NCBI GenBank assembly: GCA_945901845.1 | Contig: CAMDLR010000007.1 | Location: 1 to 64,000 of the forward strand | Direction: 5' to 3' | Length of the DNA: 64,000 nt | From: Sediminibacterium ginsengisoli | GTDB lineage: Bacteria; Bacteroidota; Bacteroidia; Chitinophagales; Chitinophagaceae | In this document: positions 1 through 64,000 of the stretch, piece by piece | How positions within the stretch are numbered: the first letter of the stretch is position 1 | Layout of the letters: every line of letters begins with the position of its first letter | The notes under the pieces: model-generated | What the model was told of the DNA's origin: nothing | Database searches by the model: none | What the model saw: only the letters and a program-made list of their open reading frames with translations | Translations under genes and position numbers: made by a program

Positions 1-132
1 GAATCCTGTATTAGCCGGATTAACCAAAATGGGCGCATTAAAGTACTGACTAAAATGCAGGTCTTGCGCATTTGATTGCAGCATACCCACAACCAAACCA
101 AGAAATAATATGTAGTGCATTTTAGATTTCAT
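1..132 (-). CDS. PorP/SprF family type IX secretion membrane protein (5' part only)
   Basis: Only the first 44 codons are inside the window; the gene runs off the left edge. The translation has a signal peptide (hydrophobic stretch ILFLGLVVGML, cleavage near SNAQ) followed by DLHFSQYFNAPILVNPANTG, the hallmark N-terminus of PorP/SprF outer-membrane proteins, which act with the type IX secretion and gliding machinery. It starts 3 bp after the stop of a large T9SS type B cargo gene on the same strand. Cargo with this C-terminal domain and PorP/SprF proteins commonly sit together, so the pair probably works as exported protein plus surface anchor. The partner assignment is inference. Confidence 0.85.
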   Translation of the reverse strand, partial: MKSKMHYILFLGLVVGMLQSNAQDLHFSQYFNAPILVNPANTGF

Positions 133-135
133 TGG

Positions 136-3100
136 CTATCTAAGTAGAGTGATATCTCCTTTTTTGGCTAATTTTTCGCCGGTATAAAATTCTACAACAG
201 CACTGTAATGATATACATCTTGTGCTTGTAATTTTCCTTTGAAATATCCATCCCAACCCGTGTTCATATCTGAAGATGCAAAAACAATTTCACCCCATCT
301 ATTAAATATTTGAAAACTCACTTTGGCGATTCCAAATCCTCTAATAAAAACACGATCGTTAACGCCATCACCATTAGGAGAAAACGCTGACGGAACACTA
401 TAACCTACTTCTACAGTAGCATCAATTTGTATACATGTTGTATCGGAACAACCTGTTGCGTTGGTAGCAACCAAACATGCATTGTATTTCCCCGTTTTTT
501 GATACTGATAAGAAATGGTTGTATCTCTTTTAGAAGTTGCAAACGAATTACCATCGCCAAAATTCCATTTGTACGTAACGGCGCCAGAAGATGTGTTTGT
601 AAATTGTACCGGCGAATTGGGCCTTGAAGGATTTGGCGAATACGTATAAGCAGCAGTTGGCTTACTAACAACAACAAGGTTTTTAATAATGGTATCCCGT
701 TTATTACAAGTATTGGCATCCACCGCAATTAATTGAACGGGATAGGTACCAGGCATAGTAAAGGTGTGCGAAGGATTGGTTAGTATAGAAGTCCCACCAT
801 CTCCAAAGTTCCAGAAAAACTGTTGTCCCGCAAGAGATGTATTTCTAAAACTAGCATTAAAAGGTGCGCAGGCAGCTGGTGGCAAAGTAAAATTAGCAAC
901 TACATTGGGCGCTAAACTTATTTGTTTGATTAAGCTATCAGGGCTATTGCAATAATTGGTATCATTTAATGTGAGCTTAACATTATAGGCACCACCCACA
1001 GCATATGTATGTCTAATGATACCAGTTGCTGCAGCTAATTTTGTGCCATCTCCAAAATCCCAGGTAAAACTTTTATTGGAGAATGGTTTAGAAACTGGAC
1101 CCGTACTTGTATTATTAAATTCAAAAACCAATTGATCACAAGGTGGCACTTTTGCAAAATCAAATGATAAGGCAGCGTTATCATTTCTAACATGCATATT
1201 GATGTACGTTGTATCTGCAATATTACAAGTACTGGAATCGATAGCCACCAATGAAACCTTGAACATACCAACTTTGGTAAAATTGTGGGCAATATTTGCA
1301 GTAGTAGAGGTTACGGATGGCGAGCCGTCGCCAAAATTCCATACATACGATTTTCCTTGCGCCAAAGTATCCGTAAAGTCTACGGTAATAGGAACGCAAC
1401 CTGAAGTGTCTCTGACAGTTCCTTTAATAGATGCTTTTAAACCTGCGCCCACACCCGCCAAATTAAACGCAAGTTTGATGGCTAGTAAATTACATCTAGC
1501 AGAGCTAGGATCGGCAGATAAATTATTGGGAGACCAAACACCCGCAGAGCCTCGTAAAGCGGTTCCTGGAGCAGGATTAGCGCCTAAACAAGAGCACACA
1601 GATTGATAGATGGTTCCATTTTTATCAAACCTGCTAGTACCTCCATCTACATGGTCGGCGAGTGGACCATTGGCGCCTGTTATAGAACCAAAAAAAGTTG
1701 CGTATAAAATATTTTTAGCGCTTTTTTCAAGTACAAAAAAGTACAAATCTTCGCCATCTGTTGTAGTGCTCAATTGACCTGTTCCAAATGTAGTGAGCCC
1801 TCTAGTACCTGCAGATGGAAATCCGGGTGCTAATGTTCCACCCCAACCAGACACGTACACATTTTCACAACGATCCACTAAAAAAGCGGTTGGTGAAATA
1901 TTGGGAACACTGCCAGTTGCTGTTCCAAAATTTGCTGAATAAATAAACTGCGTTAAATCAGGTTGCAGTTTAGAAATAAATTGTTTACCCGAAGCCTGAT
2001 TGCCTCCACTATTAAATGGAGAATTGATAATGGGCCATGCTACTGTAGTAGTTCCCATAATGTAAGGGAAACCAAATTTATCAAATTGAATACCATAAAT
2101 AATATCATCACCTGATGTGCCAAAATAACTTGTTGCAATTTGTCTTGATCCGTCAGGACTTATAAAAGTTACATAGCCATCTACTTTACCCTGATTGGTA
2201 CCAAATAAAACACCTGCTTTACTTCCAGGAAAATCAGTACTCACGGTTGCACCTGCAACATATATAAACCCTGTTAACGGATTAAGAGCAAGCACAAATG
2301 CAGCATCATCATCACCTCCTCCTAGAAAAGAACTAAATATAACAGCATCCAAATTAGGTGTCATTTTTACCAACACACCATCCTGAAAACGAGTAGTCGT
2401 TTTTTTACCTGGCGCTGCTTGAAAAGCACCTGCAGAGGTTCTAAAATCTTCGGACTGTGTTGCAGAAGCTAAAATAATATTTCCAGCACCATCCACAATT
2501 ACTTCGCTACGTGCATCATCACCATAATTTCGCCTAGTAGACTCAGACACTTGTGGCTTGATATAATTGGGTCTAATATTTACGCCATCATCGGCAGTTC
2601 CACCCATACGCACAGATCCAATAAGCGCATTACCTGTTGTATTTAATTTTGTAATGACAATATCAAACAAACCACCGAGTGGACCATACGTTGATAAGCC
2701 TTTTACAGGATAAGTGCTACCTGAAGATGTTCTTCCTGCTATAATTAAATTTCCATTTGCATCTACTACTAAACTATGTGGTTGCTCGTTTCCTTTTCCT
2801 CCAATATAGGTGGCATACATCCTGTTCACGCCACTGGGATCAAATTTAATCACCCCAATATCCATAGCCCCAATATCGCCTTCTGGCACACCCCCACCAA
2901 AGGTGGTTTGAAATGCACCATTACTTACTGGAAACGTACCAAAACTTCCAAATACAATGCCGCCTGCATAGAAGTTGCCCTGCGAATCATAGGTAGCTGT
3001 AAAGCCCCAGTTATCTGCAGTGCTGCCCGTATATCCGTAAAAAACAATGGAAGGATCAATCACCAATGTTTGGGTTTTGTCATAATCTCCAGCAATAGAA

Positions 3101-3801
3101 AATTTGACAATATTTCCTTTTACCGAATAGTTGCAATCCACTTCTTTTTTACCTTCGTTTTTTAGCTGATAAGAGTACGGAGCTAATTCGGAAACAGTGG
3201 TTACCCTTGTTTTTATTTCTAGTGCGCGGTTTTTTATTTTAATGCCATCTGCACCATCAATGTATAATGCAATTTTTGAAACGTCGGCTCCGGGATGTAC
3301 AATAATATCATACTTTAATTGCGCTTCATTGGTGTAATACCTGATATCAATACCAGGATACACTTCTTTATAAACAACTGCTTTATAAATTTTACAATCA
3401 CTTGCCCACTTGGACGAATCATCGCCTATAAAATAATTATTGTAAGAGGTTTGTATCTTTTCAGGGACAATAGTTGGATTTGGATTCGCATTCAAAAATC
3501 GAACTTCATACGCATGCGAATGGAGAACACCGTCGAAATTTTCAGGTACCGTTGAAACGTGATTTTTTTCGCGCGGATGTGTGTTTAATGCAGCTAGATC
3601 TTTAGGGTTGTGAACGAGTACACGATACCCATTATTTTGAAGTGCAAATGCACCGGCAACGGTTTGTGCTTGAAATTTAATAGCACTCGGCCACTGCCCT
3701 TTATTTTCTATAAATTCGAGGTACTGCTGCGCACTCACCTCTACCACAGAGGCGGTAAAAAGAAATAATAAAAGGCCAACTAATCTGCGCAGCAACATCA
3801 T
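136..3801 (-). CDS. Large secreted PKD-repeat protein with gliding-motility/T9SS type B sorting domain
   Basis: 1221 residues. A signal peptide (about 1-24, ending VSAQQ) is followed by a DUF7948-like N-terminal module beginning FIENKGQWP (about 28-250). Next is a long run of beta-propeller-like repeats rich in DxxGNxYxxG motifs (about 255-785), then about four PKD domains with WNFGDG/WDFGDG signatures (about 790-1130). The protein ends in the gliding motility-associated C-terminal domain (about 1135-1221), starting PSAFSPNGDGVNDRV with a later RWGEIVF. That domain directs type IX secretion (type B) and attachment to the cell surface. The ligand is unknown; PKD and propeller arrays suggest adhesion or scaffolding. 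Codon 1 or 2 could be the start. The gene lies 13 bp after recG and 3 bp before a PorP/SprF gene. Confidence 0.9.
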   Translation of the reverse strand: MMLLRRLVGLLLFLFTASVVEVSAQQYLEFIENKGQWPSAIKFQAQTVAGAFALQNNGYRVLVHNPKDLAALNTHPREKNHVSTVPENFDGVLHSHAYEVRFLNANPNPTIVPEKIQTSYNNYFIGDDSSKWASDCKIYKAVVYKEVYPGIDIRYYTNEAQLKYDIIVHPGADVSKIALYIDGADGIKIKNRALEIKTRVTTVSELAPYSYQLKNEGKKEVDCNYSVKGNIVKFSIAGDYDKTQTLVIDPSIVFYGYTGSTADNWGFTATYDSQGNFYAGGIVFGSFGTFPVSNGAFQTTFGGGVPEGDIGAMDIGVIKFDPSGVNRMYATYIGGKGNEQPHSLVVDANGNLIIAGRTSSGSTYPVKGLSTYGPLGGLFDIVITKLNTTGNALIGSVRMGGTADDGVNIRPNYIKPQVSESTRRNYGDDARSEVIVDGAGNIILASATQSEDFRTSAGAFQAAPGKKTTTRFQDGVLVKMTPNLDAVIFSSFLGGGDDDAAFVLALNPLTGFIYVAGATVSTDFPGSKAGVLFGTNQGKVDGYVTFISPDGSRQIATSYFGTSGDDIIYGIQFDKFGFPYIMGTTTVAWPIINSPFNSGGNQASGKQFISKLQPDLTQFIYSANFGTATGSVPNISPTAFLVDRCENVYVSGWGGTLAPGFPSAGTRGLTTFGTGQLSTTTDGEDLYFFVLEKSAKNILYATFFGSITGANGPLADHVDGGTSRFDKNGTIYQSVCSCLGANPAPGTALRGSAGVWSPNNLSADPSSARCNLLAIKLAFNLAGVGAGLKASIKGTVRDTSGCVPITVDFTDTLAQGKSYVWNFGDGSPSVTSTTANIAHNFTKVGMFKVSLVAIDSSTCNIADTTYINMHVRNDNAALSFDFAKVPPCDQLVFEFNNTSTGPVSKPFSNKSFTWDFGDGTKLAAATGIIRHTYAVGGAYNVKLTLNDTNYCNSPDSLIKQISLAPNVVANFTLPPAACAPFNASFRNTSLAGQQFFWNFGDGGTSILTNPSHTFTMPGTYPVQLIAVDANTCNKRDTIIKNLVVVSKPTAAYTYSPNPSRPNSPVQFTNTSSGAVTYKWNFGDGNSFATSKRDTTISYQYQKTGKYNACLVATNATGCSDTTCIQIDATVEVGYSVPSAFSPNGDGVNDRVFIRGFGIAKVSFQIFNRWGEIVFASSDMNTGWDGYFKGKLQAQDVYHYSAVVEFYTGEKLAKKGDITLLR

Positions 3802-3814
3802 GATAATTTATAAG

Positions 3815-5926
3815 TTACGATATCTTTCCCCACCCCGACCTAGACTTTTGGGACTCAAGATAGTTTTTCAATTCTAAATTTTTTGCCAAAGTCAGGGTAT
3901 GGTCTTCTTCTACCAGCTTTTCGGCAGCAGTTTTGGCCACTTCCAGCACTTCTTTGTCATTAACAATATTAGCCAGCTTAAAGTTCAAAGCACCACTTTG
4001 TCTGGTACCTTCAATATCGCCAGGACCCCTCAGTTCTAGGTCTTTTTCGGCGATTAAGAACCCATCATTGGTAGCACACATGATTTTGATACGCTCCTTC
4101 GCAAATTGGCTCACTTTTTGACCTGTTAATAAAACGCAAAAACTTTTTTCGGAACCCCTTCCTACCCGTCCGCGTAACTGATGCAGCTGCGACAGGCCAA
4201 ATTTTTCGGAACTTTCTATAACCATAACGGAGGCATTGGGCACATTCACCCCAACTTCAATAACGGTGGTAGCTACCATAATTTGCGTATCTCCTTTTAC
4301 AAAGCGGGCCATATTGGTTTCTTTTTGATCCGCAGGTTGTCTACCATGCAACATGCTAATTCTATAATTTGGTTCAGGAAAAAAACTTTTCACTTGCTCA
4401 TATCCTTGCATGAGGTCTTCATAGCTGAGTTTTTCACTCTCCTCAATTAACGGATAAATAAAATAAACTTGCCTCCCTTTTTCAATTTCTGTTTTAACAA
4501 AGTCCATGACGGATGCGCGCATCATTTCATTTCGGTGCACCGTTGTAATGGGTTGTCTGCCTGGCGGCAACTCATCCATGACACTATAATCGAGATCACC
4601 ATACGCAGTCATGGCAAGGGTTCTAGGGATTGGCGTTGCAGTCATCACGAGTATATGTGGAGGCACTAATGCCTTCTCCCATAACTTAGCACGCTGCGCT
4701 ACACCAAAGCGGTGCTGTTCATCCACAACAACAAATCCTAAATTTTTAAACTGTACTTTTTCTTCAATAACAGCATGCGTGCCCACTACAAAATGCAGTG
4801 TGCCATCTTGTAATCCTTGCATGATTTTTTTTCTTGCAGCTGTTTTGGTACTCCCTGTTAACAACGCAAGTTCTACACCCATATCTTTTAACAATTCACT
4901 GAGTCCATGATAATGCTGCTGCGCTAAAATTTCGGTGGGCGCCATTAAACAACTCTGAAATCCATTGTCTGCCGCAAGCAGCATACTCAAAAGTGCGACA
5001 ATGGTTTTTCCACTACCTACATCACCTTGCAAAAGACGATTCATTTGACGTCCCCTAGCAGTATCGGTTCTTATTTCCTTGAGTACTCTTTTTTGCGCAC
5101 CCGTTAATTCGAAGGGTAAGTATTTGTTATAGAAAGTATTGAAAAAGTCGCCTACTTTTTCAAAAACAACGCCCCTACTAGACTGGTGTCTGGCAAGGCG
5201 CACAAGGTTTAAGCGCACCTGTGCCACAAATAATTCTTCAAACTTTAAACGTCTTAATGCTGCTTTATAGGCTTTTTCAGAAACTGGAAAATGAATATTT
5301 GAATAAGCCTCATACCGGTTCATGAGCTTATAATCGGATATTATATTAATAGGTAAATTTTCCGGTATATCTGCGGGCTTAATCATGGAAAAAAGCTGGT
5401 AGGTGAGTTTTGCCAGTTGTCTTCCATTAAGCCCTCTTACTTTTAATTTTTCGGTGGCGGGGTACACCGGTTCGAGGTAATCTTTGCCCCCTTCTTTGGC
5501 CGGGGTAAAAATCTCAATTTCGGGGTGTACCATTTGAGGTTTCCCATTAAAAAAGCCTGTTTTTCCAAAAACCAGGTATTTCTGACCAGGAACCAGGTTT
5601 TTTTGCACCCAGTTAGCCCCCTGAAACCATGCTAGTTCCAGTGTGCCCGTTTCATCTACTAGTTGGGCAATTAGGCGCCTAGCTCTTTTGTCCCCCATTA
5701 AAACGGGTGGCTGAAGAATGCCTACTACCTGCACAAAGTCTGTGGCGGGGCTAATGGAGTCTATCTTGTGCACCTGGGTTTTATCGATATGCCTATGCGG
5801 ATAATGCTCCAATAAATCTGAAAAAGTGTAAATCGATAGCTCCTTTTTCAATAACTCACCCCTTAAAGGACCAACGCCTTTAAGGTATTCGATGGGTGAA
5901 CCTAGTATGTGATTGGAACCTTGAAT
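3815..5926 (-). CDS. recG: ATP-dependent DNA helicase RecG
   Basis: RecG unwinds branched DNA and drives regression of stalled replication forks. The N-terminal wedge/OB region is followed by Walker A (LLQGDVGSGKT), a DEQH box (VVDEQHRFG), MTATPIPRT and QLRGRVGRG, in the order expected for RecG. Length is about 700 residues, usual for the family. The start is a problem. The conserved N-terminus PIEYLKGVGPLRGELLKKEL reads in frame upstream of 5851, but no ATG, GTG or TTG occurs in frame between the upstream stop (near 6013) and the TTG at 5849-5851. I extend to an ATT codon at 5924-5926 because it gives a normal N-terminus. CTG at 5933-5935 is another choice, and TTG 5851 is the only conventional but truncating start. 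The gene is divergent from trpS. Confidence 0.88.
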   Translation of the reverse strand: MQGSNHILGSPIEYLKGVGPLRGELLKKELSIYTFSDLLEHYPHRHIDKTQVHKIDSISPATDFVQVVGILQPPVLMGDKRARRLIAQLVDETGTLELAWFQGANWVQKNLVPGQKYLVFGKTGFFNGKPQMVHPEIEIFTPAKEGGKDYLEPVYPATEKLKVRGLNGRQLAKLTYQLFSMIKPADIPENLPINIISDYKLMNRYEAYSNIHFPVSEKAYKAALRRLKFEELFVAQVRLNLVRLARHQSSRGVVFEKVGDFFNTFYNKYLPFELTGAQKRVLKEIRTDTARGRQMNRLLQGDVGSGKTIVALLSMLLAADNGFQSCLMAPTEILAQQHYHGLSELLKDMGVELALLTGSTKTAARKKIMQGLQDGTLHFVVGTHAVIEEKVQFKNLGFVVVDEQHRFGVAQRAKLWEKALVPPHILVMTATPIPRTLAMTAYGDLDYSVMDELPPGRQPITTVHRNEMMRASVMDFVKTEIEKGRQVYFIYPLIEESEKLSYEDLMQGYEQVKSFFPEPNYRISMLHGRQPADQKETNMARFVKGDTQIMVATTVIEVGVNVPNASVMVIESSEKFGLSQLHQLRGRVGRGSEKSFCVLLTGQKVSQFAKERIKIMCATNDGFLIAEKDLELRGPGDIEGTRQSGALNFKLANIVNDKEVLEVAKTAAEKLVEEDHTLTLAKNLELKNYLESQKSRSGWGKIS

Positions 5927-5989
5927 GGCCTGCAGTTTTAGGGTATTAGAATAGCAAATATCATGAAAAAGCGTCTTATCTTCGCGGCT

Positions 5990-7003
5990 ATGGAAAAAGA
6001 GGTGGTTTTAAGTGGCATTAGGCCTACAGGATTCCTTCATTTAGGCAATTATTTTGGCGCTATGCGCAATTATGTGCGCATGCAAGACGCGTTCAATTGT
6101 TACTTTTTTGTAGCAAACTGGCATAGCCTTACCACCCACCCAGATACCAAAGAATTACAAGCAAATGTTTTACGGGTGATTGCCGAAAATATTGCTTGCG
6201 GTTTGGATCCAGAAAAAGTAGCCTTGTATGTACAAAGTGACGTTCCACAAATTGCAGAACTCTATTTGTATTTAAACATGATGGCGTATAAAGGTGAACT
6301 TGAAAAAACGGTAACCTTTAAAGAAAAAGTGAGGTTGCAGCCAGAAAACGTAAACGCTGGACTCCTTACCTACCCTGTATTACAAGCCGCAGATATTTTA
6401 ATTCACCGCGCTGTAAAAGTACCTGTAGGGAAAGATCAAGAACAACATTTAGAAATGGCCCGCAATTATGCAGAGCGCTTCAACCATAGATACGGCGAGG
6501 TTTTACCGCTACCCTATGCATTTAATTATGGCGGCGAACTTGTAAAGATTTTGAGTCTAGATGGCGAAGGGAAAATGAGTAAAAGTGAAAATCAAATGAA
6601 TACACTTTACTTAGCAGATGAAGATGATGTGATTGTTAAAAAACTCAAGCGAGCTACAACAGATGCTGGCCCTAAAGTTCCAAACGCACCAATGCCTGCT
6701 TACATCGAAAACTTATTTACCCTAATGGGCCTTGTAAGTACGCCAGATACCGTGGAAAAGTTTACCGCCGATTACAACAATAGTAGTGAAGGCAATTGCA
6801 TCATCAGATATGGTGACCTAAAAATGCAACTAGCAGAAGATATGGTGGCTTTTATCAAGCCTATTCGTGAAAAGGCCGCTGATTTGCAAAAAGACACCGC
6901 CACCCTTCAAAAAATCATGAAAATGGGTGCCGAAAAAGCATGCGAAAGTGCCTCAAAAACGCTTACACTAGTTCGAAGCGCTATTGGCATGAATTATTAT
7001 TAA
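5990..7003 (+). CDS. trpS: Tryptophan--tRNA ligase
   Basis: Class I aminoacyl-tRNA synthetase that charges tRNA-Trp. The HIGH-type motif appears as HLGN within SGIRPTGFLHLGNYFGAM near the N-terminus, and the KMSKS loop is intact (GEGKMSKSEN, about residue 195). Length from this start is 337 residues, normal for the bacterial enzyme. An in-frame ATG at 5963 would add nine residues (MKKRLIFAA). I prefer 5990 because the family usually begins MEKEVVLSGIRPTG. It is divergent from recG, with their 5' ends nearly touching. A deoxynucleoside kinase gene follows 55 bp downstream. Confidence 0.95.
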   Translation: MEKEVVLSGIRPTGFLHLGNYFGAMRNYVRMQDAFNCYFFVANWHSLTTHPDTKELQANVLRVIAENIACGLDPEKVALYVQSDVPQIAELYLYLNMMAYKGELEKTVTFKEKVRLQPENVNAGLLTYPVLQAADILIHRAVKVPVGKDQEQHLEMARNYAERFNHRYGEVLPLPYAFNYGGELVKILSLDGEGKMSKSENQMNTLYLADEDDVIVKKLKRATTDAGPKVPNAPMPAYIENLFTLMGLVSTPDTVEKFTADYNNSSEGNCIIRYGDLKMQLAEDMVAFIKPIREKAADLQKDTATLQKIMKMGAEKACESASKTLTLVRSAIGMNYY

Positions 7004-7058
7004 AAAAATCAAACTATAATTATCTTTTTAAGATACTCATTTCGTACTTTCAACCCCT

Positions 7059-7694
7059 ATGGCAAAAGCTAAGAAACCCAAACACATCGCTATCGCAGGT
7101 AATATCGGCGCAGGTAAAACAACACTTACAGAAATGCTAAGTAAGCACTACCGTTGGATACCTCAATTTGAAGACGTAGACCACAATCCATACCTGATGG
7201 ATTTTTATGAAGACATGCCTAGATGGAGTTTTAATTTACAAGTGTACTTTTTAAATGGTAGACTTAACCAATTATTAGAAATTGCAAGAGGTACTGAAAC
7301 CATTATTCAGGATAGAACCATTTACGAAGACGCCAATATTTTTGCGCCCAACTTACACGAAATGGGACTTATGAGTAAGCGTGACTTTGATAACTATTAT
7401 GCGTTTTTTACCACGCTTAAAACCATGGTACAACCTCCGGATTTACTCATTTATTTAAAAGCTTCTGTTCCTACCCTTGTATCACAAATACAAAAAAGAG
7501 GAAGAGAATACGAAGAAAATATTAGACTCGATTATTTAAAGCGCCTCAACGAATACTACAACAAATGGATTGATGGATATCAAGAAGGTCCATTACTCAT
7601 TATTGATTGTGATAAAAATAAATTTGGCGAAAACGAAGCAGACCTTGGTGATATCATTGGCAAAGTTGATAGCACCTTATTTGGTCTCTTCTAA
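7059..7694 (+). CDS. Deoxynucleoside kinase (deoxyadenosine/deoxyguanosine kinase type)
   Basis: 211 residues. It phosphorylates salvaged deoxynucleosides using ATP. The P-loop GNIGAGKTT is near residues 14-22, the substrate-site segment WSFNLQVYFL follows, then the QDRTIYED motif (the DRS-like signature with its conserved Arg and Glu), and a C-terminal lid containing KRGREYEENI. This order matches the dNK/dCK/dGK family. Whether it prefers dA, dG or a broader set cannot be read from sequence. It follows trpS in the same direction and precedes a GlcD-type oxidase by 24 bp, so co-transcription is possible. Confidence 0.9.
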   Translation: MAKAKKPKHIAIAGNIGAGKTTLTEMLSKHYRWIPQFEDVDHNPYLMDFYEDMPRWSFNLQVYFLNGRLNQLLEIARGTETIIQDRTIYEDANIFAPNLHEMGLMSKRDFDNYYAFFTTLKTMVQPPDLLIYLKASVPTLVSQIQKRGREYEENIRLDYLKRLNEYYNKWIDGYQEGPLLIIDCDKNKFGENEADLGDIIGKVDSTLFGLF

Positions 7695-7718
7695 TTTTTC
7701 TTTATAAATACTTTACGA

Positions 7719-9140
7719 ATGGCAAGCGAAAACGGTCTCGTAACTGCTTCTATTGTAGAACAGTTCAAGCAAATTATTGGCAATGATTTTGTTGTAGCAG
7801 ATGAAGAAAGCCTCCACCGTTATGGCAAAGATGAAACCGAAAACTTATTGTATTTACCAGCGGTTGTTGTAAAGCCAAAAACAGCTGCTGAGATTGCGGC
7901 CATTATTAAAATTTGTAACGAACATTTATTACCCATCACGCCAAGAGGTGCAGGTACTGGACTAACGGGTGGCGCACTCCCACATTTAGGTGGCGTTTTA
8001 TTATCTACCGAAAGACTCCATCAAATACTTGACATAGACGAACGCAACTTACAAGTAACCACCGAACCTGGTGTGATTACTGAAGTGTTGCAAAATGCAG
8101 TCAAAGAAAAAGGACTTTTTTATCCCCCCGATCCTGCTAGCAAAGGGAGTTGTTTTATTGGTGGTAATATTTCCGAAAATAGTGGCGGACCCAAGGCTGT
8201 TAAATATGGGGTTGTAAAAGATTATGTGTTAAACCTAGAAGTGGTATTGGCTTCTGGTGAAATTATTTGGACGGGATCTAATGTATTAAAAAATGCTACC
8301 GGATATAACCTTACACAATTAATTGTTGGTAGTGAAGGAACTCTTGGCATTGTTACTAAAATCGTGCTCCGTTTAATTCCGCATCCAAAATTTGATTTAT
8401 TAATGCTTGCTCCATTTAATAGCCTTGAAAAAGCAAGCGAAGCAGTGAGTGCGATTTTTAGAGCAGGCATTACACCAAGTGCTATGGAGCTCATGGAAAT
8501 AGACGCCATAACACTTGCCACAAAAATGTTAGATAGCTCAGCAGTTCAATTAACAGATGGCCTAGCAGCGCATTTAATTATCGAAGTAGACGGAAATAAC
8601 CTAGACGTTTTAATGAATGAAATGGAAGCCGTTTCAGAAGTATTAAACAACTACGAAGTGGGTGAAATATATTTTGCAGAAGACGCGGAGCAAAAAAATG
8701 AACTTTGGAAAATTCGCCGCAAAGCAAATGAGGCATCTGTTATGGCAGGCTATACCATTGAGGAAGACGCTGTTGTGCCAAGGGCTGAGTTGCCTAAACT
8801 AATTAGAGGTGTTAAAGAAATTGCAGCTAATAACGGATTTAAAGTCGTTTGTTATGGTCATGCGGGTGATGGTAATTTGCATATTCGTATCAACCACCCT
8901 ACCATTAAAAACAGTTACAACAATCCTGAAATGACAAAGGCACTCATACCACTGTTTGAACTTATTGCAAGCTTAGGCGGAACCATTAGTGGGGAACACG
9001 GCGTAGGATTGATTCAAAAGCCTTTTTTGAAAACTGTTTTTTCAGAAACGCATATAAGACTGATGCGTTCTATCAAAAAAATATTTGACCCTAATAATAT
9101 ATTAAACGCAGGTAAAATTTTTGATGCGGAAAGTCATTAA
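7719..9140 (+). CDS. FAD-linked oxidase, GlcD / D-lactate dehydrogenase-like
   Basis: 473 residues. It oxidises a 2-hydroxy acid (glycolate, D-lactate or similar) using FAD. The N-terminal FAD-binding (PCMH-type) half carries TPRGAGTGLTGGALP and a long glycine-rich GSCFIGGNISENSGGPKAVKYG segment. The C-terminal half has YGHAGDGNLHIRI and SGEHGVG, both typical of the GlcD/VAO C-terminal domain. There is no fused iron-sulfur domain and no glcE or glcF beside it, so substrate and electron acceptor are unclear. Its stop overlaps by about 3 bp the stop of a convergent LOG-family gene. Confidence 0.88.
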   Translation: MASENGLVTASIVEQFKQIIGNDFVVADEESLHRYGKDETENLLYLPAVVVKPKTAAEIAAIIKICNEHLLPITPRGAGTGLTGGALPHLGGVLLSTERLHQILDIDERNLQVTTEPGVITEVLQNAVKEKGLFYPPDPASKGSCFIGGNISENSGGPKAVKYGVVKDYVLNLEVVLASGEIIWTGSNVLKNATGYNLTQLIVGSEGTLGIVTKIVLRLIPHPKFDLLMLAPFNSLEKASEAVSAIFRAGITPSAMELMEIDAITLATKMLDSSAVQLTDGLAAHLIIEVDGNNLDVLMNEMEAVSEVLNNYEVGEIYFAEDAEQKNELWKIRRKANEASVMAGYTIEEDAVVPRAELPKLIRGVKEIAANNGFKVVCYGHAGDGNLHIRINHPTIKNSYNNPEMTKALIPLFELIASLGGTISGEHGVGLIQKPFLKTVFSETHIRLMRSIKKIFDPNNILNAGKIFDAESH

Positions 9141-9682
9141 AAACTTTCCAGTAAATCCATCGCTTCTTTTGCAGTTGTAGCAACCATTAAACGGTCTTCA
9201 AAATTCTCATATAAAAATCCTTGCACTTGCATCACATGCATATGTGCAAGCAAGTGATCATAAAAACCGTTACAGTTCAATAAAATTATTTTTTTATCGT
9301 GGATTTTTAAAGTATTCCAAGTAAGCATTTCAAATAGTTCGTCTAAAGTACCGTTTCCGCCAGGAAGTACTAGCGCTGCATCACAAAGTTCATACATCAT
9401 CTTTTTTCTTACGTGCATGTCTGATACAACGTGCAATTCGGTAATGCCCTCGTGCTGGTGCTCCCATGCAATCAAGAGCTCAGGTATTACGCCAATAACT
9501 TTTACGCCAGCAGCCATGGCGCCATTGGCTAACGCTCCCATAAGTCCCTTGTTCCCACCTCCATAAACAAGGTTCATACCAGCAGTTCCTAATAAATTGC
9601 CAAAGGCTGTTGCCTCCTTTAAAAAATTAGGGTCTAACCCATCTTTGGAACCACAAAAAACAGCCACTGTTTGTATAGACAT
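9137..9682 (-). CDS. LOG family protein (TIGR00730-type nucleoside-monophosphate phosphoribohydrolase)
   Basis: 181 residues with a Rossmann-like fold. Family members cleave nucleoside 5'-monophosphates (cytokinin ribotides, or AMP in some bacteria) to base and ribose phosphate. Visible motifs are VFCGSKDG at the N-terminus, YGGGNKGLMGALA, and the catalytic signature PGGNGTLDELFEMLTW (family PGGxGTxxE). Length is typical. The physiological substrate is unknown; 'lysine decarboxylase' labels for this family are historical errors. It is convergent with the upstream oxidase gene and divergent from the symporter gene. Confidence 0.88.
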   Translation of the reverse strand: MSIQTVAVFCGSKDGLDPNFLKEATAFGNLLGTAGMNLVYGGGNKGLMGALANGAMAAGVKVIGVIPELLIAWEHQHEGITELHVVSDMHVRKKMMYELCDAALVLPGGNGTLDELFEMLTWNTLKIHDKKIILLNCNGFYDHLLAHMHVMQVQGFLYENFEDRLMVATTAKEAMDLLESF

Positions 9683-9762
9683 ATATCAGATTCTTATGCG
9701 TGAAAAAGGCGCAATATCCTTACCTTTAAGTCCTACAATTTAACAAAAAATAACGATTGCCT

Positions 9763-11238
9763 ATGTCGCCCATTGTTTTATTTTCTTTTGTAATAGTCTA
9801 CTTTCTAATACTTCTCGTTGTTGCTAAAATTACAGGCAAAAACAGCACCAACGATTCTTTTTTTATTGGTAATAGAAATAGCAATTGGATGCTTGTGGCA
9901 TTTGGCATGGTGGGCACTTCACTGAGTGGTGTAACATTTGTGAGTGTTCCAGGGCAAGTGGGGACCCTTGTAGGTGGCACCAATTATTTAAATGCATTTT
10001 CGTATTTACAAATAACACTGGGCTATGTGATTGGTTATTTAACCATCGCTTATGTGCTACTCCCTCTCTACTACAAGCTTAATTTAACTTCGATATACAA
10101 TTACTTAAGTACAAGACTTGGTGTTGCTTCTTATAAAACGGGTGCTTCCTTCTTTATTTTATCTAGGACACTTGGCGCCACTGCAAGGCTTTATTTAGTG
10201 GTGCGTATTTTACAAGATGCAATCCTACAAAGTTTTCATGTTCCGTTTTGGGCAACAACCCTAATCATACTACTCATGATCCTTTTATACACCTATGAGG
10301 GCGGGGTTAAAACCATTGTTTGGACCGATACACTCCAAACATCTTGTATGCTTTTGGGACTGGTAATTTGCGTCTTTTATATCCTAAACCAACTTCATGT
10401 AGGTTTCTTTGAAAGCTTATCTACTATGGCAGACAAGGGTTACACTAAAATCTTTTTTACGGAACCTTCGAGTAAGCTGTTTTTTGTAAAGCAAATATTA
10501 GCGGGCGCCTTTGTAACCATAACGATGACTGGTATGGACCAAGAGATGATGCAAAAAAACATTTCTGTTAAGACCCTTAAAGATTCGCAAAAAAATGTAA
10601 TTACCCTTGGCTTTACCATGTTAGTGGTTATTACACTGTTTTTATTTTTAGGCGGCTTATTGTATTTATTTGCAAGCGCTAATGGTGTAGCTGTTACAGG
10701 CGATAAATTATTCCCAACCATTGCATTAGAGCATATGCCGCCTGCTATGTCTATTATATTTATCATAGCCCTTATTTCTGCATTATTCCCAAGTGCCGAC
10801 GGTGCTATTACGGCCCTCACCGCCACTTTTTGTATTGACATTTTAGGTATGCAACGTAGAGAAGATTGGGACGAAGCAAAAAAGAAAACCATTAGACAAC
10901 GTATACATATTGGATTTGCCCTTGTGTTTTTATTATTTGTGATGGTATACAAGTGGATTGATAATCCAAGTATGATTGGGGTTATTTTAAAAGTAGCAGC
11001 CTACACGTACGGCCCGCTATTAGGCCTCTTTACATTTGGCATTATTTTAAAAAGAAATGTATTGGATAAATGGGTGCCGCTTGTTTGTTTACTCTCTCCA
11101 CTACTTTGTTTGCTAATTGACCTCAATCAAAAAGCAATATTTGGATCTTTTGAAATTGGCCTCGAGCTCCTTATCATCAATGGGCTTATTACATTTATAG
11201 GACTTATGCTTATATCTAAAAAAGAAACAGCGATTTAA
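9763..11238 (+). CDS. Sodium:solute symporter (SSS family)
   Basis: About 491 residues with roughly 13 hydrophobic segments. It couples solute uptake to the sodium gradient at the inner membrane. The N-terminal region has FFIGNRNSNWMLVAFGMVG and SGVTFVSVPG, and later PSADGAITALTATF, all characteristic of the SSS (LeuT-fold) family. The ATG at 9763 is chosen over an upstream in-frame TTG at 9757. Substrate is not predictable; Bacteroidota paralogues are often labelled only 'sodium:solute symporter'. It stands alone between a divergent LOG gene and an O-methyltransferase gene that begins 6 bp after its stop. Confidence 0.88.
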   Translation: MSPIVLFSFVIVYFLILLVVAKITGKNSTNDSFFIGNRNSNWMLVAFGMVGTSLSGVTFVSVPGQVGTLVGGTNYLNAFSYLQITLGYVIGYLTIAYVLLPLYYKLNLTSIYNYLSTRLGVASYKTGASFFILSRTLGATARLYLVVRILQDAILQSFHVPFWATTLIILLMILLYTYEGGVKTIVWTDTLQTSCMLLGLVICVFYILNQLHVGFFESLSTMADKGYTKIFFTEPSSKLFFVKQILAGAFVTITMTGMDQEMMQKNISVKTLKDSQKNVITLGFTMLVVITLFLFLGGLLYLFASANGVAVTGDKLFPTIALEHMPPAMSIIFIIALISALFPSADGAITALTATFCIDILGMQRREDWDEAKKKTIRQRIHIGFALVFLLFVMVYKWIDNPSMIGVILKVAAYTYGPLLGLFTFGIILKRNVLDKWVPLVCLLSPLLCLLIDLNQKAIFGSFEIGLELLIINGLITFIGLMLISKKETAI

Positions 11239-11244
11239 ACATTT

Positions 11245-11895
11245 ATGTCAGTACCATTTATTATTGATAAGGCAATTTCATATTCGGATGTTTTTACTAC
11301 ATCCGCAGATCCTTTATTGCAAATAATATTAGATGAAACAAGAGCAGCACATCCAAAAGCGCATATGCTTAGTGGTGAAGTACAAGGGCAATTTTTAAAC
11401 ATACTATCATGTATAAAATGTCCAATGCATATTTTAGAAATTGGCACATTTACAGGCTACAGTGCCCTTTGCTTGGCAAAGGGACTTGACCTAAATGGAA
11501 AGCTGCACACCATCGAAAATAGAACAGAAGACGCAGAAAAAGCGGCACGATATTTTGCAAAAAGCCTAGATGGCCATAAAATAGAATTACACGTTGGAGA
11601 TGCAAAAGAAATTATCCCTACCCTCCACTTTGCTTGGGATATGGTTTTTATAGACGCCGACAAAACAGGCTATATAGAGTATTATGAAATGGTGGTTCCG
11701 CTTCTAGCTAAAGGGGGCATCATCATTGCTGATAATGTGCTGTTTCATGGAGAAGTATTAGAAGACACCATTTCAGGCAAAAATGCAATGGCCATTCATG
11801 CATTTAATGAACACGTGAAAAATGATCCGCGCACAACACAAGTGCTATTAACAATTAGAGACGGTATGCTACTAATTCAAAGAAACGAACAATGA
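11245..11895 (+). CDS. Class I SAM-dependent O-methyltransferase (catechol/CCoAOMT-like)
   Basis: 216 residues. The SAM-binding motif I is LEIGTFTGYSALCLA. The acidic motif VFIDADKTGYIEYYE and the later IIADNVLFHG are typical of the cation-dependent O-methyltransferase 3 family (COMT/CCoAOMT), in which the aspartates bind the metal. The substrate is probably a small catechol or similar hydroxylated compound, which cannot be narrowed. The stop overlaps the next ATG by 4 bp (ATGA), so translation is probably coupled with the downstream glucosaminidase gene. Confidence 0.88.
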   Translation: MSVPFIIDKAISYSDVFTTSADPLLQIILDETRAAHPKAHMLSGEVQGQFLNILSCIKCPMHILEIGTFTGYSALCLAKGLDLNGKLHTIENRTEDAEKAARYFAKSLDGHKIELHVGDAKEIIPTLHFAWDMVFIDADKTGYIEYYEMVVPLLAKGGIIIADNVLFHGEVLEDTISGKNAMAIHAFNEHVKNDPRTTQVLLTIRDGMLLIQRNEQ

Positions 11896-12956
11896 AATTA
11901 AAATTAATATACACGCTCCTATTGACCTTAACATTATCATTGACTGGTATTGCGCAAACAATTGGCGTGGAAAATGCTGCCTATATCAACCAATTTAAAA
12001 ATATTGCGATGCAGGAGCAAATAAGAACAGGCGTTCCTGCAGCGATTAAATTAGGGCAAGCCATATTAGAATCGCAATCAGGAAAGAGCAAACTTGCTTC
12101 AGCGTCTAATAATCATTTTGGTATCAAATGTAAAACTGAATGGAAAGGACCAAAAACTTACCACAATGATGACGCAAATGGCGAATGCTTTAGAGTGTAT
12201 GACAATGCCGAGACCTCCTTTATAGATCACTCGAATTTTTTAAAAACCAGAATACATTACGCTTTTTTATTTAAACTCGATGTTGCCGACTTTACGAGTT
12301 GGGCTTTTGGACTCAAACAAGCCGGCTATGCAACTAATCCAAATTACCCCTCTATACTCATCAAAATCATTAATGATTACGATCTAGCACAATACACCCT
12401 ACTTGCGATAGAACAAAAGAAAAAAGGAATTGATTTTACTGAACAACCAGCAGTAACTACAAAAAAAGCGGATTCTGTTATCCAAACTGAAATAGTAAAA
12501 CCTACAATCCCTGTATTACAAATTGAACCTACCAAAGAAGTGATTCCTGCCCCAGTAAGCTTACTTGAAAATACCAAAGTAACCATCAATCATACCAGGG
12601 CTGTTGTTGCAACAAAAGGAAGTTCTCTACTTGCAATTGCAAACAACAATAAAGTAAGTTTAAGTAAAATATTCGAATACAATGAACTTGCTGAAATGAA
12701 TATTTTAGACCAAGACCGTATTTTATTTATAGAAAAGAAACAGAAATATGGTGCATCAGAAATTCACACGGTAACAGGCTCTGAAACACTCTATAGTATT
12801 GCACAAAAAGAAGGTGTTCAATTGAGTACATTGCTTACACTTAACCCTTCTACAGCTAAAGAAAGTATCTTACAAGTTGATCAAAAAATTAAATTAAGGT
12901 CAGAAAAATCAACCAAACCTATAGCTAAAAAAATTAAAAAAGGAAAGAAAAAATAA
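11892..12956 (+). CDS. Secreted glucosaminidase (GH73-like) with two LysM domains
   Basis: 354 residues. A signal peptide (about 1-21, LTLSLTGIAQ) precedes a mannosyl-glycoprotein endo-beta-N-acetylglucosaminidase-type domain (about 30-170) with IKLGQAILESQSGKSKLA, whose Glu is the likely catalytic acid, and the NHFGIKC segment. Two peptidoglycan-binding LysM modules follow (about 233-278 and 296-337, each with a SLLAIA or TLYSIA core) after a linker. The C-terminus is lysine-rich. Expected role: peptidoglycan hydrolysis in the periplasm during growth or division. It overlaps the O-methyltransferase stop by 4 bp and lies 4 bp before hpt. Confidence 0.9.
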   Translation: MKLKLIYTLLLTLTLSLTGIAQTIGVENAAYINQFKNIAMQEQIRTGVPAAIKLGQAILESQSGKSKLASASNNHFGIKCKTEWKGPKTYHNDDANGECFRVYDNAETSFIDHSNFLKTRIHYAFLFKLDVADFTSWAFGLKQAGYATNPNYPSILIKIINDYDLAQYTLLAIEQKKKGIDFTEQPAVTTKKADSVIQTEIVKPTIPVLQIEPTKEVIPAPVSLLENTKVTINHTRAVVATKGSSLLAIANNNKVSLSKIFEYNELAEMNILDQDRILFIEKKQKYGASEIHTVTGSETLYSIAQKEGVQLSTLLTLNPSTAKESILQVDQKIKLRSEKSTKPIAKKIKKGKKK

Positions 12957-12960
12957 AGAT

Positions 12961-13497
12961 ATGTCTACCATTCAACTACACGGAAAGCGCTTCGAAATTT
13001 TTTTACCTGAAGCACTTATCCAAGAAAAAATTGCTGCATTAGCAACTGAAATAAATACAGCGTATGCTGGTAAAAAACCTTTGTTTATTGCCGTGTTAAA
13101 CGGCTCATTCATGTTTGCATCTGATTTATTTAAATCTATTTCTATAGAAGCTGAAATCTGCTTTATTAAACTAGCTTCATACAAAGGCACCGCCTCAACT
13201 GGTCAAGTAATCACAGCAATTGGACTTGACATAGACCTTACCAACAGACATATTATTGTACTAGAAGACATTATTGATACGGGCAAAACGCTACATACCT
13301 TTTTGCCACAATTACACAACCAACAACCTGCATCTCTAAAAATTGGCGTGCTGCTTCATAAGCCAGATGCTACCGTGTTTGAAGTTCCTATCGATTATTG
13401 TTGCTTTTCTATTCCTAATAAATTTGTACTAGGCTATGGATTAGACTATGACGGATATGGAAGAAACAGCAAAGATATTTACAAACTTGTTGAATAA
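12961..13497 (+). CDS. hpt: Hypoxanthine phosphoribosyltransferase
   Basis: 178 residues. It salvages hypoxanthine or guanine with PRPP to form IMP or GMP. The PRPP-binding signature VLEDIIDTGKTL is intact, and the N-terminal FIAVLNGSFMFASDL and C-terminal VLGYGLDYDG segments are family-typical. It starts 4 bp after the glucosaminidase gene and is convergent with dnaJ, whose stop is 19 bp away. With the deoxynucleoside kinase upstream it forms a loose purine-salvage theme in this part of the window. Confidence 0.93.
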   Translation: MSTIQLHGKRFEIFLPEALIQEKIAALATEINTAYAGKKPLFIAVLNGSFMFASDLFKSISIEAEICFIKLASYKGTASTGQVITAIGLDIDLTNRHIIVLEDIIDTGKTLHTFLPQLHNQQPASLKIGVLLHKPDATVFEVPIDYCCFSIPNKFVLGYGLDYDGYGRNSKDIYKLVE

Positions 13498-13516
13498 GAA
13501 TCCGCAATAAAGAAAA

Positions 13517-14680
13517 TTAATTAAAGGCTTCTTTAACCCTATCGAAAAAGCTCTTATCGGACTTACTTGGATTAGGCTTAAAGTTTTCACTTGCTTGTAA
13601 TTTTTCTAGCATCGCCTTTTCATCCTCACTAACTGTTTGTGGCGTCCAAATATTTACGTAAATCATCTGATCCCCTTTTGCATACCCTTGCACTTCCGGA
13701 AATCCTTTTCCTTTGAGTCTAAATATTTTACCGCTTTGCGTACCTGCAGGTATTTTTATTTTTGCACGACCATCAATAGTTGGCACTTCTACTTGTGTAC
13801 CAAATACAGCGTCCACAAAGTTTAAGTGTAAATCAAATGCTACATTAAGGCCATCACGTTGTAGTTCTGGATGTGTTTCCTCTTCAATTTGTATAATTAA
13901 ATCGCCTGCGCCTCCACCTCTTTCCCCAGCATTACCTTTTCCATTCATGCTTAATTGCATGCCTTCTTGAACACCTGCTGGGATATCAATAGAAATTGTT
14001 TCTTCGCCATACATTCTACCCTCACCTTTACAAGTACCACATTTAGCTGTAACGGTCGTTCCTTCTCCATTACAAGACGAACAAGTAGTCACAGTTTGCA
14101 TCTGACCTAAAAAAGTATTCGTGAGTTTACGCACCTGCCCACTACCGCCACAAGAACTACAAGTTTGAACGCTGTTTTTATCTTTTGCACCGTTACCACC
14201 GCAACCGGTACATGTAACATGCTTTTTTACTTTTACATTTTTGTTGACACCTTTTGCAATTTCCTCAAAATTCAATTTGATTTTAATACGCAAATTACTT
14301 CCGCGTTGGCCTCTTGCAGCCCTACCTCCACCACCTCTTGATCTTCCACCACCACCAAAAAATGAACCAAAAGCATCGTCACCAAACATGTCTCCAAACT
14401 GGCTAAAAATATCATCCATATTAGAGCTATGAGAGGCTCCACCACCCGTTCCCGGACCAAAAGCATTATGACCAAACCTGTCATACTTTGCTTTTTTATC
14501 GGCATCGCTTAAAATCTCATAGGCTTCTGCAGCCTCCTTAAATTTATCTTCTGCTTCTTTATCACCCGGATTTCTATCTGGGTGAAATTGCATCGCCACT
14601 TTACGGTATGCCTTTTTAATTTCATCTGCAGATGAAGACTTAGATACCCCTAATATTTCGTAATAATCTCTTTTTGCCAT
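13517..14680 (-). CDS. dnaJ: Molecular chaperone DnaJ
   Basis: 387 residues, full length. The J domain (1-70) has the HPD tripeptide in [11 protein letters not shown], which stimulates DnaK ATPase. A G/F-rich region (about 70-125, with many Gly and [11 protein letters not shown]) follows. Then comes the zinc-finger domain with four CxxCxGxG-type repeats ([32 protein letters not shown]) and the C-terminal substrate-binding domains. It lies 7 bp downstream of grpE in the same direction, so grpE-dnaJ is an operon. dnaK is not in the window. Confidence 0.97.
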
Positions 14681-14687
14681 TGCTGAT

Positions 14688-15245
14688 TTATTTTCCTACC
14701 ACCACTTTTGCAAAGCGGATAATTTTATCATTTAAATAATATCCTTTAATCACATCATCAATTACTTTTCCTTTTAAATGTTCTGAAGGTGCAGGAATTT
14801 CAGTAATGGCTTCGTGTTTTTCAACGTCAAATTCTTCGTGGATACTCTCCATAACTTTAACGCCTTTTGCTAACATCGTAGCACGCAATTTATTAAAAAC
14901 GAGTTGAACCCCTTCTTTTTGAACCGCGATATCATCTGAACTTTGCAACTGCTTTTCGGCACGGTCACAATCGTCTAATAAATCAAGCATAGAAACGATT
15001 ACATCTTTGCCCGCTGTTTGAATAAGTTCAAGTCGCTCTTTTGCAGTTCTTCTTCTGAAATTATCAAATTCTGCCATTAAACGTAGGTATTTGTCCTTTT
15101 GCTCCTCAAGCTCATCCTGAAGCTTGGTTATAGGGTCTTCATTTGCTACTGGCTCGTTTAAATGCTCGGTTCCGGGAATATTTTCCTCTGTATTGAGCTC
15201 ATTTTCAATATTTTGCTCCATTTCATTAGGTATAGAATCTTCCAT
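14688..15245 (-). CDS. grpE: Nucleotide exchange factor GrpE
   Basis: 185 residues. It releases ADP from DnaK. An acidic, poorly conserved N-terminus (about 1-40) leads into a long coiled coil with the conserved [11 protein letters not shown]-type segment. A C-terminal beta domain follows, ending [13 protein letters not shown]. It is the first gene of a grpE-dnaJ unit. A perfect 15-bp inverted repeat lies 33-47 bp upstream of the ATG and could be part of its control region. Confidence 0.96.
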
Positions 15246-15277
15246 AAGGATTACTTGTTGTTTTGTTCCTTAAATAT

Positions 15278-15292
15278 GGCAAAAATTTTGCC
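15278..15292. promoter_or_regulatory. Perfect 15-bp inverted repeat in the grpE/rRNA-methyltransferase divergent region
   Basis: GGCAAAA-A-TTTTGCC lies 33-47 bp upstream of the grpE ATG and 54-68 bp upstream of the divergent methyltransferase ATG. It could be a protein-binding operator. It does not match the CIRCE element (TTAGCACTC-N9-GAGTGCTAA) used by HrcA. Confidence 0.5.
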
Positions 15293-15345
15293 GTTGCAAA
15301 GAAAAGGGAAAAATTGGCAGATTAATCCGCCTTATCTTCGTGGAC

Positions 15346-16521
15346 ATGACAAAGTTGTTTCTAAAAAAGAAGATTGCGGCACGAATCGCGAATGGTCACC
15401 CTTGGGTTTTTGGTAATGAAGTCGACAAAATTGATGGCCCTATAGAGCCAGCTGCTACTGTAGACGTTCACTACGCCGATGGGAAATTTGCCGGAAGAGG
15501 GTACATTAACCCAAAATCTCAGATTCTAGTACGTTTGTTGACTAGAAAGCCAGAAACCATCGATGCTGCGTTTTTTCACCGCCGTATTGCAGAAGCATGG
15601 GCTTACCGTCAAAAAATAGGCTACACCGAAAATTGTCGACTTGTTTTTGGCGAAGCAGATCAAATGCCTGCCCTTATCATTGATAAGTTTAACGACTACT
15701 TTGTTTTACAAACTTTGTCATTAGGCATGGATCATTGGAAGCCTGCGATTGTTGAAGCACTTAATACCATCTTTTCTCCAAAAGGTATTTATGAAAGAAA
15801 CGATGTGCCAGTAAGAGAATTGGAAGGCCTCACGCAATTAAAAGGTTTTTTATCGGAACCATTTGATACCAAAATTATGATCAATGAAAATGGACTTCGG
15901 TTTCATGTTGACATAGAAAATGGACAAAAAACAGGTTACTTTTTAGACCAACAAGACAACCGAAAAACCATACAACATATCGTAAAAGGCGCCGATGTTT
16001 TAGGTGCGTTTACGTACACTGGAACATTTGAAATTCATGCTGCACATTATGGTGCAAAATCTGTGCTGGGTTTAGACATTTCTGAAAATGCAGTTGCCCA
16101 AGCCAATAAAAATGCAGCACTCAATGGACTTGATGCGATTTGCAAATTTGAAGCGATGAACGCATTTGATGTACTCAAACAATGGGGTAAAGATGGCAGA
16201 CAATATGATGTTGTAATGCTTGACCCACCTGCATTTACAAAGAGTAGAGAAAGTATTCAAAAAGCGATTACGGGGTACAAAGAAATTAATTTGCGTGGTA
16301 TGAAATTAATTAGAAACGGCGGTTTTTTAGTGACGTCAAGTTGTACCAATCTCGTACAACCGGAACTCTTTTTGCAAACCATCGAAATGGCTGCCAAAGA
16401 TGCGCGCAAAAAAATTAGACAAGTTACGTTTCAAGCGCAAGCATCTGATCATCCCATTATTTGGGGCATGGATAATACCAATTATTTAAAATTCTTGATT
16501 GTTGAAGTGACGGATAAATAA
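15346..16521 (+). CDS. Class I SAM-dependent rRNA methyltransferase (RlmI-like, PUA domain)
   Basis: About 391 residues. An N-terminal PUA domain (KIAARIANGHPWVF, then GRGYINPKSQILVRLL) binds RNA. The C-terminal Rossmann methyltransferase has VLGAFTYTGTFEIHAA as motif I and VMLDPPAFTKS as the catalytic DPP motif of the RlmI/K family, which makes 5-methylcytosine in 23S rRNA. A GTG at 15340 is two codons upstream; ATG at 15346 is preferred. A TATCTTCG sequence at 15333-15340 resembles the -7 element but would leave almost no leader. It is divergent from grpE. Confidence 0.9.
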   Translation: MTKLFLKKKIAARIANGHPWVFGNEVDKIDGPIEPAATVDVHYADGKFAGRGYINPKSQILVRLLTRKPETIDAAFFHRRIAEAWAYRQKIGYTENCRLVFGEADQMPALIIDKFNDYFVLQTLSLGMDHWKPAIVEALNTIFSPKGIYERNDVPVRELEGLTQLKGFLSEPFDTKIMINENGLRFHVDIENGQKTGYFLDQQDNRKTIQHIVKGADVLGAFTYTGTFEIHAAHYGAKSVLGLDISENAVAQANKNAALNGLDAICKFEAMNAFDVLKQWGKDGRQYDVVMLDPPAFTKSRESIQKAITGYKEINLRGMKLIRNGGFLVTSSCTNLVQPELFLQTIEMAAKDARKKIRQVTFQAQASDHPIIWGMDNTNYLKFLIVEVTDK

Positions 16522-16532
16522 CAATGAAAAAA

Positions 16533-16892
16533 TCACTTACTTACCTGAAATTTACCAGACTCAATAAGTCTACCTGTTTGGTCGCGGAGTTGAAAAAGAT
16601 ACAATCCACGCGTATAATTATCGTCTAAAATAAAGGCTACTTTATTACTAGATAAACGCTGTTCACTCATTTTTTTTCCATAAAAACTATAGATCGCGAT
16701 TACACTTGTAGACGCTACCGATTTATCAAATTCAAAATTGATAACGGTGGTAGCAGGGTTGGGAAAAAAGCGGATCACTTTACTTGTAGTAGGTGCGCTA
16801 AAAAAAGAGTCATAAAAACCATTACCCCCAGGTGTAAAACTGGAGGTAATGATAAATAATATACCAATTATGATTAAGCTCTTTTTTTGCAT
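16533..16892 (-). CDS. Very small secreted protein consisting mainly of a T9SS type A sorting domain
   Basis: 119 residues. A signal peptide (about 1-20) is followed by only about 20 linker residues. A typical T9SS C-terminal sorting domain then begins RFFPNPATTVINFEF and contains IYSFYGKKM and RGLYLFQLRD, ending GKFQVSK. There is no room for a catalytic cargo domain. It may be a minimal surface protein or a processed remnant. It is convergent with the methyltransferase gene (11-bp gap) and followed upstream by a peroxiredoxin gene on the same strand. Confidence 0.8.
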   Translation of the reverse strand: MQKKSLIIIGILFIITSSFTPGGNGFYDSFFSAPTTSKVIRFFPNPATTVINFEFDKSVASTSVIAIYSFYGKKMSEQRLSSNKVAFILDDNYTRGLYLFQLRDQTGRLIESGKFQVSK

Positions 16893-16930
16893 GCTTTTGA
16901 CCTAATAGTATAAAGATACAACAAACTAAA

Positions 16931-17404
16931 CTAAGCTAGTTTAACAAGGGTTTCTTGGATAGCCGTAAAGTTTGGCAAATCACCAGGGGTAGGACAAACT
17001 TCGGCGTATTGTATAACACCTTCTTTATCAATTACAAAGGCGGCACGCTTGCTTACACCTTGCATTTCAAATGCAGGAAATACATCATATAAAACGCCAA
17101 ATGCTTTTGCAGCATCTTTGTTAAAATCGCTCAATAAAGGGAAATTTAATTGCTGCTCTTCTTTAAACTTACCTAGGGCAAATAAAGAATCTACCGAAAC
17201 ACCAAATACAGTTGCACTGGTATTATTGTAAACTGCAATATTGTCTCTGATAGAACAAAGCTCTGTGGTGCAAACGCCAGTAAAAGCTAAAGGGAAAAAC
17301 AATAAAACTACGTTTTTGCCTTTTTGATCTGCTAAATGAACCTGATTTTTATCGGTGTCAAATAAACTAAAATTAGGTGCTGTGGTGCCTGTGGTTAAAC
17401 TCAT
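16931..17404 (-). CDS. Peroxiredoxin (AhpE/BCP-like thioredoxin-fold peroxidase)
   Basis: About 157 residues. It reduces hydroperoxides using a peroxidatic cysteine. The active-site segment is FFPLAFTGVCTTELC, with the first Cys as the peroxidatic residue and a second Cys five residues later. The C-terminal part has FPLLSDFNKDAAKAFGV, typical of the AhpC/TSA family. ATG at 17404 (MSLTTGTTAPNFSL) is chosen over a TTG eight codons upstream. The electron donor is unknown. Neighbours on the same strand are the DUF4296 gene upstream and the small T9SS protein downstream. Confidence 0.9.
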   Translation of the reverse strand: MSLTTGTTAPNFSLFDTDKNQVHLADQKGKNVVLLFFPLAFTGVCTTELCSIRDNIAVYNNTSATVFGVSVDSLFALGKFKEEQQLNFPLLSDFNKDAAKAFGVLYDVFPAFEMQGVSKRAAFVIDKEGVIQYAEVCPTPGDLPNFTAIQETLVKLA

Positions 17405-17445
17405 ATATTTTGTTTTTGATTGTAACAAGTGAAAATAAATATTGT

Positions 17446-17796
17446 TTATTTCTTTAAGGTTTTTAGTTTTTGTTTATTGGCATAAGTCTCTAACGAGTCT
17501 ATTAGCTCTTTATATGCCACTGGATGGGCTTCGTAATAATGATAGCTATCAAAAAACTCTTTTTTTGTAAGCTTATGAATAGCAAATACCTGCTCATACA
17601 ATGGAATATCATCTTTAATTCTTAACATAAGCGTATCGCCTGCTAATTTTCGTGCATACCATTCATCTGCTTTAAGCATATCAAACATGACTACCTTCAT
17701 CGTATTAACTGGCAATACATTTTTGGGCGTTCCGCTGTTACATGAAACAAGGAGCACTAAAGCAAAAAGCAGTGAATATATTAAACGCTGGATCAT
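17446..17796 (-). CDS. DUF4296 domain lipoprotein
   Basis: 116 residues. An N-terminal signal with lipobox LLVSC (Cys at about 19) predicts a lipoprotein. The rest matches the Bacteroidota DUF4296 pattern (MLKADEWYARKL, then KLTKKEFFDSYHYYEAHP and YKELIDSL). Function is unknown. Its start overlaps the stop of the DUF4835 gene by 4 bp (ATGA), indicating translational coupling and a possible shared role in the envelope. Confidence 0.85.
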   Translation of the reverse strand: MIQRLIYSLLFALVLLVSCNSGTPKNVLPVNTMKVVMFDMLKADEWYARKLAGDTLMLRIKDDIPLYEQVFAIHKLTKKEFFDSYHYYEAHPVAYKELIDSLETYANKQKLKTLKK

Positions 17797-18716
17797 TGAA
17801 GTGCTTCTTTGTATTTAGGCGCATTTGTAGGATCAAGCACTGTCAATAATTCGACGGCTTTTAAGCGATCAGCTACTTTTGCCTTTTTAAAAATGCCTGA
17901 TAATTCAGTGTATTTACTTTGTAAAAAAAACTGCTGAATCATACTATTTTGGTTGTCCTGCGCAAAGGTTTGCAGTTGAATAAGAGCGGCTAGTATTGAA
18001 CTTTGTGCCAGCACTTCATTATCTATCAAATGATCCAATCCATTTCGGTAATAACCATAAAAAATATCGTGAATGACATTGTTACGGGCATTGGTTAGGT
18101 TTTCTGCGAGCCAAAAACGGTTGCGAAGTCCATCAAACATTTTCCAACCTTGTATTCCTTTTCCTTCTGGCGCATTGTTTACAATGTTTAGCGCTTTTCT
18201 AAAATACGCTTCGCCGCCTTTAAGTGCAAACGAATCATAATCTAACCCAATAATCATATAAGTGTAATATGCAAAAATAGCAGGTAAATTAGCAGTACCA
18301 GCTTCTGTGCCTTGCACCCTTGCTTCATTGAATTCGAGTGGTTGAAATTCTTGGTATTTAAATGTTACATCGGGATCTTGAAAATTAACCATACTAGCTT
18401 TGTAACTAGATCCAAATACCGGACGCGCAGCTTGTATACTTAATGTGGCCTTATATACATTGGTTTCAACGATAGACTCTATATTAACAATAAAACTACA
18501 CTCAATTTTTTCTTGTGGCTTGTATACATCAGATGTCCACTTTCTATTGTTAAGTAAGTTCGTTAACTGCATTTGTAATGTTGCAAATATTTTACGATCT
18601 ACAGTTGTAGCTACCCTATTTGACAATACGGTTACCCTCGCCTGCAATTCCTGGGCTTTAGCACTCGAAAAAACGAGCACCAACAAAAAGATACATATTG
18701 TTTTTACAACCTTCAT
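17793..18716 (-). CDS. DUF4835 family protein (type IX secretion-associated, PorD-like)
   Basis: 307 residues with a signal peptide (about 1-21, FSSAKAQEL). The body fits DUF4835: ECSFIVNIES, RPVFGSSY, then YYTYMIIGLDYDSFALKGG and a C-terminal ending LDPTNAPKYKEAL. In many Bacteroidota this family lies just after bamD and rpoZ, and some annotations call it PorD and link it to the type IX secretion system; I rely on recall for that name. Here it is separated from rpoZ by a terminator and overlaps the DUF4296 lipoprotein gene by 4 bp. Confidence 0.8.
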   Translation of the reverse strand: MKVVKTICIFLLVLVFSSAKAQELQARVTVLSNRVATTVDRKIFATLQMQLTNLLNNRKWTSDVYKPQEKIECSFIVNIESIVETNVYKATLSIQAARPVFGSSYKASMVNFQDPDVTFKYQEFQPLEFNEARVQGTEAGTANLPAIFAYYTYMIIGLDYDSFALKGGEAYFRKALNIVNNAPEGKGIQGWKMFDGLRNRFWLAENLTNARNNVIHDIFYGYYRNGLDHLIDNEVLAQSSILAALIQLQTFAQDNQNSMIQQFFLQSKYTELSGIFKKAKVADRLKAVELLTVLDPTNAPKYKEALQ

Positions 18717-18746
18717 ATCAGATCAAATAACGTACTCTAAAATAAT

Positions 18747-18775
18747 AAAAAAAGACAGTAATTACACTGTCTTTT
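18747..18775 (-). terminator. Rho-independent terminator after rpoZ
   Basis: On the minus strand a perfect 10-bp stem (AAAAGACAGT with ACTGTCTTTT) encloses a 6-nt loop and is followed by a T-rich run (TTTTTTTATTATTTT). It sits 23 bp after the rpoZ stop, so the bamD-rpoZ transcript should end before the DUF4835 gene. Confidence 0.8.
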
Positions 18776-18797
18776 ATATAAAATAGGTGGGTTTGAA

Positions 18798-19142
18798 TTA
18801 ACGGAATAAATCGTTCTCTTCATTTTTTCTATAATACACTTTGCCTTCCATAAATTCTTGCGTTGCTAAGATAGCTGGGTTAGGCATTTTCTCGTAAGCT
18901 CTAGAGATTTCGATTTGCTCTTTGTTTTCATGAATTTCTTCTAGGCTATCTGTGTGGCTAGCAAACTCTTCCAATTTACTGTGCAATTCTTCTCTGATAG
19001 ATACATTGATTTGATTGGCTCTACGTGCCACAATTGCAATAGACTCGTATAAATTACCAGTTTTTGCTTTAATATCAATTAGGCTCTTCGTTTCAACAAC
19101 GCTTGGCGTGTTGGCACTTAATTGTCTTCTTAGCTTACTCAT
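18798..19142 (-). CDS. rpoZ: DNA-directed RNA polymerase omega subunit (Bacteroidota type)
   Basis: 114 residues. It assists assembly of RNA polymerase around beta-prime. The sequence is diverged from the proteobacterial omega but has the helix ESIAIVARRANQINVSIREEL, recognisable as the RpoZ motif, and the Bacteroidota C-terminus EYFRK-like EGKVYYRKNEEN. Its ATG overlaps the bamD stop by 4 bp. Identification rests on this motif and on the common bamD-rpoZ gene order in the phylum. Confidence 0.88.
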   Translation of the reverse strand: MSKLRRQLSANTPSVVETKSLIDIKAKTGNLYESIAIVARRANQINVSIREELHSKLEEFASHTDSLEEIHENKEQIEISRAYEKMPNPAILATQEFMEGKVYYRKNEENDLFR

Positions 19143-19936
19143 TTTTTTGTATTGTTTAAATAATTTGAAGATGCTGTTTTGTATTTATTTACATCGGCCA
19201 CATACTTACTTGTATTGTAGCGTTCTAAAAAATCATCTGCTTCTATAAGAACTTTTCCGTAACGTTCTTGTTGCTTTTCTTCGTAACTCATTTCGGCATA
19301 TTTATAATAAGATACCACTACTTGGTATTTATACAAGTCTGCCTTTTTTGAGTCCGGAAAATTATCTGATACATTACCAAAAGCCACCGCTGCTGCTTTA
19401 TAATAACCTAGGTTTAAATAAAGCTGTGCTGCCTTAAATTCTTTTTCTTCTAACTTCTCTCTACACTGATCTATAATTTCTGTTGCATCGAGCACTCTCT
19501 TAGAACCTGGATGTCCATTAATAAACACCTGCATTAACTGCATGGTTTTATTGGTATTGGTTTGATCTAAATCTACTTTTGGTGATTCTTTAAAGAACGA
19601 GTACGCACGCATGTATTCAATTTCTTCCAACTTGTTAGAACTCGGAAAGTTTTCCAAGAAGTTCTTGAACAAGTTTTCGGCGTTCGAGTAATCTTTTTGG
19701 TAGTAATAAGAATACGCGAATTTGTAATACATGTCTTCGTAACGAGGGGTACCTTTCATCACCTGAAAAATATCTTCGTATAATACTTGCGCTTTACTGT
19801 AATCTTTTTTGGCATAAAACTGCTCCGCCATCTTATACTTATACTCGACGTCTTTGCTCTTTAAGATTTTAGAAAACTTTGAGGAGCAGGAAACCAGTAT
19901 AAAAGCCGCCAAAAAAACAATTACAATTCTATTCAT
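19139..19936 (-). CDS. bamD: Outer membrane protein assembly factor BamD
   Basis: About 265 residues. Lipoprotein of the BAM complex that inserts beta-barrel proteins into the outer membrane. The signal peptide ends in lipobox LVSC (Cys 17 from this start). TPR-like repeats follow: YKMAEQFYAKKDYSKAQVLYEDIF, YKFAYSYYYQKDYSNAENLFK and LNLGYYKAAAVAF. ATG at 19936 (MNRIVIVF) is preferred to the TTG four codons upstream because it gives a compact lipoprotein signal. Coupled to rpoZ by a 4-bp overlap. Confidence 0.93.
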   Translation of the reverse strand: MNRIVIVFLAAFILVSCSSKFSKILKSKDVEYKYKMAEQFYAKKDYSKAQVLYEDIFQVMKGTPRYEDMYYKFAYSYYYQKDYSNAENLFKNFLENFPSSNKLEEIEYMRAYSFFKESPKVDLDQTNTNKTMQLMQVFINGHPGSKRVLDATEIIDQCREKLEEKEFKAAQLYLNLGYYKAAAVAFGNVSDNFPDSKKADLYKYQVVVSYYKYAEMSYEEKQQERYGKVLIEADDFLERYNTSKYVADVNKYKTASSNYLNNTKK

Positions 19937-20018
19937 ACAAGTTGGCAAAATTAGTTAATTGTTAGCAAATTAGAAATTTGATTTCTGATATTGACTATCA
20001 ACTAGTTAAGAAAAACAT

Positions 20019-20054
20019 AAAAAGCTGCCTAACCGGGGGGTTAGACAGCTTTTT
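20019..20054. terminator. Strong terminator after rpsA (symmetric)
   Basis: AAAAAGCTG pairs with CAGCTTTTT (9 bp). After one mismatch, CTAACC pairs with GGTTAG around a four-base GGGG (CCCC on the other strand) loop. Both strands have T runs after the stem, so it can work in either direction. It lies 28 bp past the rpsA stop and about 80 bp before bamD, so its main job is to end rpsA. Confidence 0.85.
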
Positions 20055-20081
20055 GACCTATTCCTAATGAAAGGGGACTAA

Positions 20082-21977
20082 TTAGTTCCCACCTTCACCT
20101 TCCTGCAATTTAGCCTTGATGTCAGCAAGTGCGCTCAAATCACCTAAGGTAGACTTCTCTACTTTAGACTGAACCGCTTTTACTGCCTTCTTGGTGTTGT
20201 CAGATTCCGCTTTGGCTTCTTTCTTAGCTACTTCTTTTTCTTCAGCTATTACTTGTTCCCATAAGCGTGCATGTGATAATACAATACGCTTTTCGTTGCG
20301 ATCAAATTCGATCACCATAAATTGCGCAGTATCATCTGCTTTTACTTGTGTACCATCTTCTTTGTTCATGTGACGGTTAGGCACGAATCCTTCTAAGCCA
20401 TATTGTAATTGTACAAGCGCGCCTTTGTCATCCTTGCGGGTAACAGTACCTTCATGTACAGATCCAATTGCAAAAGTTTCTTCTAATGCATTCCAAGGAT
20501 CTTCTTCCAATTGCTTATGACCTAATTGTAATTTTCTGTTTTCTTTATCAATGCTCAAGATAATGATATCGATCGCTTCTCCTACTTTAGTGTAGTCAGA
20601 AGGGTGATTAAAACGCTTCAACCAGCTTAAATCGCTGATGTGAATCATACCACCAATACCTGGTTCCATTTCAACAAATACGCCATACGGTGTAATGTTT
20701 TTAACAAGACCTTTGTGCTTGCTATTTTCAGGGAATTTAGTTTCGATGCTGCTCCAAGGATCTTGGCTCATTTGCTTAATACTTAAGCTCATTTTGCGTG
20801 CGTCCTTATCAAGTGTTACCACTTTAGCTTCGTACTCATCTTGTAACTTAAAGAATTCTTTTGCGTTGATTGGCGTGTTAGCCCATGTAATTTCAGATAC
20901 GTGTACTAGACCTTCAACACCTGGTTGAATTTCTAAGAACGCACCGTAATCTTCAATGTTTACGACTTTACCTTTCACAACAGAACCTTCTGAAAGTCCT
21001 TCTGGTAATACATCCCAAGGGTGTGGCGTTAATTGCTTAAGACCTAAACTGATACGTTTTTTGTCATCATCAAAGTCTAATACAACAACTTGTAATTTTT
21101 GATCCATCTTCACCACTTCGCTAGGGTGAGAGATACGACCCCAAGAAATATCGGTGATGTATAATAAACCATCAAGTCCACCTAAGTCCATAAATGCACC
21201 AAAGTCAGTGATGTTTTTAACAACACCTTCTAATACTTGACCTTTCTCTAATTTGCTCATGATCTCTGCACGTTGTGCTTCGATATCGCTTTCGATGAGG
21301 GCTTTGTGTGATACAACTGCGTTCTTAATAGTTTCGTTGATTTTTACAACTTTAAATTCCATTGTTTTACCAACAAACTGATCGTAATCAGTAACTGGCT
21401 TCACATCAATTTGAGAACCTGGTAAGAAAGTTTCCATACCAAATACATCAACGATCAAGCCACCTTTAGTTTTGCTGGTAACAGTTCCTGTAACCACTTC
21501 ACCTGTTTTGTGCACTTCCATAATTCTTTCCCAAGCACGGAAGATGCGCGCAGATTTGCGGCTAAGGTGTAAGTTTCCTTGACGGTCTTCTTTTTCAACA
21601 ACCATCACTTCTACTTCATCACCAATTTTTAATCCTTGAAGATCACGGAATTCGTTAGAAGAAATAAGGCCATCACTTTTAAAACCAATGTTGATTACAA
21701 CATCTGTTTTAGTTAAAGCAACAACGATACCATTAATGATTTCGCCATCTTGGATTTGTACGAAAGTGCCATCATACACTTTATCATACTTTACTCTTTC
21801 TGCTTCGGCATAATGACTCACGTTACGTTTGTCAATGCTCCAGTCAAAATCATCGTGCGCAGTTTCTACTACTGGCGCTGCTTCAGGGGCATTTGTTGTC
21901 GCAGTTACAGTATCTGTTGCCTCGGCACCAGTGCTGTCCTGAGCATCTGCGTTTAATTGTTTACGGAAAATTTGCAT
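20082..21977 (-). CDS. rpsA: 30S ribosomal protein S1
   Basis: 631 residues with six S1 (OB-fold) RNA-binding repeats between about residues 65 and 575 (for example DGTFVQIQDGEIINGIVVAL, VLEGVVKNITDFGAFMDLGG, HKGLVKNITPYGVFVEMEPG). It has an acidic N-terminus and a lysine-rich C-terminal tail. S1 helps mRNA binding to the small subunit. This matters in Bacteroidota, where Shine-Dalgarno pairing is little used. It is transcribed alone, with a TACTTTTG -7-like element about 36 bp upstream and a strong terminator downstream. Confidence 0.96.
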   Translation of the reverse strand: MQIFRKQLNADAQDSTGAEATDTVTATTNAPEAAPVVETAHDDFDWSIDKRNVSHYAEAERVKYDKVYDGTFVQIQDGEIINGIVVALTKTDVVINIGFKSDGLISSNEFRDLQGLKIGDEVEVMVVEKEDRQGNLHLSRKSARIFRAWERIMEVHKTGEVVTGTVTSKTKGGLIVDVFGMETFLPGSQIDVKPVTDYDQFVGKTMEFKVVKINETIKNAVVSHKALIESDIEAQRAEIMSKLEKGQVLEGVVKNITDFGAFMDLGGLDGLLYITDISWGRISHPSEVVKMDQKLQVVVLDFDDDKKRISLGLKQLTPHPWDVLPEGLSEGSVVKGKVVNIEDYGAFLEIQPGVEGLVHVSEITWANTPINAKEFFKLQDEYEAKVVTLDKDARKMSLSIKQMSQDPWSSIETKFPENSKHKGLVKNITPYGVFVEMEPGIGGMIHISDLSWLKRFNHPSDYTKVGEAIDIIILSIDKENRKLQLGHKQLEEDPWNALEETFAIGSVHEGTVTRKDDKGALVQLQYGLEGFVPNRHMNKEDGTQVKADDTAQFMVIEFDRNEKRIVLSHARLWEQVIAEEKEVAKKEAKAESDNTKKAVKAVQSKVEKSTLGDLSALADIKAKLQEGEGGN

Positions 21978-22012
21978 AAAATAACCCCGATGGTTTAATG
22001 AATTCGGGGGTG

Positions 22013-22020
22013 CAAAAGTA
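22013..22020 (-). promoter_or_regulatory. -7 promoter element of rpsA
   Basis: TACTTTTG on the minus strand fits the Bacteroidota TAnnTTTG -7 consensus and lies 36 bp before the rpsA ATG. I did not find a good TTTG -33 box at the usual 19-20 bp spacing, so the call is tentative. Confidence 0.5.
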
Positions 22021-22068
22021 TGAAAAAAGGACTAAAAAAAACATCAAATCCCCAATAAATAATGGGTT

Positions 22069-23304
22069 TTAGCTATTTTTTCCGGCGTCGGCAATAGACT
22101 TGGCGGCAATCCAGCCAGATGTCCAAGCATTTTGAAAATTAAAGCCTCCAGTAATACCGTCAATATCCATGATTTCACCCGCAAAATAAAGCCCTTTATG
22201 GAGCTTACTTTGCATCGTATTGGCGTCTATTTCGGCTAGTTTTACCCCACCGCAAGTGACAAACTCTTCTTTAAAAGTGGTTTTACCCGCTACCTTACAT
22301 TCAAAGCTAGTTAATGCTATAATGAGTTTATTTTGGCCACCCGATGTAAGCGTTGCCCAACTAGCCCCGGCATCAATCCCAGAAACGGCTAGCAAATGCA
22401 ACCAGAGCCTACTAGGGAGTTCAAATGGATTGCGTCCACCCATTTTGGCATTGCCTTGCTCGGCTCTAATTAAAGGCCAAGCTGTGCGCAAATCCTGCTC
22501 AGCATATGTGGGGATCCAGTTAACACGAATGCTGAACTGATAACCCAAATTTGCAAGTTCTCTAGCACCCCAAGCCGAACATTTTAAAATGGCAGGTCCA
22601 CTCATACCCCAATGCGTAATTAATAAAGGGCCAGTTGCAGAAATTTTAGTGCCGCTAATTTTTACATGCGCTTCAGGTACACTTACACCCATGAGTTCCG
22701 TAATTGGATTACCTGGCATGTTAAATGTAAACAGTGATGGAACAGGGGTTTCGATGGTATGGCCTGTATTTGTAACAATATCAAATTGAGCTGCTTTTGG
22801 AAATCCGCCAGTTGCCAAACAAACATAATTAGCGTCTATATTTTCTTTATCAGTAACGATGACAAATCCCCCAACATCTTTACTGGTAATTTTTTCTACT
22901 CCAGTTTGTAACTGAACTTGAACTTTGTATTTATCTGCTTCTTTTAACAAACAATCAATAATGGTTTGCGAATTATTAGTGGTCGGAAACATTCTACCAT
23001 CCGCTTCTGTATGAAGCGCTACGCCACGCGCTGCAAACCATTCGATGGTGTCGTTTGTATTAAACCAATGAAATGTTTTCTTTAAAAAATTTTGTCCGCG
23101 CGGATATTTTTGTACGAGTTCCGGTAATTTAAAACAGGCGTGCGTTGTATTGCATCTGCCGCCACCGCTAACCTTTACTTTAGCAAGTAATTTATTGGAC
23201 TTTTCTACAAGTAGAACTTGCAAGCCCGGATTCAAACGAGCTGCATTTACTGCACAAAAAAAACCTGCAGCACCACCACCTATTACGACTAATTTTTCAT
23301 GCAT
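22069..23304 (-). CDS. FAD-dependent oxidoreductase, HI0933/BaiN (YhiN) family
   Basis: 411 residues. The dinucleotide-binding site VVIGGGAAGFFCAVNAA is at the N-terminus, followed by the family signature KVKVSGGGRCNTTH (about 42-55). The C-terminus has the second flavin motif GLYFAGEIMDIDGITGGFNFQNAW. Family members are putative aminoacetone oxidases or flavin reductases; the substrate here is unknown. It follows map on the same strand with a 17-bp gap, so the two are probably co-transcribed. Confidence 0.88.
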   Translation of the reverse strand: MHEKLVVIGGGAAGFFCAVNAARLNPGLQVLLVEKSNKLLAKVKVSGGGRCNTTHACFKLPELVQKYPRGQNFLKKTFHWFNTNDTIEWFAARGVALHTEADGRMFPTTNNSQTIIDCLLKEADKYKVQVQLQTGVEKITSKDVGGFVIVTDKENIDANYVCLATGGFPKAAQFDIVTNTGHTIETPVPSLFTFNMPGNPITELMGVSVPEAHVKISGTKISATGPLLITHWGMSGPAILKCSAWGARELANLGYQFSIRVNWIPTYAEQDLRTAWPLIRAEQGNAKMGGRNPFELPSRLWLHLLAVSGIDAGASWATLTSGGQNKLIIALTSFECKVAGKTTFKEEFVTCGGVKLAEIDANTMQSKLHKGLYFAGEIMDIDGITGGFNFQNAWTSGWIAAKSIADAGKNS

Positions 23305-23321
23305 GGTCGTTGTATAAAAAA

Positions 23322-24122
23322 TTAATAATAGCTGCTATTTAAATTTGTGTTTAATTTTTCGGCGGCTTCAATGATACTAAAATCAGATAATATTAGTGCT
23401 TCGTTTCTTTTCACACAAATGTCATGTTCAAAATGTACAGATACTTTTCCGTCCTGCGTTTTTACAGTCCAACCATCATCTTCGGTGTATACTTTATGCG
23501 TACCTAAATTAATCATGGGCTCAATAGCGAGTACCAAATTTTCTTTGAGTTTGGGGCCGTTGCCACGTTTACCATAGTTAGGCACTTGTGGATCTTCATG
23601 TAAATTTCTGCCAAGCCCATGCCCTACTAGCTCACGCACTACACCATATCCGTGTTTGAATTCTGTATGTTCTTGAATCGCATATGAGATATCACCAATA
23701 CGGTTGTTAACCGTTGCTTTTTCGATGCCTTTGTATAAAGATTCTTTGGTCACTTTTACGAGGTCTAAAATTTCTGGGGCTACTTCTCCAATAATAAAAC
23801 TATAGGCATGATCACCATGCCATCCATTTAAAATAACACCCAAATCTATAGAAACAATATCTCCATTTTTGATGGGTGTTTCGTTAGGAAAACCATGAAC
23901 CACCTCGTCATTAACAGAAGCGCAAATATTAAATGGATACCCTCTATAATTAAAAAATGAAGGTACAGCTCCATGGTCTTTTACCACTGTTTCACACAAC
24001 TTATCAATTTGCAAAGTAGTCACACCTGGCTTAATAAATCCAGCCACTTCCGTAAGTGCTTTACTCACTAGCAAAGCCGCATCTTTCATGAGTGCTACTT
24101 CTGCTTCGGTTTTATACATCAT
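23322..24122 (-). CDS. map: Type I methionine aminopeptidase
   Basis: About 266 residues. It removes the N-terminal Met from new proteins. Metal ligands are recognisable: Asp in SIDLGV, Asp in GWHGDHAYSF, His in GHGLGRNLHE, Glu in LAIEPM and Glu in HFEHDICV; the substrate-binding His is in VVHGFPNE. The start MMYKTEAEVALM (24122) is chosen because family members begin this way. An ATG at 24143 adds seven residues, and a TTG further up (24173) lies inside the secY terminator. It is downstream of secY, as in many bacteria, but separated by that terminator. Confidence 0.93.
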   Translation of the reverse strand: MMYKTEAEVALMKDAALLVSKALTEVAGFIKPGVTTLQIDKLCETVVKDHGAVPSFFNYRGYPFNICASVNDEVVHGFPNETPIKNGDIVSIDLGVILNGWHGDHAYSFIIGEVAPEILDLVKVTKESLYKGIEKATVNNRIGDISYAIQEHTEFKHGYGVVRELVGHGLGRNLHEDPQVPNYGKRGNGPKLKENLVLAIEPMINLGTHKVYTEDDGWTVKTQDGKVSVHFEHDICVKRNEALILSDFSIIEAAEKLNTNLNSSYY

Positions 24123-24154
24123 ACCAATATTTCTTCGGGTCATTGTTAAAAAAG

Positions 24155-24188
24155 AAAACCTGTCAGGCCACAAGCACTGACAGGTTTT
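24155..24188 (-). terminator. Terminator between secY and map
   Basis: A perfect 12-bp stem (AAAACCTGTCAG with CTGACAGGTTTT) with a 10-nt loop is followed on the minus strand by TTTTCTTTTTT. It lies 23 bp after the secY stop and ends just ahead of the map start, so map should depend on read-through or its own promoter. Confidence 0.85.
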
Positions 24189-24210
24189 ATTATCGTTTTG
24201 TCAAATAATA

Positions 24211-25557
24211 TTACATGCCACTTGCAGTATCAACTTGTCTGCCTTGTACACGTCCACCTTCCATTAATCCATCGTACTGACGCATTAATAAATAGGTTTC
24301 AATTTGTTGAAGTGTATCAAGTACAACGCCTACCATAATTAATAATGAAGTACCGCCAAAAAATGAACTAAATCCTTGCGTAACACCTAAGCGTTGTGCA
24401 AAGCCTGGCATAATACCTACAAGTGCTAAAAAGATAGCGCCTGGTAAAGTAATTTTATCCATGATAGCTCCAATATAATCGGCAGTAGGTTGTCCTGGCT
24501 TAACACCTGGTACAAATCCATTATTGCGTTTTAAATCTTCAGAAATTTGCTTTGGATTAAAGATAAGTGCTGTGTAAAGGAAAGTGAATCCAATGACCAT
24601 GATAGAATAGATAGCCATATAAGCCCAGCTACTATGGTCATTAAATACTTTTACAATCCCTTGCGCCGAATCTAAATTGGTAAAAGAAGCAAGCGTTGGT
24701 AAGAACATAATTGCTTGCGCAAAAATGATTGGCATAACACCAGCACTGTTTACTTTAACAGGCAAAAATTGGCGCGCACCACCAAATTGACGACTACCAA
24801 CAATTTGTTTTGCATAGTTCACTGCAATTTTACGAACCCCTTGTACAAGTATAATAAGGCCCATAATAATGATCACTAAAATAGCAACCTCAATTAAAAA
24901 TATTAAAAGTCCACCGCCGCCTTTTTGGCCCTTTGCGCTAAACTCCTGAATAATAGATTGTGGTAAACGAGCTAAGATACCCACCATGATAATGATAGAA
25001 GTACCATTGCCTAATCCTTTATCCTGGATTTTTTCACCTAACCACATAACAAACAAAGTACCTGCTGTTAATGTGATAACGGTAGAAAACCAGAAATAAG
25101 GCGCATACGCAGCAATAATAGCTGGCGCATAACCTGGACTGTTTAAATAAGCAACGTAAGCACCTGCTTGGAACGCTGTAACAATAACTGTTAGGTAGCG
25201 CGTCCATTGGTTAATTTTTTTACGTCCACTATCTCCTTCTTTTTGAATTTTTTGCAATTGAGGAACCAAGATGGTCATTAACTGCATAAAAATCGAAGCG
25301 GAAATGTATGGCATGATACCCAGTGCTAAAATAGATGCTTGAGAAAATGCACCACCTGCAAACATATCAAATATGCCAAGTAGGCCATTGCCTTGAGCAG
25401 CAGCAGAAGCTGCTTCTATTTTATTTGGATCGATACCAGGAAGGGTAATCTGCGTACCTAAACGATACGTTAGTACTAGGGCAAGCGTAACAACAATTTT
25501 GTTACGAAGCTCATCGATTGCCCAGATATGTTTTAATGTTTGAATTAGTTTTTTCAC
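24211..25557 (-). CDS. secY: Preprotein translocase subunit SecY
   Basis: 448 residues with ten expected membrane segments. It forms the Sec channel in the inner membrane. Family motifs include YRLGTQITLPGID in the first helix, the plug-region GIFDMFAGGAFSQASILALGIMPYISASI, and the cytoplasmic segment GTSIIIMVGI. It is the last gene of the spc cluster, 62 bp after rplO, and ends at a strong terminator. Confidence 0.97.
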   Translation of the reverse strand: MKKLIQTLKHIWAIDELRNKIVVTLALVLTYRLGTQITLPGIDPNKIEAASAAAQGNGLLGIFDMFAGGAFSQASILALGIMPYISASIFMQLMTILVPQLQKIQKEGDSGRKKINQWTRYLTVIVTAFQAGAYVAYLNSPGYAPAIIAAYAPYFWFSTVITLTAGTLFVMWLGEKIQDKGLGNGTSIIIMVGILARLPQSIIQEFSAKGQKGGGGLLIFLIEVAILVIIIMGLIILVQGVRKIAVNYAKQIVGSRQFGGARQFLPVKVNSAGVMPIIFAQAIMFLPTLASFTNLDSAQGIVKVFNDHSSWAYMAIYSIMVIGFTFLYTALIFNPKQISEDLKRNNGFVPGVKPGQPTADYIGAIMDKITLPGAIFLALVGIMPGFAQRLGVTQGFSSFFGGTSLLIMVGVVLDTLQQIETYLLMRQYDGLMEGGRVQGRQVDTASGM

Positions 25558-25619
25558 TTAAATCAATTGTAGCGTTAATAGTATTCACCATGGCTAAGCC
25601 ATTGGCAATTTACGGGAAA

Positions 25620-26069
25620 TTACTTTACAATTTCAAGGGTTCCACCTGAAGCTTCAACAGCAGCTTTTGCCTTGTCACTTGCAGCGTTTACCTTAAATGT
25701 AAGTTTAGCCTTTAATTCGCCATTTGCTAATATTTTTACACGATCAGTTCGGCTAATTAAACCGTTGATGTATAAATTTTCTAAGCTAAATTCAGTGAAA
25801 CCATATTTTTCAACCAATTGATCAATTTGACCTAGGTTAAACACTTTAAATTCGATACGATTGTTATTCTTAAATCCACGTTTAGGTACACGACGTTGAA
25901 TAGGCATTTGACCACCTTCGTGACCCATTTTGCTTTTGTAACCTGCGCGGCTTTGACCACCTTTGTTACCTTTTGTAGAAGTACCACCTTTACCAGATGC
26001 TTCACCACGACCAATACGGATAGCTTTGTGCGTAGATCCTTCTGCTGGCTTTAAATTGTGTAGTTTCAT
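25620..26069 (-). CDS. rplO: 50S ribosomal protein L15
   Basis: 149 residues. The glycine- and lysine-rich N-terminus (IGRGEASGKGGTSTKGNKGG, with GHEGGQMPIQRRVPKRGF) is diagnostic. It lies between rpmD and secY, the usual spc order. A 140-bp AT-rich gap holding a stem-loop separates it from rpmD, longer than most gaps in this cluster. Confidence 0.97.
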   Translation of the reverse strand: MKLHNLKPAEGSTHKAIRIGRGEASGKGGTSTKGNKGGQSRAGYKSKMGHEGGQMPIQRRVPKRGFKNNNRIEFKVFNLGQIDQLVEKYGFTEFSLENLYINGLISRTDRVKILANGELKAKLTFKVNAASDKAKAAVEASGGTLEIVK

Positions 26070-26148
26070 TTGTGTTTGATTTTGAACTTACGGGGTATCA
26101 CCCCTCGCAATTGTTAAATAATGAAAATTATGCATATCAAATTAAATA

Positions 26149-26180
26149 AAAATGAATCAATTGAAAAATTGACTCATTTT
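26149..26180 (-). other. AT-rich stem-loop between rpmD and rplO
   Basis: On the minus strand AAAATGA-G-TCAATT pairs with AATTGA-T-TCATTTT (13 Watson-Crick pairs plus one G-T) around a TTTC loop and is followed by TTTATTT. It resembles a weak terminator or RNA-processing hairpin inside the spc cluster. No functional evidence beyond the fold. Confidence 0.5.
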
Positions 26181-26209
26181 ATTAATTATATAAACATGCT
26201 TTTATAGTA

Positions 26210-26392
26210 TTAAGCGACCTCTTCTACTTTTATTAAATGGCTTACTTTATTGACCATTCCTAAAATTTGAGGAGTTGCTTCTACTTCTTTACATGCATTT
26301 ATTTTTCTAAGACCCAATGCAATTAAAGTTTGTTTTTGGCGCTCAGATCTGTCAATACCACTTTTGATCTGAGTTATTTTAATTTTTTTCAT
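26210..26392 (-). CDS. rpmD: 50S ribosomal protein L30
   Basis: 60 residues. KIKITQIKSGIDRSERQKQTLIALGLRKIN matches the L30 N-terminus, and it ends with the MVNKVSHLIKVEE strand. Normal length. It sits directly after rpsE (11-bp gap), in the standard spc order. Confidence 0.95.
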   Translation of the reverse strand: MKKIKITQIKSGIDRSERQKQTLIALGLRKINACKEVEATPQILGMVNKVSHLIKVEEVA

Positions 26393-26403
26393 AACCAGAG
26401 GTT

Positions 26404-26925
26404 TTATCCGTTAAAAACTTTGCTTAGTTTAACACTACGTGTTTTAGCTACTTGTATAGGCTCTCTTAAAAGACTTAATGCTTTTAGCGTTGCTTTTACC
26501 ACGTTGTGTGGGTTAGCTGAACCTAAACTCTTTGCTAATACGTCAGTTACACCTGCACTTTCAAGTACTGCACGCATGCTACCTCCTGCGATTACGCCCG
26601 CACCGTGTGCAGCTGGCTTAATCAACACTTTAGCAGCACCTAGCTTAGCCCATTGTTCGTGCGGAATAGTTCCGTGCATGATAGGGACTTTCAAAAGGTT
26701 TTTCTTTGCGTCATCAATACCTTTTGCAATTGCTTCTTGTACTTCTTTTGCCTTACCCAAACCTTGTCCTACTACACCATTTTCATTACCTACTACGACA
26801 AGCGCTGAGAAGCTGAATGTACGTCCACCTTTAGTGGTTTTAACCACGCGATTAATAGCAACTACTTTTTCTTTGAGTTCCACATCGCCAGCGGCTTTTA
26901 CCTTATTTACGTTTACTTTAGACAT
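26404..26925 (-). CDS. rpsE: 30S ribosomal protein S5
   Basis: 173 residues. The N-terminal dsRNA-binding fold ([32 protein letters not shown]) and the C-terminal [15 protein letters not shown]-like segment ([20 protein letters not shown]) identify S5, a decoding-fidelity protein of the small subunit. Located between rplR and rpmD. Confidence 0.97.
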
Positions 26926-26955
26926 TTATCTAACGATTAATTGTTGTTAGCAAAA

Positions 26956-27306
26956 TTAGAATTGAAGACCGGCTTCTCTCGCACCATCAGCCACAGACTT
27001 AACACGGCCATGATACAAATTACCACCTCTATCAAAAACCACAGCAGCTAAGCCTAGTTCGATAGCTTTACGAGCAACTGCTGCACCCACCAACTTAGAT
27101 TTTTCAATCTTAGTGATTTTTTGAGCAGCAATATCTTTATCTCTTGAAGATGCAGACGCAAGTGTTACACTGTTGTCGTCATCTATCAATTGAGCATAGA
27201 TGTCGGCATTGCTTCTGAATACAGACAAGCGAGGCTTTACAGCAGTACCTTGCACCTTTTTGCGGATGCGGTATCTGATTTTTTGCCTTTGAATTAATTT
27301 ACCCAT
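26956..27306 (-). CDS. rplR: 50S ribosomal protein L18
   Basis: 116 residues. A basic N-terminus ([14 protein letters not shown]) precedes [18 protein letters not shown] and ends [26 protein letters not shown], the L18 hallmark. It binds 5S rRNA together with L5. Placed between rplF and rpsE. Confidence 0.97.
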
Positions 27307-27375
27307 TGTATTTCTGTTTGAAACCTCCGATTCGGCCGGAGATTGTTGATTATTTTATTTATTATCGATCTTAGC

Positions 27376-27930
27376 TTATTTACCAGCAGCTTTACCAGCT
27401 TTTCTTCTAAGAATTTCACCAGCGTATTTAACACCTTTACCTTTGTACGGCTCTGGTTTACGTAGGCTTCTTAATTTTGCAGCAACCTGACCAATTAATT
27501 GCTTGTCGATACCTTCTAAGAAAATTTTAGGGTTTTGACCTTTTTCTGTCGTAGTTGCAACTTTTAATTCGCTAGGAACTTCAAAAATAATATTGTGAGA
27601 ATAACCAAGTGCTAAATCTAAAACGTTACCAGTATTGGCAGCTTTAAAACCCACACCCACTAATTCTAGTTCTTTTTTATAACCTTCAGTAACTCCTTTT
27701 ACAAGGTTACTAATGAGTGAACGGTATAAACCGTGCATAGCTCTGTGACGAATTTGTTCTGTGGGACGAGAAACAACTACTTCTGTTTCACCAACAGTTA
27801 CAACGATATCTCTATCTATATTTTCTTTTAATTCGCCTTTAGGACCTTTTACAGTCACTACGTTTTCTTTGCTTACCGTTACTGTAACTCCTGAAGGAAT
27901 TACAACCGGGGCTTTACCAATTCGAGACAT
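27376..27930 (-). CDS. rplF: 50S ribosomal protein L6
   Basis: 184 residues. Begins SRIGKAPVVIPSGVTV and has the second-domain signature with PEPYKGKGVKYAGEILRRKAGK near the C-terminus, both diagnostic of L6. It lies near the GTPase-associated region of the 50S subunit. Between rpsH and rplR. Confidence 0.97.
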   Translation of the reverse strand: MSRIGKAPVVIPSGVTVTVSKENVVTVKGPKGELKENIDRDIVVTVGETEVVVSRPTEQIRHRAMHGLYRSLISNLVKGVTEGYKKELELVGVGFKAANTGNVLDLALGYSHNIIFEVPSELKVATTTEKGQNPKIFLEGIDKQLIGQVAAKLRSLRKPEPYKGKGVKYAGEILRRKAGKAAGK

Positions 27931-28017
27931 AGTCGATGTTTTTTAATTTGTTAATTGAATCCGGGCACCGTGTTCTGCTCCGACTAAAAAGCATAATTGT
28001 CAGTGTCGGTATTTATT

Positions 28018-28416
28018 TTAGTAGATATAGCAAAGTACTTCGCCACCTACGTTTGCAGCCTTAGCTTGCTTGTCTGTTAATACTCCTTTTGAAGTACTTA
28101 AGATAGCAATACCTAAACCGTTGATTACTCGTTTGATTTCGGCAGGCTTAGCGTACTGGCGTAAACCTGGACGGCTAATTCTTTCGAGTGTACGGATAGC
28201 TGGTTGCTTGGTATTCTCATCGTATTTTAATGCGATTTTGATGACACCTTGCTTGTTATCTTCTTCAAACTTATACTTAAGTACATAACCTTGATTGTAT
28301 AAAATCTCAGTCATACGCTTTTTTAAATTAGAGGCAGGAATTTCTACCATTCTGTGACCGGCCATTTGCGCGTTACGAATTCTCGTTAAGAAATCTGCTA
28401 TTGGATCAGTTACCAT
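28018..28416 (-). CDS. rpsH: 30S ribosomal protein S8
   Basis: 132 residues. [19 protein letters not shown] at the N-terminus and the C-terminal [19 protein letters not shown] are S8 signatures. S8 binds 16S rRNA early and in some bacteria represses the spc operon; no S8-binding copy was recognised in the mRNA here. Confidence 0.97.
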
Positions 28417-28466
28417 TTTTATTAAAATTAAATCAGTTCAAAATTTGTTTACTAAAAGGGGCAGTA

Positions 28467-28736
28467 TTACCAGCTCGCCTTTTTTACACCTGGAATCATT
28501 CCGTTAAGTGCCATATCACGGAACATTATTCTTGATAGACCAAAGTACCTGATGTATCCTTTAGGACGACCAGTTAATTGACAACGGTTTTTTAAGCGAA
28601 CAGGAGACGCATTTTTAGGAAGTAGGTCTAATCCTGCATAATCACCTGCCTCTTTTAAAGCGGCACGCTTTTCTGCAAACTTAGCGACCATCTTCTCGCG
28701 TTTTCTTTGTCTGGCTTTTACTGATTCTTTTGCCAT
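28467..28736 (-). CDS. rpsN: 30S ribosomal protein S14 (long, zinc-free type)
   Basis: 89 residues. [24 protein letters not shown] at the start, then [20 protein letters not shown] at the C-terminal half. It has only one Cys, so it is the long form lacking the CxxC zinc ribbon. Between rplE and rpsH. Confidence 0.97.
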
Positions 28737-28812
28737 GTTTTATTTATTTGGGTTTGAGTAGGTTCCGGTGATTGTGTTATTACAAAGTCGGCTGCTACCA
28801 GTTTTTTTTAAA

Positions 28813-29388
28813 TTAGTTAGTGTCCTTTTTTGTTCCTTTGAATGGCATACCTAATTCTTTTAATAACTCATACGCTTCTTCGTTTGTTTGCGCACTTGTT
28901 ACAAAAGTGATATCCATACCTGTAATCTTTGTGATTTTGTCGATATCGATTTCAGGGAAAATGATTTGCTCAGTAACACCTAAAGTGTAGTTACCACGGC
29001 CATCAAATGCCTTATCGCTAATACCTTTGAAATCACGTACACGTGGAAGTGCAACAGATACTAAACGATCCAAAAATTCGTACATCTTTTCACCTCTTAA
29101 AGTTACGCGAGCACCAATTGGCATACCCTTACGTAATTTAAAGTTTGAGATATCTTTTTTAGACATGGTAGGAACTGCTTTCTGACCAGTGATCATATTT
29201 AGTTCATCTACAGCGATGTCAATTAATTTTTTATCGTTTACCGCACCGTTTACACCACGGTTAATACAGATTTTTTCTAATTTAGGAGCCTGCATTACAG
29301 TTTTGTACGCAAACTTTTTCATTAAAGCAGGTATCACTTCTTTAGTGTACTTGTCTGCTAATCTTGGAGTATATTTTACTGTGCTCAT
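28813..29388 (-). CDS. rplE: 50S ribosomal protein L5
   Basis: 191 residues. Contains [37 protein letters not shown] and [15 protein letters not shown], the conserved core of L5, which holds 5S rRNA. Its ATG shares one base with the rplX stop (TAATG), so translation of the two is coupled. Confidence 0.97.
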
Positions 29389-29726
29389 TATTTAATTACC
29401 TCCCCTGATTTTTTAGATACACGAACTAATTTACCACTCTCGCGTGTGCGGGTAGCTTTGGTAGGTTGACTCGTTTTAGCATCCCATAACATAATGTTAC
29501 TAATGTTAATTGGTGCTTCTACTTTAACGATACCACCTTTTGTATTTTGTGCAGAAGGTTTCGTATGTTTTGTAACGATATTAACGCCTTCTACTACTAC
29601 ACGGCCTTTATCTACAATAACTTCTAACACCTTACGAGGCTTTTTCAAGTCCTTGTCATCACCGGCGATTACCACAACGGTATCTCCTTTTTTGATGTTG
29701 AATTTAGGTTTGAATCTTGTACTCAT
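29388..29726 (-). CDS. rplX: 50S ribosomal protein L24
   Basis: 112 residues. The KOW motif is in [27 protein letters not shown], followed by [17 protein letters not shown]24 starts assembly of the large subunit. Stop overlaps the rplE start by one base. Confidence 0.97.
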
Positions 29727-29761
29727 TGTTTTTAACTTAAACGTCTATTAATGACTTATTA

Positions 29762-30130
29762 TTATAATACTTCTGGAGCTAATGAAATAATCTTCATGTA
29801 ACCTGCGTCACGAAGTTCACGCGCTACTGGCCCAAAAATACGTGTACCGCGTGGTTCATCTGAATTGTTTAACAACACAACAGCGTTGTCATCGAAACGG
29901 ATATAAGAACCATCTTTACGACGTAATTTATTTTTAGTACGCACGATAACTGCTTTAGAAACCGTACCTTTTTTAATACCGCCTGCAGGGATTGCACTTT
30001 TAACAGTAACAACAATTTTATCACCAATTTTGGCATAATCTTGACCACTGTTACCAAGTACCTTAATACAAAGGACCTCTTTTGCACCACTGTTATCAGC
30101 TACATTCAATCTACTTTCTTGCTGAATCAT
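29762..30130 (-). CDS. rplN: 50S ribosomal protein L14
   Basis: 122 residues. [19 protein letters not shown] and the C-terminal [20 protein letters not shown] are diagnostic. A 118-bp gap separates it from rpsQ, one of the longer spacers in the cluster; nothing recognisable was found in that gap. Confidence 0.98.
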
Positions 30131-30248
30131 TTTTTTAGCTTTTAGCTGTTAGATCTATCACTTTTTTAGCGACAGAAGAATGTTTATTTTTCAGAGGCTA
30201 CATCCGTATAATTACTCATGGACGGTTTGCAGCATGAAGCCCGAGGGC

Positions 30249-30509
30249 CTATTTTGCTTTTTGGATAATTTCAACGAGTCTCCAACGCTTAGTCTTACTA
30301 AGTGGACGGGTTTCCATTATTTTTACTACGTCTCCAATACCGCACTCTCCTTTTTCGTCGTGTGCGTGGAACTTTGTTGTTTTCTTTACGAACTTACCGT
30401 AGATAGGGTGTTTTACTTTTCTTTCCACAGCAACTGTAATGGTTTTATCCATTTTGTCGCTAGTTACTAGCCCAGTTCTCGTTTTACGTAAATTTCTTAC
30501 TTCAGCCAT
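30249..30509 (-). CDS. rpsQ: 30S ribosomal protein S17
   Basis: 86 residues. [28 protein letters not shown] and [16 protein letters not shown] are the S17 signatures (OB fold, primary 16S rRNA binder). Follows rpmC. Confidence 0.97.
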
Positions 30510-30538
30510 TGTTTTTTATTTATGGTTTAGATATCCGA

Positions 30539-30754
30539 TTAGATACCCAATTCTTTTTTCTTCAATTGCGTTTTGATACGTGCGATATCTCTACGAAGCG
30601 CGCGAATATTCATCGGGTTTTCGAGTGGAGAAATTGCGTGAGCGAATTCAAGTTTTTTCAATCTTAATTGATCTTCTTGAATTTTAGCCTGTAGGTCCTG
30701 AACGTTCATGTCCGTGAGGCTTTTGTTAAAATCGTATGATGTCTTGTTTGCCAT
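30539..30754 (-). CDS. rpmC: 50S ribosomal protein L29
   Basis: 71 residues. Helical hairpin with LTDMNVQDLQAKIQEDQLRLKKLEFAHA and the conserved RALRRDIARIKTQL, typical of L29 near the exit tunnel. Lies between rplP and rpsQ in the standard order. Confidence 0.96.
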   Translation of the reverse strand: MANKTSYDFNKSLTDMNVQDLQAKIQEDQLRLKKLEFAHAISPLENPMNIRALRRDIARIKTQLKKKELGI

Positions 30755-30772
30755 TGCAAATTATGTTTTAAA

Positions 30773-31192
30773 TTAAGCTTGCAAATCCCTTCTAGTAATG
30801 AATTTGGTTTTGATAGGTAGCTTTTGAGCCGCTAAGCCCATTGCTTCCTGTGCCACTCGCGCCGTAACACCGTCGCACTCAAAAATGATGCGTCCTGGTT
30901 CAACAACAGCAGCCCAGAATTCAGGGTTACCTTTACCCTTACCCATTCTCACCTCTGCAGGCTTACGGGTAATAATTTTATCAGGAAATACGCGGATCCA
31001 CACGTTACCTTCTCTTTTCATAGCACGTGTCATTGCTTGACGAGCAGATTCAATCTGACGGTTTGTTAACCAGATTGGCTCTAATGCTTTTAAAGCGAAT
31101 GAACCGAATGAAATGGAAGTGCCACGCTTAGCCACTTCGCGTATGCGGCCTTTTTGCTGCTTCCTGTGTTTACTTCTTTTAGGCTGTAACAT
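30773..31192 (-). CDS. rplP: 50S ribosomal protein L16
   Basis: 139 residues. [16 protein letters not shown] start, [28 protein letters not shown] and [16 protein letters not shown] identify L16, which is needed for A-site tRNA placement. Between rpsC and rpmC. Confidence 0.98.
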
Positions 31193-31245
31193 TTATTTCA
31201 ATTTGAAAATTCAAAAATTGTCAATTCTTTGTTGTGCAAGGGATA

Positions 31246-32046
31246 TTATCCTCTGCGTTCTGGACGAGGACCACCACCACGGTTGTTATCTCTTCCACCA
31301 CCACCACCTGGTCTGCGATCATCTCTTCTATCGCCACCTGGTCTGCGATCATCTCCACCTCTTCTTTCGCTCATGTCATTTTTGCCACCAACGAAGTTTG
31401 GATTTAATTCACGCTTACCAAGAACTTCACCTTTACAGATCCATACTTTGATACCGATTTTACCGTAAACGGTTTGTGCAAATACGTTTGCATAATCGAT
31501 ATCCATACGGAAAGTATGTAGAGGTACACGACCTTGTTTAAATTCTTCAGAACGTGCAATTTCTGCGCCGCCTAAACGACCACCCAATTTTACCTTAATA
31601 CCTTCTGCTCCCATACGTAAAGTAGAGGCAATAGACATTTTAGTAGCACGCTTAAAGTTGATACGATTTTCGATTTGACGAGCAATTGTTTCTCCCACGA
31701 TTTGTGCGTCTAATTCTGGACGACGAATCTCAAGGATGTTAATTTGAACATCATCTTTTTTCGTTAAGTTTTTCAACTCTTCTTTGATACGATCTACTTC
31801 TCCACCGCCTTTACCGATGATGATACCAGGCTTAGAGGTATGAATCGTTACAATTAACTTACCAAGGGTACGCTCAATTACTATTTTAGCGATACCGCCC
31901 TTGTTGATACGGGCATTTAGGTAAGTACGGATCTTATGATCCTCAATCAACTTGTTAGCATAGTCTTTTTTAGAACCATACCAGTTGCTGTCCCATCCGC
32001 GGATGATACCTAACCTGTTACCAATTGGATTTGCTTTCTGACCCAT
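31246..32046 (-). CDS. rpsC: 30S ribosomal protein S3 with Arg/Gly-rich C-terminal tail
   Basis: 266 residues, against about 210-233 in model bacteria. The KH domain ([21 protein letters not shown]) and the C-terminal S3 domain ([13 protein letters not shown]-like, [16 protein letters not shown]) are intact. After the normal end there is a disordered tail of about 45 residues rich in Arg, Gly, Asp and Pro, containing DDRRPGG twice. It helps form the mRNA entry channel with S4 and S5, so a basic tail there could touch mRNA; that is inference. Confidence 0.97.
31304..31355. repeat. Tandem direct repeat inside the rpsC tail
   Basis: A 22-bp unit beginning ccacctggtctgcgatc occurs at 31304-31325 and 31334-31355, a period of 30 bp (10 codons). 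It encodes the two DDRRPGG copies of the S3 tail. Only two copies, in frame. Confidence 0.85.
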
Positions 32047-32061
32047 ATAGTGGTTTTACAA

Positions 32062-32406
32062 TTAGTTTTTAGAATCTACGATTAATGTTACATGATTGCT
32101 GCGCTTACGAACTCTGTACCCGCGGCCTTGTGGAGCTGGACGCATGCGTTTTAACACACGACCACCGTCTACAAATACCGTTTTTACAATAAGGCTGCTG
32201 TCGGCAGCACTTGCGCCATTGTTTTTTTGTTCCCAGTTGTTGATGGCACTTTTTAGCAATTTAGCCAAAGGCACTGCGTTGTGCTGTGGGTGGAATTCTA
32301 GAATCGCCAAAGCTTTTTCTACTTCCATTCCACGGATCACATCAGCAAGCAAACGCATTTTGCGCGGCCCCGTTGGATAATTGTTCAGTTTAGCTACTGC
32401 TTCCAT
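32062..32406 (-). CDS. rplV: 50S ribosomal protein L22
   Basis: 114 residues. [16 protein letters not shown] at the N-terminus and the tunnel loop with [20 protein letters not shown] identify L22. Loop mutations in this family affect macrolide response; this copy looks standard. Confidence 0.97.
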
Positions 32407-32457
32407 TTCTTTTTAGTTTGACGTTTGAAGTAAAAAATAAGTTTTACTTCTTACTGT

Positions 32458-32727
32458 TTATTTTTTAGTTCCTGCGTGTCCTCTGAAGTTACGTGTAGGT
32501 GAAAATTCACCTAGTTTGTGACCTACCATGAATTCTGTTACATACACTGGGATAAATTTATTTCCGTTGTGTACTGCAAAAGTATGGCCCACAAAATCTG
32601 GAGTGATTGTACTTCTACGACTCCATGTTTTGATGACACCTTTTTTTGCTGAACCATCATTGATTGCTAAAACCTTGGTTTCAACATTGGCATCAACGTA
32701 AGGACCTTTTTTAATCGAACGACCCAT
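32458..32727 (-). CDS. rpsS: 30S ribosomal protein S19
   Basis: 89 residues. [17 protein letters not shown] and [27 protein letters not shown] with FRGHAGTKK are the S19 signature. Between rplB and rplV. Confidence 0.98.
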
Positions 32728-32781
32728 AGTTATGAGTTAATTGAGTTATGATAAATAGTATAATTTGAAAATGTTTTTTAA

Positions 32782-33621
32782 TTATTTAGCGAGCTTTTTT
32801 CCGTCTCTGCGTTGAATAATTAACTTGTCACTTCCTTTTCCTTTTGTTCTTGTTTTTTCACCTTTTGCATACTTACCAGTTCTGCTACGTGGGTGACCAC
32901 CTGAAGCTCTACCTTCACCACCACCCATCGGGTGATCTACTGGGTTCATGGCTACACCACGAACGCGAGGGCGAATACCTTTCCAACGATTCTTACCAGC
33001 TTTACCAGCAGTTTCGAGGTTGTGATCGCTATTTGAAACCACACCAACTGTTGCATAACAATTGATGAGTACTTTACGAAGTTCACCAGAAGGCATTTTT
33101 AATACACCGTACTTTTCTTCTTTGTTCGCAAGCTGTGCAGATCCACCAGCACTGCGCACCATTTTACCACCCTGACTAGGTTGTAATTCGATGTTGTGGA
33201 TAGTGGTACCTAATGGCATGCTCTTTAAAGGAAGTGCGTTACCTAATTCTGGAGCAACAGCGTCACCAGCAATTACAGTTGCACCCACTTGTAAACCTTG
33301 TGGAGCAATGATGTAACGTTTTTCTCCGTCGGTGTACTGCAACAAAGCAATAAACGCTGTACGGTTAGGATCGTATTCGATAGATACTACAGTAGCTGCA
33401 ATATCACGTTTGTCTCTTTTAAAATCTACAATACGATAATGGTGCTTGCTTCCACCTCCCATGTAACGCATTACACGGCGACCTTGGAAGTTACGGCCAG
33501 CCGTTTTCTTCTGTGGTTCTAACAAACTCTTTTCAGGTTTGTTGGTCGTAATTTCAGCATAAGCATTTCCAATTCTCCAGCGTGTTCCGGCAGTAATTGG
33601 TTTGTACTTTTTAAGTGGCAT
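32782..33621 (-). CDS. rplB: 50S ribosomal protein L2
   Basis: 279 residues. [13 protein letters not shown] in the first half and the C-terminal [18 protein letters not shown], with the conserved His near the peptidyl-transferase centre, identify L2. Normal length. Located between rplW and rpsS. Confidence 0.98.
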
Positions 33622-33667
33622 TTTCTATTTGTTTAAATGCAGAATTCTCAGCTCTGCGTACTATAAA

Positions 33668-33967
33668 TTAAATATTTGCGTATAAATCAATGGTTTCGCC
33701 TTCGGCAACAGTAACGAATGCTTTTTTATAAGCAGACTTCATACCTTGGATAAAACCAGCTTTTGTATAGCGAGCTTTATTTTTACCTGGAGCAACAGCA
33801 GTGTTAACATCTACAACATTTACACCGTAGAAAGTTTCTACTGCTTTTTTAATTTCTAATTTGTTGGCCTTGCGATCTACTTTAAAAGCATACCTTCTCA
33901 AAGTTTCTTGTTGAGCATTTGCTTTTTCAGTTAAAATAGGCTTTATCAATACGTCGGTCGGTTTCAT
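33668..33967 (-). CDS. rplW: 50S ribosomal protein L23
   Basis: 99 residues. DVLIKPILTEKANAQQE and YAFKVDRKANKLEIKKAVETFYGVNVVDVNT are family-typical. L23 docks trigger factor and SRP at the tunnel exit. Between rplD and rplB. Confidence 0.97.
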   Translation of the reverse strand: MKPTDVLIKPILTEKANAQQETLRRYAFKVDRKANKLEIKKAVETFYGVNVVDVNTAVAPGKNKARYTKAGFIQGMKSAYKKAFVTVAEGETIDLYANI

Positions 33968-33997
33968 TTTATTTGTGTTGAAACGTTTCTAAAATTA

Positions 33998-34630
33998 TTA
34001 TGCTGCTGCTTCCTCTTCTGTGAAGATTTTAGCAGTTGCTTCTGTGATTACTAATACGTCTGCATTCATGATTTCGTAAGTGTTGATGTCAGCTAATAAA
34101 CTGCTAGCAACATTAGGAACGTTACGTGTGCTTAAGTATAAATTATCATTGTATTCTGGTAAAACAAACAAAGACTTTTTAGTAGAGAGATTTAAGTTTT
34201 TCATTACCTCTACTAATGTTTTTGTTTTAGGAACATCCATTGTGATGTCTTCAACAACAACAATTGCATTTTCTTTTGCTTTGTAACTTAAAGCAGAAAG
34301 TTTTGCAAGGTCTTTTACTTTACGATTTAATTTAAAATCGTAGCTATGTGGTTTTGGACCAAAAATGGTACCACCACCCTTATATAATGGGTTACGGATA
34401 TTACCCTTACGAGCACCACCCGTTCCTTTTTGCTTGTGTAACTTACGGCTAGCACCTTGTACTTCTGCACGTGTTTTTACTTTGTGCGTTCCAGTACGGG
34501 CCGCAGCTAAATATTGCTTTACAGCCAGGTAGATCACGTGATCATTTGGCTCGATACCGAAAATCTCAGCTGGTAATTCTACCGTTCTGCCGGTTTTCTG
34601 TCCTTTTATATTTAATACATCTACTTGCAT
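33998..34630 (-). CDS. rplD: 50S ribosomal protein L4
   Basis: 210 residues. The extended loop KQKGTGGARKGNIRNPLYKGGGTIFGP is diagnostic. In E. coli L4 represses its own S10 operon. Here a structured leader precedes rplC instead of rpsJ, so similar control would act after rpsJ; that is speculation. Confidence 0.97.
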   Translation of the reverse strand: MQVDVLNIKGQKTGRTVELPAEIFGIEPNDHVIYLAVKQYLAAARTGTHKVKTRAEVQGASRKLHKQKGTGGARKGNIRNPLYKGGGTIFGPKPHSYDFKLNRKVKDLAKLSALSYKAKENAIVVVEDITMDVPKTKTLVEVMKNLNLSTKKSLFVLPEYNDNLYLSTRNVPNVASSLLADINTYEIMNADVLVITEATAKIFTEEEAAA

Positions 34631-34652
34631 GGTAATTTTGAATTAGGTGTGA

Positions 34653-35270
34653 TTACTTCTGGATTAAAACGATAGAACCATTGTGACCAGGTACTGAACC
34701 AGTAACTAGGATATAATTCTTTTCAGGGAAAATTTTAACCACTTTAAGACCCTTCATTTTAACACGGTCTCCACCCATACGGCCGGCCATTCTCATGCCC
34801 TTAAATACGCGTGCTGGATAAGAAGAACCACCGATAGATCCTGGTGCGCGTTGACGATCGTGCTGACCGTGTGATGCTTCACCAACACCAGAAAATCCAT
34901 GGCGCTTTACAACACCTTGGAAACCTTTACCCTTAGTGGTACCAACTATTTCAACTTCGTCACCTTCAGAAAAAATATCTAAAGTAACGATCTCGCCTAG
35001 TTGCTTTTCTATAGAATAATTACGGAATTCTTTTACGAATTTCTTAGCTGAAGTTTGGGCTTTTGCGTAGTGATTAAGCTCGGCTTTTGTAGCGTGCTTA
35101 TCTTTTTTGTCGCCAAATGCTAGTTGAAGTGCAGTGTACCCATCAATATCTTGGGTTTTCACTTGAGTTACGGTACATGGACCAGCTTCAATGATGGTAC
35201 AAGCAGTTTGCTTGCCATCTTCTTGGAAGATGCTGGTCATCCCGATTTTTTTACCAATAATTCCTTTCAT
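34653..35270 (-). CDS. rplC: 50S ribosomal protein L3
   Basis: About 205 residues from ATG 35270 ([15 protein letters not shown]), the usual family start; a longer reading begins at 35294 but adds non-conserved residues. The conserved core [16 protein letters not shown] with [16 protein letters not shown] is present. A 323-bp gene-free stretch separates it from rpsJ. Confidence 0.97.
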
Positions 35271-35593
35271 CGTGTTGCGGTTTATGCCCCGCATAGGTTA
35301 TAGAGGACATCCTGCCGATGAAAGCGGGATTCAATCCTTGTTTGCCACCGACCTTTTCCTTTGTTTTCAATTTGTTTTTAAAACACTTGAAGGGGAAGTA
35401 CCGGTAGTAAACAAACCTCGAAGGGCCTGTTTATATGTGTGGTTTAAATATGACACTTAAACCTTTTTATTTTTATCAGAGCTGTTTTCCGATAACCAGT
35501 TATTAAAAACGGGTTATTGTTGACAGTTGACGAATTTGTAAGAACTTTTGTGATGGTTGTCTTAGGCGGTTAAACCGGGGCTAAGACAGCTTA
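35271..35593 (-). other. Structured 323-bp gap between rpsJ and rplC (possible leader)
   Basis: No credible gene on either strand. Right after the rpsJ stop a hairpin at 35559-35587 pairs GTCTTAG with CTAAGAC around an inner CGGTT/AACCG stem, without a following T run. Near rplC, CCCGC and GCGGG (35288-35328) can close a domain that holds the near-palindrome AGGATGTCCT. I found no convincing TAnnTTTG promoter. It may be an attenuator, a processing site or a ribosomal-protein binding leader for rplC and the genes after it. Confidence 0.5.
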
Positions 35594-35899
35594 TCAAGCT
35601 TTAATTTCAACTTCTACACCAGAAGGCAAGTCTAACTTACTTAGCGCATCTACAGTTTTTGAAGAAGACGTGTAAATGTCCAACAAACGCTTGTGCGTTG
35701 CTAGTTGGAATTGCTCACGGCTTTTCTTATTTACGTGTGGTGAACGAAGAACAGTAAAGATTCTTTTGTGTGTTGGCAAAGGAATAGGACCTGTTACTAC
35801 GGCACCTGTGCTGCGTACAGTTTTTACGATTTTTTCTGCAGATTTATCTACCAGATTGTGATCGTAAGATTGTAATTTGATTCTGATTCGTTGAGACAT
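35594..35899 (-). CDS. rpsJ: 30S ribosomal protein S10
   Basis: 101 residues. [24 protein letters not shown] and [28 protein letters not shown] are diagnostic. S10 also serves as NusE in antitermination. It has its own promoter and is followed by the long structured gap before rplC. Confidence 0.98.
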
Positions 35900-35929
35900 A
35901 GTCGAAACCCAATTTTCTTATTGGGGTTG

Positions 35930-35961
35930 CAAAGGTAAGGGACTGTAACCGAATGGTCAAG
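35930..35961 (-). promoter_or_regulatory. Promoter of rpsJ (Bacteroidota -33/-7 type)
   Basis: On the minus strand TACCTTTG (35930-35937) matches the -7 consensus TAnnTTTG, and CTTG (35958-35961) is a near match to the -33 TTTG with 20-bp spacing. It lies about 31 bp before the rpsJ ATG and after the fusA terminator is not required, since fusA ends further downstream at 36086 with its own terminator between. Confidence 0.7.
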
Positions 35962-36011
35962 AAAAAAACAATAATTTTTAAGAAAAAGGCTGTTTTTTTT
36001 CAAAATAGTTT

Positions 36012-36048
36012 AAAAAACAAGCCCCACTCCGGTTTGGAGCAGGGCTTG
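36012..36048 (-). terminator. Terminator after fusA
   Basis: On the minus strand CAAGCCC pairs with GGGCTTG, and after a 2-nt internal mismatch CTCC pairs with GGAG around a 5-nt loop; TTTTTTAAA follows. It lies 38 bp past the fusA stop and ahead of the rpsJ promoter. Confidence 0.82.
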
Positions 36049-36085
36049 GGCTTTAAAACACTTATAAATCAATAAGATAGAAACC

Positions 36086-38236
36086 TTATTCTTCGATTTT
36101 AACTTTACCCTTATTTTTCGCCATTATTTCTTCAGCAACGTTGTTTGGTGCTGGGTTGTAATGAGAGAACTCCATGGTTGAAGTAGCACGTCCAGATGAT
36201 AATGAACGAAGTTGGGTTACATAACCGAACATTTCACTAAGTGGCACTTTTGCCTTGATAACCTGTAAGTTACCACGGCTGTCCATGCCTTCTAGCATAC
36301 CACGGCGACGGTTAAGGTCACCAGTAACGTCTCCCATGTACTGATCTGGCGTTAACACCTCAACTTTCATGATTGGCTCAAGTAAAGTTGGTTTAGCTCT
36401 ACGACCCGCTTCACGGAAGGCAGCTTTAGCACACAATTCAAAAGACATGGAATCAGAATCCACATCGTGGTATGAACCATCATATACACGCACTTTCATG
36501 TTGTTAACCGGATAACCAGCTAGAACACCTGTACCCATTGAAGTTTCAAAACCTTTTTGAATCGCAGGAACAAATTCTTTTGGAATGGATCCGCCAAACA
36601 AATCGTTTACGAATTGGAAATGCTTGCCTTCGTTTTCTTTTAGCCACTCTTCGTCTGCAGGACCAAAAGCAAATTGGATATCAGCAAATTTACCACGACC
36701 ACCTGATTGTTTCTTAAGCACTTCACGGTGTTCGATAGTGATTCCAAATGATTCTTTGTAAGCAACCTGTGGCGCACCTTGGTTAACTTCCACTTTAAAT
36801 TCACGACGCATACGGTCAATGATAATTTCTAAGTGTAATTCCCCCATACCCCTTAAGATGGTTTGACCAGTATCTTCGTCTGTGTTTACACGAAGGGTTG
36901 GATCTTCTTCCACTAATTTAGCAATTGCCATACCCATTTTATCAACGTCTGCTTGCGTTTTAGGCTCAACAGCTACCGCGATAACGGGCTCAGGAATAAA
37001 CATATTTTCTAGGGTGATTGGATGGTTCTCATCACATAAAGTATCACCTGTTTTGATTTCTTTGAAACCTACTGCTGCTGCGATATCACCTGCTTCAATA
37101 AAGTCTACAGGGTTTTGTTTGTTCGCAAACATTTTCATGATACGAGAGATACGCTCTTTTTTACCACTACGCACATTAAGTACATAAGAGCCTGCATCTA
37201 GGTGACCAGAATAACATCTGAAGAACGCTAAACGTCCCACAAAAGGATCGGTCATGATTTTAAATGCAAGTGCAGCAAATGGTTCTTTAGCATTAGGCTT
37301 ACGCGTGATGATTGCACCTGTATCAGGATCTGTTCCTTGTGTATCTTCTAGATCAACTGGAGATGGTAAGTAACGACAAACCGCATCTAGCGCTGTTTGT
37401 ACCCCTTTATTTTTAAATGAAGACCCACACATCATTGGAACGATACTTAAATCGATACAAGCTTTACGGATGGCTTCGTGTACTTCGTCTTCAGAAATAG
37501 TATCTGGATTTTCGAAGAACTTCTCCATTAATTTATCATCATATTCTGCAACCGCTTCAATCAAATTCTGTCTCCAGAATTCAACATCTTCTTTCATATC
37601 TGCAGGCACGTCAATTTCATCAAAAGTCATACCTTCTGTTTCCATATGCCAGATGATGCCTTTCATTTTGATTAAATCCACAACACCTGTGAAATCATCT
37701 TCGGCACCAATAGGTAATTGAAGTGGTACGGCTTTAGCACCGAGCATTTCTTTTACCTGGTTAACCACCATTAAAAAGTCAGCGCCGGCACGGTCCATTT
37801 TGTTAACAAAACCAATACGTGGAACTTTATAACGATTTGCTTGACGCCACACCGTTTCTGATTGTGGTTCTACCCCATCAACTGCAGAAAAAAGTGCAAT
37901 CAAACCATCTAATACACGCATAGAGCGCTCTACCTCAACGGTAAAATCCACGTGACCCGGCGTATCGATGATATTGAAATAATAACTATTTGTATTAGCA
38001 TCTACCTTACCTTTTACAGTCGGAAAATTCCATTGGCAGCTAACCGCGGCAGAAGTAATGGTAATACCTCTTTCTTTTTCTTGCTCCATCCAATCGGTGG
38101 TAGCAGCACCATCGTGCACTTCACCAATTTTATGAATCATACCTGTGTAGCGTAAGATACGCTCTGTTGTAGTGGTTTTACCAGCATCAATGTGCGCGGC
38201 GATACCAAAGTTTCTTTGAAATTTCAAGTCAGCCAT
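36086..38236 (-). CDS. fusA: Elongation factor G
   Basis: 716 residues. GTPase that moves tRNA and mRNA after peptide bond formation. G1 is [16 protein letters not shown]3 is [15 protein letters not shown] and G4 is [10 protein letters not shown]. Domain IV carries [28 protein letters not shown]. Full length. It sits between rpsG and rpsJ with terminators on both sides and a TACCTTTG element upstream, so it forms its own unit. tuf is not adjacent. Confidence 0.98.
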
Positions 38237-38295
38237 AATAGTGCTTGTTTTTTAATTTTTTGCTTGGGGAAACAGTTCCCCAATTTTCGAGGCGG

Positions 38296-38303
38296 CAAAG
38301 GTA
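38296..38303 (-). promoter_or_regulatory. -7 promoter element of fusA
   Basis: TACCTTTG on the minus strand, 60 bp before the fusA ATG, within a sequence (GCAAAGGTAAT on the plus strand) shared with the rpsL promoter. The -33 box is weak. Position after the rpsG terminator supports a separate fusA promoter. Confidence 0.6.
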
Positions 38304-38360
38304 ATAATTATACCGATTGGAAAAAGGTTTCCGAGGTAAATTATTAATTAATTATACACA

Positions 38361-38388
38361 AAAAAAGCCCCAAACCTAAGTTTGGGGC
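38361..38388 (-). terminator. Terminator after rpsG
   Basis: A perfect 9-bp stem GCCCCAAAC/GTTTGGGGC with a 4-nt loop is followed on the minus strand by TTTTTTTGTG. It is 24 bp after the rpsG stop and separates rpsL-rpsG from fusA. Confidence 0.88.
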
Positions 38389-38411
38389 CTATATAAGCAG
38401 TTTGTTGATAC

Positions 38412-38879
38412 TTAAATTTTGAAGTGGGAGAACGCTTTATTCGCCTCAGCCATACGGTGTGTATCTTCTTTCTTTTTGAAAGCAGCACCTTCACCTTTAC
38501 TAGCCGCTAACATTTCGTTCGCTAACTTGTCGGCCATGGTACGACCATTTCTCTCGCGGCTATAACGGATTAACCATTTCATGCTCAATGAGATTTTACG
38601 ATCAGCACGAACCTCAGAAGGAATTTGGAAAGTAGCACCACCAATACGGCGGCTACGTACTTCAACAGCAGGCGTTACGTTAGCAACAGCTCTTTTCCAT
38701 ACTTCATACCCATCTTCACCGGTCATTTTAGTAACCTTGTCTACTGCATCATAAAAGATGTTGATTGCAGTACTCTTTTTACCCTGCCACATTAAGTTAT
38801 TAATGAAACGAGTAACCAATTTATCGTTGAAACGTCCATCAGGAGCGAGGGGTAATTTTTTGGCTTGTGCTTTACGCAT
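38412..38879 (-). CDS. rpsG: 30S ribosomal protein S7
   Basis: 155 residues. RKAQAKKLPLAPDGRFNDKLVTRFINNLM at the start, GGATFQIPSEVR and ANKAFSHFKI at the end identify S7, which organises the 3' domain of 16S rRNA. 40 bp after rpsL, in the same transcript. Confidence 0.98.
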   Translation of the reverse strand: MRKAQAKKLPLAPDGRFNDKLVTRFINNLMWQGKKSTAINIFYDAVDKVTKMTGEDGYEVWKRAVANVTPAVEVRSRRIGGATFQIPSEVRADRKISLSMKWLIRYSRERNGRTMADKLANEMLAASKGEGAAFKKKEDTHRMAEANKAFSHFKI

Positions 38880-38919
38880 GTGATCTACTTATTAGCTTTT
38901 TTGTAATAATTTTTAGAGA

Positions 38920-39300
38920 CTATTTTTTAGCCTTTTCTTTTTTAGTACCGTACTTAGAACGAGACTGCTTACGGTCTTTAACACCTGCAGTATCGAGGCT
39001 ACCACGAACAATGTGGTAACGTACACCTGGTAAGTCTTTTACACGACCACCACGGATTAATACGATTGAGTGTTCTTGTAAGTTATGACCTTCACCAGGG
39101 ATGTAGGCAATAACCTCAATTTTATTTGTCAAACGCACTTTCGCTACTTTACGTAGGGCTGAGTTTGGCTTTTTAGGCGTTGTCGTATACACCCTGGTAC
39201 ATACACCACGACGTTGGGGACAAGCATCTAAAGCCCTAGACTTACTTTTAGCCCTGATAATTTCACGACCTTTTCTAACTAATTGCTGTATTGTAGGCAT
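38920..39300 (-). CDS. rpsL: 30S ribosomal protein S12
   Basis: 126 residues. [11 protein letters not shown] start, the [17 protein letters not shown] loop (streptomycin-interaction region, with the usual Lys after TTP) and [16 protein letters not shown] are all intact, so no obvious streptomycin-resistance change at the loop lysines. First gene of the str cluster. Confidence 0.98.
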
Positions 39301-39326
39301 TCTAAACCGTTTAAAATTTCGGACGG

Positions 39327-39357
39327 CAAAGGTAATGGCTGGAACTGAAAAATCAAA
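39327..39357 (-). promoter_or_regulatory. Promoter of rpsL-rpsG (TTTG-N19-TACCTTTG)
   Basis: On the minus strand TTTG (39354-39357) and TACCTTTG (39327-39334) are 19 bp apart, an exact match to the Bacteroidota primary sigma consensus (TTTG, 19-20 bp, TAnnTTTG). The ATG of rpsL is 27 bp downstream. This is the clearest promoter in the window. Confidence 0.85.
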
Positions 39358-39446
39358 AAGTTTTAAAAAGAATTCTTAAACTAGACGTAAAATACTGATT
39401 TTCAGTATAAATACGAGGGTCCAAAAGGAGTAAATACTTGATTTAG

Positions 39447-39854
39447 GCGGCAAATAAAACAATCCTACATGACAAATTATTAAACAAGTATCAAAAAATA
39501 ATGGAGGATAGCAGTTATGCTTTTGAAATTGGAACAGATACCACTACGTCTGGAGAACGCCGCTTTGAAATTACGGGACCACCTCCACCACCAAGACAAG
39601 AAGACCCAATTGTAGCAAGCGTCACACCTAATCCCGTGCTGGGCCAACTAGGTATTCGCTTTTCATTTAGAGAGCCGCTTTCATACCAAATATCCATCCA
39701 TAGCATAGATGGAACCCTTCTACTCAACAAAACATTTGCCACTAGCAAAAACGGATTTGTAAGTATAGATGTACTGCAATTAAAAGCCGGCGCATATGTT
39801 GCCGTTATTAAAGCAGGGAAAAACTATTTACTCAAACAGTTTATTAAACTTTAA
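39447..39854 (+). pseudogene. 3' remnant of a T9SS type A cargo gene
   Basis: The first ATG (39501) would give 117 residues, but the reading frame is conserved further upstream: LHDKLLNKYQKIMEDSSYAF spans the ATG and matches the stretch that precedes the sorting domain in large T9SS surface proteins. A TAG at 39444-39446 closes the frame, no start codon lies between it and 39501, and no signal peptide exists. After a proline run (GPPPPP), SVTPNPVLGQLGIRFSF to the end is a normal T9SS sorting domain. Best read as the tail of a lost surface protein. The stop overlaps the convergent ilvE stop by 11 bp. An expressed cytoplasmic stub cannot be excluded. Confidence 0.7.
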
Positions 39855-40908
39855 ACAACCAGTGGTGGGTATCTGGTGCAGTCGCATACCTAACAGCAGT
39901 TAACCTATCTTTTAATTCTTTGGCTACACCCGCCTTATCTGTATCAAAATGCATGCTATACTCTTTATATCGAAGCTCTTTAATTTTTGAGATGGTCGCA
40001 GCGGTACCTGTGCCAAACACTTCATGTAATTCACCTTGCTTTTGTAAAGCAATGAGTTCATCAATCGTGATTTTCACTTCTTGTACATCCATGCCCATTT
40101 CTTTTAAAACGGTGATCGCACTATCTCTTGTTACACCTTCTAAAATGGTACCTTCTGTTAAAGCCGGGGTTAGTACTTTATTTCCAACTACAAAAAACAC
40201 ATTCATGGTACCTACTTCTTGCAAATATTTGTGTTCAAAAGCATCAGTCCATAACACTTGATCGTAACCAGCTTCTTTTGCTTTTTGTGTAGCCAACATA
40301 CTTGCCGCATAATTACCTGCATTTTTTGCAAAGCCAACACCACCCGGAGCAGCCCTGGTGTATGTTTCTTCTACATAAATTTTCATGGGTGTGCTATAAT
40401 AAGGCCCAGTAGGACTTAATAAAATCATGAACTTATAATTGTCCGAAGGTTTTACACCAATAACCGGATCAGTAGCAAACATAAAAGGTCTGATATATAA
40501 AGAATGATCCGCAAGGGCAGGGATCCAACCTCTATCCATATCAATCAGTAAACGCATGCCCTCCATAAATATAGCTTCCGGAACTTCAGGCATACACATA
40601 CGTGCTGCAGAAATATTAAATCTTCTAAAATTATCTTGAGGTCTGAAAATATTTACTTCACCCGCATCACTTTTATAGGCTTTTATACCTTCAAAAATGG
40701 ACTGCCCATAATGGAGCGCAGCCAAAGAAGGATCAAATTGCAGCGGCTGATAAGGTCTAATTACCACATTGGTCCAAACACCATCAATACAGTCTGCTTC
40801 AAACATATGGTCGGTAAAAACACGGCCAAAAGGAATATTTTCTAGCGACGTATTTGCTAACCTACTGTGCTGAACTTTTTCAATCTTTACGTCAAGTGCT
40901 GCTGCCAT
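39844..40908 (-). CDS. ilvE: Branched-chain amino acid aminotransferase
   Basis: About 354 residues, fold-type IV PLP enzyme that makes or degrades Leu, Ile and Val. Recognisable are LHYGQSIFEGIKAYK, the PLP/phosphate-binding EVGTMNVFFV, and the C-terminal EVFGTGTAATISKI, typical of class II BCATs. ATG at 40908 (MAAALDVKIEK) is chosen; an upstream reading to 40935 adds unconserved residues. It is monocistronic here and convergent with the T9SS remnant. Confidence 0.94.
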   Translation of the reverse strand: MAAALDVKIEKVQHSRLANTSLENIPFGRVFTDHMFEADCIDGVWTNVVIRPYQPLQFDPSLAALHYGQSIFEGIKAYKSDAGEVNIFRPQDNFRRFNISAARMCMPEVPEAIFMEGMRLLIDMDRGWIPALADHSLYIRPFMFATDPVIGVKPSDNYKFMILLSPTGPYYSTPMKIYVEETYTRAAPGGVGFAKNAGNYAASMLATQKAKEAGYDQVLWTDAFEHKYLQEVGTMNVFFVVGNKVLTPALTEGTILEGVTRDSAITVLKEMGMDVQEVKITIDELIALQKQGELHEVFGTGTAATISKIKELRYKEYSMHFDTDKAGVAKELKDRLTAVRYATAPDTHHWLFKV

Positions 40909-40976
40909 AGTTTTATATTTGGTGCAAAGAAACAAAAAAAAAGAAAACTAACAATCGTTAATATTGTAAAATAGCC

Positions 40977-41528
40977 ATGAATTCTGAAAATAATTTGCTT
41001 CCACCCTTTGTTATTGCCTCTTTATACAAAAATGAGCTTGTTTTAATTGATACCCAAAAGAAAAGTAACGAGGATAAACCTACAAAGAATGAGGCTGTTG
41101 CAACTGCACCCCAGCAAATACAAAAGCCCATCAACTATCTTGGCGACAACCAAAAAAAGGTAACCATTTTACTACAAGACACCACAGCTGTTCACGTGGC
41201 AGATGAATCTTTGCAATTTTTAACAGCCATACTTGCTGCTTGCAAACTAAACATGGGCGATGTGGCCATTGTTAATACTGTACATCAACCGGTACAATAC
41301 ACGCAGATAAAAACAGCATTAAAACCGTCTACTATTATTTTATTTGATATCAATGCGGCAGCTATAGCGCTACCTTTTGAAGTTCCTCAATATCAGGTGC
41401 AACAATATGACAACTGCACGCTTCTTTTTTCTGCACCATTACAGTCAATGCTCGAAAAAACGGATACGGCAAAATTAGAAAAAGGAAAACTTTGGAATGC
41501 ACTAAAAAAAACATTTAACATCCAGTAG
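40977..41528 (+). CDS. Unknown protein with possible HolD/UDG-like fold, upstream of rdgB
   Basis: 183 residues, not recognised with certainty. The N-terminal PPFVIASLYKNELVLID is followed by a charged, Gln/Pro-rich linker (about 27-50). A compact domain follows, with YLGDNQKKVTILLQD, then SLQFLTAILAACKLNMGDVAIVN, strand TIILFD and a Lys-rich C-terminus (WNALKKTFNIQ). The strand, then 'FLxxILxAxxLxxxDVxIxN', pattern recalls DNA polymerase III psi (HolD) and the related uracil-DNA glycosylase fold; this is a weak resemblance. It lacks a signal peptide. It starts 68 bp from the divergent ilvE start and lies 3 bp before rdgB, so it is very likely co-transcribed with that gene. Confidence 0.75.
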   Translation: MNSENNLLPPFVIASLYKNELVLIDTQKKSNEDKPTKNEAVATAPQQIQKPINYLGDNQKKVTILLQDTTAVHVADESLQFLTAILAACKLNMGDVAIVNTVHQPVQYTQIKTALKPSTIILFDINAAAIALPFEVPQYQVQQYDNCTLLFSAPLQSMLEKTDTAKLEKGKLWNALKKTFNIQ

Positions 41529-41531
41529 TAC

Positions 41532-42113
41532 ATGAAAATTATTTTTGCAACCAATAATAAAAATAAGGTAGAGGAAATCAAACACCTCAGCCATAAAAAT
41601 TTTCAAATTTTAACTTTGCAAGAGGCTGGCATTGACATTGATATTCCAGAACCACACGACACTTTAGAAGCCAATGCAACCGAAAAATCTTCTACCATTT
41701 ATACAATCACAAACGAAGCTGTATTTAGCGAAGATACAGGACTGGAAGTTGATGCACTTGGCGGCGCACCCGGTGTAAAGTCGGCGAGGTATGCTGGTGA
41801 AGGAAGGAATATGCAAGACAATATTGATAAACTATTACAAGAACTAAAAGATAAACCAACAAGAGCTGCTCAATTTAGAACAGTCGTTTCACTGATTATT
41901 GCAGGAAAAGAATACCAGTTTCAAGGTATTTGCAAAGGCCATATAACAAATGAAATGGACGGAACAAATGGATTTGGCTATGATCCCGTTTTTATTCCAG
42001 AAGGCAGTAATACAACATTTGCAAACATGGATATTGCAGAAAAAAATAAATTTAGCCACAGAAAAAAAGCAGTACAACAACTCATCGATTTCTTAAACGA
42101 ATACCAAGCCTAG
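41532..42113 (+). CDS. rdgB: RdgB/HAM1 non-canonical purine NTP pyrophosphatase
   Basis: 193 residues. It hydrolyses dITP and XTP to monophosphates so that they are not built into DNA. The N-terminal IIFATNNKNKVEEIKHL, the FSEDTGLEVDALGGAPGVKSARYAG core with its catalytic Asp, and GTNGFGYDPVFIPEG with FSHRKKA near the end are all family signatures. It follows the unknown gene by 3 bp and precedes the GH3 gene by 2 bp. Confidence 0.96.
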   Translation: MKIIFATNNKNKVEEIKHLSHKNFQILTLQEAGIDIDIPEPHDTLEANATEKSSTIYTITNEAVFSEDTGLEVDALGGAPGVKSARYAGEGRNMQDNIDKLLQELKDKPTRAAQFRTVVSLIIAGKEYQFQGICKGHITNEMDGTNGFGYDPVFIPEGSNTTFANMDIAEKNKFSHRKKAVQQLIDFLNEYQA

Positions 42114-42115
42114 AT

Positions 42116-44818
42116 ATGAACACAGAAACCATAGCTTCCCGAAAAATTTTTACGATAATCGCATGGGTGATTTTAATACAATTCATTGCTACATCAACTA
42201 TTGTTGCACAAACAATTCCTCTGTATAAAAACAGCAGAGCGCCTATCAATGAAAGAGTGAAGGACCTTCTGGGCAGAATGACCCCCACCGAAAAGTTTTG
42301 GCAACTATTTATGATCCCTGGCGATATCAAACCTGGAGAAGGTTATAAATACAAAGATGGCCTATTTGGATTTCAGGTAAGTGCCGCATCTGCAGGCGCA
42401 GAAGGTGCACAACAAATGCTTCAATACAATGCATCAGAAACTGCTGTAAGCCTGGCCAAAAAAGTGAATGCAATACAAGCATTTTTCATGGACAGCACCA
42501 GACTTGGCATTCCCATGCTACCCTTTGACGAGGCCCTACACGGGCTGGTAAGAGAGGGCTCTACGATATTCCCGCAAAGCATTGGGCTAGCTGCTACATT
42601 TAATCCGAGCACCATGGAAGCAGTAGCTGGCGCGATTGCAAAAGAATCAAAAATCAGAGGCATCCGACAAATACTATCGCCGGTTATTAATATTGCTACG
42701 GACGTTAGATGGGGACGCACCGAAGAAACCTACGGAGAAGACCCTTTTTTAAGCAGCAAAATGGGTGTTGCATATATGAAAACTTTAGAAGACGAAAATA
42801 TTATTGCTACCCCAAAACATTTTGTTGCCAATGTTGGTGATGGTGGTAGAGACAGCTACCCTATTGATATGAACGAAAGGTATTTATCTGAAATTCATTA
42901 TCCTCCTTTTAAAGATGCGGTACAAAAAGCAGGTGCTAGATCCATCATGACATCTTACAACTCAGTAAATGGAAGTCCTGCAACTGCTAACAATTATTTA
43001 TTAAATGATCTACTCAAAAAGCAGTGGGGTTTTAATGGATTTGTAATATCCGATGCTGGCGCCGTAGGCGGCGCCAATGTTTTACATTACACAGCAAAAG
43101 ATTACCCAGATGCAGGAAGAAACGCCGTCAACAATGGACTTGATGTTTTATTCCAAACAGCACAAGAACATTATAAACTATTTATTCCACCATTCTTAAA
43201 CGGCGAAGTAAATCAGGCGCGATTAGACGACGCCGTTAGTCGCGTTTTAAGGGCAAAATTTGAACTAGGTTTATTTGAAACACCCTACCTGGATATCAAA
43301 GCTACAGAAACAGCAAATTTTGAAACAGCACATAAAAAAATCGCATACCAAGCAGCACTAGAGTCCATTGTTTTATTACAAAACAAAAATGGATTATTGC
43401 CAATTTCAGATGCGGTGGAAAGCATCGCCCTCATTGGCACCGATGCAACAGAAGCAAGACTTGGCGGATATAGTGGACCCGGTACTAAAAAAGTAAGCAT
43501 CTTAGATGGTATGCTTTTAAAATATGGCGCCAAAAAAATTATTACCGCAGCTGGCCCTGGCAGGAGCAATAAAAACTGGAACATTATACCTAGTAAATAT
43601 TTATGGACTACACAAAACAATCAAAATATTGAAGGACTTGCTGCAGAATATTTTAATGGCATTGAATTTGGGAACAATCCTACACTAAAACGAATTGACA
43701 AAAACATTAATTTTCATTGGACTATTTCTACACCTGACCCATCAATAACGCCAGAATTTTTTTGTGCAAGATGGACAGGTAATATCAAAGCACCTCAAAC
43801 GGGAAACTACAAAATTGGAATTGAAGGTAACGATGGCTATAAATTATACATCAACAATCAACTCATCATTAACAATTGGGACAAGCAAAGCTTTCATACC
43901 AACCTAGTTGATTATAATTTTACAGCAGGAAATAGTTATCCAATTCGAGTTGAGTTTAAAGAGCCAAACGGAAATGCAACAATCAAATTGATTTGGAATA
44001 TTGATATTGCAAATACAACAGAAGAAAAAATTAATGAAGCCGTTGCTGCAGCAAAAAAATCAAAAGTGGCAGTTGTAGTTGTAGGACTAGAAGAAGGCGA
44101 ATTTAGAGATAGAGCCTCCTTACAATTACCAGGCGAACAAGAACAACTTATTCAAAAAGTAGCAGCTACAGGAACACCAACTGTTGTTGTTATTGTAGGT
44201 GGAAGTGCTGTTACCATGGGTAACTGGATAGACAAAGTAAGCAGTATTGTAGATGTTTGGTACCCTGGTGAAGAAGGCGGATATGCAGTAACAGCAGTAC
44301 TTTCAGGCAAATACAACCCGGGCGCAAAGCTCCCTATTACATTCCCAGTAAGTGAGGCCCAACTCCCACTGGTTTACAACCACAAACCAACAGGTCGTGG
44401 CGATGATTATGAAAATCTTACTGGTCTTCCCTTATTTCCTTTTGGATATGGGCTTAGCTATACCACATTTGAATACAGCAATTTGACAATTGAAAACCCG
44501 ATCGCAAAAAAGGGAGATAAAATTAATGTTTCCTTTGTTGTAACAAATACAGGCAAACGTGCTGGTGACGAAGTAGCTCAATTATACCTTAGAGATCAAA
44601 TAGCGTCGGTGGCAAGACCTGTTCAAGCATTAAAAGGATTTGAAAGAATTCATTTACAACCAGGCGCATCTAAAACAATTACGTTAACACTTCTTGCCGA
44701 AGACTTTGAAATGCTCAATGAAAAAATGGAAACCGTTATTGAGCCAGGAGATTTCACTATCATGATAGGCAGCTCATCTAGAGATATTAGGCTTAAAAAA
44801 GCAGTGACGCTTCAATAA
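42116..44818 (+). CDS. Secreted GH3 beta-glycosidase with PA14 insert
   Basis: 900 residues. A signal peptide (about 1-31, ending TIVAQ) is followed by the GH3 TIM-barrel domain. The nucleophile is Asp 313 in GFVISDAGAVGG, and KHFVANVGDGGRDSYPIDMNERYL and RWGRTEETYGEDP carry subsite -1 residues. A PA14 carbohydrate-binding domain (about 500-632) is inserted in the second alpha/beta domain, whose remainder includes VGLEEGEFRDRASLQLPGEQE. A fibronectin III-like domain (about 790-890) ends the protein. Likely a periplasmic or surface beta-glucosidase or beta-xylosidase; specificity is unknown. It begins 2 bp after rdgB, with no SusC/D pair nearby. Confidence 0.93.
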   Translation: MNTETIASRKIFTIIAWVILIQFIATSTIVAQTIPLYKNSRAPINERVKDLLGRMTPTEKFWQLFMIPGDIKPGEGYKYKDGLFGFQVSAASAGAEGAQQMLQYNASETAVSLAKKVNAIQAFFMDSTRLGIPMLPFDEALHGLVREGSTIFPQSIGLAATFNPSTMEAVAGAIAKESKIRGIRQILSPVINIATDVRWGRTEETYGEDPFLSSKMGVAYMKTLEDENIIATPKHFVANVGDGGRDSYPIDMNERYLSEIHYPPFKDAVQKAGARSIMTSYNSVNGSPATANNYLLNDLLKKQWGFNGFVISDAGAVGGANVLHYTAKDYPDAGRNAVNNGLDVLFQTAQEHYKLFIPPFLNGEVNQARLDDAVSRVLRAKFELGLFETPYLDIKATETANFETAHKKIAYQAALESIVLLQNKNGLLPISDAVESIALIGTDATEARLGGYSGPGTKKVSILDGMLLKYGAKKIITAAGPGRSNKNWNIIPSKYLWTTQNNQNIEGLAAEYFNGIEFGNNPTLKRIDKNINFHWTISTPDPSITPEFFCARWTGNIKAPQTGNYKIGIEGNDGYKLYINNQLIINNWDKQSFHTNLVDYNFTAGNSYPIRVEFKEPNGNATIKLIWNIDIANTTEEKINEAVAAAKKSKVAVVVVGLEEGEFRDRASLQLPGEQEQLIQKVAATGTPTVVVIVGGSAVTMGNWIDKVSSIVDVWYPGEEGGYAVTAVLSGKYNPGAKLPITFPVSEAQLPLVYNHKPTGRGDDYENLTGLPLFPFGYGLSYTTFEYSNLTIENPIAKKGDKINVSFVVTNTGKRAGDEVAQLYLRDQIASVARPVQALKGFERIHLQPGASKTITLTLLAEDFEMLNEKMETVIEPGDFTIMIGSSSRDIRLKKAVTLQ

Positions 44819-44820
44819 TA

Positions 44821-45552
44821 TCAACTGTTCCAAATACGCCAAGACTGTTCAGCCTGTTCAACAAACATTTGTTGCCCATTTTGAATGGTGGCACCCATTT
44901 GCTTGCCTTTCGTCAAAAATGTTGACGCTGCAGGGTTATAGGTCAAATCGAACAAATGATGTTCAGGTGTCAGTAAATCATAAGGGATAGCCGGACAATC
45001 TTCAATATTTGGAAACATGCCAAGTGGTGTGGTATTAATGATAAGGGTATGTGACGCCATAACAGACGCATCTAAATCATTATAGCTAAACTGCCCAATC
45101 GTTGCAGTTCGGGATACATAACTAAATTCAATCCCAAGTTTTTGCAGTACATATACAATGGCCAGCGCCGCACCACCTGTTCCTAAAACCAATGCTCTAT
45201 TGTGGCTTGGTTTTAAAAAAGGTATTAAAGAATTTTCAAAACCAATAACATCTGTGTTATAGCCGATAAGTTTACCTGATTCTATTTTAACACAATTACA
45301 TGCACCTACTTCTTCAACAGCTTTAGAACGCTCTGTTAAAAAAGCAAGCACCTCTTTTTTATAGGGTATGGTAATATTAAACCCACGCAAATCTTGGTGC
45401 GAATTTAAAATTTCGTGTAAATCAGCAATAGAAGGCATTGAAAATCTTTCATAAACACAATCCTCAATTCCTTCTTCAATAAATTTTTGGGTAAAATATT
45501 GCTCGGACAATGAATGCGTTAAGGGATAACCAATGAGTCCATAACGTTTCAT
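44821..45552 (-). CDS. aroE: Shikimate dehydrogenase
   Basis: 243 residues. It reduces 3-dehydroshikimate with NADPH. The shikimate-binding N-terminus YGLIGYPLTHSLSEQYF, the catalytic Lys in FNITIPYK, the Asp in GYNTDVIGF and the nucleotide loop LGTGGAALAIVYVL are present. It is slightly shorter than the E. coli enzyme (272), as is common in Bacteroidota. It lies 6 bp after comA on the same strand and its 3' end meets the GH3 stop. Confidence 0.93.
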   Translation of the reverse strand: MKRYGLIGYPLTHSLSEQYFTQKFIEEGIEDCVYERFSMPSIADLHEILNSHQDLRGFNITIPYKKEVLAFLTERSKAVEEVGACNCVKIESGKLIGYNTDVIGFENSLIPFLKPSHNRALVLGTGGAALAIVYVLQKLGIEFSYVSRTATIGQFSYNDLDASVMASHTLIINTTPLGMFPNIEDCPAIPYDLLTPEHHLFDLTYNPAASTFLTKGKQMGATIQNGQQMFVEQAEQSWRIWNS

Positions 45553-45558
45553 AAATAA

Positions 45559-46320
45559 TTACTTATTTAAGTATAATTCAAAGGTATCACCTCTTAATCC
45601 AACGCGCATAGCTTCAAGTGCAATAATCTCATGAGGCGGAATATTACCTAGGTTTACATTGCAACCAATGAGTTCTAAGAAGTAGAGTTGCTGTGCTTTT
45701 TGCGGCGCTTCCCAAATTATTTTTTCGGCAGGAATTTGCGTTAAAATTTCTTGAACGAGTCCTTCACGTACTTCTCCACTGCCTCTATAAATACCCACAT
45801 TGCCCGCTTCGCGCGCCTCCGCAATAACATAGGTTGCACCAGCCTCTAACTCAGCACGCATGAGTTCGATCCATTTGTAGGGTGGAATAATATGCGCAGC
45901 ATCTTTGCTGCCTACTTCACTTAAAATGGTAAAGTGTTTTGCTAATTTTTCGATGTATCCGCATTTTTCGGTGTGCGGAATACTAATCGATCCATCACTA
46001 ACTTCCATGTATGTAATCCCATAATCTTTACATATACTAACGTAATCATCAAATTGCCCTCGTACTAAAAATGCCTCAAATAAAGTGCCTCCAAAATAAA
46101 GCGGAATATTATAAGACTGATAGGCTTCTATTTTTTGCTTGAGATTTGGAGTAACAAAAGAAGTTCCAAATCCTAACTTAATCACATCAGAATGCGGGGC
46201 ACCAACGCTCATGAAATTATGTACTTCGTTTATGCTTAACCCCTTGTCCATGATCATGGTTAATCCTGAAGTTCTTGGCTGTGTGGTACGTTCTGGAATT
46301 TGTGATAAGTTAAAATTCAT
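45559..46320 (-). CDS. comA: Phosphosulfolactate synthase (ComA family)
   Basis: 253 residues. The family adds sulfite to phosphoenolpyruvate to give (2R)-phospho-3-sulfolactate, known from coenzyme M synthesis. Characteristic segments are PRTSGLTMIMDKGLS, DVIKLGFGTSFV, LYFGGTLFEAF, YMEVSDGSISIP and VIAEAREAGNVGIYR, covering the barrel strands. comB and comC are absent from this window. It is coupled with aroE and lies after a TPR gene, an order I recall from other Chitinophagaceae. Its role in a non-methanogen is unsettled; sulfonate or sulfonolipid supply is one possibility. Confidence 0.88.
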   Translation of the reverse strand: MNFNLSQIPERTTQPRTSGLTMIMDKGLSINEVHNFMSVGAPHSDVIKLGFGTSFVTPNLKQKIEAYQSYNIPLYFGGTLFEAFLVRGQFDDYVSICKDYGITYMEVSDGSISIPHTEKCGYIEKLAKHFTILSEVGSKDAAHIIPPYKWIELMRAELEAGATYVIAEAREAGNVGIYRGSGEVREGLVQEILTQIPAEKIIWEAPQKAQQLYFLELIGCNVNLGNIPPHEIIALEAMRVGLRGDTFELYLNK

Positions 46321-46398
46321 AGTTCCGATTTTTACTGAAATGCAAAAATAAGTTAAACAAATGACTTTTTTAAGCTGATTCTAGGGACCACATGCATA

Positions 46399-47820
46399 CT
46401 ATATCTTCCTTCGACGCTTAAACCTTGCAATAACGTCTACCACCTGAGAATTTTGAAGAATAGAGGGTCTAACGTCAATGAATTTTTTTAATAGCTTAGG
46501 GCTGGCTGCCATGGCCTGCTCAAGTAAAATTAAGCCCTCCTTTGATTTGCCAATGATAAATAAGATGGCACTCTGGTAAAATAAAAATATAGGCTTATAA
46601 TCGGTAGCGACAAGTGCATTATTACTTTGCAAAAAGGCTTCATCAAAATATTCTGCAGCAAGTAAGCAATTGATTAACGCCTCCCACCCCGAAACATTTT
46701 TAGGCTTATGCTTAACAACAACGCCAAAATAATGCACCGCTTCTTTAAATTGGCCAAGGTTCAATTTGCATTCTCCCATAGCCAAATTGTATTCTGTAAT
46801 GGCACGGTGCATGCGCATTGCATTTTCAAGTTGTTTAATAGCCGGCTGCCACTGCTTTTCTAACATGTATGTGGTAGCAATTTTATAATACAACTTACTG
46901 TCATCAGGATTTAGATGTACTGCTTTTTTGTAATAAAATCTTGCCTGCGCTATTTTTCCCATTTTATGATAACAATGTCCAATAGCCTCATAAATCACAT
47001 CTTCAGGTCGTGTGAGTGATACTACTTTTTCAAGCACTTCAACAGCTTCTTTATATTTACGAAGGCGCAAATACGCATCGCCCATATTTCGGTATGCGTA
47101 GTCAAATTTATCGTCAATTGCTACAGCATATTGATAGGCATCAATTGATTTTTCGTAGAGTTTTAAACCTTGATAAGCAGCAGCCAAATTAAACCAAGCA
47201 AGTTCACTATAAGGTAGTTGATCAATTATTTTTTGATGCAGCTTAATACTTTCTTCATTACGCCCTGTATAGTCGGTCCAAAAACAAATTTTATACAACG
47301 CTTCTTCATTGGCTGGCTCTTGTTCTAAAATCAGCACTAAACAATCAAATACTTTTTCAAAAGATTCATAATCGTCGTAAACATCCGCTAGTTCAAAAAG
47401 TAAATCCACTTTTTCATCCCCTTCAAATTTGTACATAGCAGCTTCCAAAAGTTCGGCAGCTTTTTCTGGTTGATCGAGGGCCAAATAGGCATCCGTTTTT
47501 AAAATATAAAGGTCAATATCTGAATTATCGAAGAGTTCGGATGTTTCAAGAATGTCAAGTGCTTCGAGATAACGTTTATCAACAATCAATAAATCGGCCT
47601 TTTTAATCATGAGTGCCGAGGCAAAAGGAAATTGAGACAATCCAATTTCAACGGCTTCTAGCGCCTCTTTTACATCGTCTTTTTCGTCGAAATAGTCGAT
47701 TATGCGTAAAAATGAGTCTTCTTCTAGAAATCGGTGCTGGCGGCCAAGTTTAAGATTACGGTACTGCTGGAGCAGTTCTTTGAGTGATTCCCGGTCTTCT
47801 TGGTATCTGTTTTGGCTCAT
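46399..47820 (-). CDS. Tetratricopeptide repeat protein
   Basis: 473 residues with no signal peptide or membrane segment, so probably cytoplasmic. At least ten TPR-like helical pairs run through it; the clearest are SELAWFNLAAAYQGLKLYEKSIDAY, YAYRNMGDAYLRLRKYKEAVEVL, IYEAIGHCYHKMGKIAQARFYY and KLYYKIATTYMLEKQWQPAIKQL. The N-terminus has a charged helix (KELLQQYRNLKLGRQHRFLEE). It is likely a protein-protein interaction scaffold; partners are unknown. Upstream of comA-aroE on the same strand. Confidence 0.88.
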   Translation of the reverse strand: MSQNRYQEDRESLKELLQQYRNLKLGRQHRFLEEDSFLRIIDYFDEKDDVKEALEAVEIGLSQFPFASALMIKKADLLIVDKRYLEALDILETSELFDNSDIDLYILKTDAYLALDQPEKAAELLEAAMYKFEGDEKVDLLFELADVYDDYESFEKVFDCLVLILEQEPANEEALYKICFWTDYTGRNEESIKLHQKIIDQLPYSELAWFNLAAAYQGLKLYEKSIDAYQYAVAIDDKFDYAYRNMGDAYLRLRKYKEAVEVLEKVVSLTRPEDVIYEAIGHCYHKMGKIAQARFYYKKAVHLNPDDSKLYYKIATTYMLEKQWQPAIKQLENAMRMHRAITEYNLAMGECKLNLGQFKEAVHYFGVVVKHKPKNVSGWEALINCLLAAEYFDEAFLQSNNALVATDYKPIFLFYQSAILFIIGKSKEGLILLEQAMAASPKLLKKFIDVRPSILQNSQVVDVIARFKRRRKI

Positions 47821-47918
47821 TTTTGAAAGGAATTAACCTAAAATAGACCAAAAATCAAGGTTTTCCAACAATCTACACAACAATTTATAAACATATCTGG
47901 TGAATTAACGATTTGATA

Positions 47919-47949
47919 ATTGTGAAACAATTAAGATTCCATACCTTTG
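47919..47949 (+). promoter_or_regulatory. Promoter with very short leader
   Basis: ATTG (47919-47922) and TACCTTTG (47942-47949) are 19 bp apart, one mismatch from the Bacteroidota consensus. The ATG of the next gene is only 5 bp after the -7 box, so the transcript would start at or next to the start codon. Confidence 0.7.
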
Positions 47950-47954
47950 TAACA

Positions 47955-48314
47955 ATGAAACGCAGTAAACTTTTACTTACATTAACGCTAACCTTTACCC
48001 TACTAGTTGGGGTACAACTTGGCTATGCTGCGTTTACACTTAGTGGAATTACTACTGAAAAAAGAGGCAAACAATCAAAGTTTACCCTCAAAAATTTAAA
48101 CTTACTTAATTCTAAAAGTTTGTCTTACAGCTCGCTTAAGGCAACCATGCAATATAAGAGTATTCAAACTTTAGGACTTCAATTAAAAGGGAACAATAAT
48201 ACTGAAATAAACTCGATGCTTCGTTTTGACAACGGCAATAGTTCATTTGTATTCCCATATAAGTTTAAAGTAAAAGTACCTAAGTTCAAGACGCCTTCTC
48301 CAGCATCAAACTAG
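47955..48314 (+). CDS. Small secreted protein of unknown function
   Basis: 119 residues. A signal peptide (KRSKLLLTLTLTFTLLVGVQLGYA) is followed by a Ser-, Lys- and Asn-rich basic domain (LKNLNLLNSKSLSYSSLKATMQYKS, later SFVFPYKFKVKVPKFKTPSPAS). I recognise no family. ATG at 47955 is chosen because it gives a clean signal peptide and directly follows a -33/-7 promoter; the frame is open upstream but overlaps the promoter. It is divergent from the TPR gene and convergent with the GLPGLI-like gene. Confidence 0.75.
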   Translation: MKRSKLLLTLTLTFTLLVGVQLGYAAFTLSGITTEKRGKQSKFTLKNLNLLNSKSLSYSSLKATMQYKSIQTLGLQLKGNNNTEINSMLRFDNGNSSFVFPYKFKVKVPKFKTPSPASN

Positions 48315-48335
48315 TATTCGCTATCTTCCTTATTT

Positions 48336-48989
48336 CTACTCTACTGGAATAATCCGGTATCCTTTTGTGGGAATATCAAATTTAGATGCAGCAACAGGAT
48401 TATATAAATTAATTTGCGTTGCCCTGAAAATTGTTTTTACACCTGCACCATCAATCATTTCATAGCCAAGTACAAATCCTGGAATATCCTTAAACATATA
48501 TTCATATTCTCGAACAGATGGAATGATAGCACTAGTAAAGTATACTGTTACTATGTCTCCATTTTTGAACTGCAATAGCCCCTTTTTGCAAGGATAATCT
48601 AATATAGAAATTGAATCATTGGTGTATTGTATTTGAATACTATCGAGAGGTGCGTTTACCTTACGCCACTGCTTGCTATTTAAAGAAGTCATGTATTTGT
48701 CTTCTCCAAATGAGCGTAAAACTGTTGCTGTTACAGTTGTTTTGTTATAAATCGTAGTTTGTGCATAAGCTGGTGCTACAAGATCAACACGGGCACTATT
48801 ACTTTTTATATACACCGTCTTTAAGGCTTTTTCTTGAACTTGAGCCATGCCTATACTTGATTCCACCTTATAAACAACTGTACACTCCGCAACAATACGC
48901 TGTTGGGCAAAACTAGCTTGCAAAAAAAATAAACCAATTAATATCGTGATACCTTTTTTCAGAAAAGTGTATTTTAAAAAAAGCCCCAC
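48336..48989 (-). CDS. GLPGLI-like secreted protein, start uncertain
   Basis: Up to 217 residues. A signal-peptide-like stretch (KKGITILIGLFFLQASFAQ) leads into a periplasmic domain with YKVESSIG, KQWRKVNAP and a C-terminal CKKGLLQFKNGDIVTVYFT...FKDIPGFVLGYEM segment, which resembles the GLPGLI repeat region of Bacteroidota proteins. The only conventional upstream start, GTG at 48987-48989, lies inside the yidC terminator stem and adds ten residues. CTG at 48960-48962 would give the natural signal peptide MKKGITI but is non-standard. Function unknown. Confidence 0.7.
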   Translation of the reverse strand: MGLFLKYTFLKKGITILIGLFFLQASFAQQRIVAECTVVYKVESSIGMAQVQEKALKTVYIKSNSARVDLVAPAYAQTTIYNKTTVTATVLRSFGEDKYMTSLNSKQWRKVNAPLDSIQIQYTNDSISILDYPCKKGLLQFKNGDIVTVYFTSAIIPSVREYEYMFKDIPGFVLGYEMIDGAGVKTIFRATQINLYNPVAASKFDIPTKGYRIIPVE

Positions 48990-49009
48990 TTAAAATAGCA
49001 GGGCTTTTT
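48976..49009 (-). terminator. Terminator after yidC
   Basis: On the minus strand AAAAAGCCC pairs with GGGCTTTTT across a 14-nt loop and is followed by more T residues (TTTTTTTAAAATAC). It lies immediately after the yidC stop and overlaps the GTG that would start the downstream GLPGLI-like gene. Confidence 0.78.
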
Positions 49010-49011
49010 AA

Positions 49012-50856
49012 TTATTTTTTCTTAGGCGTTTTATCTTTTAAGTCCTGTAACTTTTTTTGACTCTGTTGCATTTGCTCAAAACGATTCTGCCATTTACTTT
49101 TAGCTTTTGGCGTTTTTCGTTTTTCATCCATCTGTGCTAAAATTTTATCATGGTTGATGATATAATTTTGAATCACAAATTGTAAGCCTAATGTTACAAG
49201 GTTTGAAACCGTATAATACCAGGTTAATGCTGATGGTAATCTATTAAAGATGAAAAGTAACATGAACGGGAAAATATATGGCATATACTTAAGCGCTGGG
49301 TTATCCTGCGTTGGCGTCATGCTCATGTTGTAAATAGAAATAAGGAAACTTGTCAATACCGCAGTAATGGTAAACAAACTAATATGATCCCCAAAACCTA
49401 ATGGAATACTAAACGGAAGGGTAGCAATAACGTCATAGCTTGATAAATCTTTACTCCATAAAAAGGCCTGCCCTCGAAGCGCAATGTGGGAATTAAAGAA
49501 ACTATATAATGCAAAGAAAATTGGGATTTGAAGAAGCGCTGGAATACAACCGCCGAGAGGATTTACACCGGCTTCTCTAAACAATTTCATTTGCTCCATC
49601 GCAAAACCCTGCTTATCTTCTCCAAATTTTTTCTTAATGGTATCTAGCTCTGGCTTCAACACCTTCATTTTAGCGCCACTTAAATAGCTACTATAGGTTA
49701 ATGGAGAAGTAACAAGTCTGATAAATAAGGTCAGTAACAATACTACCCAACCATAATTTGAAACAAAGCCAGCAAAGAAATCAAACACCGGCATAATAAT
49801 GTACTTGTTAATAGGACGAACAAACGAATACATATCTCTACCTAAATTAACAATACGTTCCATTTCTGGCGCTTGCTTTTTTAAGATTTCGAAATCTGAA
49901 GGACCACTGAATAATTGTAAAGCCACTTTATTTGTTGCTGCTTGTGGCAATTTGATTTGTAACTCAGTTTTTGTTGTAGCCAGCTTACTAGAACTATCTG
50001 TATAGCGAGACCAGTTTACGGCACCCGAATTAAAACTGTTTTTTGCAATAAGCGTAGTATTAAAAAACTGCTGCACCACACTTACCCACTGTACCGGCTT
50101 TTCAAAAGTTTTTTCGTTATTCGCTGATATATAATCAAACTCATTTCCCTCAGAAAAACAAATATTAGACATCTGCCTTTCATATTCGGCAGTTCTTTCG
50201 AGCTGACTGGTTTCAGACAACCATGTAAAATTAAGCACCCCAGCTGTTAATAATTGATTGGCGCCTACCAACTCAATATCCCAATCAAGTGCATAGGAAT
50301 TTGGACGTAATGTATAGGTATGAATGATTGACGTACCAGTAGCAGATGCAATGACAAATTTGATGGAAGTAGACCCGTCTTGTGCTTTAGTTAATGTAGA
50401 AGGCGTGAAATATAAATCAGATGATTGAGCTGTTTTATTATCGGCAGTGTTAACCGCGTAGCCCATTTGATTTTGCTGAACAAGTTTAACGGCAGCACTA
50501 TCCTGAGTTGTATATTTTTTTAAGGTTACGCTTTTTACCTGACCTCCCTTGTTGGTTAATACAACACTGATTAAATCATTTTCGAGCGTTACCGTTGTGT
50601 CTTTGCCTAGTGCAGCCTTAGCAAAATTTCCTGCAGTAGCAATTTTAGCGATTGAATCTCTTTGTAAAGAATCAATTTTAGCTGCTACAACATCTTGAGG
50701 CTTTACGAGTTTGGCTTGCGCCTTAGCAGTAGAATCTTCTTGTTGTTTTTTGAAAGCAACGAGCGCCGTTTGCTGCTGGTTGGTATACCAGAAATAGGAA
50801 AAAAATAAGATTCCTAACAAAACAAATCCTATGAGCGAGTTCTTATCAGACTTCAT
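49012..50856 (-). CDS. yidC: Membrane protein insertase YidC
   Basis: 614 residues. An N-terminal membrane anchor (LIGFVLLGILFFSYFWY) precedes a large periplasmic beta domain (about 90-340). The conserved C-terminal insertase core (about 350-570) has YGWVVLLLTLFIRLVTSPLTYSSYLSGAKM, a cytoplasmic loop, GGCIPALLQIPIFFALYSFF and NLVTLGLQFVIQNYII. A Lys-rich tail (KDKTPKKK) is typical. A TACCTTTG element lies 20 bp upstream. The next gene upstream is pyrG on the same strand. Confidence 0.96.
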   Translation of the reverse strand: MKSDKNSLIGFVLLGILFFSYFWYTNQQQTALVAFKKQQEDSTAKAQAKLVKPQDVVAAKIDSLQRDSIAKIATAGNFAKAALGKDTTVTLENDLISVVLTNKGGQVKSVTLKKYTTQDSAAVKLVQQNQMGYAVNTADNKTAQSSDLYFTPSTLTKAQDGSTSIKFVIASATGTSIIHTYTLRPNSYALDWDIELVGANQLLTAGVLNFTWLSETSQLERTAEYERQMSNICFSEGNEFDYISANNEKTFEKPVQWVSVVQQFFNTTLIAKNSFNSGAVNWSRYTDSSSKLATTKTELQIKLPQAATNKVALQLFSGPSDFEILKKQAPEMERIVNLGRDMYSFVRPINKYIIMPVFDFFAGFVSNYGWVVLLLTLFIRLVTSPLTYSSYLSGAKMKVLKPELDTIKKKFGEDKQGFAMEQMKLFREAGVNPLGGCIPALLQIPIFFALYSFFNSHIALRGQAFLWSKDLSSYDVIATLPFSIPLGFGDHISLFTITAVLTSFLISIYNMSMTPTQDNPALKYMPYIFPFMLLFIFNRLPSALTWYYTVSNLVTLGLQFVIQNYIINHDKILAQMDEKRKTPKAKSKWQNRFEQMQQSQKKLQDLKDKTPKKK

Positions 50857-50875
50857 GTGTGTATATATTGAAGGG

Positions 50876-50883
50876 CAAAGGTA
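50876..50883 (-). promoter_or_regulatory. -7 promoter element of yidC
   Basis: TACCTTTG on the minus strand, 20 bp before the yidC ATG, in the pyrG-yidC gap. No good -33 box at standard spacing was seen. Confidence 0.55.
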
Positions 50884-50927
50884 CTAGTTGAAACGTAGAT
50901 TCATTACCGATCCATTAATAATTAGGG

Positions 50928-52547
50928 TTATTTAGCAGAATTTGAGGCCTGATAGAGCTTTGCAGCCGCTATAAAGCTAACAAAAAGTGGCGCTGGGACT
51001 TCTGCCGTACTCTTTAATTCGGGGTGATACTGAACCCCAATAAAAAATGGATGATTGGGAAGCTCCACTATTTCAACTAGGCCCGTTTCAGGATTTTTAC
51101 CACTCGCTACAAGTCCGGCTTTCATAAAAGCGTCATAATAATCGTTGTTAAACTCATAACGGTGACGATGGCGCTCTGTTATAGAAGTAGCTCCGTATAT
51201 TTTATGCGCTAGTGTTCCAGCTGTAATTTCACAAGGGTATGCACCAAGACGCATGGTTCCGCCCATCATTTTAATTTTCTTTTGTTCCTCCATCATATTG
51301 ATAACAGGATTGGAAGTTTTAGCATCCATTTCGGTCGAATGTGCATCTTTTAAACCAAGAACATTTCGTGCATATTCAATAACAGACATTTGCATACCTA
51401 AACAAATACCAAAGAATGGTAAATTATTTTCTCTTGCATACTGCACGGCATGAATTTTTCCTTCAATACCTCTGTTACCAAAGCCAGGTGCTACTAATAA
51501 ACCATCGAGGCCTTCTAATTTTTCTGAAACATTATCATGCGTCAAGTGTTCACTATGCACATTCACAACAATTACTTTTACCTCGTTAGGTGCACCAGCA
51601 TGAATAAAGCTTTCTAAAATTGATTTATACGCATCTTGTAGTTCAATATATTTTCCAATGAGTCCAATACGCACTTCAGATTTTGGATTTTTTAACTTTT
51701 GTAAAAAGCCATTCCACTTATCTAAATTAGGTGCGCCGTACCCATTGATATTTAATTTTTTCAAACAAATCAAATCGAGCTTTTCACGAAGCATTAAAAT
51801 AGGCACTTCGTAAATGGTTGAAGCGTCCATGGCTTCAATAACTGCGTCTTGCTTAACATTACAGAAAAGCGCAATTTTTCTCTTGATTTCATCATTTAAT
51901 GGTTCTTCTGTTCTGCAAACAATGATATCTGGATGCACACCTGTTTCACTTAACATTTTCACACTGTGCTGCGTAGGTTTTGTTTTTAACTCTTTAGCTG
52001 CACGCAAATAAGGAATGAGCGTGAGATGCACGACCATTACGTCTTCTTCTGGGAGCTCCCACTGCAATTGACGAACTGCTTCAATAAAGGGCAAACTTTC
52101 AATATCACCAACAGTTCCACCAATTTCAGTTAATATAATGTCATATTTGCCGGTTTCACCAATCAACTTCATCCGGTGTTTGATTTCATCGGTAATATGG
52201 GGAACAACTTGAACTGTTTTACCTAAAAAATCACCTGCTCTTTCTTTATTAATTACGGTCTGATAAATACGACCCGTAGTTACGTTATTAGCCTGGGTGG
52301 TATGAATGTTTAAAAAACGTTCGTAGTGCCCTAAATCCAAATCCGTTTCTGCACCATCTTCGGTAACATAACACTCTCCATGTTCGTACGGATTTAAAGT
52401 ACCAGGATCCACGTTAATGTATGGATCAAATTTCTGAATGGTTACTGTAAGTCCTCTAGACTGTAATAATTTTGCGAGCGATGCTGCAATGATTCCTTTT
52501 CCTAAGCTACTTGTAACGCCGCCCGTAACAAAAATGTACTTTGTCAT
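50928..52547 (-). CDS. pyrG: CTP synthase
   Basis: 539 residues. It aminates UTP to CTP. The N-terminal synthetase domain has TKYIFVTGGVTSSLGKGI and DPYINVDPGTLNPYEHGE. The C-terminal class I glutamine amidotransferase has its nucleophile Cys in FFGICLGMQ and the His/Glu pair in GVQYHPELKS. Full length. Upstream is a 203-bp gap with a terminator that ends the hldD transcript. Confidence 0.97.
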   Translation of the reverse strand: MTKYIFVTGGVTSSLGKGIIAASLAKLLQSRGLTVTIQKFDPYINVDPGTLNPYEHGECYVTEDGAETDLDLGHYERFLNIHTTQANNVTTGRIYQTVINKERAGDFLGKTVQVVPHITDEIKHRMKLIGETGKYDIILTEIGGTVGDIESLPFIEAVRQLQWELPEEDVMVVHLTLIPYLRAAKELKTKPTQHSVKMLSETGVHPDIIVCRTEEPLNDEIKRKIALFCNVKQDAVIEAMDASTIYEVPILMLREKLDLICLKKLNINGYGAPNLDKWNGFLQKLKNPKSEVRIGLIGKYIELQDAYKSILESFIHAGAPNEVKVIVVNVHSEHLTHDNVSEKLEGLDGLLVAPGFGNRGIEGKIHAVQYARENNLPFFGICLGMQMSVIEYARNVLGLKDAHSTEMDAKTSNPVINMMEEQKKIKMMGGTMRLGAYPCEITAGTLAHKIYGATSITERHRHRYEFNNDYYDAFMKAGLVASGKNPETGLVEIVELPNHPFFIGVQYHPELKSTAEVPAPLFVSFIAAAKLYQASNSAK

Positions 52548-52570
52548 AAATTAAATTCATCTAGTTATAA

Positions 52571-52605
52571 AAATAAAATGCACGCAATAGCAGGGCTATT
52601 GTGCA
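52571..52605 (-). terminator. Terminator after hldD
   Basis: CAATAGC pairs with GCTATTG around AGG, with an outer TGCA/TGCA stem and a 2-nt bulge. On the minus strand TTTTATTTTTAT follows. It lies 146 bp past the hldD stop in the 203-bp gap before pyrG; the rest of that gap (52606-52750) is AT-rich and I see nothing else in it. Confidence 0.7.
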
Positions 52606-52750
52606 CTCCATTTTTACATGGTTAAAATTGTTTTGACCTGATTTAAAAGGGAAATTTATTAGAGGTCATACAAACCTACATTAATTAAAAGGACCCGCAA
52701 AGCGTTTGCGTCTTGAATCGAAAAAATAATAGGAAATGTGAATAAAAAAG

Positions 52751-53755
52751 TTAATAAATAAGGCCTTTTTGAAGATAATTGACCACGTAATCCTGAACCC
52801 CATCTTCGAGACTCGTAAACCCGCCGTTATATCCCGCCAACTTCAGTTTTTCCATGTTGGCTTCGGTAAAATACTGGTAGGTATCTCTAATATCTTTTGG
52901 CATGTCTATAAACTCGATATTGGGCTCCAATCCAAGACCAGCAAAAGTAGACCTTACTAAATCTATAAAGCTTCGAGCCTCACCTGTACCTAAATTATAA
53001 AGCCCATTTTTTGTAGCGGGCCATTTTTTATCCAGCATTGATTCCAGCATCCATCCTATTACCGCCACAACATCTTTAACGTAAATAAAATCACGGAGCT
53101 GTTCTCCATCTTGGTAATCCGGTTTATGGCTCTTGAACAACTTTACTTTTCCAGTTTCTTTAATTTGATTAAAAGCATGGAAAATAACACTTGCCATTCG
53201 GCCCTTATGGTATTCGCCAGGGCCATAGACGTTAAAGAATTTTAATCCTATCCAATGAGCAGGTCCTTCCGTTTGCGCCAGCGCCCACTTATCAAATTCA
53301 TTTTTACTTACACCATATGGATTTAATGGCTTAAGCCCTGCAATACCTTCGTGGTCATCGTTGTAGCCATTTTCACCAGCACCATAGGTTGCGGCCGATG
53401 ACGCATACATCAGTGGAATATTTTTTGCAGTACAGTACTGCCAAATTAGTTTTGAATACTCGAGGTTAAGCGCTTCATGCACACTGTAATCAAACTCGGT
53501 GGTATCAGTTCTTGCACCTAAATGTATACAGGCATCAATTTTTGTTTCCGTCCTTTCTAACCATTCAAACAAAGAAGACCTTTCTACGATGTGATCGTAC
53601 ATCTTTCCTTCCCAGTTTATTCTTTTTGCTTCGACACCAAAATCATCCACTAAAATTAAATGATGATACCCTTGCGCATTTAAATAACCCGCCATACACG
53701 ATCCAATAAATCCTGCAGCACCTGTAACGATTATTGTTGAAGGATTTGTTGTCAT
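52751..53755 (-). CDS. hldD: ADP-L-glycero-D-manno-heptose 6-epimerase
   Basis: About 334 residues, extended SDR fold. It epimerises ADP-heptose for lipopolysaccharide core. TGAAGFIGSCMAGYL is the NAD(P) site, the catalytic Tyr/Lys pair is in NPYGVSKNEFDKWA, and SSAATYGAG carries the Ser. LKFFNVYGPGEYHKGRMASV is typical of HldD. ATG at 53755 (MTTNPST) is used instead of the TTG at 53773. It begins 23 bp downstream of the purL stop, same strand. Confidence 0.9.
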   Translation of the reverse strand: MTTNPSTIIVTGAAGFIGSCMAGYLNAQGYHHLILVDDFGVEAKRINWEGKMYDHIVERSSLFEWLERTETKIDACIHLGARTDTTEFDYSVHEALNLEYSKLIWQYCTAKNIPLMYASSAATYGAGENGYNDDHEGIAGLKPLNPYGVSKNEFDKWALAQTEGPAHWIGLKFFNVYGPGEYHKGRMASVIFHAFNQIKETGKVKLFKSHKPDYQDGEQLRDFIYVKDVVAVIGWMLESMLDKKWPATKNGLYNLGTGEARSFIDLVRSTFAGLGLEPNIEFIDMPKDIRDTYQYFTEANMEKLKLAGYNGGFTSLEDGVQDYVVNYLQKGLIY

Positions 53756-53778
53756 GAAAAAATGTTCGGGCAAATAAA

Positions 53779-55986
53779 TTATTTAATTAAGCGCTCAATA
53801 GCGGTGTCGTATTTGTTTTTCCAATCCTGAATAGAACCCCAGTTTTCTGTACCTACCTGAACTTCGCCACTTGTTACTTTTCCTAAAACAGAAAAAGAAA
53901 CACCCGCCGCTGCCGCGGCTTGCTCAACTAGGGCAACATGTTCGGCTCCACAACTCACCACCACGCGGCTTTGCGCTTCACCAAACCAGTATGCATCGGT
54001 TCTAAAACCAGCAGCTGCAGCACTTACTTCAAAACCAAGGTTGCTTGTAAATCCAGATTCTAAAAGTGTGATGGCTAAACCACCCTCACTGATATCGTGT
54101 GCACTTACAATGGTTTTATTTTTAATTAAACTAGCTACTAATTGTTGTACGTTATATTCAGTATCTAAATCAAAATGTGGCGCTGGCGAATATTCTACTT
54201 TTTTTAATTTATGTAAGTATTCTGAACAGCCAATATCATTTTGTTGTGCACCAATTAATACAATCACGTCCCCTTCTTTTTTAAAGTTAAGGGTCATGGT
54301 GGCGGTCATATCTTCAACAATACCTACCATACCAATTGTTGGTGTTGGATATACAGGACCTTCCGGACTTTGATTGTAAAAACTTACGTTACCACCTGTA
54401 ACGGGTGTATTAAATTTACGACAAGCATCACCCATACCGGTTACTGCTTTTACAAATTGATAGTACACTTCAGGATCGTACGGATTACCAAAGTTTAAGC
54501 AGTTGGTAACACCAATGGGTTCGCCACCACTACAAACAATATTACGCGCTGCTTCTGCAACCGCAATCATACCACCTTTATAAGGATCAGCAAACACATA
54601 TTTACTATTACAATCTACCGTCATGGCGAGGCCTTTACCCGTTCCTTTTGCAAGTACAATAGATGCATCACTTGGTGCATTGGTAGATGCATTTGCTGCA
54701 CCCACCATGCTATCATACTGTGTATAGATCCAGCGCTTTGATGCAATGTTAGGCAGCGTTGCAAGTGCCTCTGCTGTTTGCGCAACACTTGTAACATCCT
54801 CAACACGATTGATGTCAAAAGCTTCTATTTTTGAAAAATAAGCAGGCGCTGTGTATTCTCTAGTGTACTGCGGTGCACCACCTCCTAACACAAGTTCATG
54901 TGCAGGTAATGAAGCTTCGTGTACGCCATTCATATAAAAATTTAAGATGCCATCATTTGTCACTTCTCCAATATTGCTGGCAGACAAATCCCACTTTTCA
55001 AATATTTTTAAAACAGCATCTTCTTTTCCTTTTTCTACTACAATTAACATACGCTCTTGGCTCTCACTTAAAAGTAATTCCCAAGCTTTCATATTTTTTT
55101 GACGGGTCGGTACTTTTTCTAAATCAATGCGCATACCTACACCACCCTTTGCACTCATCTCTGCGGTAGAACAAATGATGCCTGCAGCACCCATGTCTTG
55201 CATACCAACAATGGATCCTGTATGAATAAGTTCGAGACAAGCTTCTAATAATTTTTTCTCTTGGAATGGATCACCCACTTGTACTGCTGGTAATTCTTCT
55301 ACGCTGTCTGCTGTAATATCTGCAGATGCAAAACTTGCACCACCAATACCATCTTTACCTGTTGCACTTCCTACAAAAAATACGGGATTACCAATACCTT
55401 CGGCAGTTGCAGAAATCATATCACCTGCTTTCATAATACCCACACTCATGGCATTCACCAGTGGATTGGTATGGTAACAATCTTCAAAATAGATTTCACC
55501 ACCTACAGTAGGCACACCAAAACAATTACCATAATGCCCAATACCGTGCACCACCCCTTTTAACAAGCGTTGTGTTTTTGTATCATTTAAATTTCCAAAT
55601 CGTAAACTATTGAGTGACGCAATTGGACGCGCACCCATGGTAAAAATATCACGCTGAATACCACCTACGCCGGTAGCTGCACCCTGAAAAGGCTCTAGTG
55701 CACTTGGATGGTTGTGACTTTCAATTTTGAATACCACACCAAAGCCGCCGCCCATGTCCATTAAGCCCGCATTTTCTTCACCGGCTGCAACCAGCATTCG
55801 ACCACCATCACGTGGCAATGTTTTTAACCACTTGATTGAGTTTTTATAACTACAATGCTCACTCCACATGGCACTAAATGAACAGAGCTCAGTGAAGTTT
55901 GGGGTTCTACCTAATTTTTGCTTAATTAATTCAAATTCCTCGGCTGTAAGGCGAAGTTTTTGGGCGGTTTCTACTGTAATTTCCAT
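53779..55986 (-). CDS. purL: Phosphoribosylformylglycinamidine synthase subunit PurL
   Basis: 735 residues, the small PurL form that works with separate PurQ and PurS. It makes FGAM in purine synthesis. SFSAMWSEHCSYKNSIKWL and FKIESHNHPSALEPFQGAATGVGGIQRDI form the ATP/metal site, and QDMGAAGIICSTAEMS and SAHDISEGGLAITL are conserved. purQ and purS are not in the window. A TACCTTCG element lies directly upstream of its ATG. Confidence 0.96.
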   Translation of the reverse strand: MEITVETAQKLRLTAEEFELIKQKLGRTPNFTELCSFSAMWSEHCSYKNSIKWLKTLPRDGGRMLVAAGEENAGLMDMGGGFGVVFKIESHNHPSALEPFQGAATGVGGIQRDIFTMGARPIASLNSLRFGNLNDTKTQRLLKGVVHGIGHYGNCFGVPTVGGEIYFEDCYHTNPLVNAMSVGIMKAGDMISATAEGIGNPVFFVGSATGKDGIGGASFASADITADSVEELPAVQVGDPFQEKKLLEACLELIHTGSIVGMQDMGAAGIICSTAEMSAKGGVGMRIDLEKVPTRQKNMKAWELLLSESQERMLIVVEKGKEDAVLKIFEKWDLSASNIGEVTNDGILNFYMNGVHEASLPAHELVLGGGAPQYTREYTAPAYFSKIEAFDINRVEDVTSVAQTAEALATLPNIASKRWIYTQYDSMVGAANASTNAPSDASIVLAKGTGKGLAMTVDCNSKYVFADPYKGGMIAVAEAARNIVCSGGEPIGVTNCLNFGNPYDPEVYYQFVKAVTGMGDACRKFNTPVTGGNVSFYNQSPEGPVYPTPTIGMVGIVEDMTATMTLNFKKEGDVIVLIGAQQNDIGCSEYLHKLKKVEYSPAPHFDLDTEYNVQQLVASLIKNKTIVSAHDISEGGLAITLLESGFTSNLGFEVSAAAAGFRTDAYWFGEAQSRVVVSCGAEHVALVEQAAAAAGVSFSVLGKVTSGEVQVGTENWGSIQDWKNKYDTAIERLIK

Positions 55987-56301
55987 GATGCTGCGAAGGT
56001 AAGATAGCCGCTTCTAATTGTTTAGTCGAATTACCAACATTAAAGTCCATTAAATGTGAAATTCAATGCAAAAGCGCTAAAATAATTCTTCTTTAATTCA
56101 TATATGATCTTTTATAATACAAATCTGGTCAATCACCAGCATTATTTTATCAATCAAAAAAATACTAACACAGATTTTAGCACTTTTTGAGCGATTAGGC
56201 CGTATTTATTAAAGAATTGGGGGATTTTTTGTTGATTAATTTCCAAAAAGTTAAAAATTTAGGCAGTATCTTTACATTTTAATCATATTAAAACTATTTA
56301 T
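55987..56301. other. Gene-free divergent region between purL and glnN
   Basis: 315 bp, AT-rich, no credible coding sequence. On the purL side TACCTTCG (55994-56001, minus) resembles a -7 box ending 8 bp from the ATG. On the glnN side TATCTTTA (56267-56274) is a one-mismatch -7 candidate. A small hairpin CTGGT/ACCAG is at 56125-56139. No recognised riboswitch or nitrogen-regulator site. Confidence 0.5.
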
Positions 56302-58488
56302 ATGTCATTACGTTTTGATGCAATCCGTGATTTGAAGAACAACCAAACCACCGTTGCAGCGAGTGCAAAAATTACAGGTATTTTTAATTCCAGCGTTTTT
56401 ACTGTAAAAACAGCTAGAGAATACCTCACCGATGAATCTTATAAAAGTTTAATCACTAGTATAAGAGGTGGTAAAAAAATTGACCGTTCAATGGCCAATC
56501 AAATTGCCATTGGTATTAAAGCATGGGCCGAAAGCAAAGGCGTAACACACTATACACACTGGTTCCAACCACTTACTGGAACCACCGCAGAAAAACACGA
56601 TTCGTTTTTTACCTTAAAAGGTGATGGAACCGCTATCGAAGAGTTTGATGGTGCTGCACTTATTCAACAAGAACCAGACGCATCATCTTTTCCAAGTGGT
56701 GGATTACGTGCAACATTTGAAGCAAGAGGCTATACCGCTTGGGACCCTTCTTCACCCGCATTTATTATTGAAATTGGACAAGGTAAAACACTTTGTATCC
56801 CTACTTTATTTGTGGCCTATACGGGCGAGTCACTTGACTATAAAGCACCATTATTAAAAGCAGTAGAAGCCATCAATAAAGCAGCCATCGACGTTTGTCA
56901 TTACTTCGATAAAAACATTACCAAAGTAACACCAACACTAGGTTGGGAACAAGAGTATTTTGTAATCGATGAAGCTATTGCCAATGCGAGACCTGATTTA
57001 GTGCAGTGTGGCAGAACCGTATATGGCGCTTCTCCTGCAAAAGGACAACAATTAGAAGACCATTATTTTGGCTCGATTCCAGAGCGCGTTTATGCGTTTA
57101 TGAGAGACTTTGAACAAGAGTCTTACAAACTTGGTATTCCACTTCGCACGCGTCACAATGAAGTAGCACCTGCACAATTTGAGTGCGCACCAATTTTTGA
57201 AGAAGTAAATATTGCCGTAGACCACAACACGCTTTTAATGGACATCATGAACCGAGTTGCAAAGCGTCACAAACTCGTGGTATTATTTCACGAAAAACCA
57301 TTTGCTGGCATTAACGGAAGTGGTAAACACAACAACTGGAGTTTAGCAACAGATACAGGTATTAATTTATTAGCACCGGGTAAAACGCCAAAAACAAACC
57401 TCATGTTTTTGACCTTTTTTGTTAATGCCATTAAAGCCGTTCACGACTATGCTGATATCTTACGTGCTGCCATCGCATCTGCACCTAACGACCATAGACT
57501 TGGTGCCAACGAAGCGCCTCCAGCCATCATTTCTGTTTTTGTAGGACAATATTTAGCCAAGGTCCTTGAAGACATTGAAACCCGTGTGGGCAGCAAGTTT
57601 GACGAGCAGGACGAAGCTATTTTAAAACTAGATTTACACAGAAGTATTCCGGAATTGTTATTAGACAACACCGATCGTAACCGTACGTCTCCTTTTGCAT
57701 TTACGGGCAATAAATTTGAATTTAGAGCCGTAGGTTCTTCTGCAAACTGTGCTATTTCTATGACGGTATTAAATACGATTGTTGCAGATACACTCAAGCA
57801 ATTTAAAGCAGATGTGGATGGTCTTGTAGAAAAAGGCGACAAAAAAGAAGTTGCCATCATGCAAGTGATTCAAAAATACATTGTAGAAAGTAAGGCTGTT
57901 TTATTTGAAGGCGATGGCTACAGTGAACAGTGGCACGAAGAAGCAGAACGCAGAGGTCTTCCAAATTTAAAAACAACACCTGTTGCACTTGATGCCATGG
58001 TTACTAAAAAAGCAAAAGATTTATTTGAAAGAAACCATGTGTATACCCACACAGAACTGGAAGCAAGACATGAGATTGAACTAGAAAAATATATCAAAAA
58101 AGTACAAATCGAAGCGCGCATTATGGGCGATCTAGCGATCAATCATATTTTACCTGCGGCGATTTCTTATCAAAATAAATTGTCTACTAATATTAGTGGA
58201 TTAAAAGCCGCTGGTTTAGGTGCAGATGCCTATGCTAGTCAAAACGATTTATTACAACAAGTAAGTAAGCACATACAAGTTATTTACACGCAGGTAAATG
58301 CCATGGTAGAAGCTAGAAAAATAGCCAACAACATCGAAGACACCAGAAAAAAAGCCATCGCTTATGAAGCCGATGTGAAATCTGCATTTTTTGATGAAAT
58401 CCGCTACCATGTGGACAAACTAGAACACTTAGTAGATGACGATAAATGGACCTTACCAAAGTATAGAGAAATGTTATTTTTAAGATAA
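56302..58488 (+). CDS. glnN: Glutamine synthetase type III
   Basis: 728 residues, the large GSIII form common in Bacteroidota and cyanobacteria. It makes glutamine from glutamate and ammonia. The N-terminal GSIII region has DRSMANQIAIGIKAWAESKG, THWFQPLTG and EKHDSFF. The catalytic core has GWEQEYFVIDEA (metal-binding Glu), FHEKPFAGINGSGKHNNWSL and FRAVGSSANCA. Full length. Transcribed alone, away from purL. Confidence 0.96.
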   Translation: MSLRFDAIRDLKNNQTTVAASAKITGIFNSSVFTVKTAREYLTDESYKSLITSIRGGKKIDRSMANQIAIGIKAWAESKGVTHYTHWFQPLTGTTAEKHDSFFTLKGDGTAIEEFDGAALIQQEPDASSFPSGGLRATFEARGYTAWDPSSPAFIIEIGQGKTLCIPTLFVAYTGESLDYKAPLLKAVEAINKAAIDVCHYFDKNITKVTPTLGWEQEYFVIDEAIANARPDLVQCGRTVYGASPAKGQQLEDHYFGSIPERVYAFMRDFEQESYKLGIPLRTRHNEVAPAQFECAPIFEEVNIAVDHNTLLMDIMNRVAKRHKLVVLFHEKPFAGINGSGKHNNWSLATDTGINLLAPGKTPKTNLMFLTFFVNAIKAVHDYADILRAAIASAPNDHRLGANEAPPAIISVFVGQYLAKVLEDIETRVGSKFDEQDEAILKLDLHRSIPELLLDNTDRNRTSPFAFTGNKFEFRAVGSSANCAISMTVLNTIVADTLKQFKADVDGLVEKGDKKEVAIMQVIQKYIVESKAVLFEGDGYSEQWHEEAERRGLPNLKTTPVALDAMVTKKAKDLFERNHVYTHTELEARHEIELEKYIKKVQIEARIMGDLAINHILPAAISYQNKLSTNISGLKAAGLGADAYASQNDLLQQVSKHIQVIYTQVNAMVEARKIANNIEDTRKKAIAYEADVKSAFFDEIRYHVDKLEHLVDDDKWTLPKYREMLFLR

Positions 58489-58574
58489 GCGCACCGAGTA
58501 ATTAATTGGGTTAACCGAAAATTAAAAGAGCCGAAGGCAAAATTTAGTAACTTAACAATACTTAAAATTAAATT

Positions 58575-58964
58575 ATGAAAAAAATAATCGCACTCTTAAC
58601 AATTGTTGGTTGTATCGCAGCTACAAGTGTTATGGCACAAGGTGGTGGCGGTGGTCAGCAAATGGACCCTGCTCAAATGCTTGAAATGATGAAGCAACGT
58701 ATCAAGCCTCAGTTAATTGAAAAAACCAAACTATCTGACTCAGAAGCAGACAAGGTTATAGAAATTCAATTATGGGTGCAAACACAAGGACGAGGGCTTC
58801 GTGATTTATCGGAAGAAGAAAGAGCTACTAAACAAAAAGAAACTGCTGACGAACGCAAAAAGAAATTAAAGGCAGTTCCTTTAACGGATGATCAAATTAA
58901 AGCAGTAGATGATTTCTACGAAGAAATGAGAAAGAACAGACCACAGCGTGGTGGTGGACAATAG
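58575..58964 (+). CDS. Small periplasmic helical protein (Spy/CpxP-like), function unknown
   Basis: 129 residues. A signal peptide (about 1-21, SVMAQ) is followed by a glycine run (GGGGGQQ) and a mostly helical, charged domain (MLEMMKQRIKPQLIEKTKLSDSEA...LTDDQIKAVDDFYEEMRKN), ending RPQRGGGQ. Length and helical character recall Spy/CpxP-type chaperones, but the LTxxQ motif is not clear. It follows glnN by 86 bp and ends at a strong terminator. Confidence 0.75.
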   Translation: MKKIIALLTIVGCIAATSVMAQGGGGGQQMDPAQMLEMMKQRIKPQLIEKTKLSDSEADKVIEIQLWVQTQGRGLRDLSEEERATKQKETADERKKKLKAVPLTDDQIKAVDDFYEEMRKNRPQRGGGQ

Positions 58965-58981
58965 TTCCTATAGCATTCAAA

Positions 58982-59012
58982 AAAAATCCCTTACAAATTG
59001 TAAGGGATTTTT
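58982..59012. terminator. Bidirectional terminator
   Basis: A perfect 15-bp stem AAAAATCCCTTACAA/TTGTAAGGGATTTTT with a one-base gap has T runs on both strands. It lies between the convergent small secreted protein gene and accC and can end both. Confidence 0.88.
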
Positions 59013-59013
59013 T

Positions 59014-60351
59014 TTATTTCATCGTAAAGGTTTCTAAAAACTTTGTGGTAAAATTACCTTTTCTAAAATCTTCATTTTGCATGAGTTGCAAATGAAAAGG
59101 TATGGTTGTTTTCACACCTTCAATTACATATTCCGATAAGGCACGATACATGGTATCAATGGCCTCCTCACGCGTTTGCGCAACGGTAATTAATTTACCA
59201 ATCATAGAATCATAATACGGCGGAATCACATAACCAGCATATACATGGCTATCTACACGAACACCATGCCCACCTGGGGTATGTAGAACGGTAATTTTTC
59301 CGGGTGAAGGTCTAAAATCGTTGTAGGGGTCTTCGGCGTTGATACGGCACTCAATGGCGTGCATTTGCGGCTCGTAGTTACGGCCAGAAATTTTTTCACC
59401 CATCGCTATTTTAATTTGCTCTTTAATCAAATCGAAATTAATCACTTCTTCTGTTACACAGTGCTCTACCTGAATACGGGTATTCATTTCCATGAAATAG
59501 AAGTTGCGGTGCTTGTCCACTAAAAATTCTACGGTACCCACACTTTCATAATTAATGGCTGCTGCTGCTTTAATGGCCGCATCTCCCATTTGTTTACGCA
59601 GTTCAGGCGTCATAAATGGTGAAGGAGATTCTTCTACTAATTTTTGGTGACGGCGCTGTATCGAACAGTCACGCTCACTCATATGACATACCGTTCCGTA
59701 TTGATCTCCAGCAACCTGTATTTCGATATGTCTTGGCTCTTCAACAAATTTTTCCATGTACACGCCGTCATTTTTAAATGCAGCAGCGGCTTCATGTCTT
59801 GCATCAGCATATGCTTTTTCAATTTCTTCTTCCTTCCAAACCACACGCATCCCTTTACCACCACCACCAGCAGTTGCTTTTAAAATAACTGGGTATCCAA
59901 TTTCTTTGGCTAATGTTACTGCTTCCGCTACACTTTCTAACAAACCTTTACCACCTGGGACCACCGGAACACCTGCTTTAATCATGGTATCCTTAGCCGT
60001 AATCTTATCCCCCATTTTATTAATCATTTCGGGAGTTGGACCAATAAATTTAATGCCATGATCGGCACAAATTTGTGCAAACTTGGCATTCTCTGCTAAA
60101 AATCCATAACCAGGATGAATGGCGTCTGCATTGGTAATTTCGGCAGCCGCCATGATATGAGGAATGTTTAAATAAGAATCCACCCCTTTAGGTTTACCGA
60201 TACAAACAGCTTCGTCCGCAAATTTTACGTGCAAGCTATCTTTATCGGCAGTCGAATAAACGGCTACCGTTTTAATCCCCATCTCTCTACACGTACGGAT
60301 GATACGTAGCGCAATCTCTCCTCTATTGGCAATCAATATTTTATTGAACAT
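59014..60351 (-). CDS. accC: Acetyl-CoA carboxylase, biotin carboxylase subunit
   Basis: 445 residues. It carboxylates the biotin on AccB using ATP and bicarbonate. [26 protein letters not shown], the glycine-rich ATP lid [13 protein letters not shown], and [20 protein letters not shown] with ECRINAEDP are all intact. It lies 32 bp downstream of accB on the same strand, so accB-accC form an operon for fatty-acid synthesis. Confidence 0.97.
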
Positions 60352-60383
60352 CGTTTCAATTTAAAGTTTAAGGAAGAACCTAC

Positions 60384-60857
60384 TTATTTATTAGGCTCTA
60401 CTAAAAATAATGGCTGGTCAAACTCTACTGGACTTGCGTCTTCAACGAGCACCTTAACAATGGTTCCCGAAATTTCACTTTCAATTTCGTTAAACAACTT
60501 CATTGCTTCAATAATACAAACCACTTTACCAGTAGCTACATCGGTACCTACGTCTGCAAGTAATGGCTTATCTGGGGAGGCTCTTCTATAAAAAGTTCCA
60601 ATCATTGGACTCTTTATAGTGATTAGGTTGTCCGCCTTTGGAGCAGCAGGCGCGCTAGCTACAGGAGCTGCGGCTGGCGCTAATGGAGCAGCAGGAGCTG
60701 GCGCATACAACGCTTGGCTAGTTGCCGACGTGTAGGTTACAGCGGCCTCTTCCTTTTGCTTGATGGTTACTTTACCATCTTTATCTTCTATACTGATTTC
60801 GCCAATGTTACTTTTATTGACAATTTTGATTAATTCGTGAATTTGCTTTAAGTCCAT
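60384..60857 (-). CDS. accB: Acetyl-CoA carboxylase biotin carboxyl carrier protein
   Basis: 157 residues. The N-terminal helical part (LKQIHELIKIVNKSNIGEISIED) and an Ala/Pro-rich linker (about 50-75) lead into the biotinyl domain, with the biotin-accepting Lys in VCIIEAMKLFNEI and the thumb region FYRRASPDKPLLA. First gene of accB-accC, separated from efp by a terminator. Confidence 0.96.
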   Translation of the reverse strand: MDLKQIHELIKIVNKSNIGEISIEDKDGKVTIKQKEEAAVTYTSATSQALYAPAPAAPLAPAAAPVASAPAAPKADNLITIKSPMIGTFYRRASPDKPLLADVGTDVATGKVVCIIEAMKLFNEIESEISGTIVKVLVEDASPVEFDQPLFLVEPNK

Positions 60858-60927
60858 TTTTACGGTTTTTGGGGTAAATTGGGGGTATTTTGATCAATTT
60901 CGGGAGCAAAATAGGCATTTTTTGCCA

Positions 60928-60960
60928 AAAAAAGGGGAAAATCGAATTTTCCCCTTTTTT
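60928..60960. terminator. Terminator after efp
   Basis: AAAAAAGGGGAAAAT pairs with ATTTTCCCCTTTTTT around a 3-nt loop, giving a near-perfect symmetric hairpin with T runs on both strands. 18 bp past the efp stop and upstream of accB. Confidence 0.88.
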
Positions 60961-60978
60961 ATTTATTAAAGATTTCTC

Positions 60979-61545
60979 TTATTCTTTTACTCTTTCTACG
61001 TAGTCACCAGATTTGGTATTTACGCGGATTAATTCGCCTTCTTCCACAAATAAAGGAACCATTACAGTGGCACCTGTTTCTACCGTAGATGCTTTTAATG
61101 CACGGGTAGCTGTATCACCTCTTAATCCTGGCTCACAATAAGTAACCCTAACAACAATTTTTTCTGGTAATTCTGCGCCAATCGCTTGATCGGTTTCTGT
61201 ATTAATAAACACAAAAACTTCAGCACCGTCTTTTAAAAACTGAGGTGCATCAATCATTTCTTCACCTAAAGCAATTTGCTCGAAAGTCTCATTGTTCATA
61301 AGGTTGAAACCACTTTCGTCTTTATATAAAAACTGGAAAGCTCTCTTCTCAACACGAACTGGGTAAATGGTTTCACCACTATTCCATGTTTTTTCAATAG
61401 ATCTTTTGTTGTCTACACCTTTTAATTTAGCCCAAACCTTTGCTGCTGCACGAGCCGTCTTGTTCTCGCCAAATTCAACAACTGAATATAAGCTTCCGTC
61501 TAATTTAAGGATCACCCCACGTGAGATGTCTGAAGTAGTTGCCAT
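60979..61545 (-). CDS. efp: Elongation factor P, arginine-32 loop type
   Basis: 188 residues, normal length. EF-P relieves ribosome stalling at proline runs. TSDISRGVILKLDGSLYSVVEF opens domain I and GLRGDTATRALKASTVETGATVMVPLFV is the usual domain III signature. The tip loop of domain I reads FGENKTARAAAKVWAKLK, with Arg at position 32, in place of the PGKG loop with its modifiable Lys found in Flavobacterium and Bacteroides. It resembles the NKSGRNAAVVK loop of Pseudomonas EF-P, rhamnosylated on Arg 32 by EarP. earP is not in the window. Transcribed alone with a TACTTTTG element upstream. Confidence 0.95.
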   Translation of the reverse strand: MATTSDISRGVILKLDGSLYSVVEFGENKTARAAAKVWAKLKGVDNKRSIEKTWNSGETIYPVRVEKRAFQFLYKDESGFNLMNNETFEQIALGEEMIDAPQFLKDGAEVFVFINTETDQAIGAELPEKIVVRVTYCEPGLRGDTATRALKASTVETGATVMVPLFVEEGELIRVNTKSGDYVERVKE

Positions 61546-61585
61546 GTGTTTGATTTTAAAATGAAGACTTTTGTGAAGTCGAGCG

Positions 61586-61593
61586 CAAAAGTA
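61586..61593 (-). promoter_or_regulatory. -7 promoter element of efp
   Basis: TACTTTTG on the minus strand, 41 bp before the efp ATG, matches TAnnTTTG. No clear -33 partner at standard spacing. Confidence 0.5.
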
Positions 61594-61656
61594 TGGATTG
61601 AACGGGATATTTTAGTAAAGTTTAATAGGAAAGAAGGTAAGGTATTGTTTTTCACC

Positions 61657-61664
61657 TATTTTTG
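61657..61664 (+). promoter_or_regulatory. -7 promoter element of sucD
   Basis: TATTTTTG matches TAnnTTTG and lies 26 bp before the sucD ATG. The -33 box is not obvious. Confidence 0.5.
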
Positions 61665-61690
61665 CGGCAAATAAAAATACCGAGACCACT

Positions 61691-62563
61691 ATGTCAGTAT
61701 TAGTTAATAAGCATTCTAAAGTAATTGTTCAGGGATTTACCGGAACAGAAGGCACGTTCCACGCTACACAAATGATTGAATATGGCACCCAGGTTGTTGG
61801 TGGTGTTACCCCCGGAAAAGGTGGTACCACACATTTGGACAAGCCTGTGTTTAATACCGTAGCAAGTGCTGTTGCAGAAACAGCCGCAAACGTTAGTATC
61901 ATTTTTGTGCCACCTGCTTTTGCAGCAGATGCCATTATGGAAGCTACCGATGCTGGAATCGAACTTGTTGTATGTATCACAGAGGGTATTCCAGTGCAAG
62001 ACATGGTTAAAGTGAAAAATTATTTGCTCGGAAAAACAACCAGACTTATTGGACCTAACTGCCCTGGCGTTATTACTGCTGGTGAAGCAAAAGTAGGTAT
62101 CATGCCAGGTTTCATATTTAAACCAGGACGTATTGGTATTGTTTCAAAGAGCGGTACATTAACATATGAAGCTGCAGACCAAGTGGTGAAAGCGGGTATG
62201 GGAATTTCTACAGCAATTGGTATTGGTGGTGACCCAATAATTGGTACCCCTACAAAAGATGCTGTTGAGCTTTTAATGAACGACCCTGAAACCGATGGTA
62301 TTATTATGATTGGTGAAATTGGTGGTAGCATGGAAGCTGAAGCAGCAGAGTGGATTAAAGCCAATAAAACAAAACCTGTAGTAGGATTTATTGCTGGTCA
62401 AACAGCGCCTCCGGGTAGAAGAATGGGCCACGCGGGTGCGATTGTTGGCGGTGCAGATGATACAGCAGCAGCTAAAATGAAAATTATGGCAGCTTGTGGT
62501 ATTCATGTAGTTGCTAGCCCAGCTGATATTGGAAAAACAATGGCAGAAGTTATTAATAAATAA
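61691..62563 (+). CDS. sucD: Succinate--CoA ligase, alpha subunit
   Basis: 290 residues. It interconverts succinyl-CoA and succinate in the TCA cycle with the SucC beta subunit, which is not in the window. The CoA-binding [42 protein letters not shown] and the phospho-His motif [13 protein letters not shown] are intact. Monocistronic, ending at a strong terminator. Confidence 0.97.
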
Positions 62564-62574
62564 TTAGACGTTTT

Positions 62575-62610
62575 AAAAAAGGCCTGTAACATTTGTTGCA
62601 GGCCTTTTTT
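62575..62610 (+). terminator. Terminator after sucD
   Basis: AAAAAAGGCCTG pairs with CAGGCCTTTTTT (12 bp), extended by a TAAC/GTTG stem with a 4-nt loop, and is followed by further T residues. 11 bp after the sucD stop and 10 bp before the next ATG. Confidence 0.88.
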
Positions 62611-62620
62611 TTGCCTATCA

Positions 62621-63814
62621 ATGATTAGATTTACAAATATGAGGCACTTACGCAAGCATCTTCTTTTTTTGATTGTGATTGCTGTTGGCAGTATTTATAT
62701 GGCTACCGGGCAAGTGGTTATTAGTGGGCGTCATGCAAAATTTTTAAGAGAGGGTGACAAGTCATTTATAAGTGCAACAATCGTTAATAAAACCAATAAG
62801 CCAGTTACCGGGCAGGTTCACCTCTCACTCATCAACCCATCAAATAATAGCCCAGTAGATGGTTGGTTTCAAAATGTTTTCCCATCACAGTATTATAGTA
62901 TTGATGCAGATGCTGAAATTCGCATACAATTTCCAATTCAAGCTGCCTTTGGTTATATGCAATTACTACGCTATCAATTGGAAGCAACCGTACTTGAAAA
63001 TAAAAAAGATGTTATAGCAACCAGTAAATACGCCGATAGCTTTTTTGTATACACCAACAGAATACTTGTTTCGGATTCGGTGGCTTTAAAAACGAGTAAA
63101 GACACCATCATAAAAGGTATTTTTAGCGCCCTGTTAAATGCCCCAGAAAGCAGCACCCATAACAATTTGCGCATTTCGTTTACCGCTTCTACCCCACTTG
63201 ATTATTGGAAATTACAAATGGGCAATAAACAATTTACAATAGCAGGTCGTGCTCGTTTTGACAGCTTATTACTTGGTGATTTTATAAGTAATGACATGGG
63301 GAATTATTCGCTTCAAACAAGTCATTCAGGGTCAACCAATAAACAGCAAACTAAAATTGTTTGGACAAGCTATAACAAAGTTGAAAAGCCAATAAATTTC
63401 TTAGGTTCATTTGGCTTACAAAAAATAATAAAACATACGATAAATGGCCGCTGGAATGTTATTGCTGAAAACGCAACACTGCATGTAGGAGACACACTTA
63501 ATGTTACAATAACAATTTCAACACCAACGGCTTTTACAAAAATAGTACTCGACGAAAACATCATGGGCGGTATTAGCGTACTGCTTCCACAAAACAGTAC
63601 TGCAAAAAAATACGCTTCCTCTTTTACACAAGAGATTGTGTTTAATAAATTAGCACAACAACAAATTCATTACCAGTATATACTTACAGCTGCTGGTGTT
63701 TTTAGCACTGGTAATACTTTTGCAAGCATCGAAACGAATGCATCAAAAAATAAGTTACGCAATAACCCGATCAAGCTTTTTATTCCTGCCACCGAAATAA
63801 GAGTCGAAGAATAA
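62621..63814 (+). CDS. Shortened alpha-2-macroglobulin-like secreted protein
   Basis: 397 residues. ATG at 62639 (MRHLRKHLLF) is an equally good start and places the signal peptide at the N-terminus. The mature part begins VVISGRHAKFLREGDKSFIS and reads on through NRILVSDSVAL, resembling the 'RFFREGD...' region of bacterial alpha-2-macroglobulins. After about 100 residues a second part, GRWNVIAENATLHVGDTLNVTITI with the later YILTAAGVFSTGNTF, resembles the last domain of those proteins. The bait region and the thioester helical domain between them appear to be missing. Full-length family members are protease traps; this form cannot be one. It lies directly upstream (0 bp) of a flavin oxidoreductase gene. 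Confidence 0.7.
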   Translation: MIRFTNMRHLRKHLLFLIVIAVGSIYMATGQVVISGRHAKFLREGDKSFISATIVNKTNKPVTGQVHLSLINPSNNSPVDGWFQNVFPSQYYSIDADAEIRIQFPIQAAFGYMQLLRYQLEATVLENKKDVIATSKYADSFFVYTNRILVSDSVALKTSKDTIIKGIFSALLNAPESSTHNNLRISFTASTPLDYWKLQMGNKQFTIAGRARFDSLLLGDFISNDMGNYSLQTSHSGSTNKQQTKIVWTSYNKVEKPINFLGSFGLQKIIKHTINGRWNVIAENATLHVGDTLNVTITISTPTAFTKIVLDENIMGGISVLLPQNSTAKKYASSFTQEIVFNKLAQQQIHYQYILTAAGVFSTGNTFASIETNASKNKLRNNPIKLFIPATEIRVEE

Positions 63815-64000
63815 ATGCATCATACCCACTACGATATCATTATAGTTGGCCAGGGTATTAGCGGCACTGTTTTAAGTAACGCACTCATGGAGCAGTATCA
63901 AAAAGTGCTCGTTATAGATGATGGCAATAAAAAAGCAGCCAGCAAAATAGCCAGTGGTGTTATCAATCCGGTTACTGGAAGACGGATCGTAAAAACCTGG
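63815..64000 (+). CDS. FAD-dependent oxidoreductase (DAO family), 5' part only
   Basis: The first 62 codons are inside the window. The dinucleotide-binding motif YDIIIVGQGISGTVLSNAL and the strand end KVLVIDDG are clear, followed by ASKIASGVINPVTGRRIVKTW, which I recall from Bacteroidota DAO-family oxidoreductases. The substrate cannot be told from this part. It begins directly after the stop of the alpha-2-macroglobulin-like gene, so the two are probably co-transcribed. Confidence 0.85.
   Translation, partial: MHHTHYDIIIVGQGISGTVLSNALMEQYQKVLVIDDGNKKAASKIASGVINPVTGRRIVKTW

Follow-up and report, generated by a model that had tools for sequence, protein, structure and literature searches.

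A fixed arginine at the tip of elongation factor P in Chitinophagaceae, with no EarP gene detected

We analysed a stretch of 64,000 nucleotides (hereafter the window) from the genome of Sediminibacterium ginsengisoli, an assembly of 2,110,304 bases in 48 contigs that is 97% complete. The gene of interest, efp, lies on the minus strand near the end of the window, in the following setting.

59014..60351, minus strand: accC (biotin carboxylase), part of the conserved efp-accB-accC order
60387..60857, minus strand: accB (biotin carboxyl carrier protein), downstream neighbour of efp in the same conserved order
60979..61545, minus strand: efp (elongation factor P, 188 aa), by TIGR00038 and Pfam; the sole copy found in the genome
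61423..61470, minus strand: residues 26-41 (GENKTARAAAKVWAKL), the conserved loop together with the first part of strand beta4
61450..61452, minus strand: codon of Arg32 (CGT on the minus strand) at the tip of the beta3-beta4 loop, the place of Lys32/34 in K-type EF-Ps
61691..62563, plus strand: sucD (succinate-CoA ligase alpha), divergent upstream neighbour of efp

Between efp and accB lies a hairpin of 15 pairs (60928-60960) that is flanked by A/T runs and is terminator-like on both strands; efp may thus be transcribed largely apart from accBC. An ORF of 728 aa at 56302-58488 gave no NCBIfam match at 1e-20 and resembles a type III glutamine synthetase.

The translation of the efp ORF contains VVEFGENKTARAAAKVWAKLKGV, in which residue 32 is Arg. 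The protein matched the EF-P model TIGR00038 over its full length (188.7 bits against a cut-off of 185.8), carried all three Pfam EF-P domains, and found its best PDB relative at E = 4.3e-39 (phmmer). Phmmer alignments with three PDB entries (1yby, 6s8z, 6rji) placed Arg32 without gaps onto the Lys of those proteins. An earlier note on this DNA had read Arg at residue 32 (codon 61450-61452), where a gap-free alignment puts the Lys of Flavobacterium-type EF-P; the translation and the PDB alignments bear out both points, and we concluded that the Arg-tip EF-P in the window is real. Around the tip, the protein has Lys29 at position −3, Thr30 (no Pro) at −2, and Ala31 at −1. A search of the same genome found no second EF-P or EfpL at E values up to 1, and in particular no second EF-P with a PGKG loop, the finding that the earlier note had named as telling against its reading. 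An EfpL/YeiP identity was rejected for the window EF-P, which scored 92.0 bits against a cut-off of 216 in one model and 79.5 against 264.05 in another. AlphaFold, run with 24 close sequences, predicted the loop domain poorly (mean pLDDT 47.7; blocks of 25-37 over residues 1-60).

The earlier note had also judged the loop to be closer to the Pseudomonas type. Counted by eye, the loop shared 9 of 15 residues with the EF-P of Pseudoalteromonas, which has earP next door, and 6 of 15 with the Flavobacterium-type EF-P. That judgement therefore held for the loop, but not for the rest of the protein, which the loop-free tree described below places in Bacteroidota.

We then read the loop across 147 sampled genomes of the window's family, which we took to be Chitinophagaceae from the titles of its named relatives. 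One EF-P copy was found in each of 140 genomes and none in the other seven. Loops came from 142 sequences in 141 genomes (the 140 plus one further family genome, with one genome read twice), and every one had Arg at the tip: 129 were KTARAAA, eight KTARSAA, and five KTARAGA, with Lys in none. The longer motif NKTAR(A/S)(A/G)AK was present in 140/140 of the EF-P-bearing family genomes. Among the best 80 named relatives, a set that overlaps the family set, 79 had GENKTARAAA and one had GENKTARSAA; these relatives include Chitinophagaceae, Sediminibacterium, Filimonas, Limnovirga, Hydrotalea and Deminuibacter, as well as unplaced Bacteroidetes and one bin titled Flavobacterium. Three family genomes that are 97-100% complete (G056, G117, G139) were without an EF-P match. 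In G056 an assembly gap is likely, because ValS was also below its cut-off there; G117 and G139 keep ValS.

The codons of Arg32 were counted in 138 sequences (123 distinct), all of which matched the motif that the script looked for. All six Arg codons were in use (CGT 70, AGA 34, CGC 17, CGG 7, CGA 5, AGG 5), and Lys was found at position 32 in none of the 138, though AGA and AGG are one step from Lys codons. Invariant in the same 138 sequences were Gly26, Asn28, Lys29, Thr30, Ala31, Ala35, Lys36, Trp38, Ala39, Lys40 and Leu41; in a further 84 family sequences, a few rows varied at positions 27, 37, 40 or 42 (for example, ARLK in three). The recurrence of KTAR in 142/142 family sequences and 80/80 named relatives, written with six synonymous codons, indicated that Arg32 is more than chance.

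Outside the family, we read 75 EF-P tips within the order, class or phylum: 73 had Lys (KPGKG), two had Asn (TPGNLRA) and none had Arg. This absence of Arg applies to those 75 loops, a set that leaves out more distant members of the phylum. The two Asn tips belong to two members of the phylum. In one other family of the same class, five of the seven members seen carried two or three EF-P-like genes per genome. Separately, one K-type EF-P match had a single TAA inside the aligned stretch.

EF-P identity was at least 59% inside the family and at most 52% outside it. With the loop columns left out, a tree of 80 EF-Ps united the family in a single clade (100/99) that has a stem of 0.25 and is nested in the K-type Bacteroidota. 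The EarP-type and EfpL sequences fell outside Bacteroidota, and the window EF-P stood apart from the EarP-type. The exact sister group was weakly placed (87/93), and only 11 outside sequences entered this tree. A first tree that included the loop columns (109 rows) recovered the same family clade (SH-aLRT 99). Long-branch warnings concerned one row of the loop-free tree and five of the first, with long branches meeting among the outside sequences; we relied on the trees solely for the family clade and for its position inside Bacteroidota. The efp-accB-accC order was common to six of the eight K-type loci compared, one of the remaining two being without both genes and the other without an accC match. 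Taken together, the position of the clade and the shared gene order point to one vertical, independent switch from Lys to Arg, which is the simplest account of the data. Horizontal replacement by an Arg-type EF-P or an EfpL of another phylum would fit the resemblance of the loop letters to EarP-type and EfpL loops, but such an origin was rejected by the loop-free tree with its 11 outside sequences, and the gene order common to K-type loci speaks against it as well; we give it next to no credence.

Searches for the rhamnosyltransferase EarP were negative throughout. At its cut-off, the profile PF10093 matched none of the 147 family genomes, including that of the window, and none of 296 genomes of the phylum, 11 of which are family members. 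Five partial, scattered matches below threshold (12-15 bits), including one from the window's own genome, were taken as noise. Because the 14 standard control genomes gave no PF10093 match, a Neisseria gonorrhoeae record, located by way of its EF-P, served as positive control, and it scored 378.7 bits by the same route. The published range of EarP covers betaproteobacteria and some gammaproteobacteria, together with certain Fusobacteria, Planctomycetes and Spirochetes (PMC5615199).

The residue before the Arg told a similar story. Three reference loops have Gly there, namely those of Neisseria (KGGRSSA), Pseudoalteromonas (KSGRNAA; earP annotated next door) and Aeromonas caviae (KSGRNSA; filed as EarP-type by its loop and place in the tree), and all 142 family sequences have Ala31. 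The G31A change is reported to leave an in vitro rhamnosylation rate of less than 1% in P. putida, where G31 is described as crucial both to modification and to function (PMC6544042); together with Ala31 of the family, this effect argues against EarP-type recognition. The same source reports full in vivo modification of the P. putida loop variants when EarP was overproduced, so that Ala at −1 would slow EarP and would not exclude it. EarP, one of the options raised in the earlier note, is ruled out for the family as far as a profile search allows, and the residue at −1 speaks against it.

Of the rml genes that the earlier note had proposed to look for, we searched for RmlD. It was over its cut-off in 105/147 family genomes, the window's own among them, and below it in 42, of which 39 (counted by hand) have an Arg-tip EF-P. 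Many of the 42 held matches of about 1e-50 that may be diverged enzymes, and so we treated the absence of RmlD as supporting evidence only. An EarP too diverged for PF10093, or missing from the assemblies, might still rhamnosylate Arg32: like EarP-type EF-Ps, the tip combines Arg with a residue other than Pro at −2, RmlD passes its cut-off in the window's genome and in 105 of the 147, and EarP in excess accepts altered P. putida loops in vivo (PMC6544042). Such an enzyme would nonetheless have to escape a search that gave 378.7 bits in the control and nothing at cut-off in either genome set, act on a loop with Ala instead of Gly at −1, and do so in 39 Arg-tip genomes without RmlD over cut-off, on an EF-P that does not group with EarP-type EF-Ps in the tree. 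We consider this very improbable.

EpmA and the neighbourhood of efp gave no candidate either. EpmA serves beta-lysylation and is present in only a part of the lysine types. Its model TIGR00462 passed the cut-off in none of 60 genomes and in two of the 14 controls; the best matches (about 230-255 bits, frames of 500-600 aa) were read as LysRS. We compared the surroundings of efp in 13 family loci (14-17 kb) and eight non-family loci (17 kb). In the family, accB-accC were the only constant neighbours. A set of 80 named closer loci plus the window, many of them cut by contig ends, contained efp 81 times, accB 71 times and accC 70 times, and the next gene groups reached 43, 40 and 39. No constant candidate modifier gene was found beside efp in the 13 family loci or in the 80 named loci and the window. 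The dTDP-glucose genes rmlB-rmlA lay downstream of accC in 8/13 family loci, and hutI lay upstream of efp in 7/13; seven of the eight loci with rmlB-rmlA also had hutI, and all belong to the more distant part of the family. Neither rmlB-rmlA nor hutI occurs in the window.

We next considered whether EF-P is still needed in the family. A DNA pattern for PPPNVTG, the Pro-Pro-Pro signature of the ValS type, was present in 57 of 60 family genomes, and in the three genomes without it ValS was also below its cut-off. All five pattern matches looked at (the window's genome and four others) lay in ValS, and three further ValS genes had the signature. In the window's genome, a second PPPNVTG-like DNA match (C14:18950-18969) lies outside the ValS gene, which is on C25. 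For Pro-Pro content, we set 20 family stretches of 20 kb (16 genomes) against 20 stretches from outside the family (15 genomes, same order or class). The family had 1.54 Pro-Pro per 1000 aa and the non-family set 1.21 (p 0.30), with mean observed/expected ratios of 0.90 and 0.70 (Mann-Whitney p 0.41); the difference was not significant. One family stretch held 32 of the 172 Pro-Pro and 18 Pro-Pro-Pro; leaving it out, the family value was 1.33 per 1000 aa (by hand). Thus, a loss of polyproline demand was not seen. The retained ValS signature and the Pro-Pro content, which is not lowered, suggest that the need for EF-P persists and that the family EF-P is seemingly required. A degenerate, nearly inactive EF-P in a lineage that had adapted through loss of Pro-Pro motifs or dependence on ABCF proteins would be compatible with the stem branch of 0.25 and with the sharp identity gap around the family, but the strict purifying selection on the loop, the retained Pro-Pro-Pro signature and the Pro-Pro content all argue to the contrary, and we regard it as improbable.

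The current view is that EF-P requires a long side chain close to the peptidyl-transferase centre, and EarP is needed by the Arg-tip EF-P of canonical loop length that has been characterised. Working EF-Ps without modification may have a precedent in Actinomycetota, where Lys, in a PGKGP loop, is unmodified. For the Chitinophagaceae protein, the reading that we favour, as probable, is a working EF-P with a third, EarP-independent kind of Arg tip, most likely unmodified as is reported for EfpL. The K-type loop KPGKG would have become KTAR(A/S)(A/G)A once, in the stem of Chitinophagaceae; Arg32 would then stand in for the (modified) Lys of an ordinary single EF-P, and we infer that the plain Arg serves as it is, held in place by the remodelled hairpin. 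For E. coli EfpL, MS found no modification on Arg33, and docking points to stacking of this residue between the C bases of the CCA end (PMC11611912). Ala31 of the family is also the residue found in the EfpL tip (TAR). Even in the Lys type, modification is not strictly needed, since overproduced unmodified E. coli EF-P is reported to have about 50% activity (PMC6544042).

Two considerations weaken this reading. The EfpL tip is two residues longer, which makes the comparison imperfect. In addition, unmodified EarP-type EF-P is described as inhibitory, and E. coli K34R as having only 20% activity (PMC6544042), so an Arg loop of canonical length might need modification; for this reason we leave a possible, if lesser, place for a modified Arg32. 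The modifier would be an undescribed enzyme specific to Chitinophagaceae and unrelated to EarP, adding for example another sugar or an acyl group. To reach full activity, the seven-residue-loop factors of E. coli and P. putida have to be modified (PMC6544042). The loop hardly varies across 141 genomes, the near-invariant NKTARxxAKxWA could be the docking site of such an enzyme, and rmlB-rmlA follow accC in 8 of the 13 family loci. However, no candidate enzyme gene is tied to efp: its sole constant neighbours in those 13 loci, accB-accC, are also common to K-type relatives, and rmlB-rmlA occur in part of the family only and are absent from the window. The fuller version, in which the Chitinophagaceae EF-P would be a class of its own whose Arg32 is activated by an undescribed arginine-modifying enzyme recognising the NKTAR-AKVWAKL hairpin, we regard as possible but less likely. 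The earlier note had offered EarP, another Arg modification or none; its list was partly supported, in that the last two options both stand and "none" is favoured over "other".

The family EF-P differs from each of the closest known systems. The EarP-type EF-Ps of Pseudomonas, Neisseria and Shewanella likewise have an Arg tip, a loop of canonical length, Lys at −3 and no Pro at −2, whereas the family EF-P comes without a detected EarP gene, has Ala and not Gly at −1, carries Trp38 and the AKVWAKL strand, and has a separate origin inside Bacteroidota. EfpL (YeiP) of E. coli and relatives shares the T-A-R tip (SPTARGAAT in E. coli), with an Arg reported as unmodified, but its longer loop has Pro at −3 where the canonical-length family loop has Lys29, and it is a second factor beside EF-P, unlike the single copy in the window's genome. 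The lysine-type Bacteroidota EF-Ps (KPGKG) are the nearest kin by tree, with 41-52% identity in most relatives read, and share the gene order in 6/8 loci; they differ in their tip, a Lys with Gly to either side and with Pro at −2, and the family loop and beta4 have been rewritten.

In the open-access literature, to which our search was confined, subscription papers lying outside it, we found no discussion of an Arg-tip EF-P in Chitinophagaceae or Bacteroidota. A 2019 survey gives Arg tips as 14.75% of 1166 EF-Ps (PMC6544042), and a 2024 survey gives EarP in 565 genomes (PMC11611912). Since these surveys count Arg tips in general and EarP genomes, the literature may already imply Arg tips without EarP, and Chitinophagaceae EF-Ps may well be counted in the published data sets.

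A family in which the Arg tip is fixed, EarP is not detected and the content of proline pairs is normal leaves two alternatives: either a rebuilt loop allows plain Arg to suffice, or there is another modification. If true, an undescribed modification of Arg32 would be a further chemistry of EF-P activation after beta-lysylation, 5-aminopentanolylation and rhamnosylation. The clean switch between this one family and its sister families offers a setting in which to test what residues of the loop make EF-P independent of modification.
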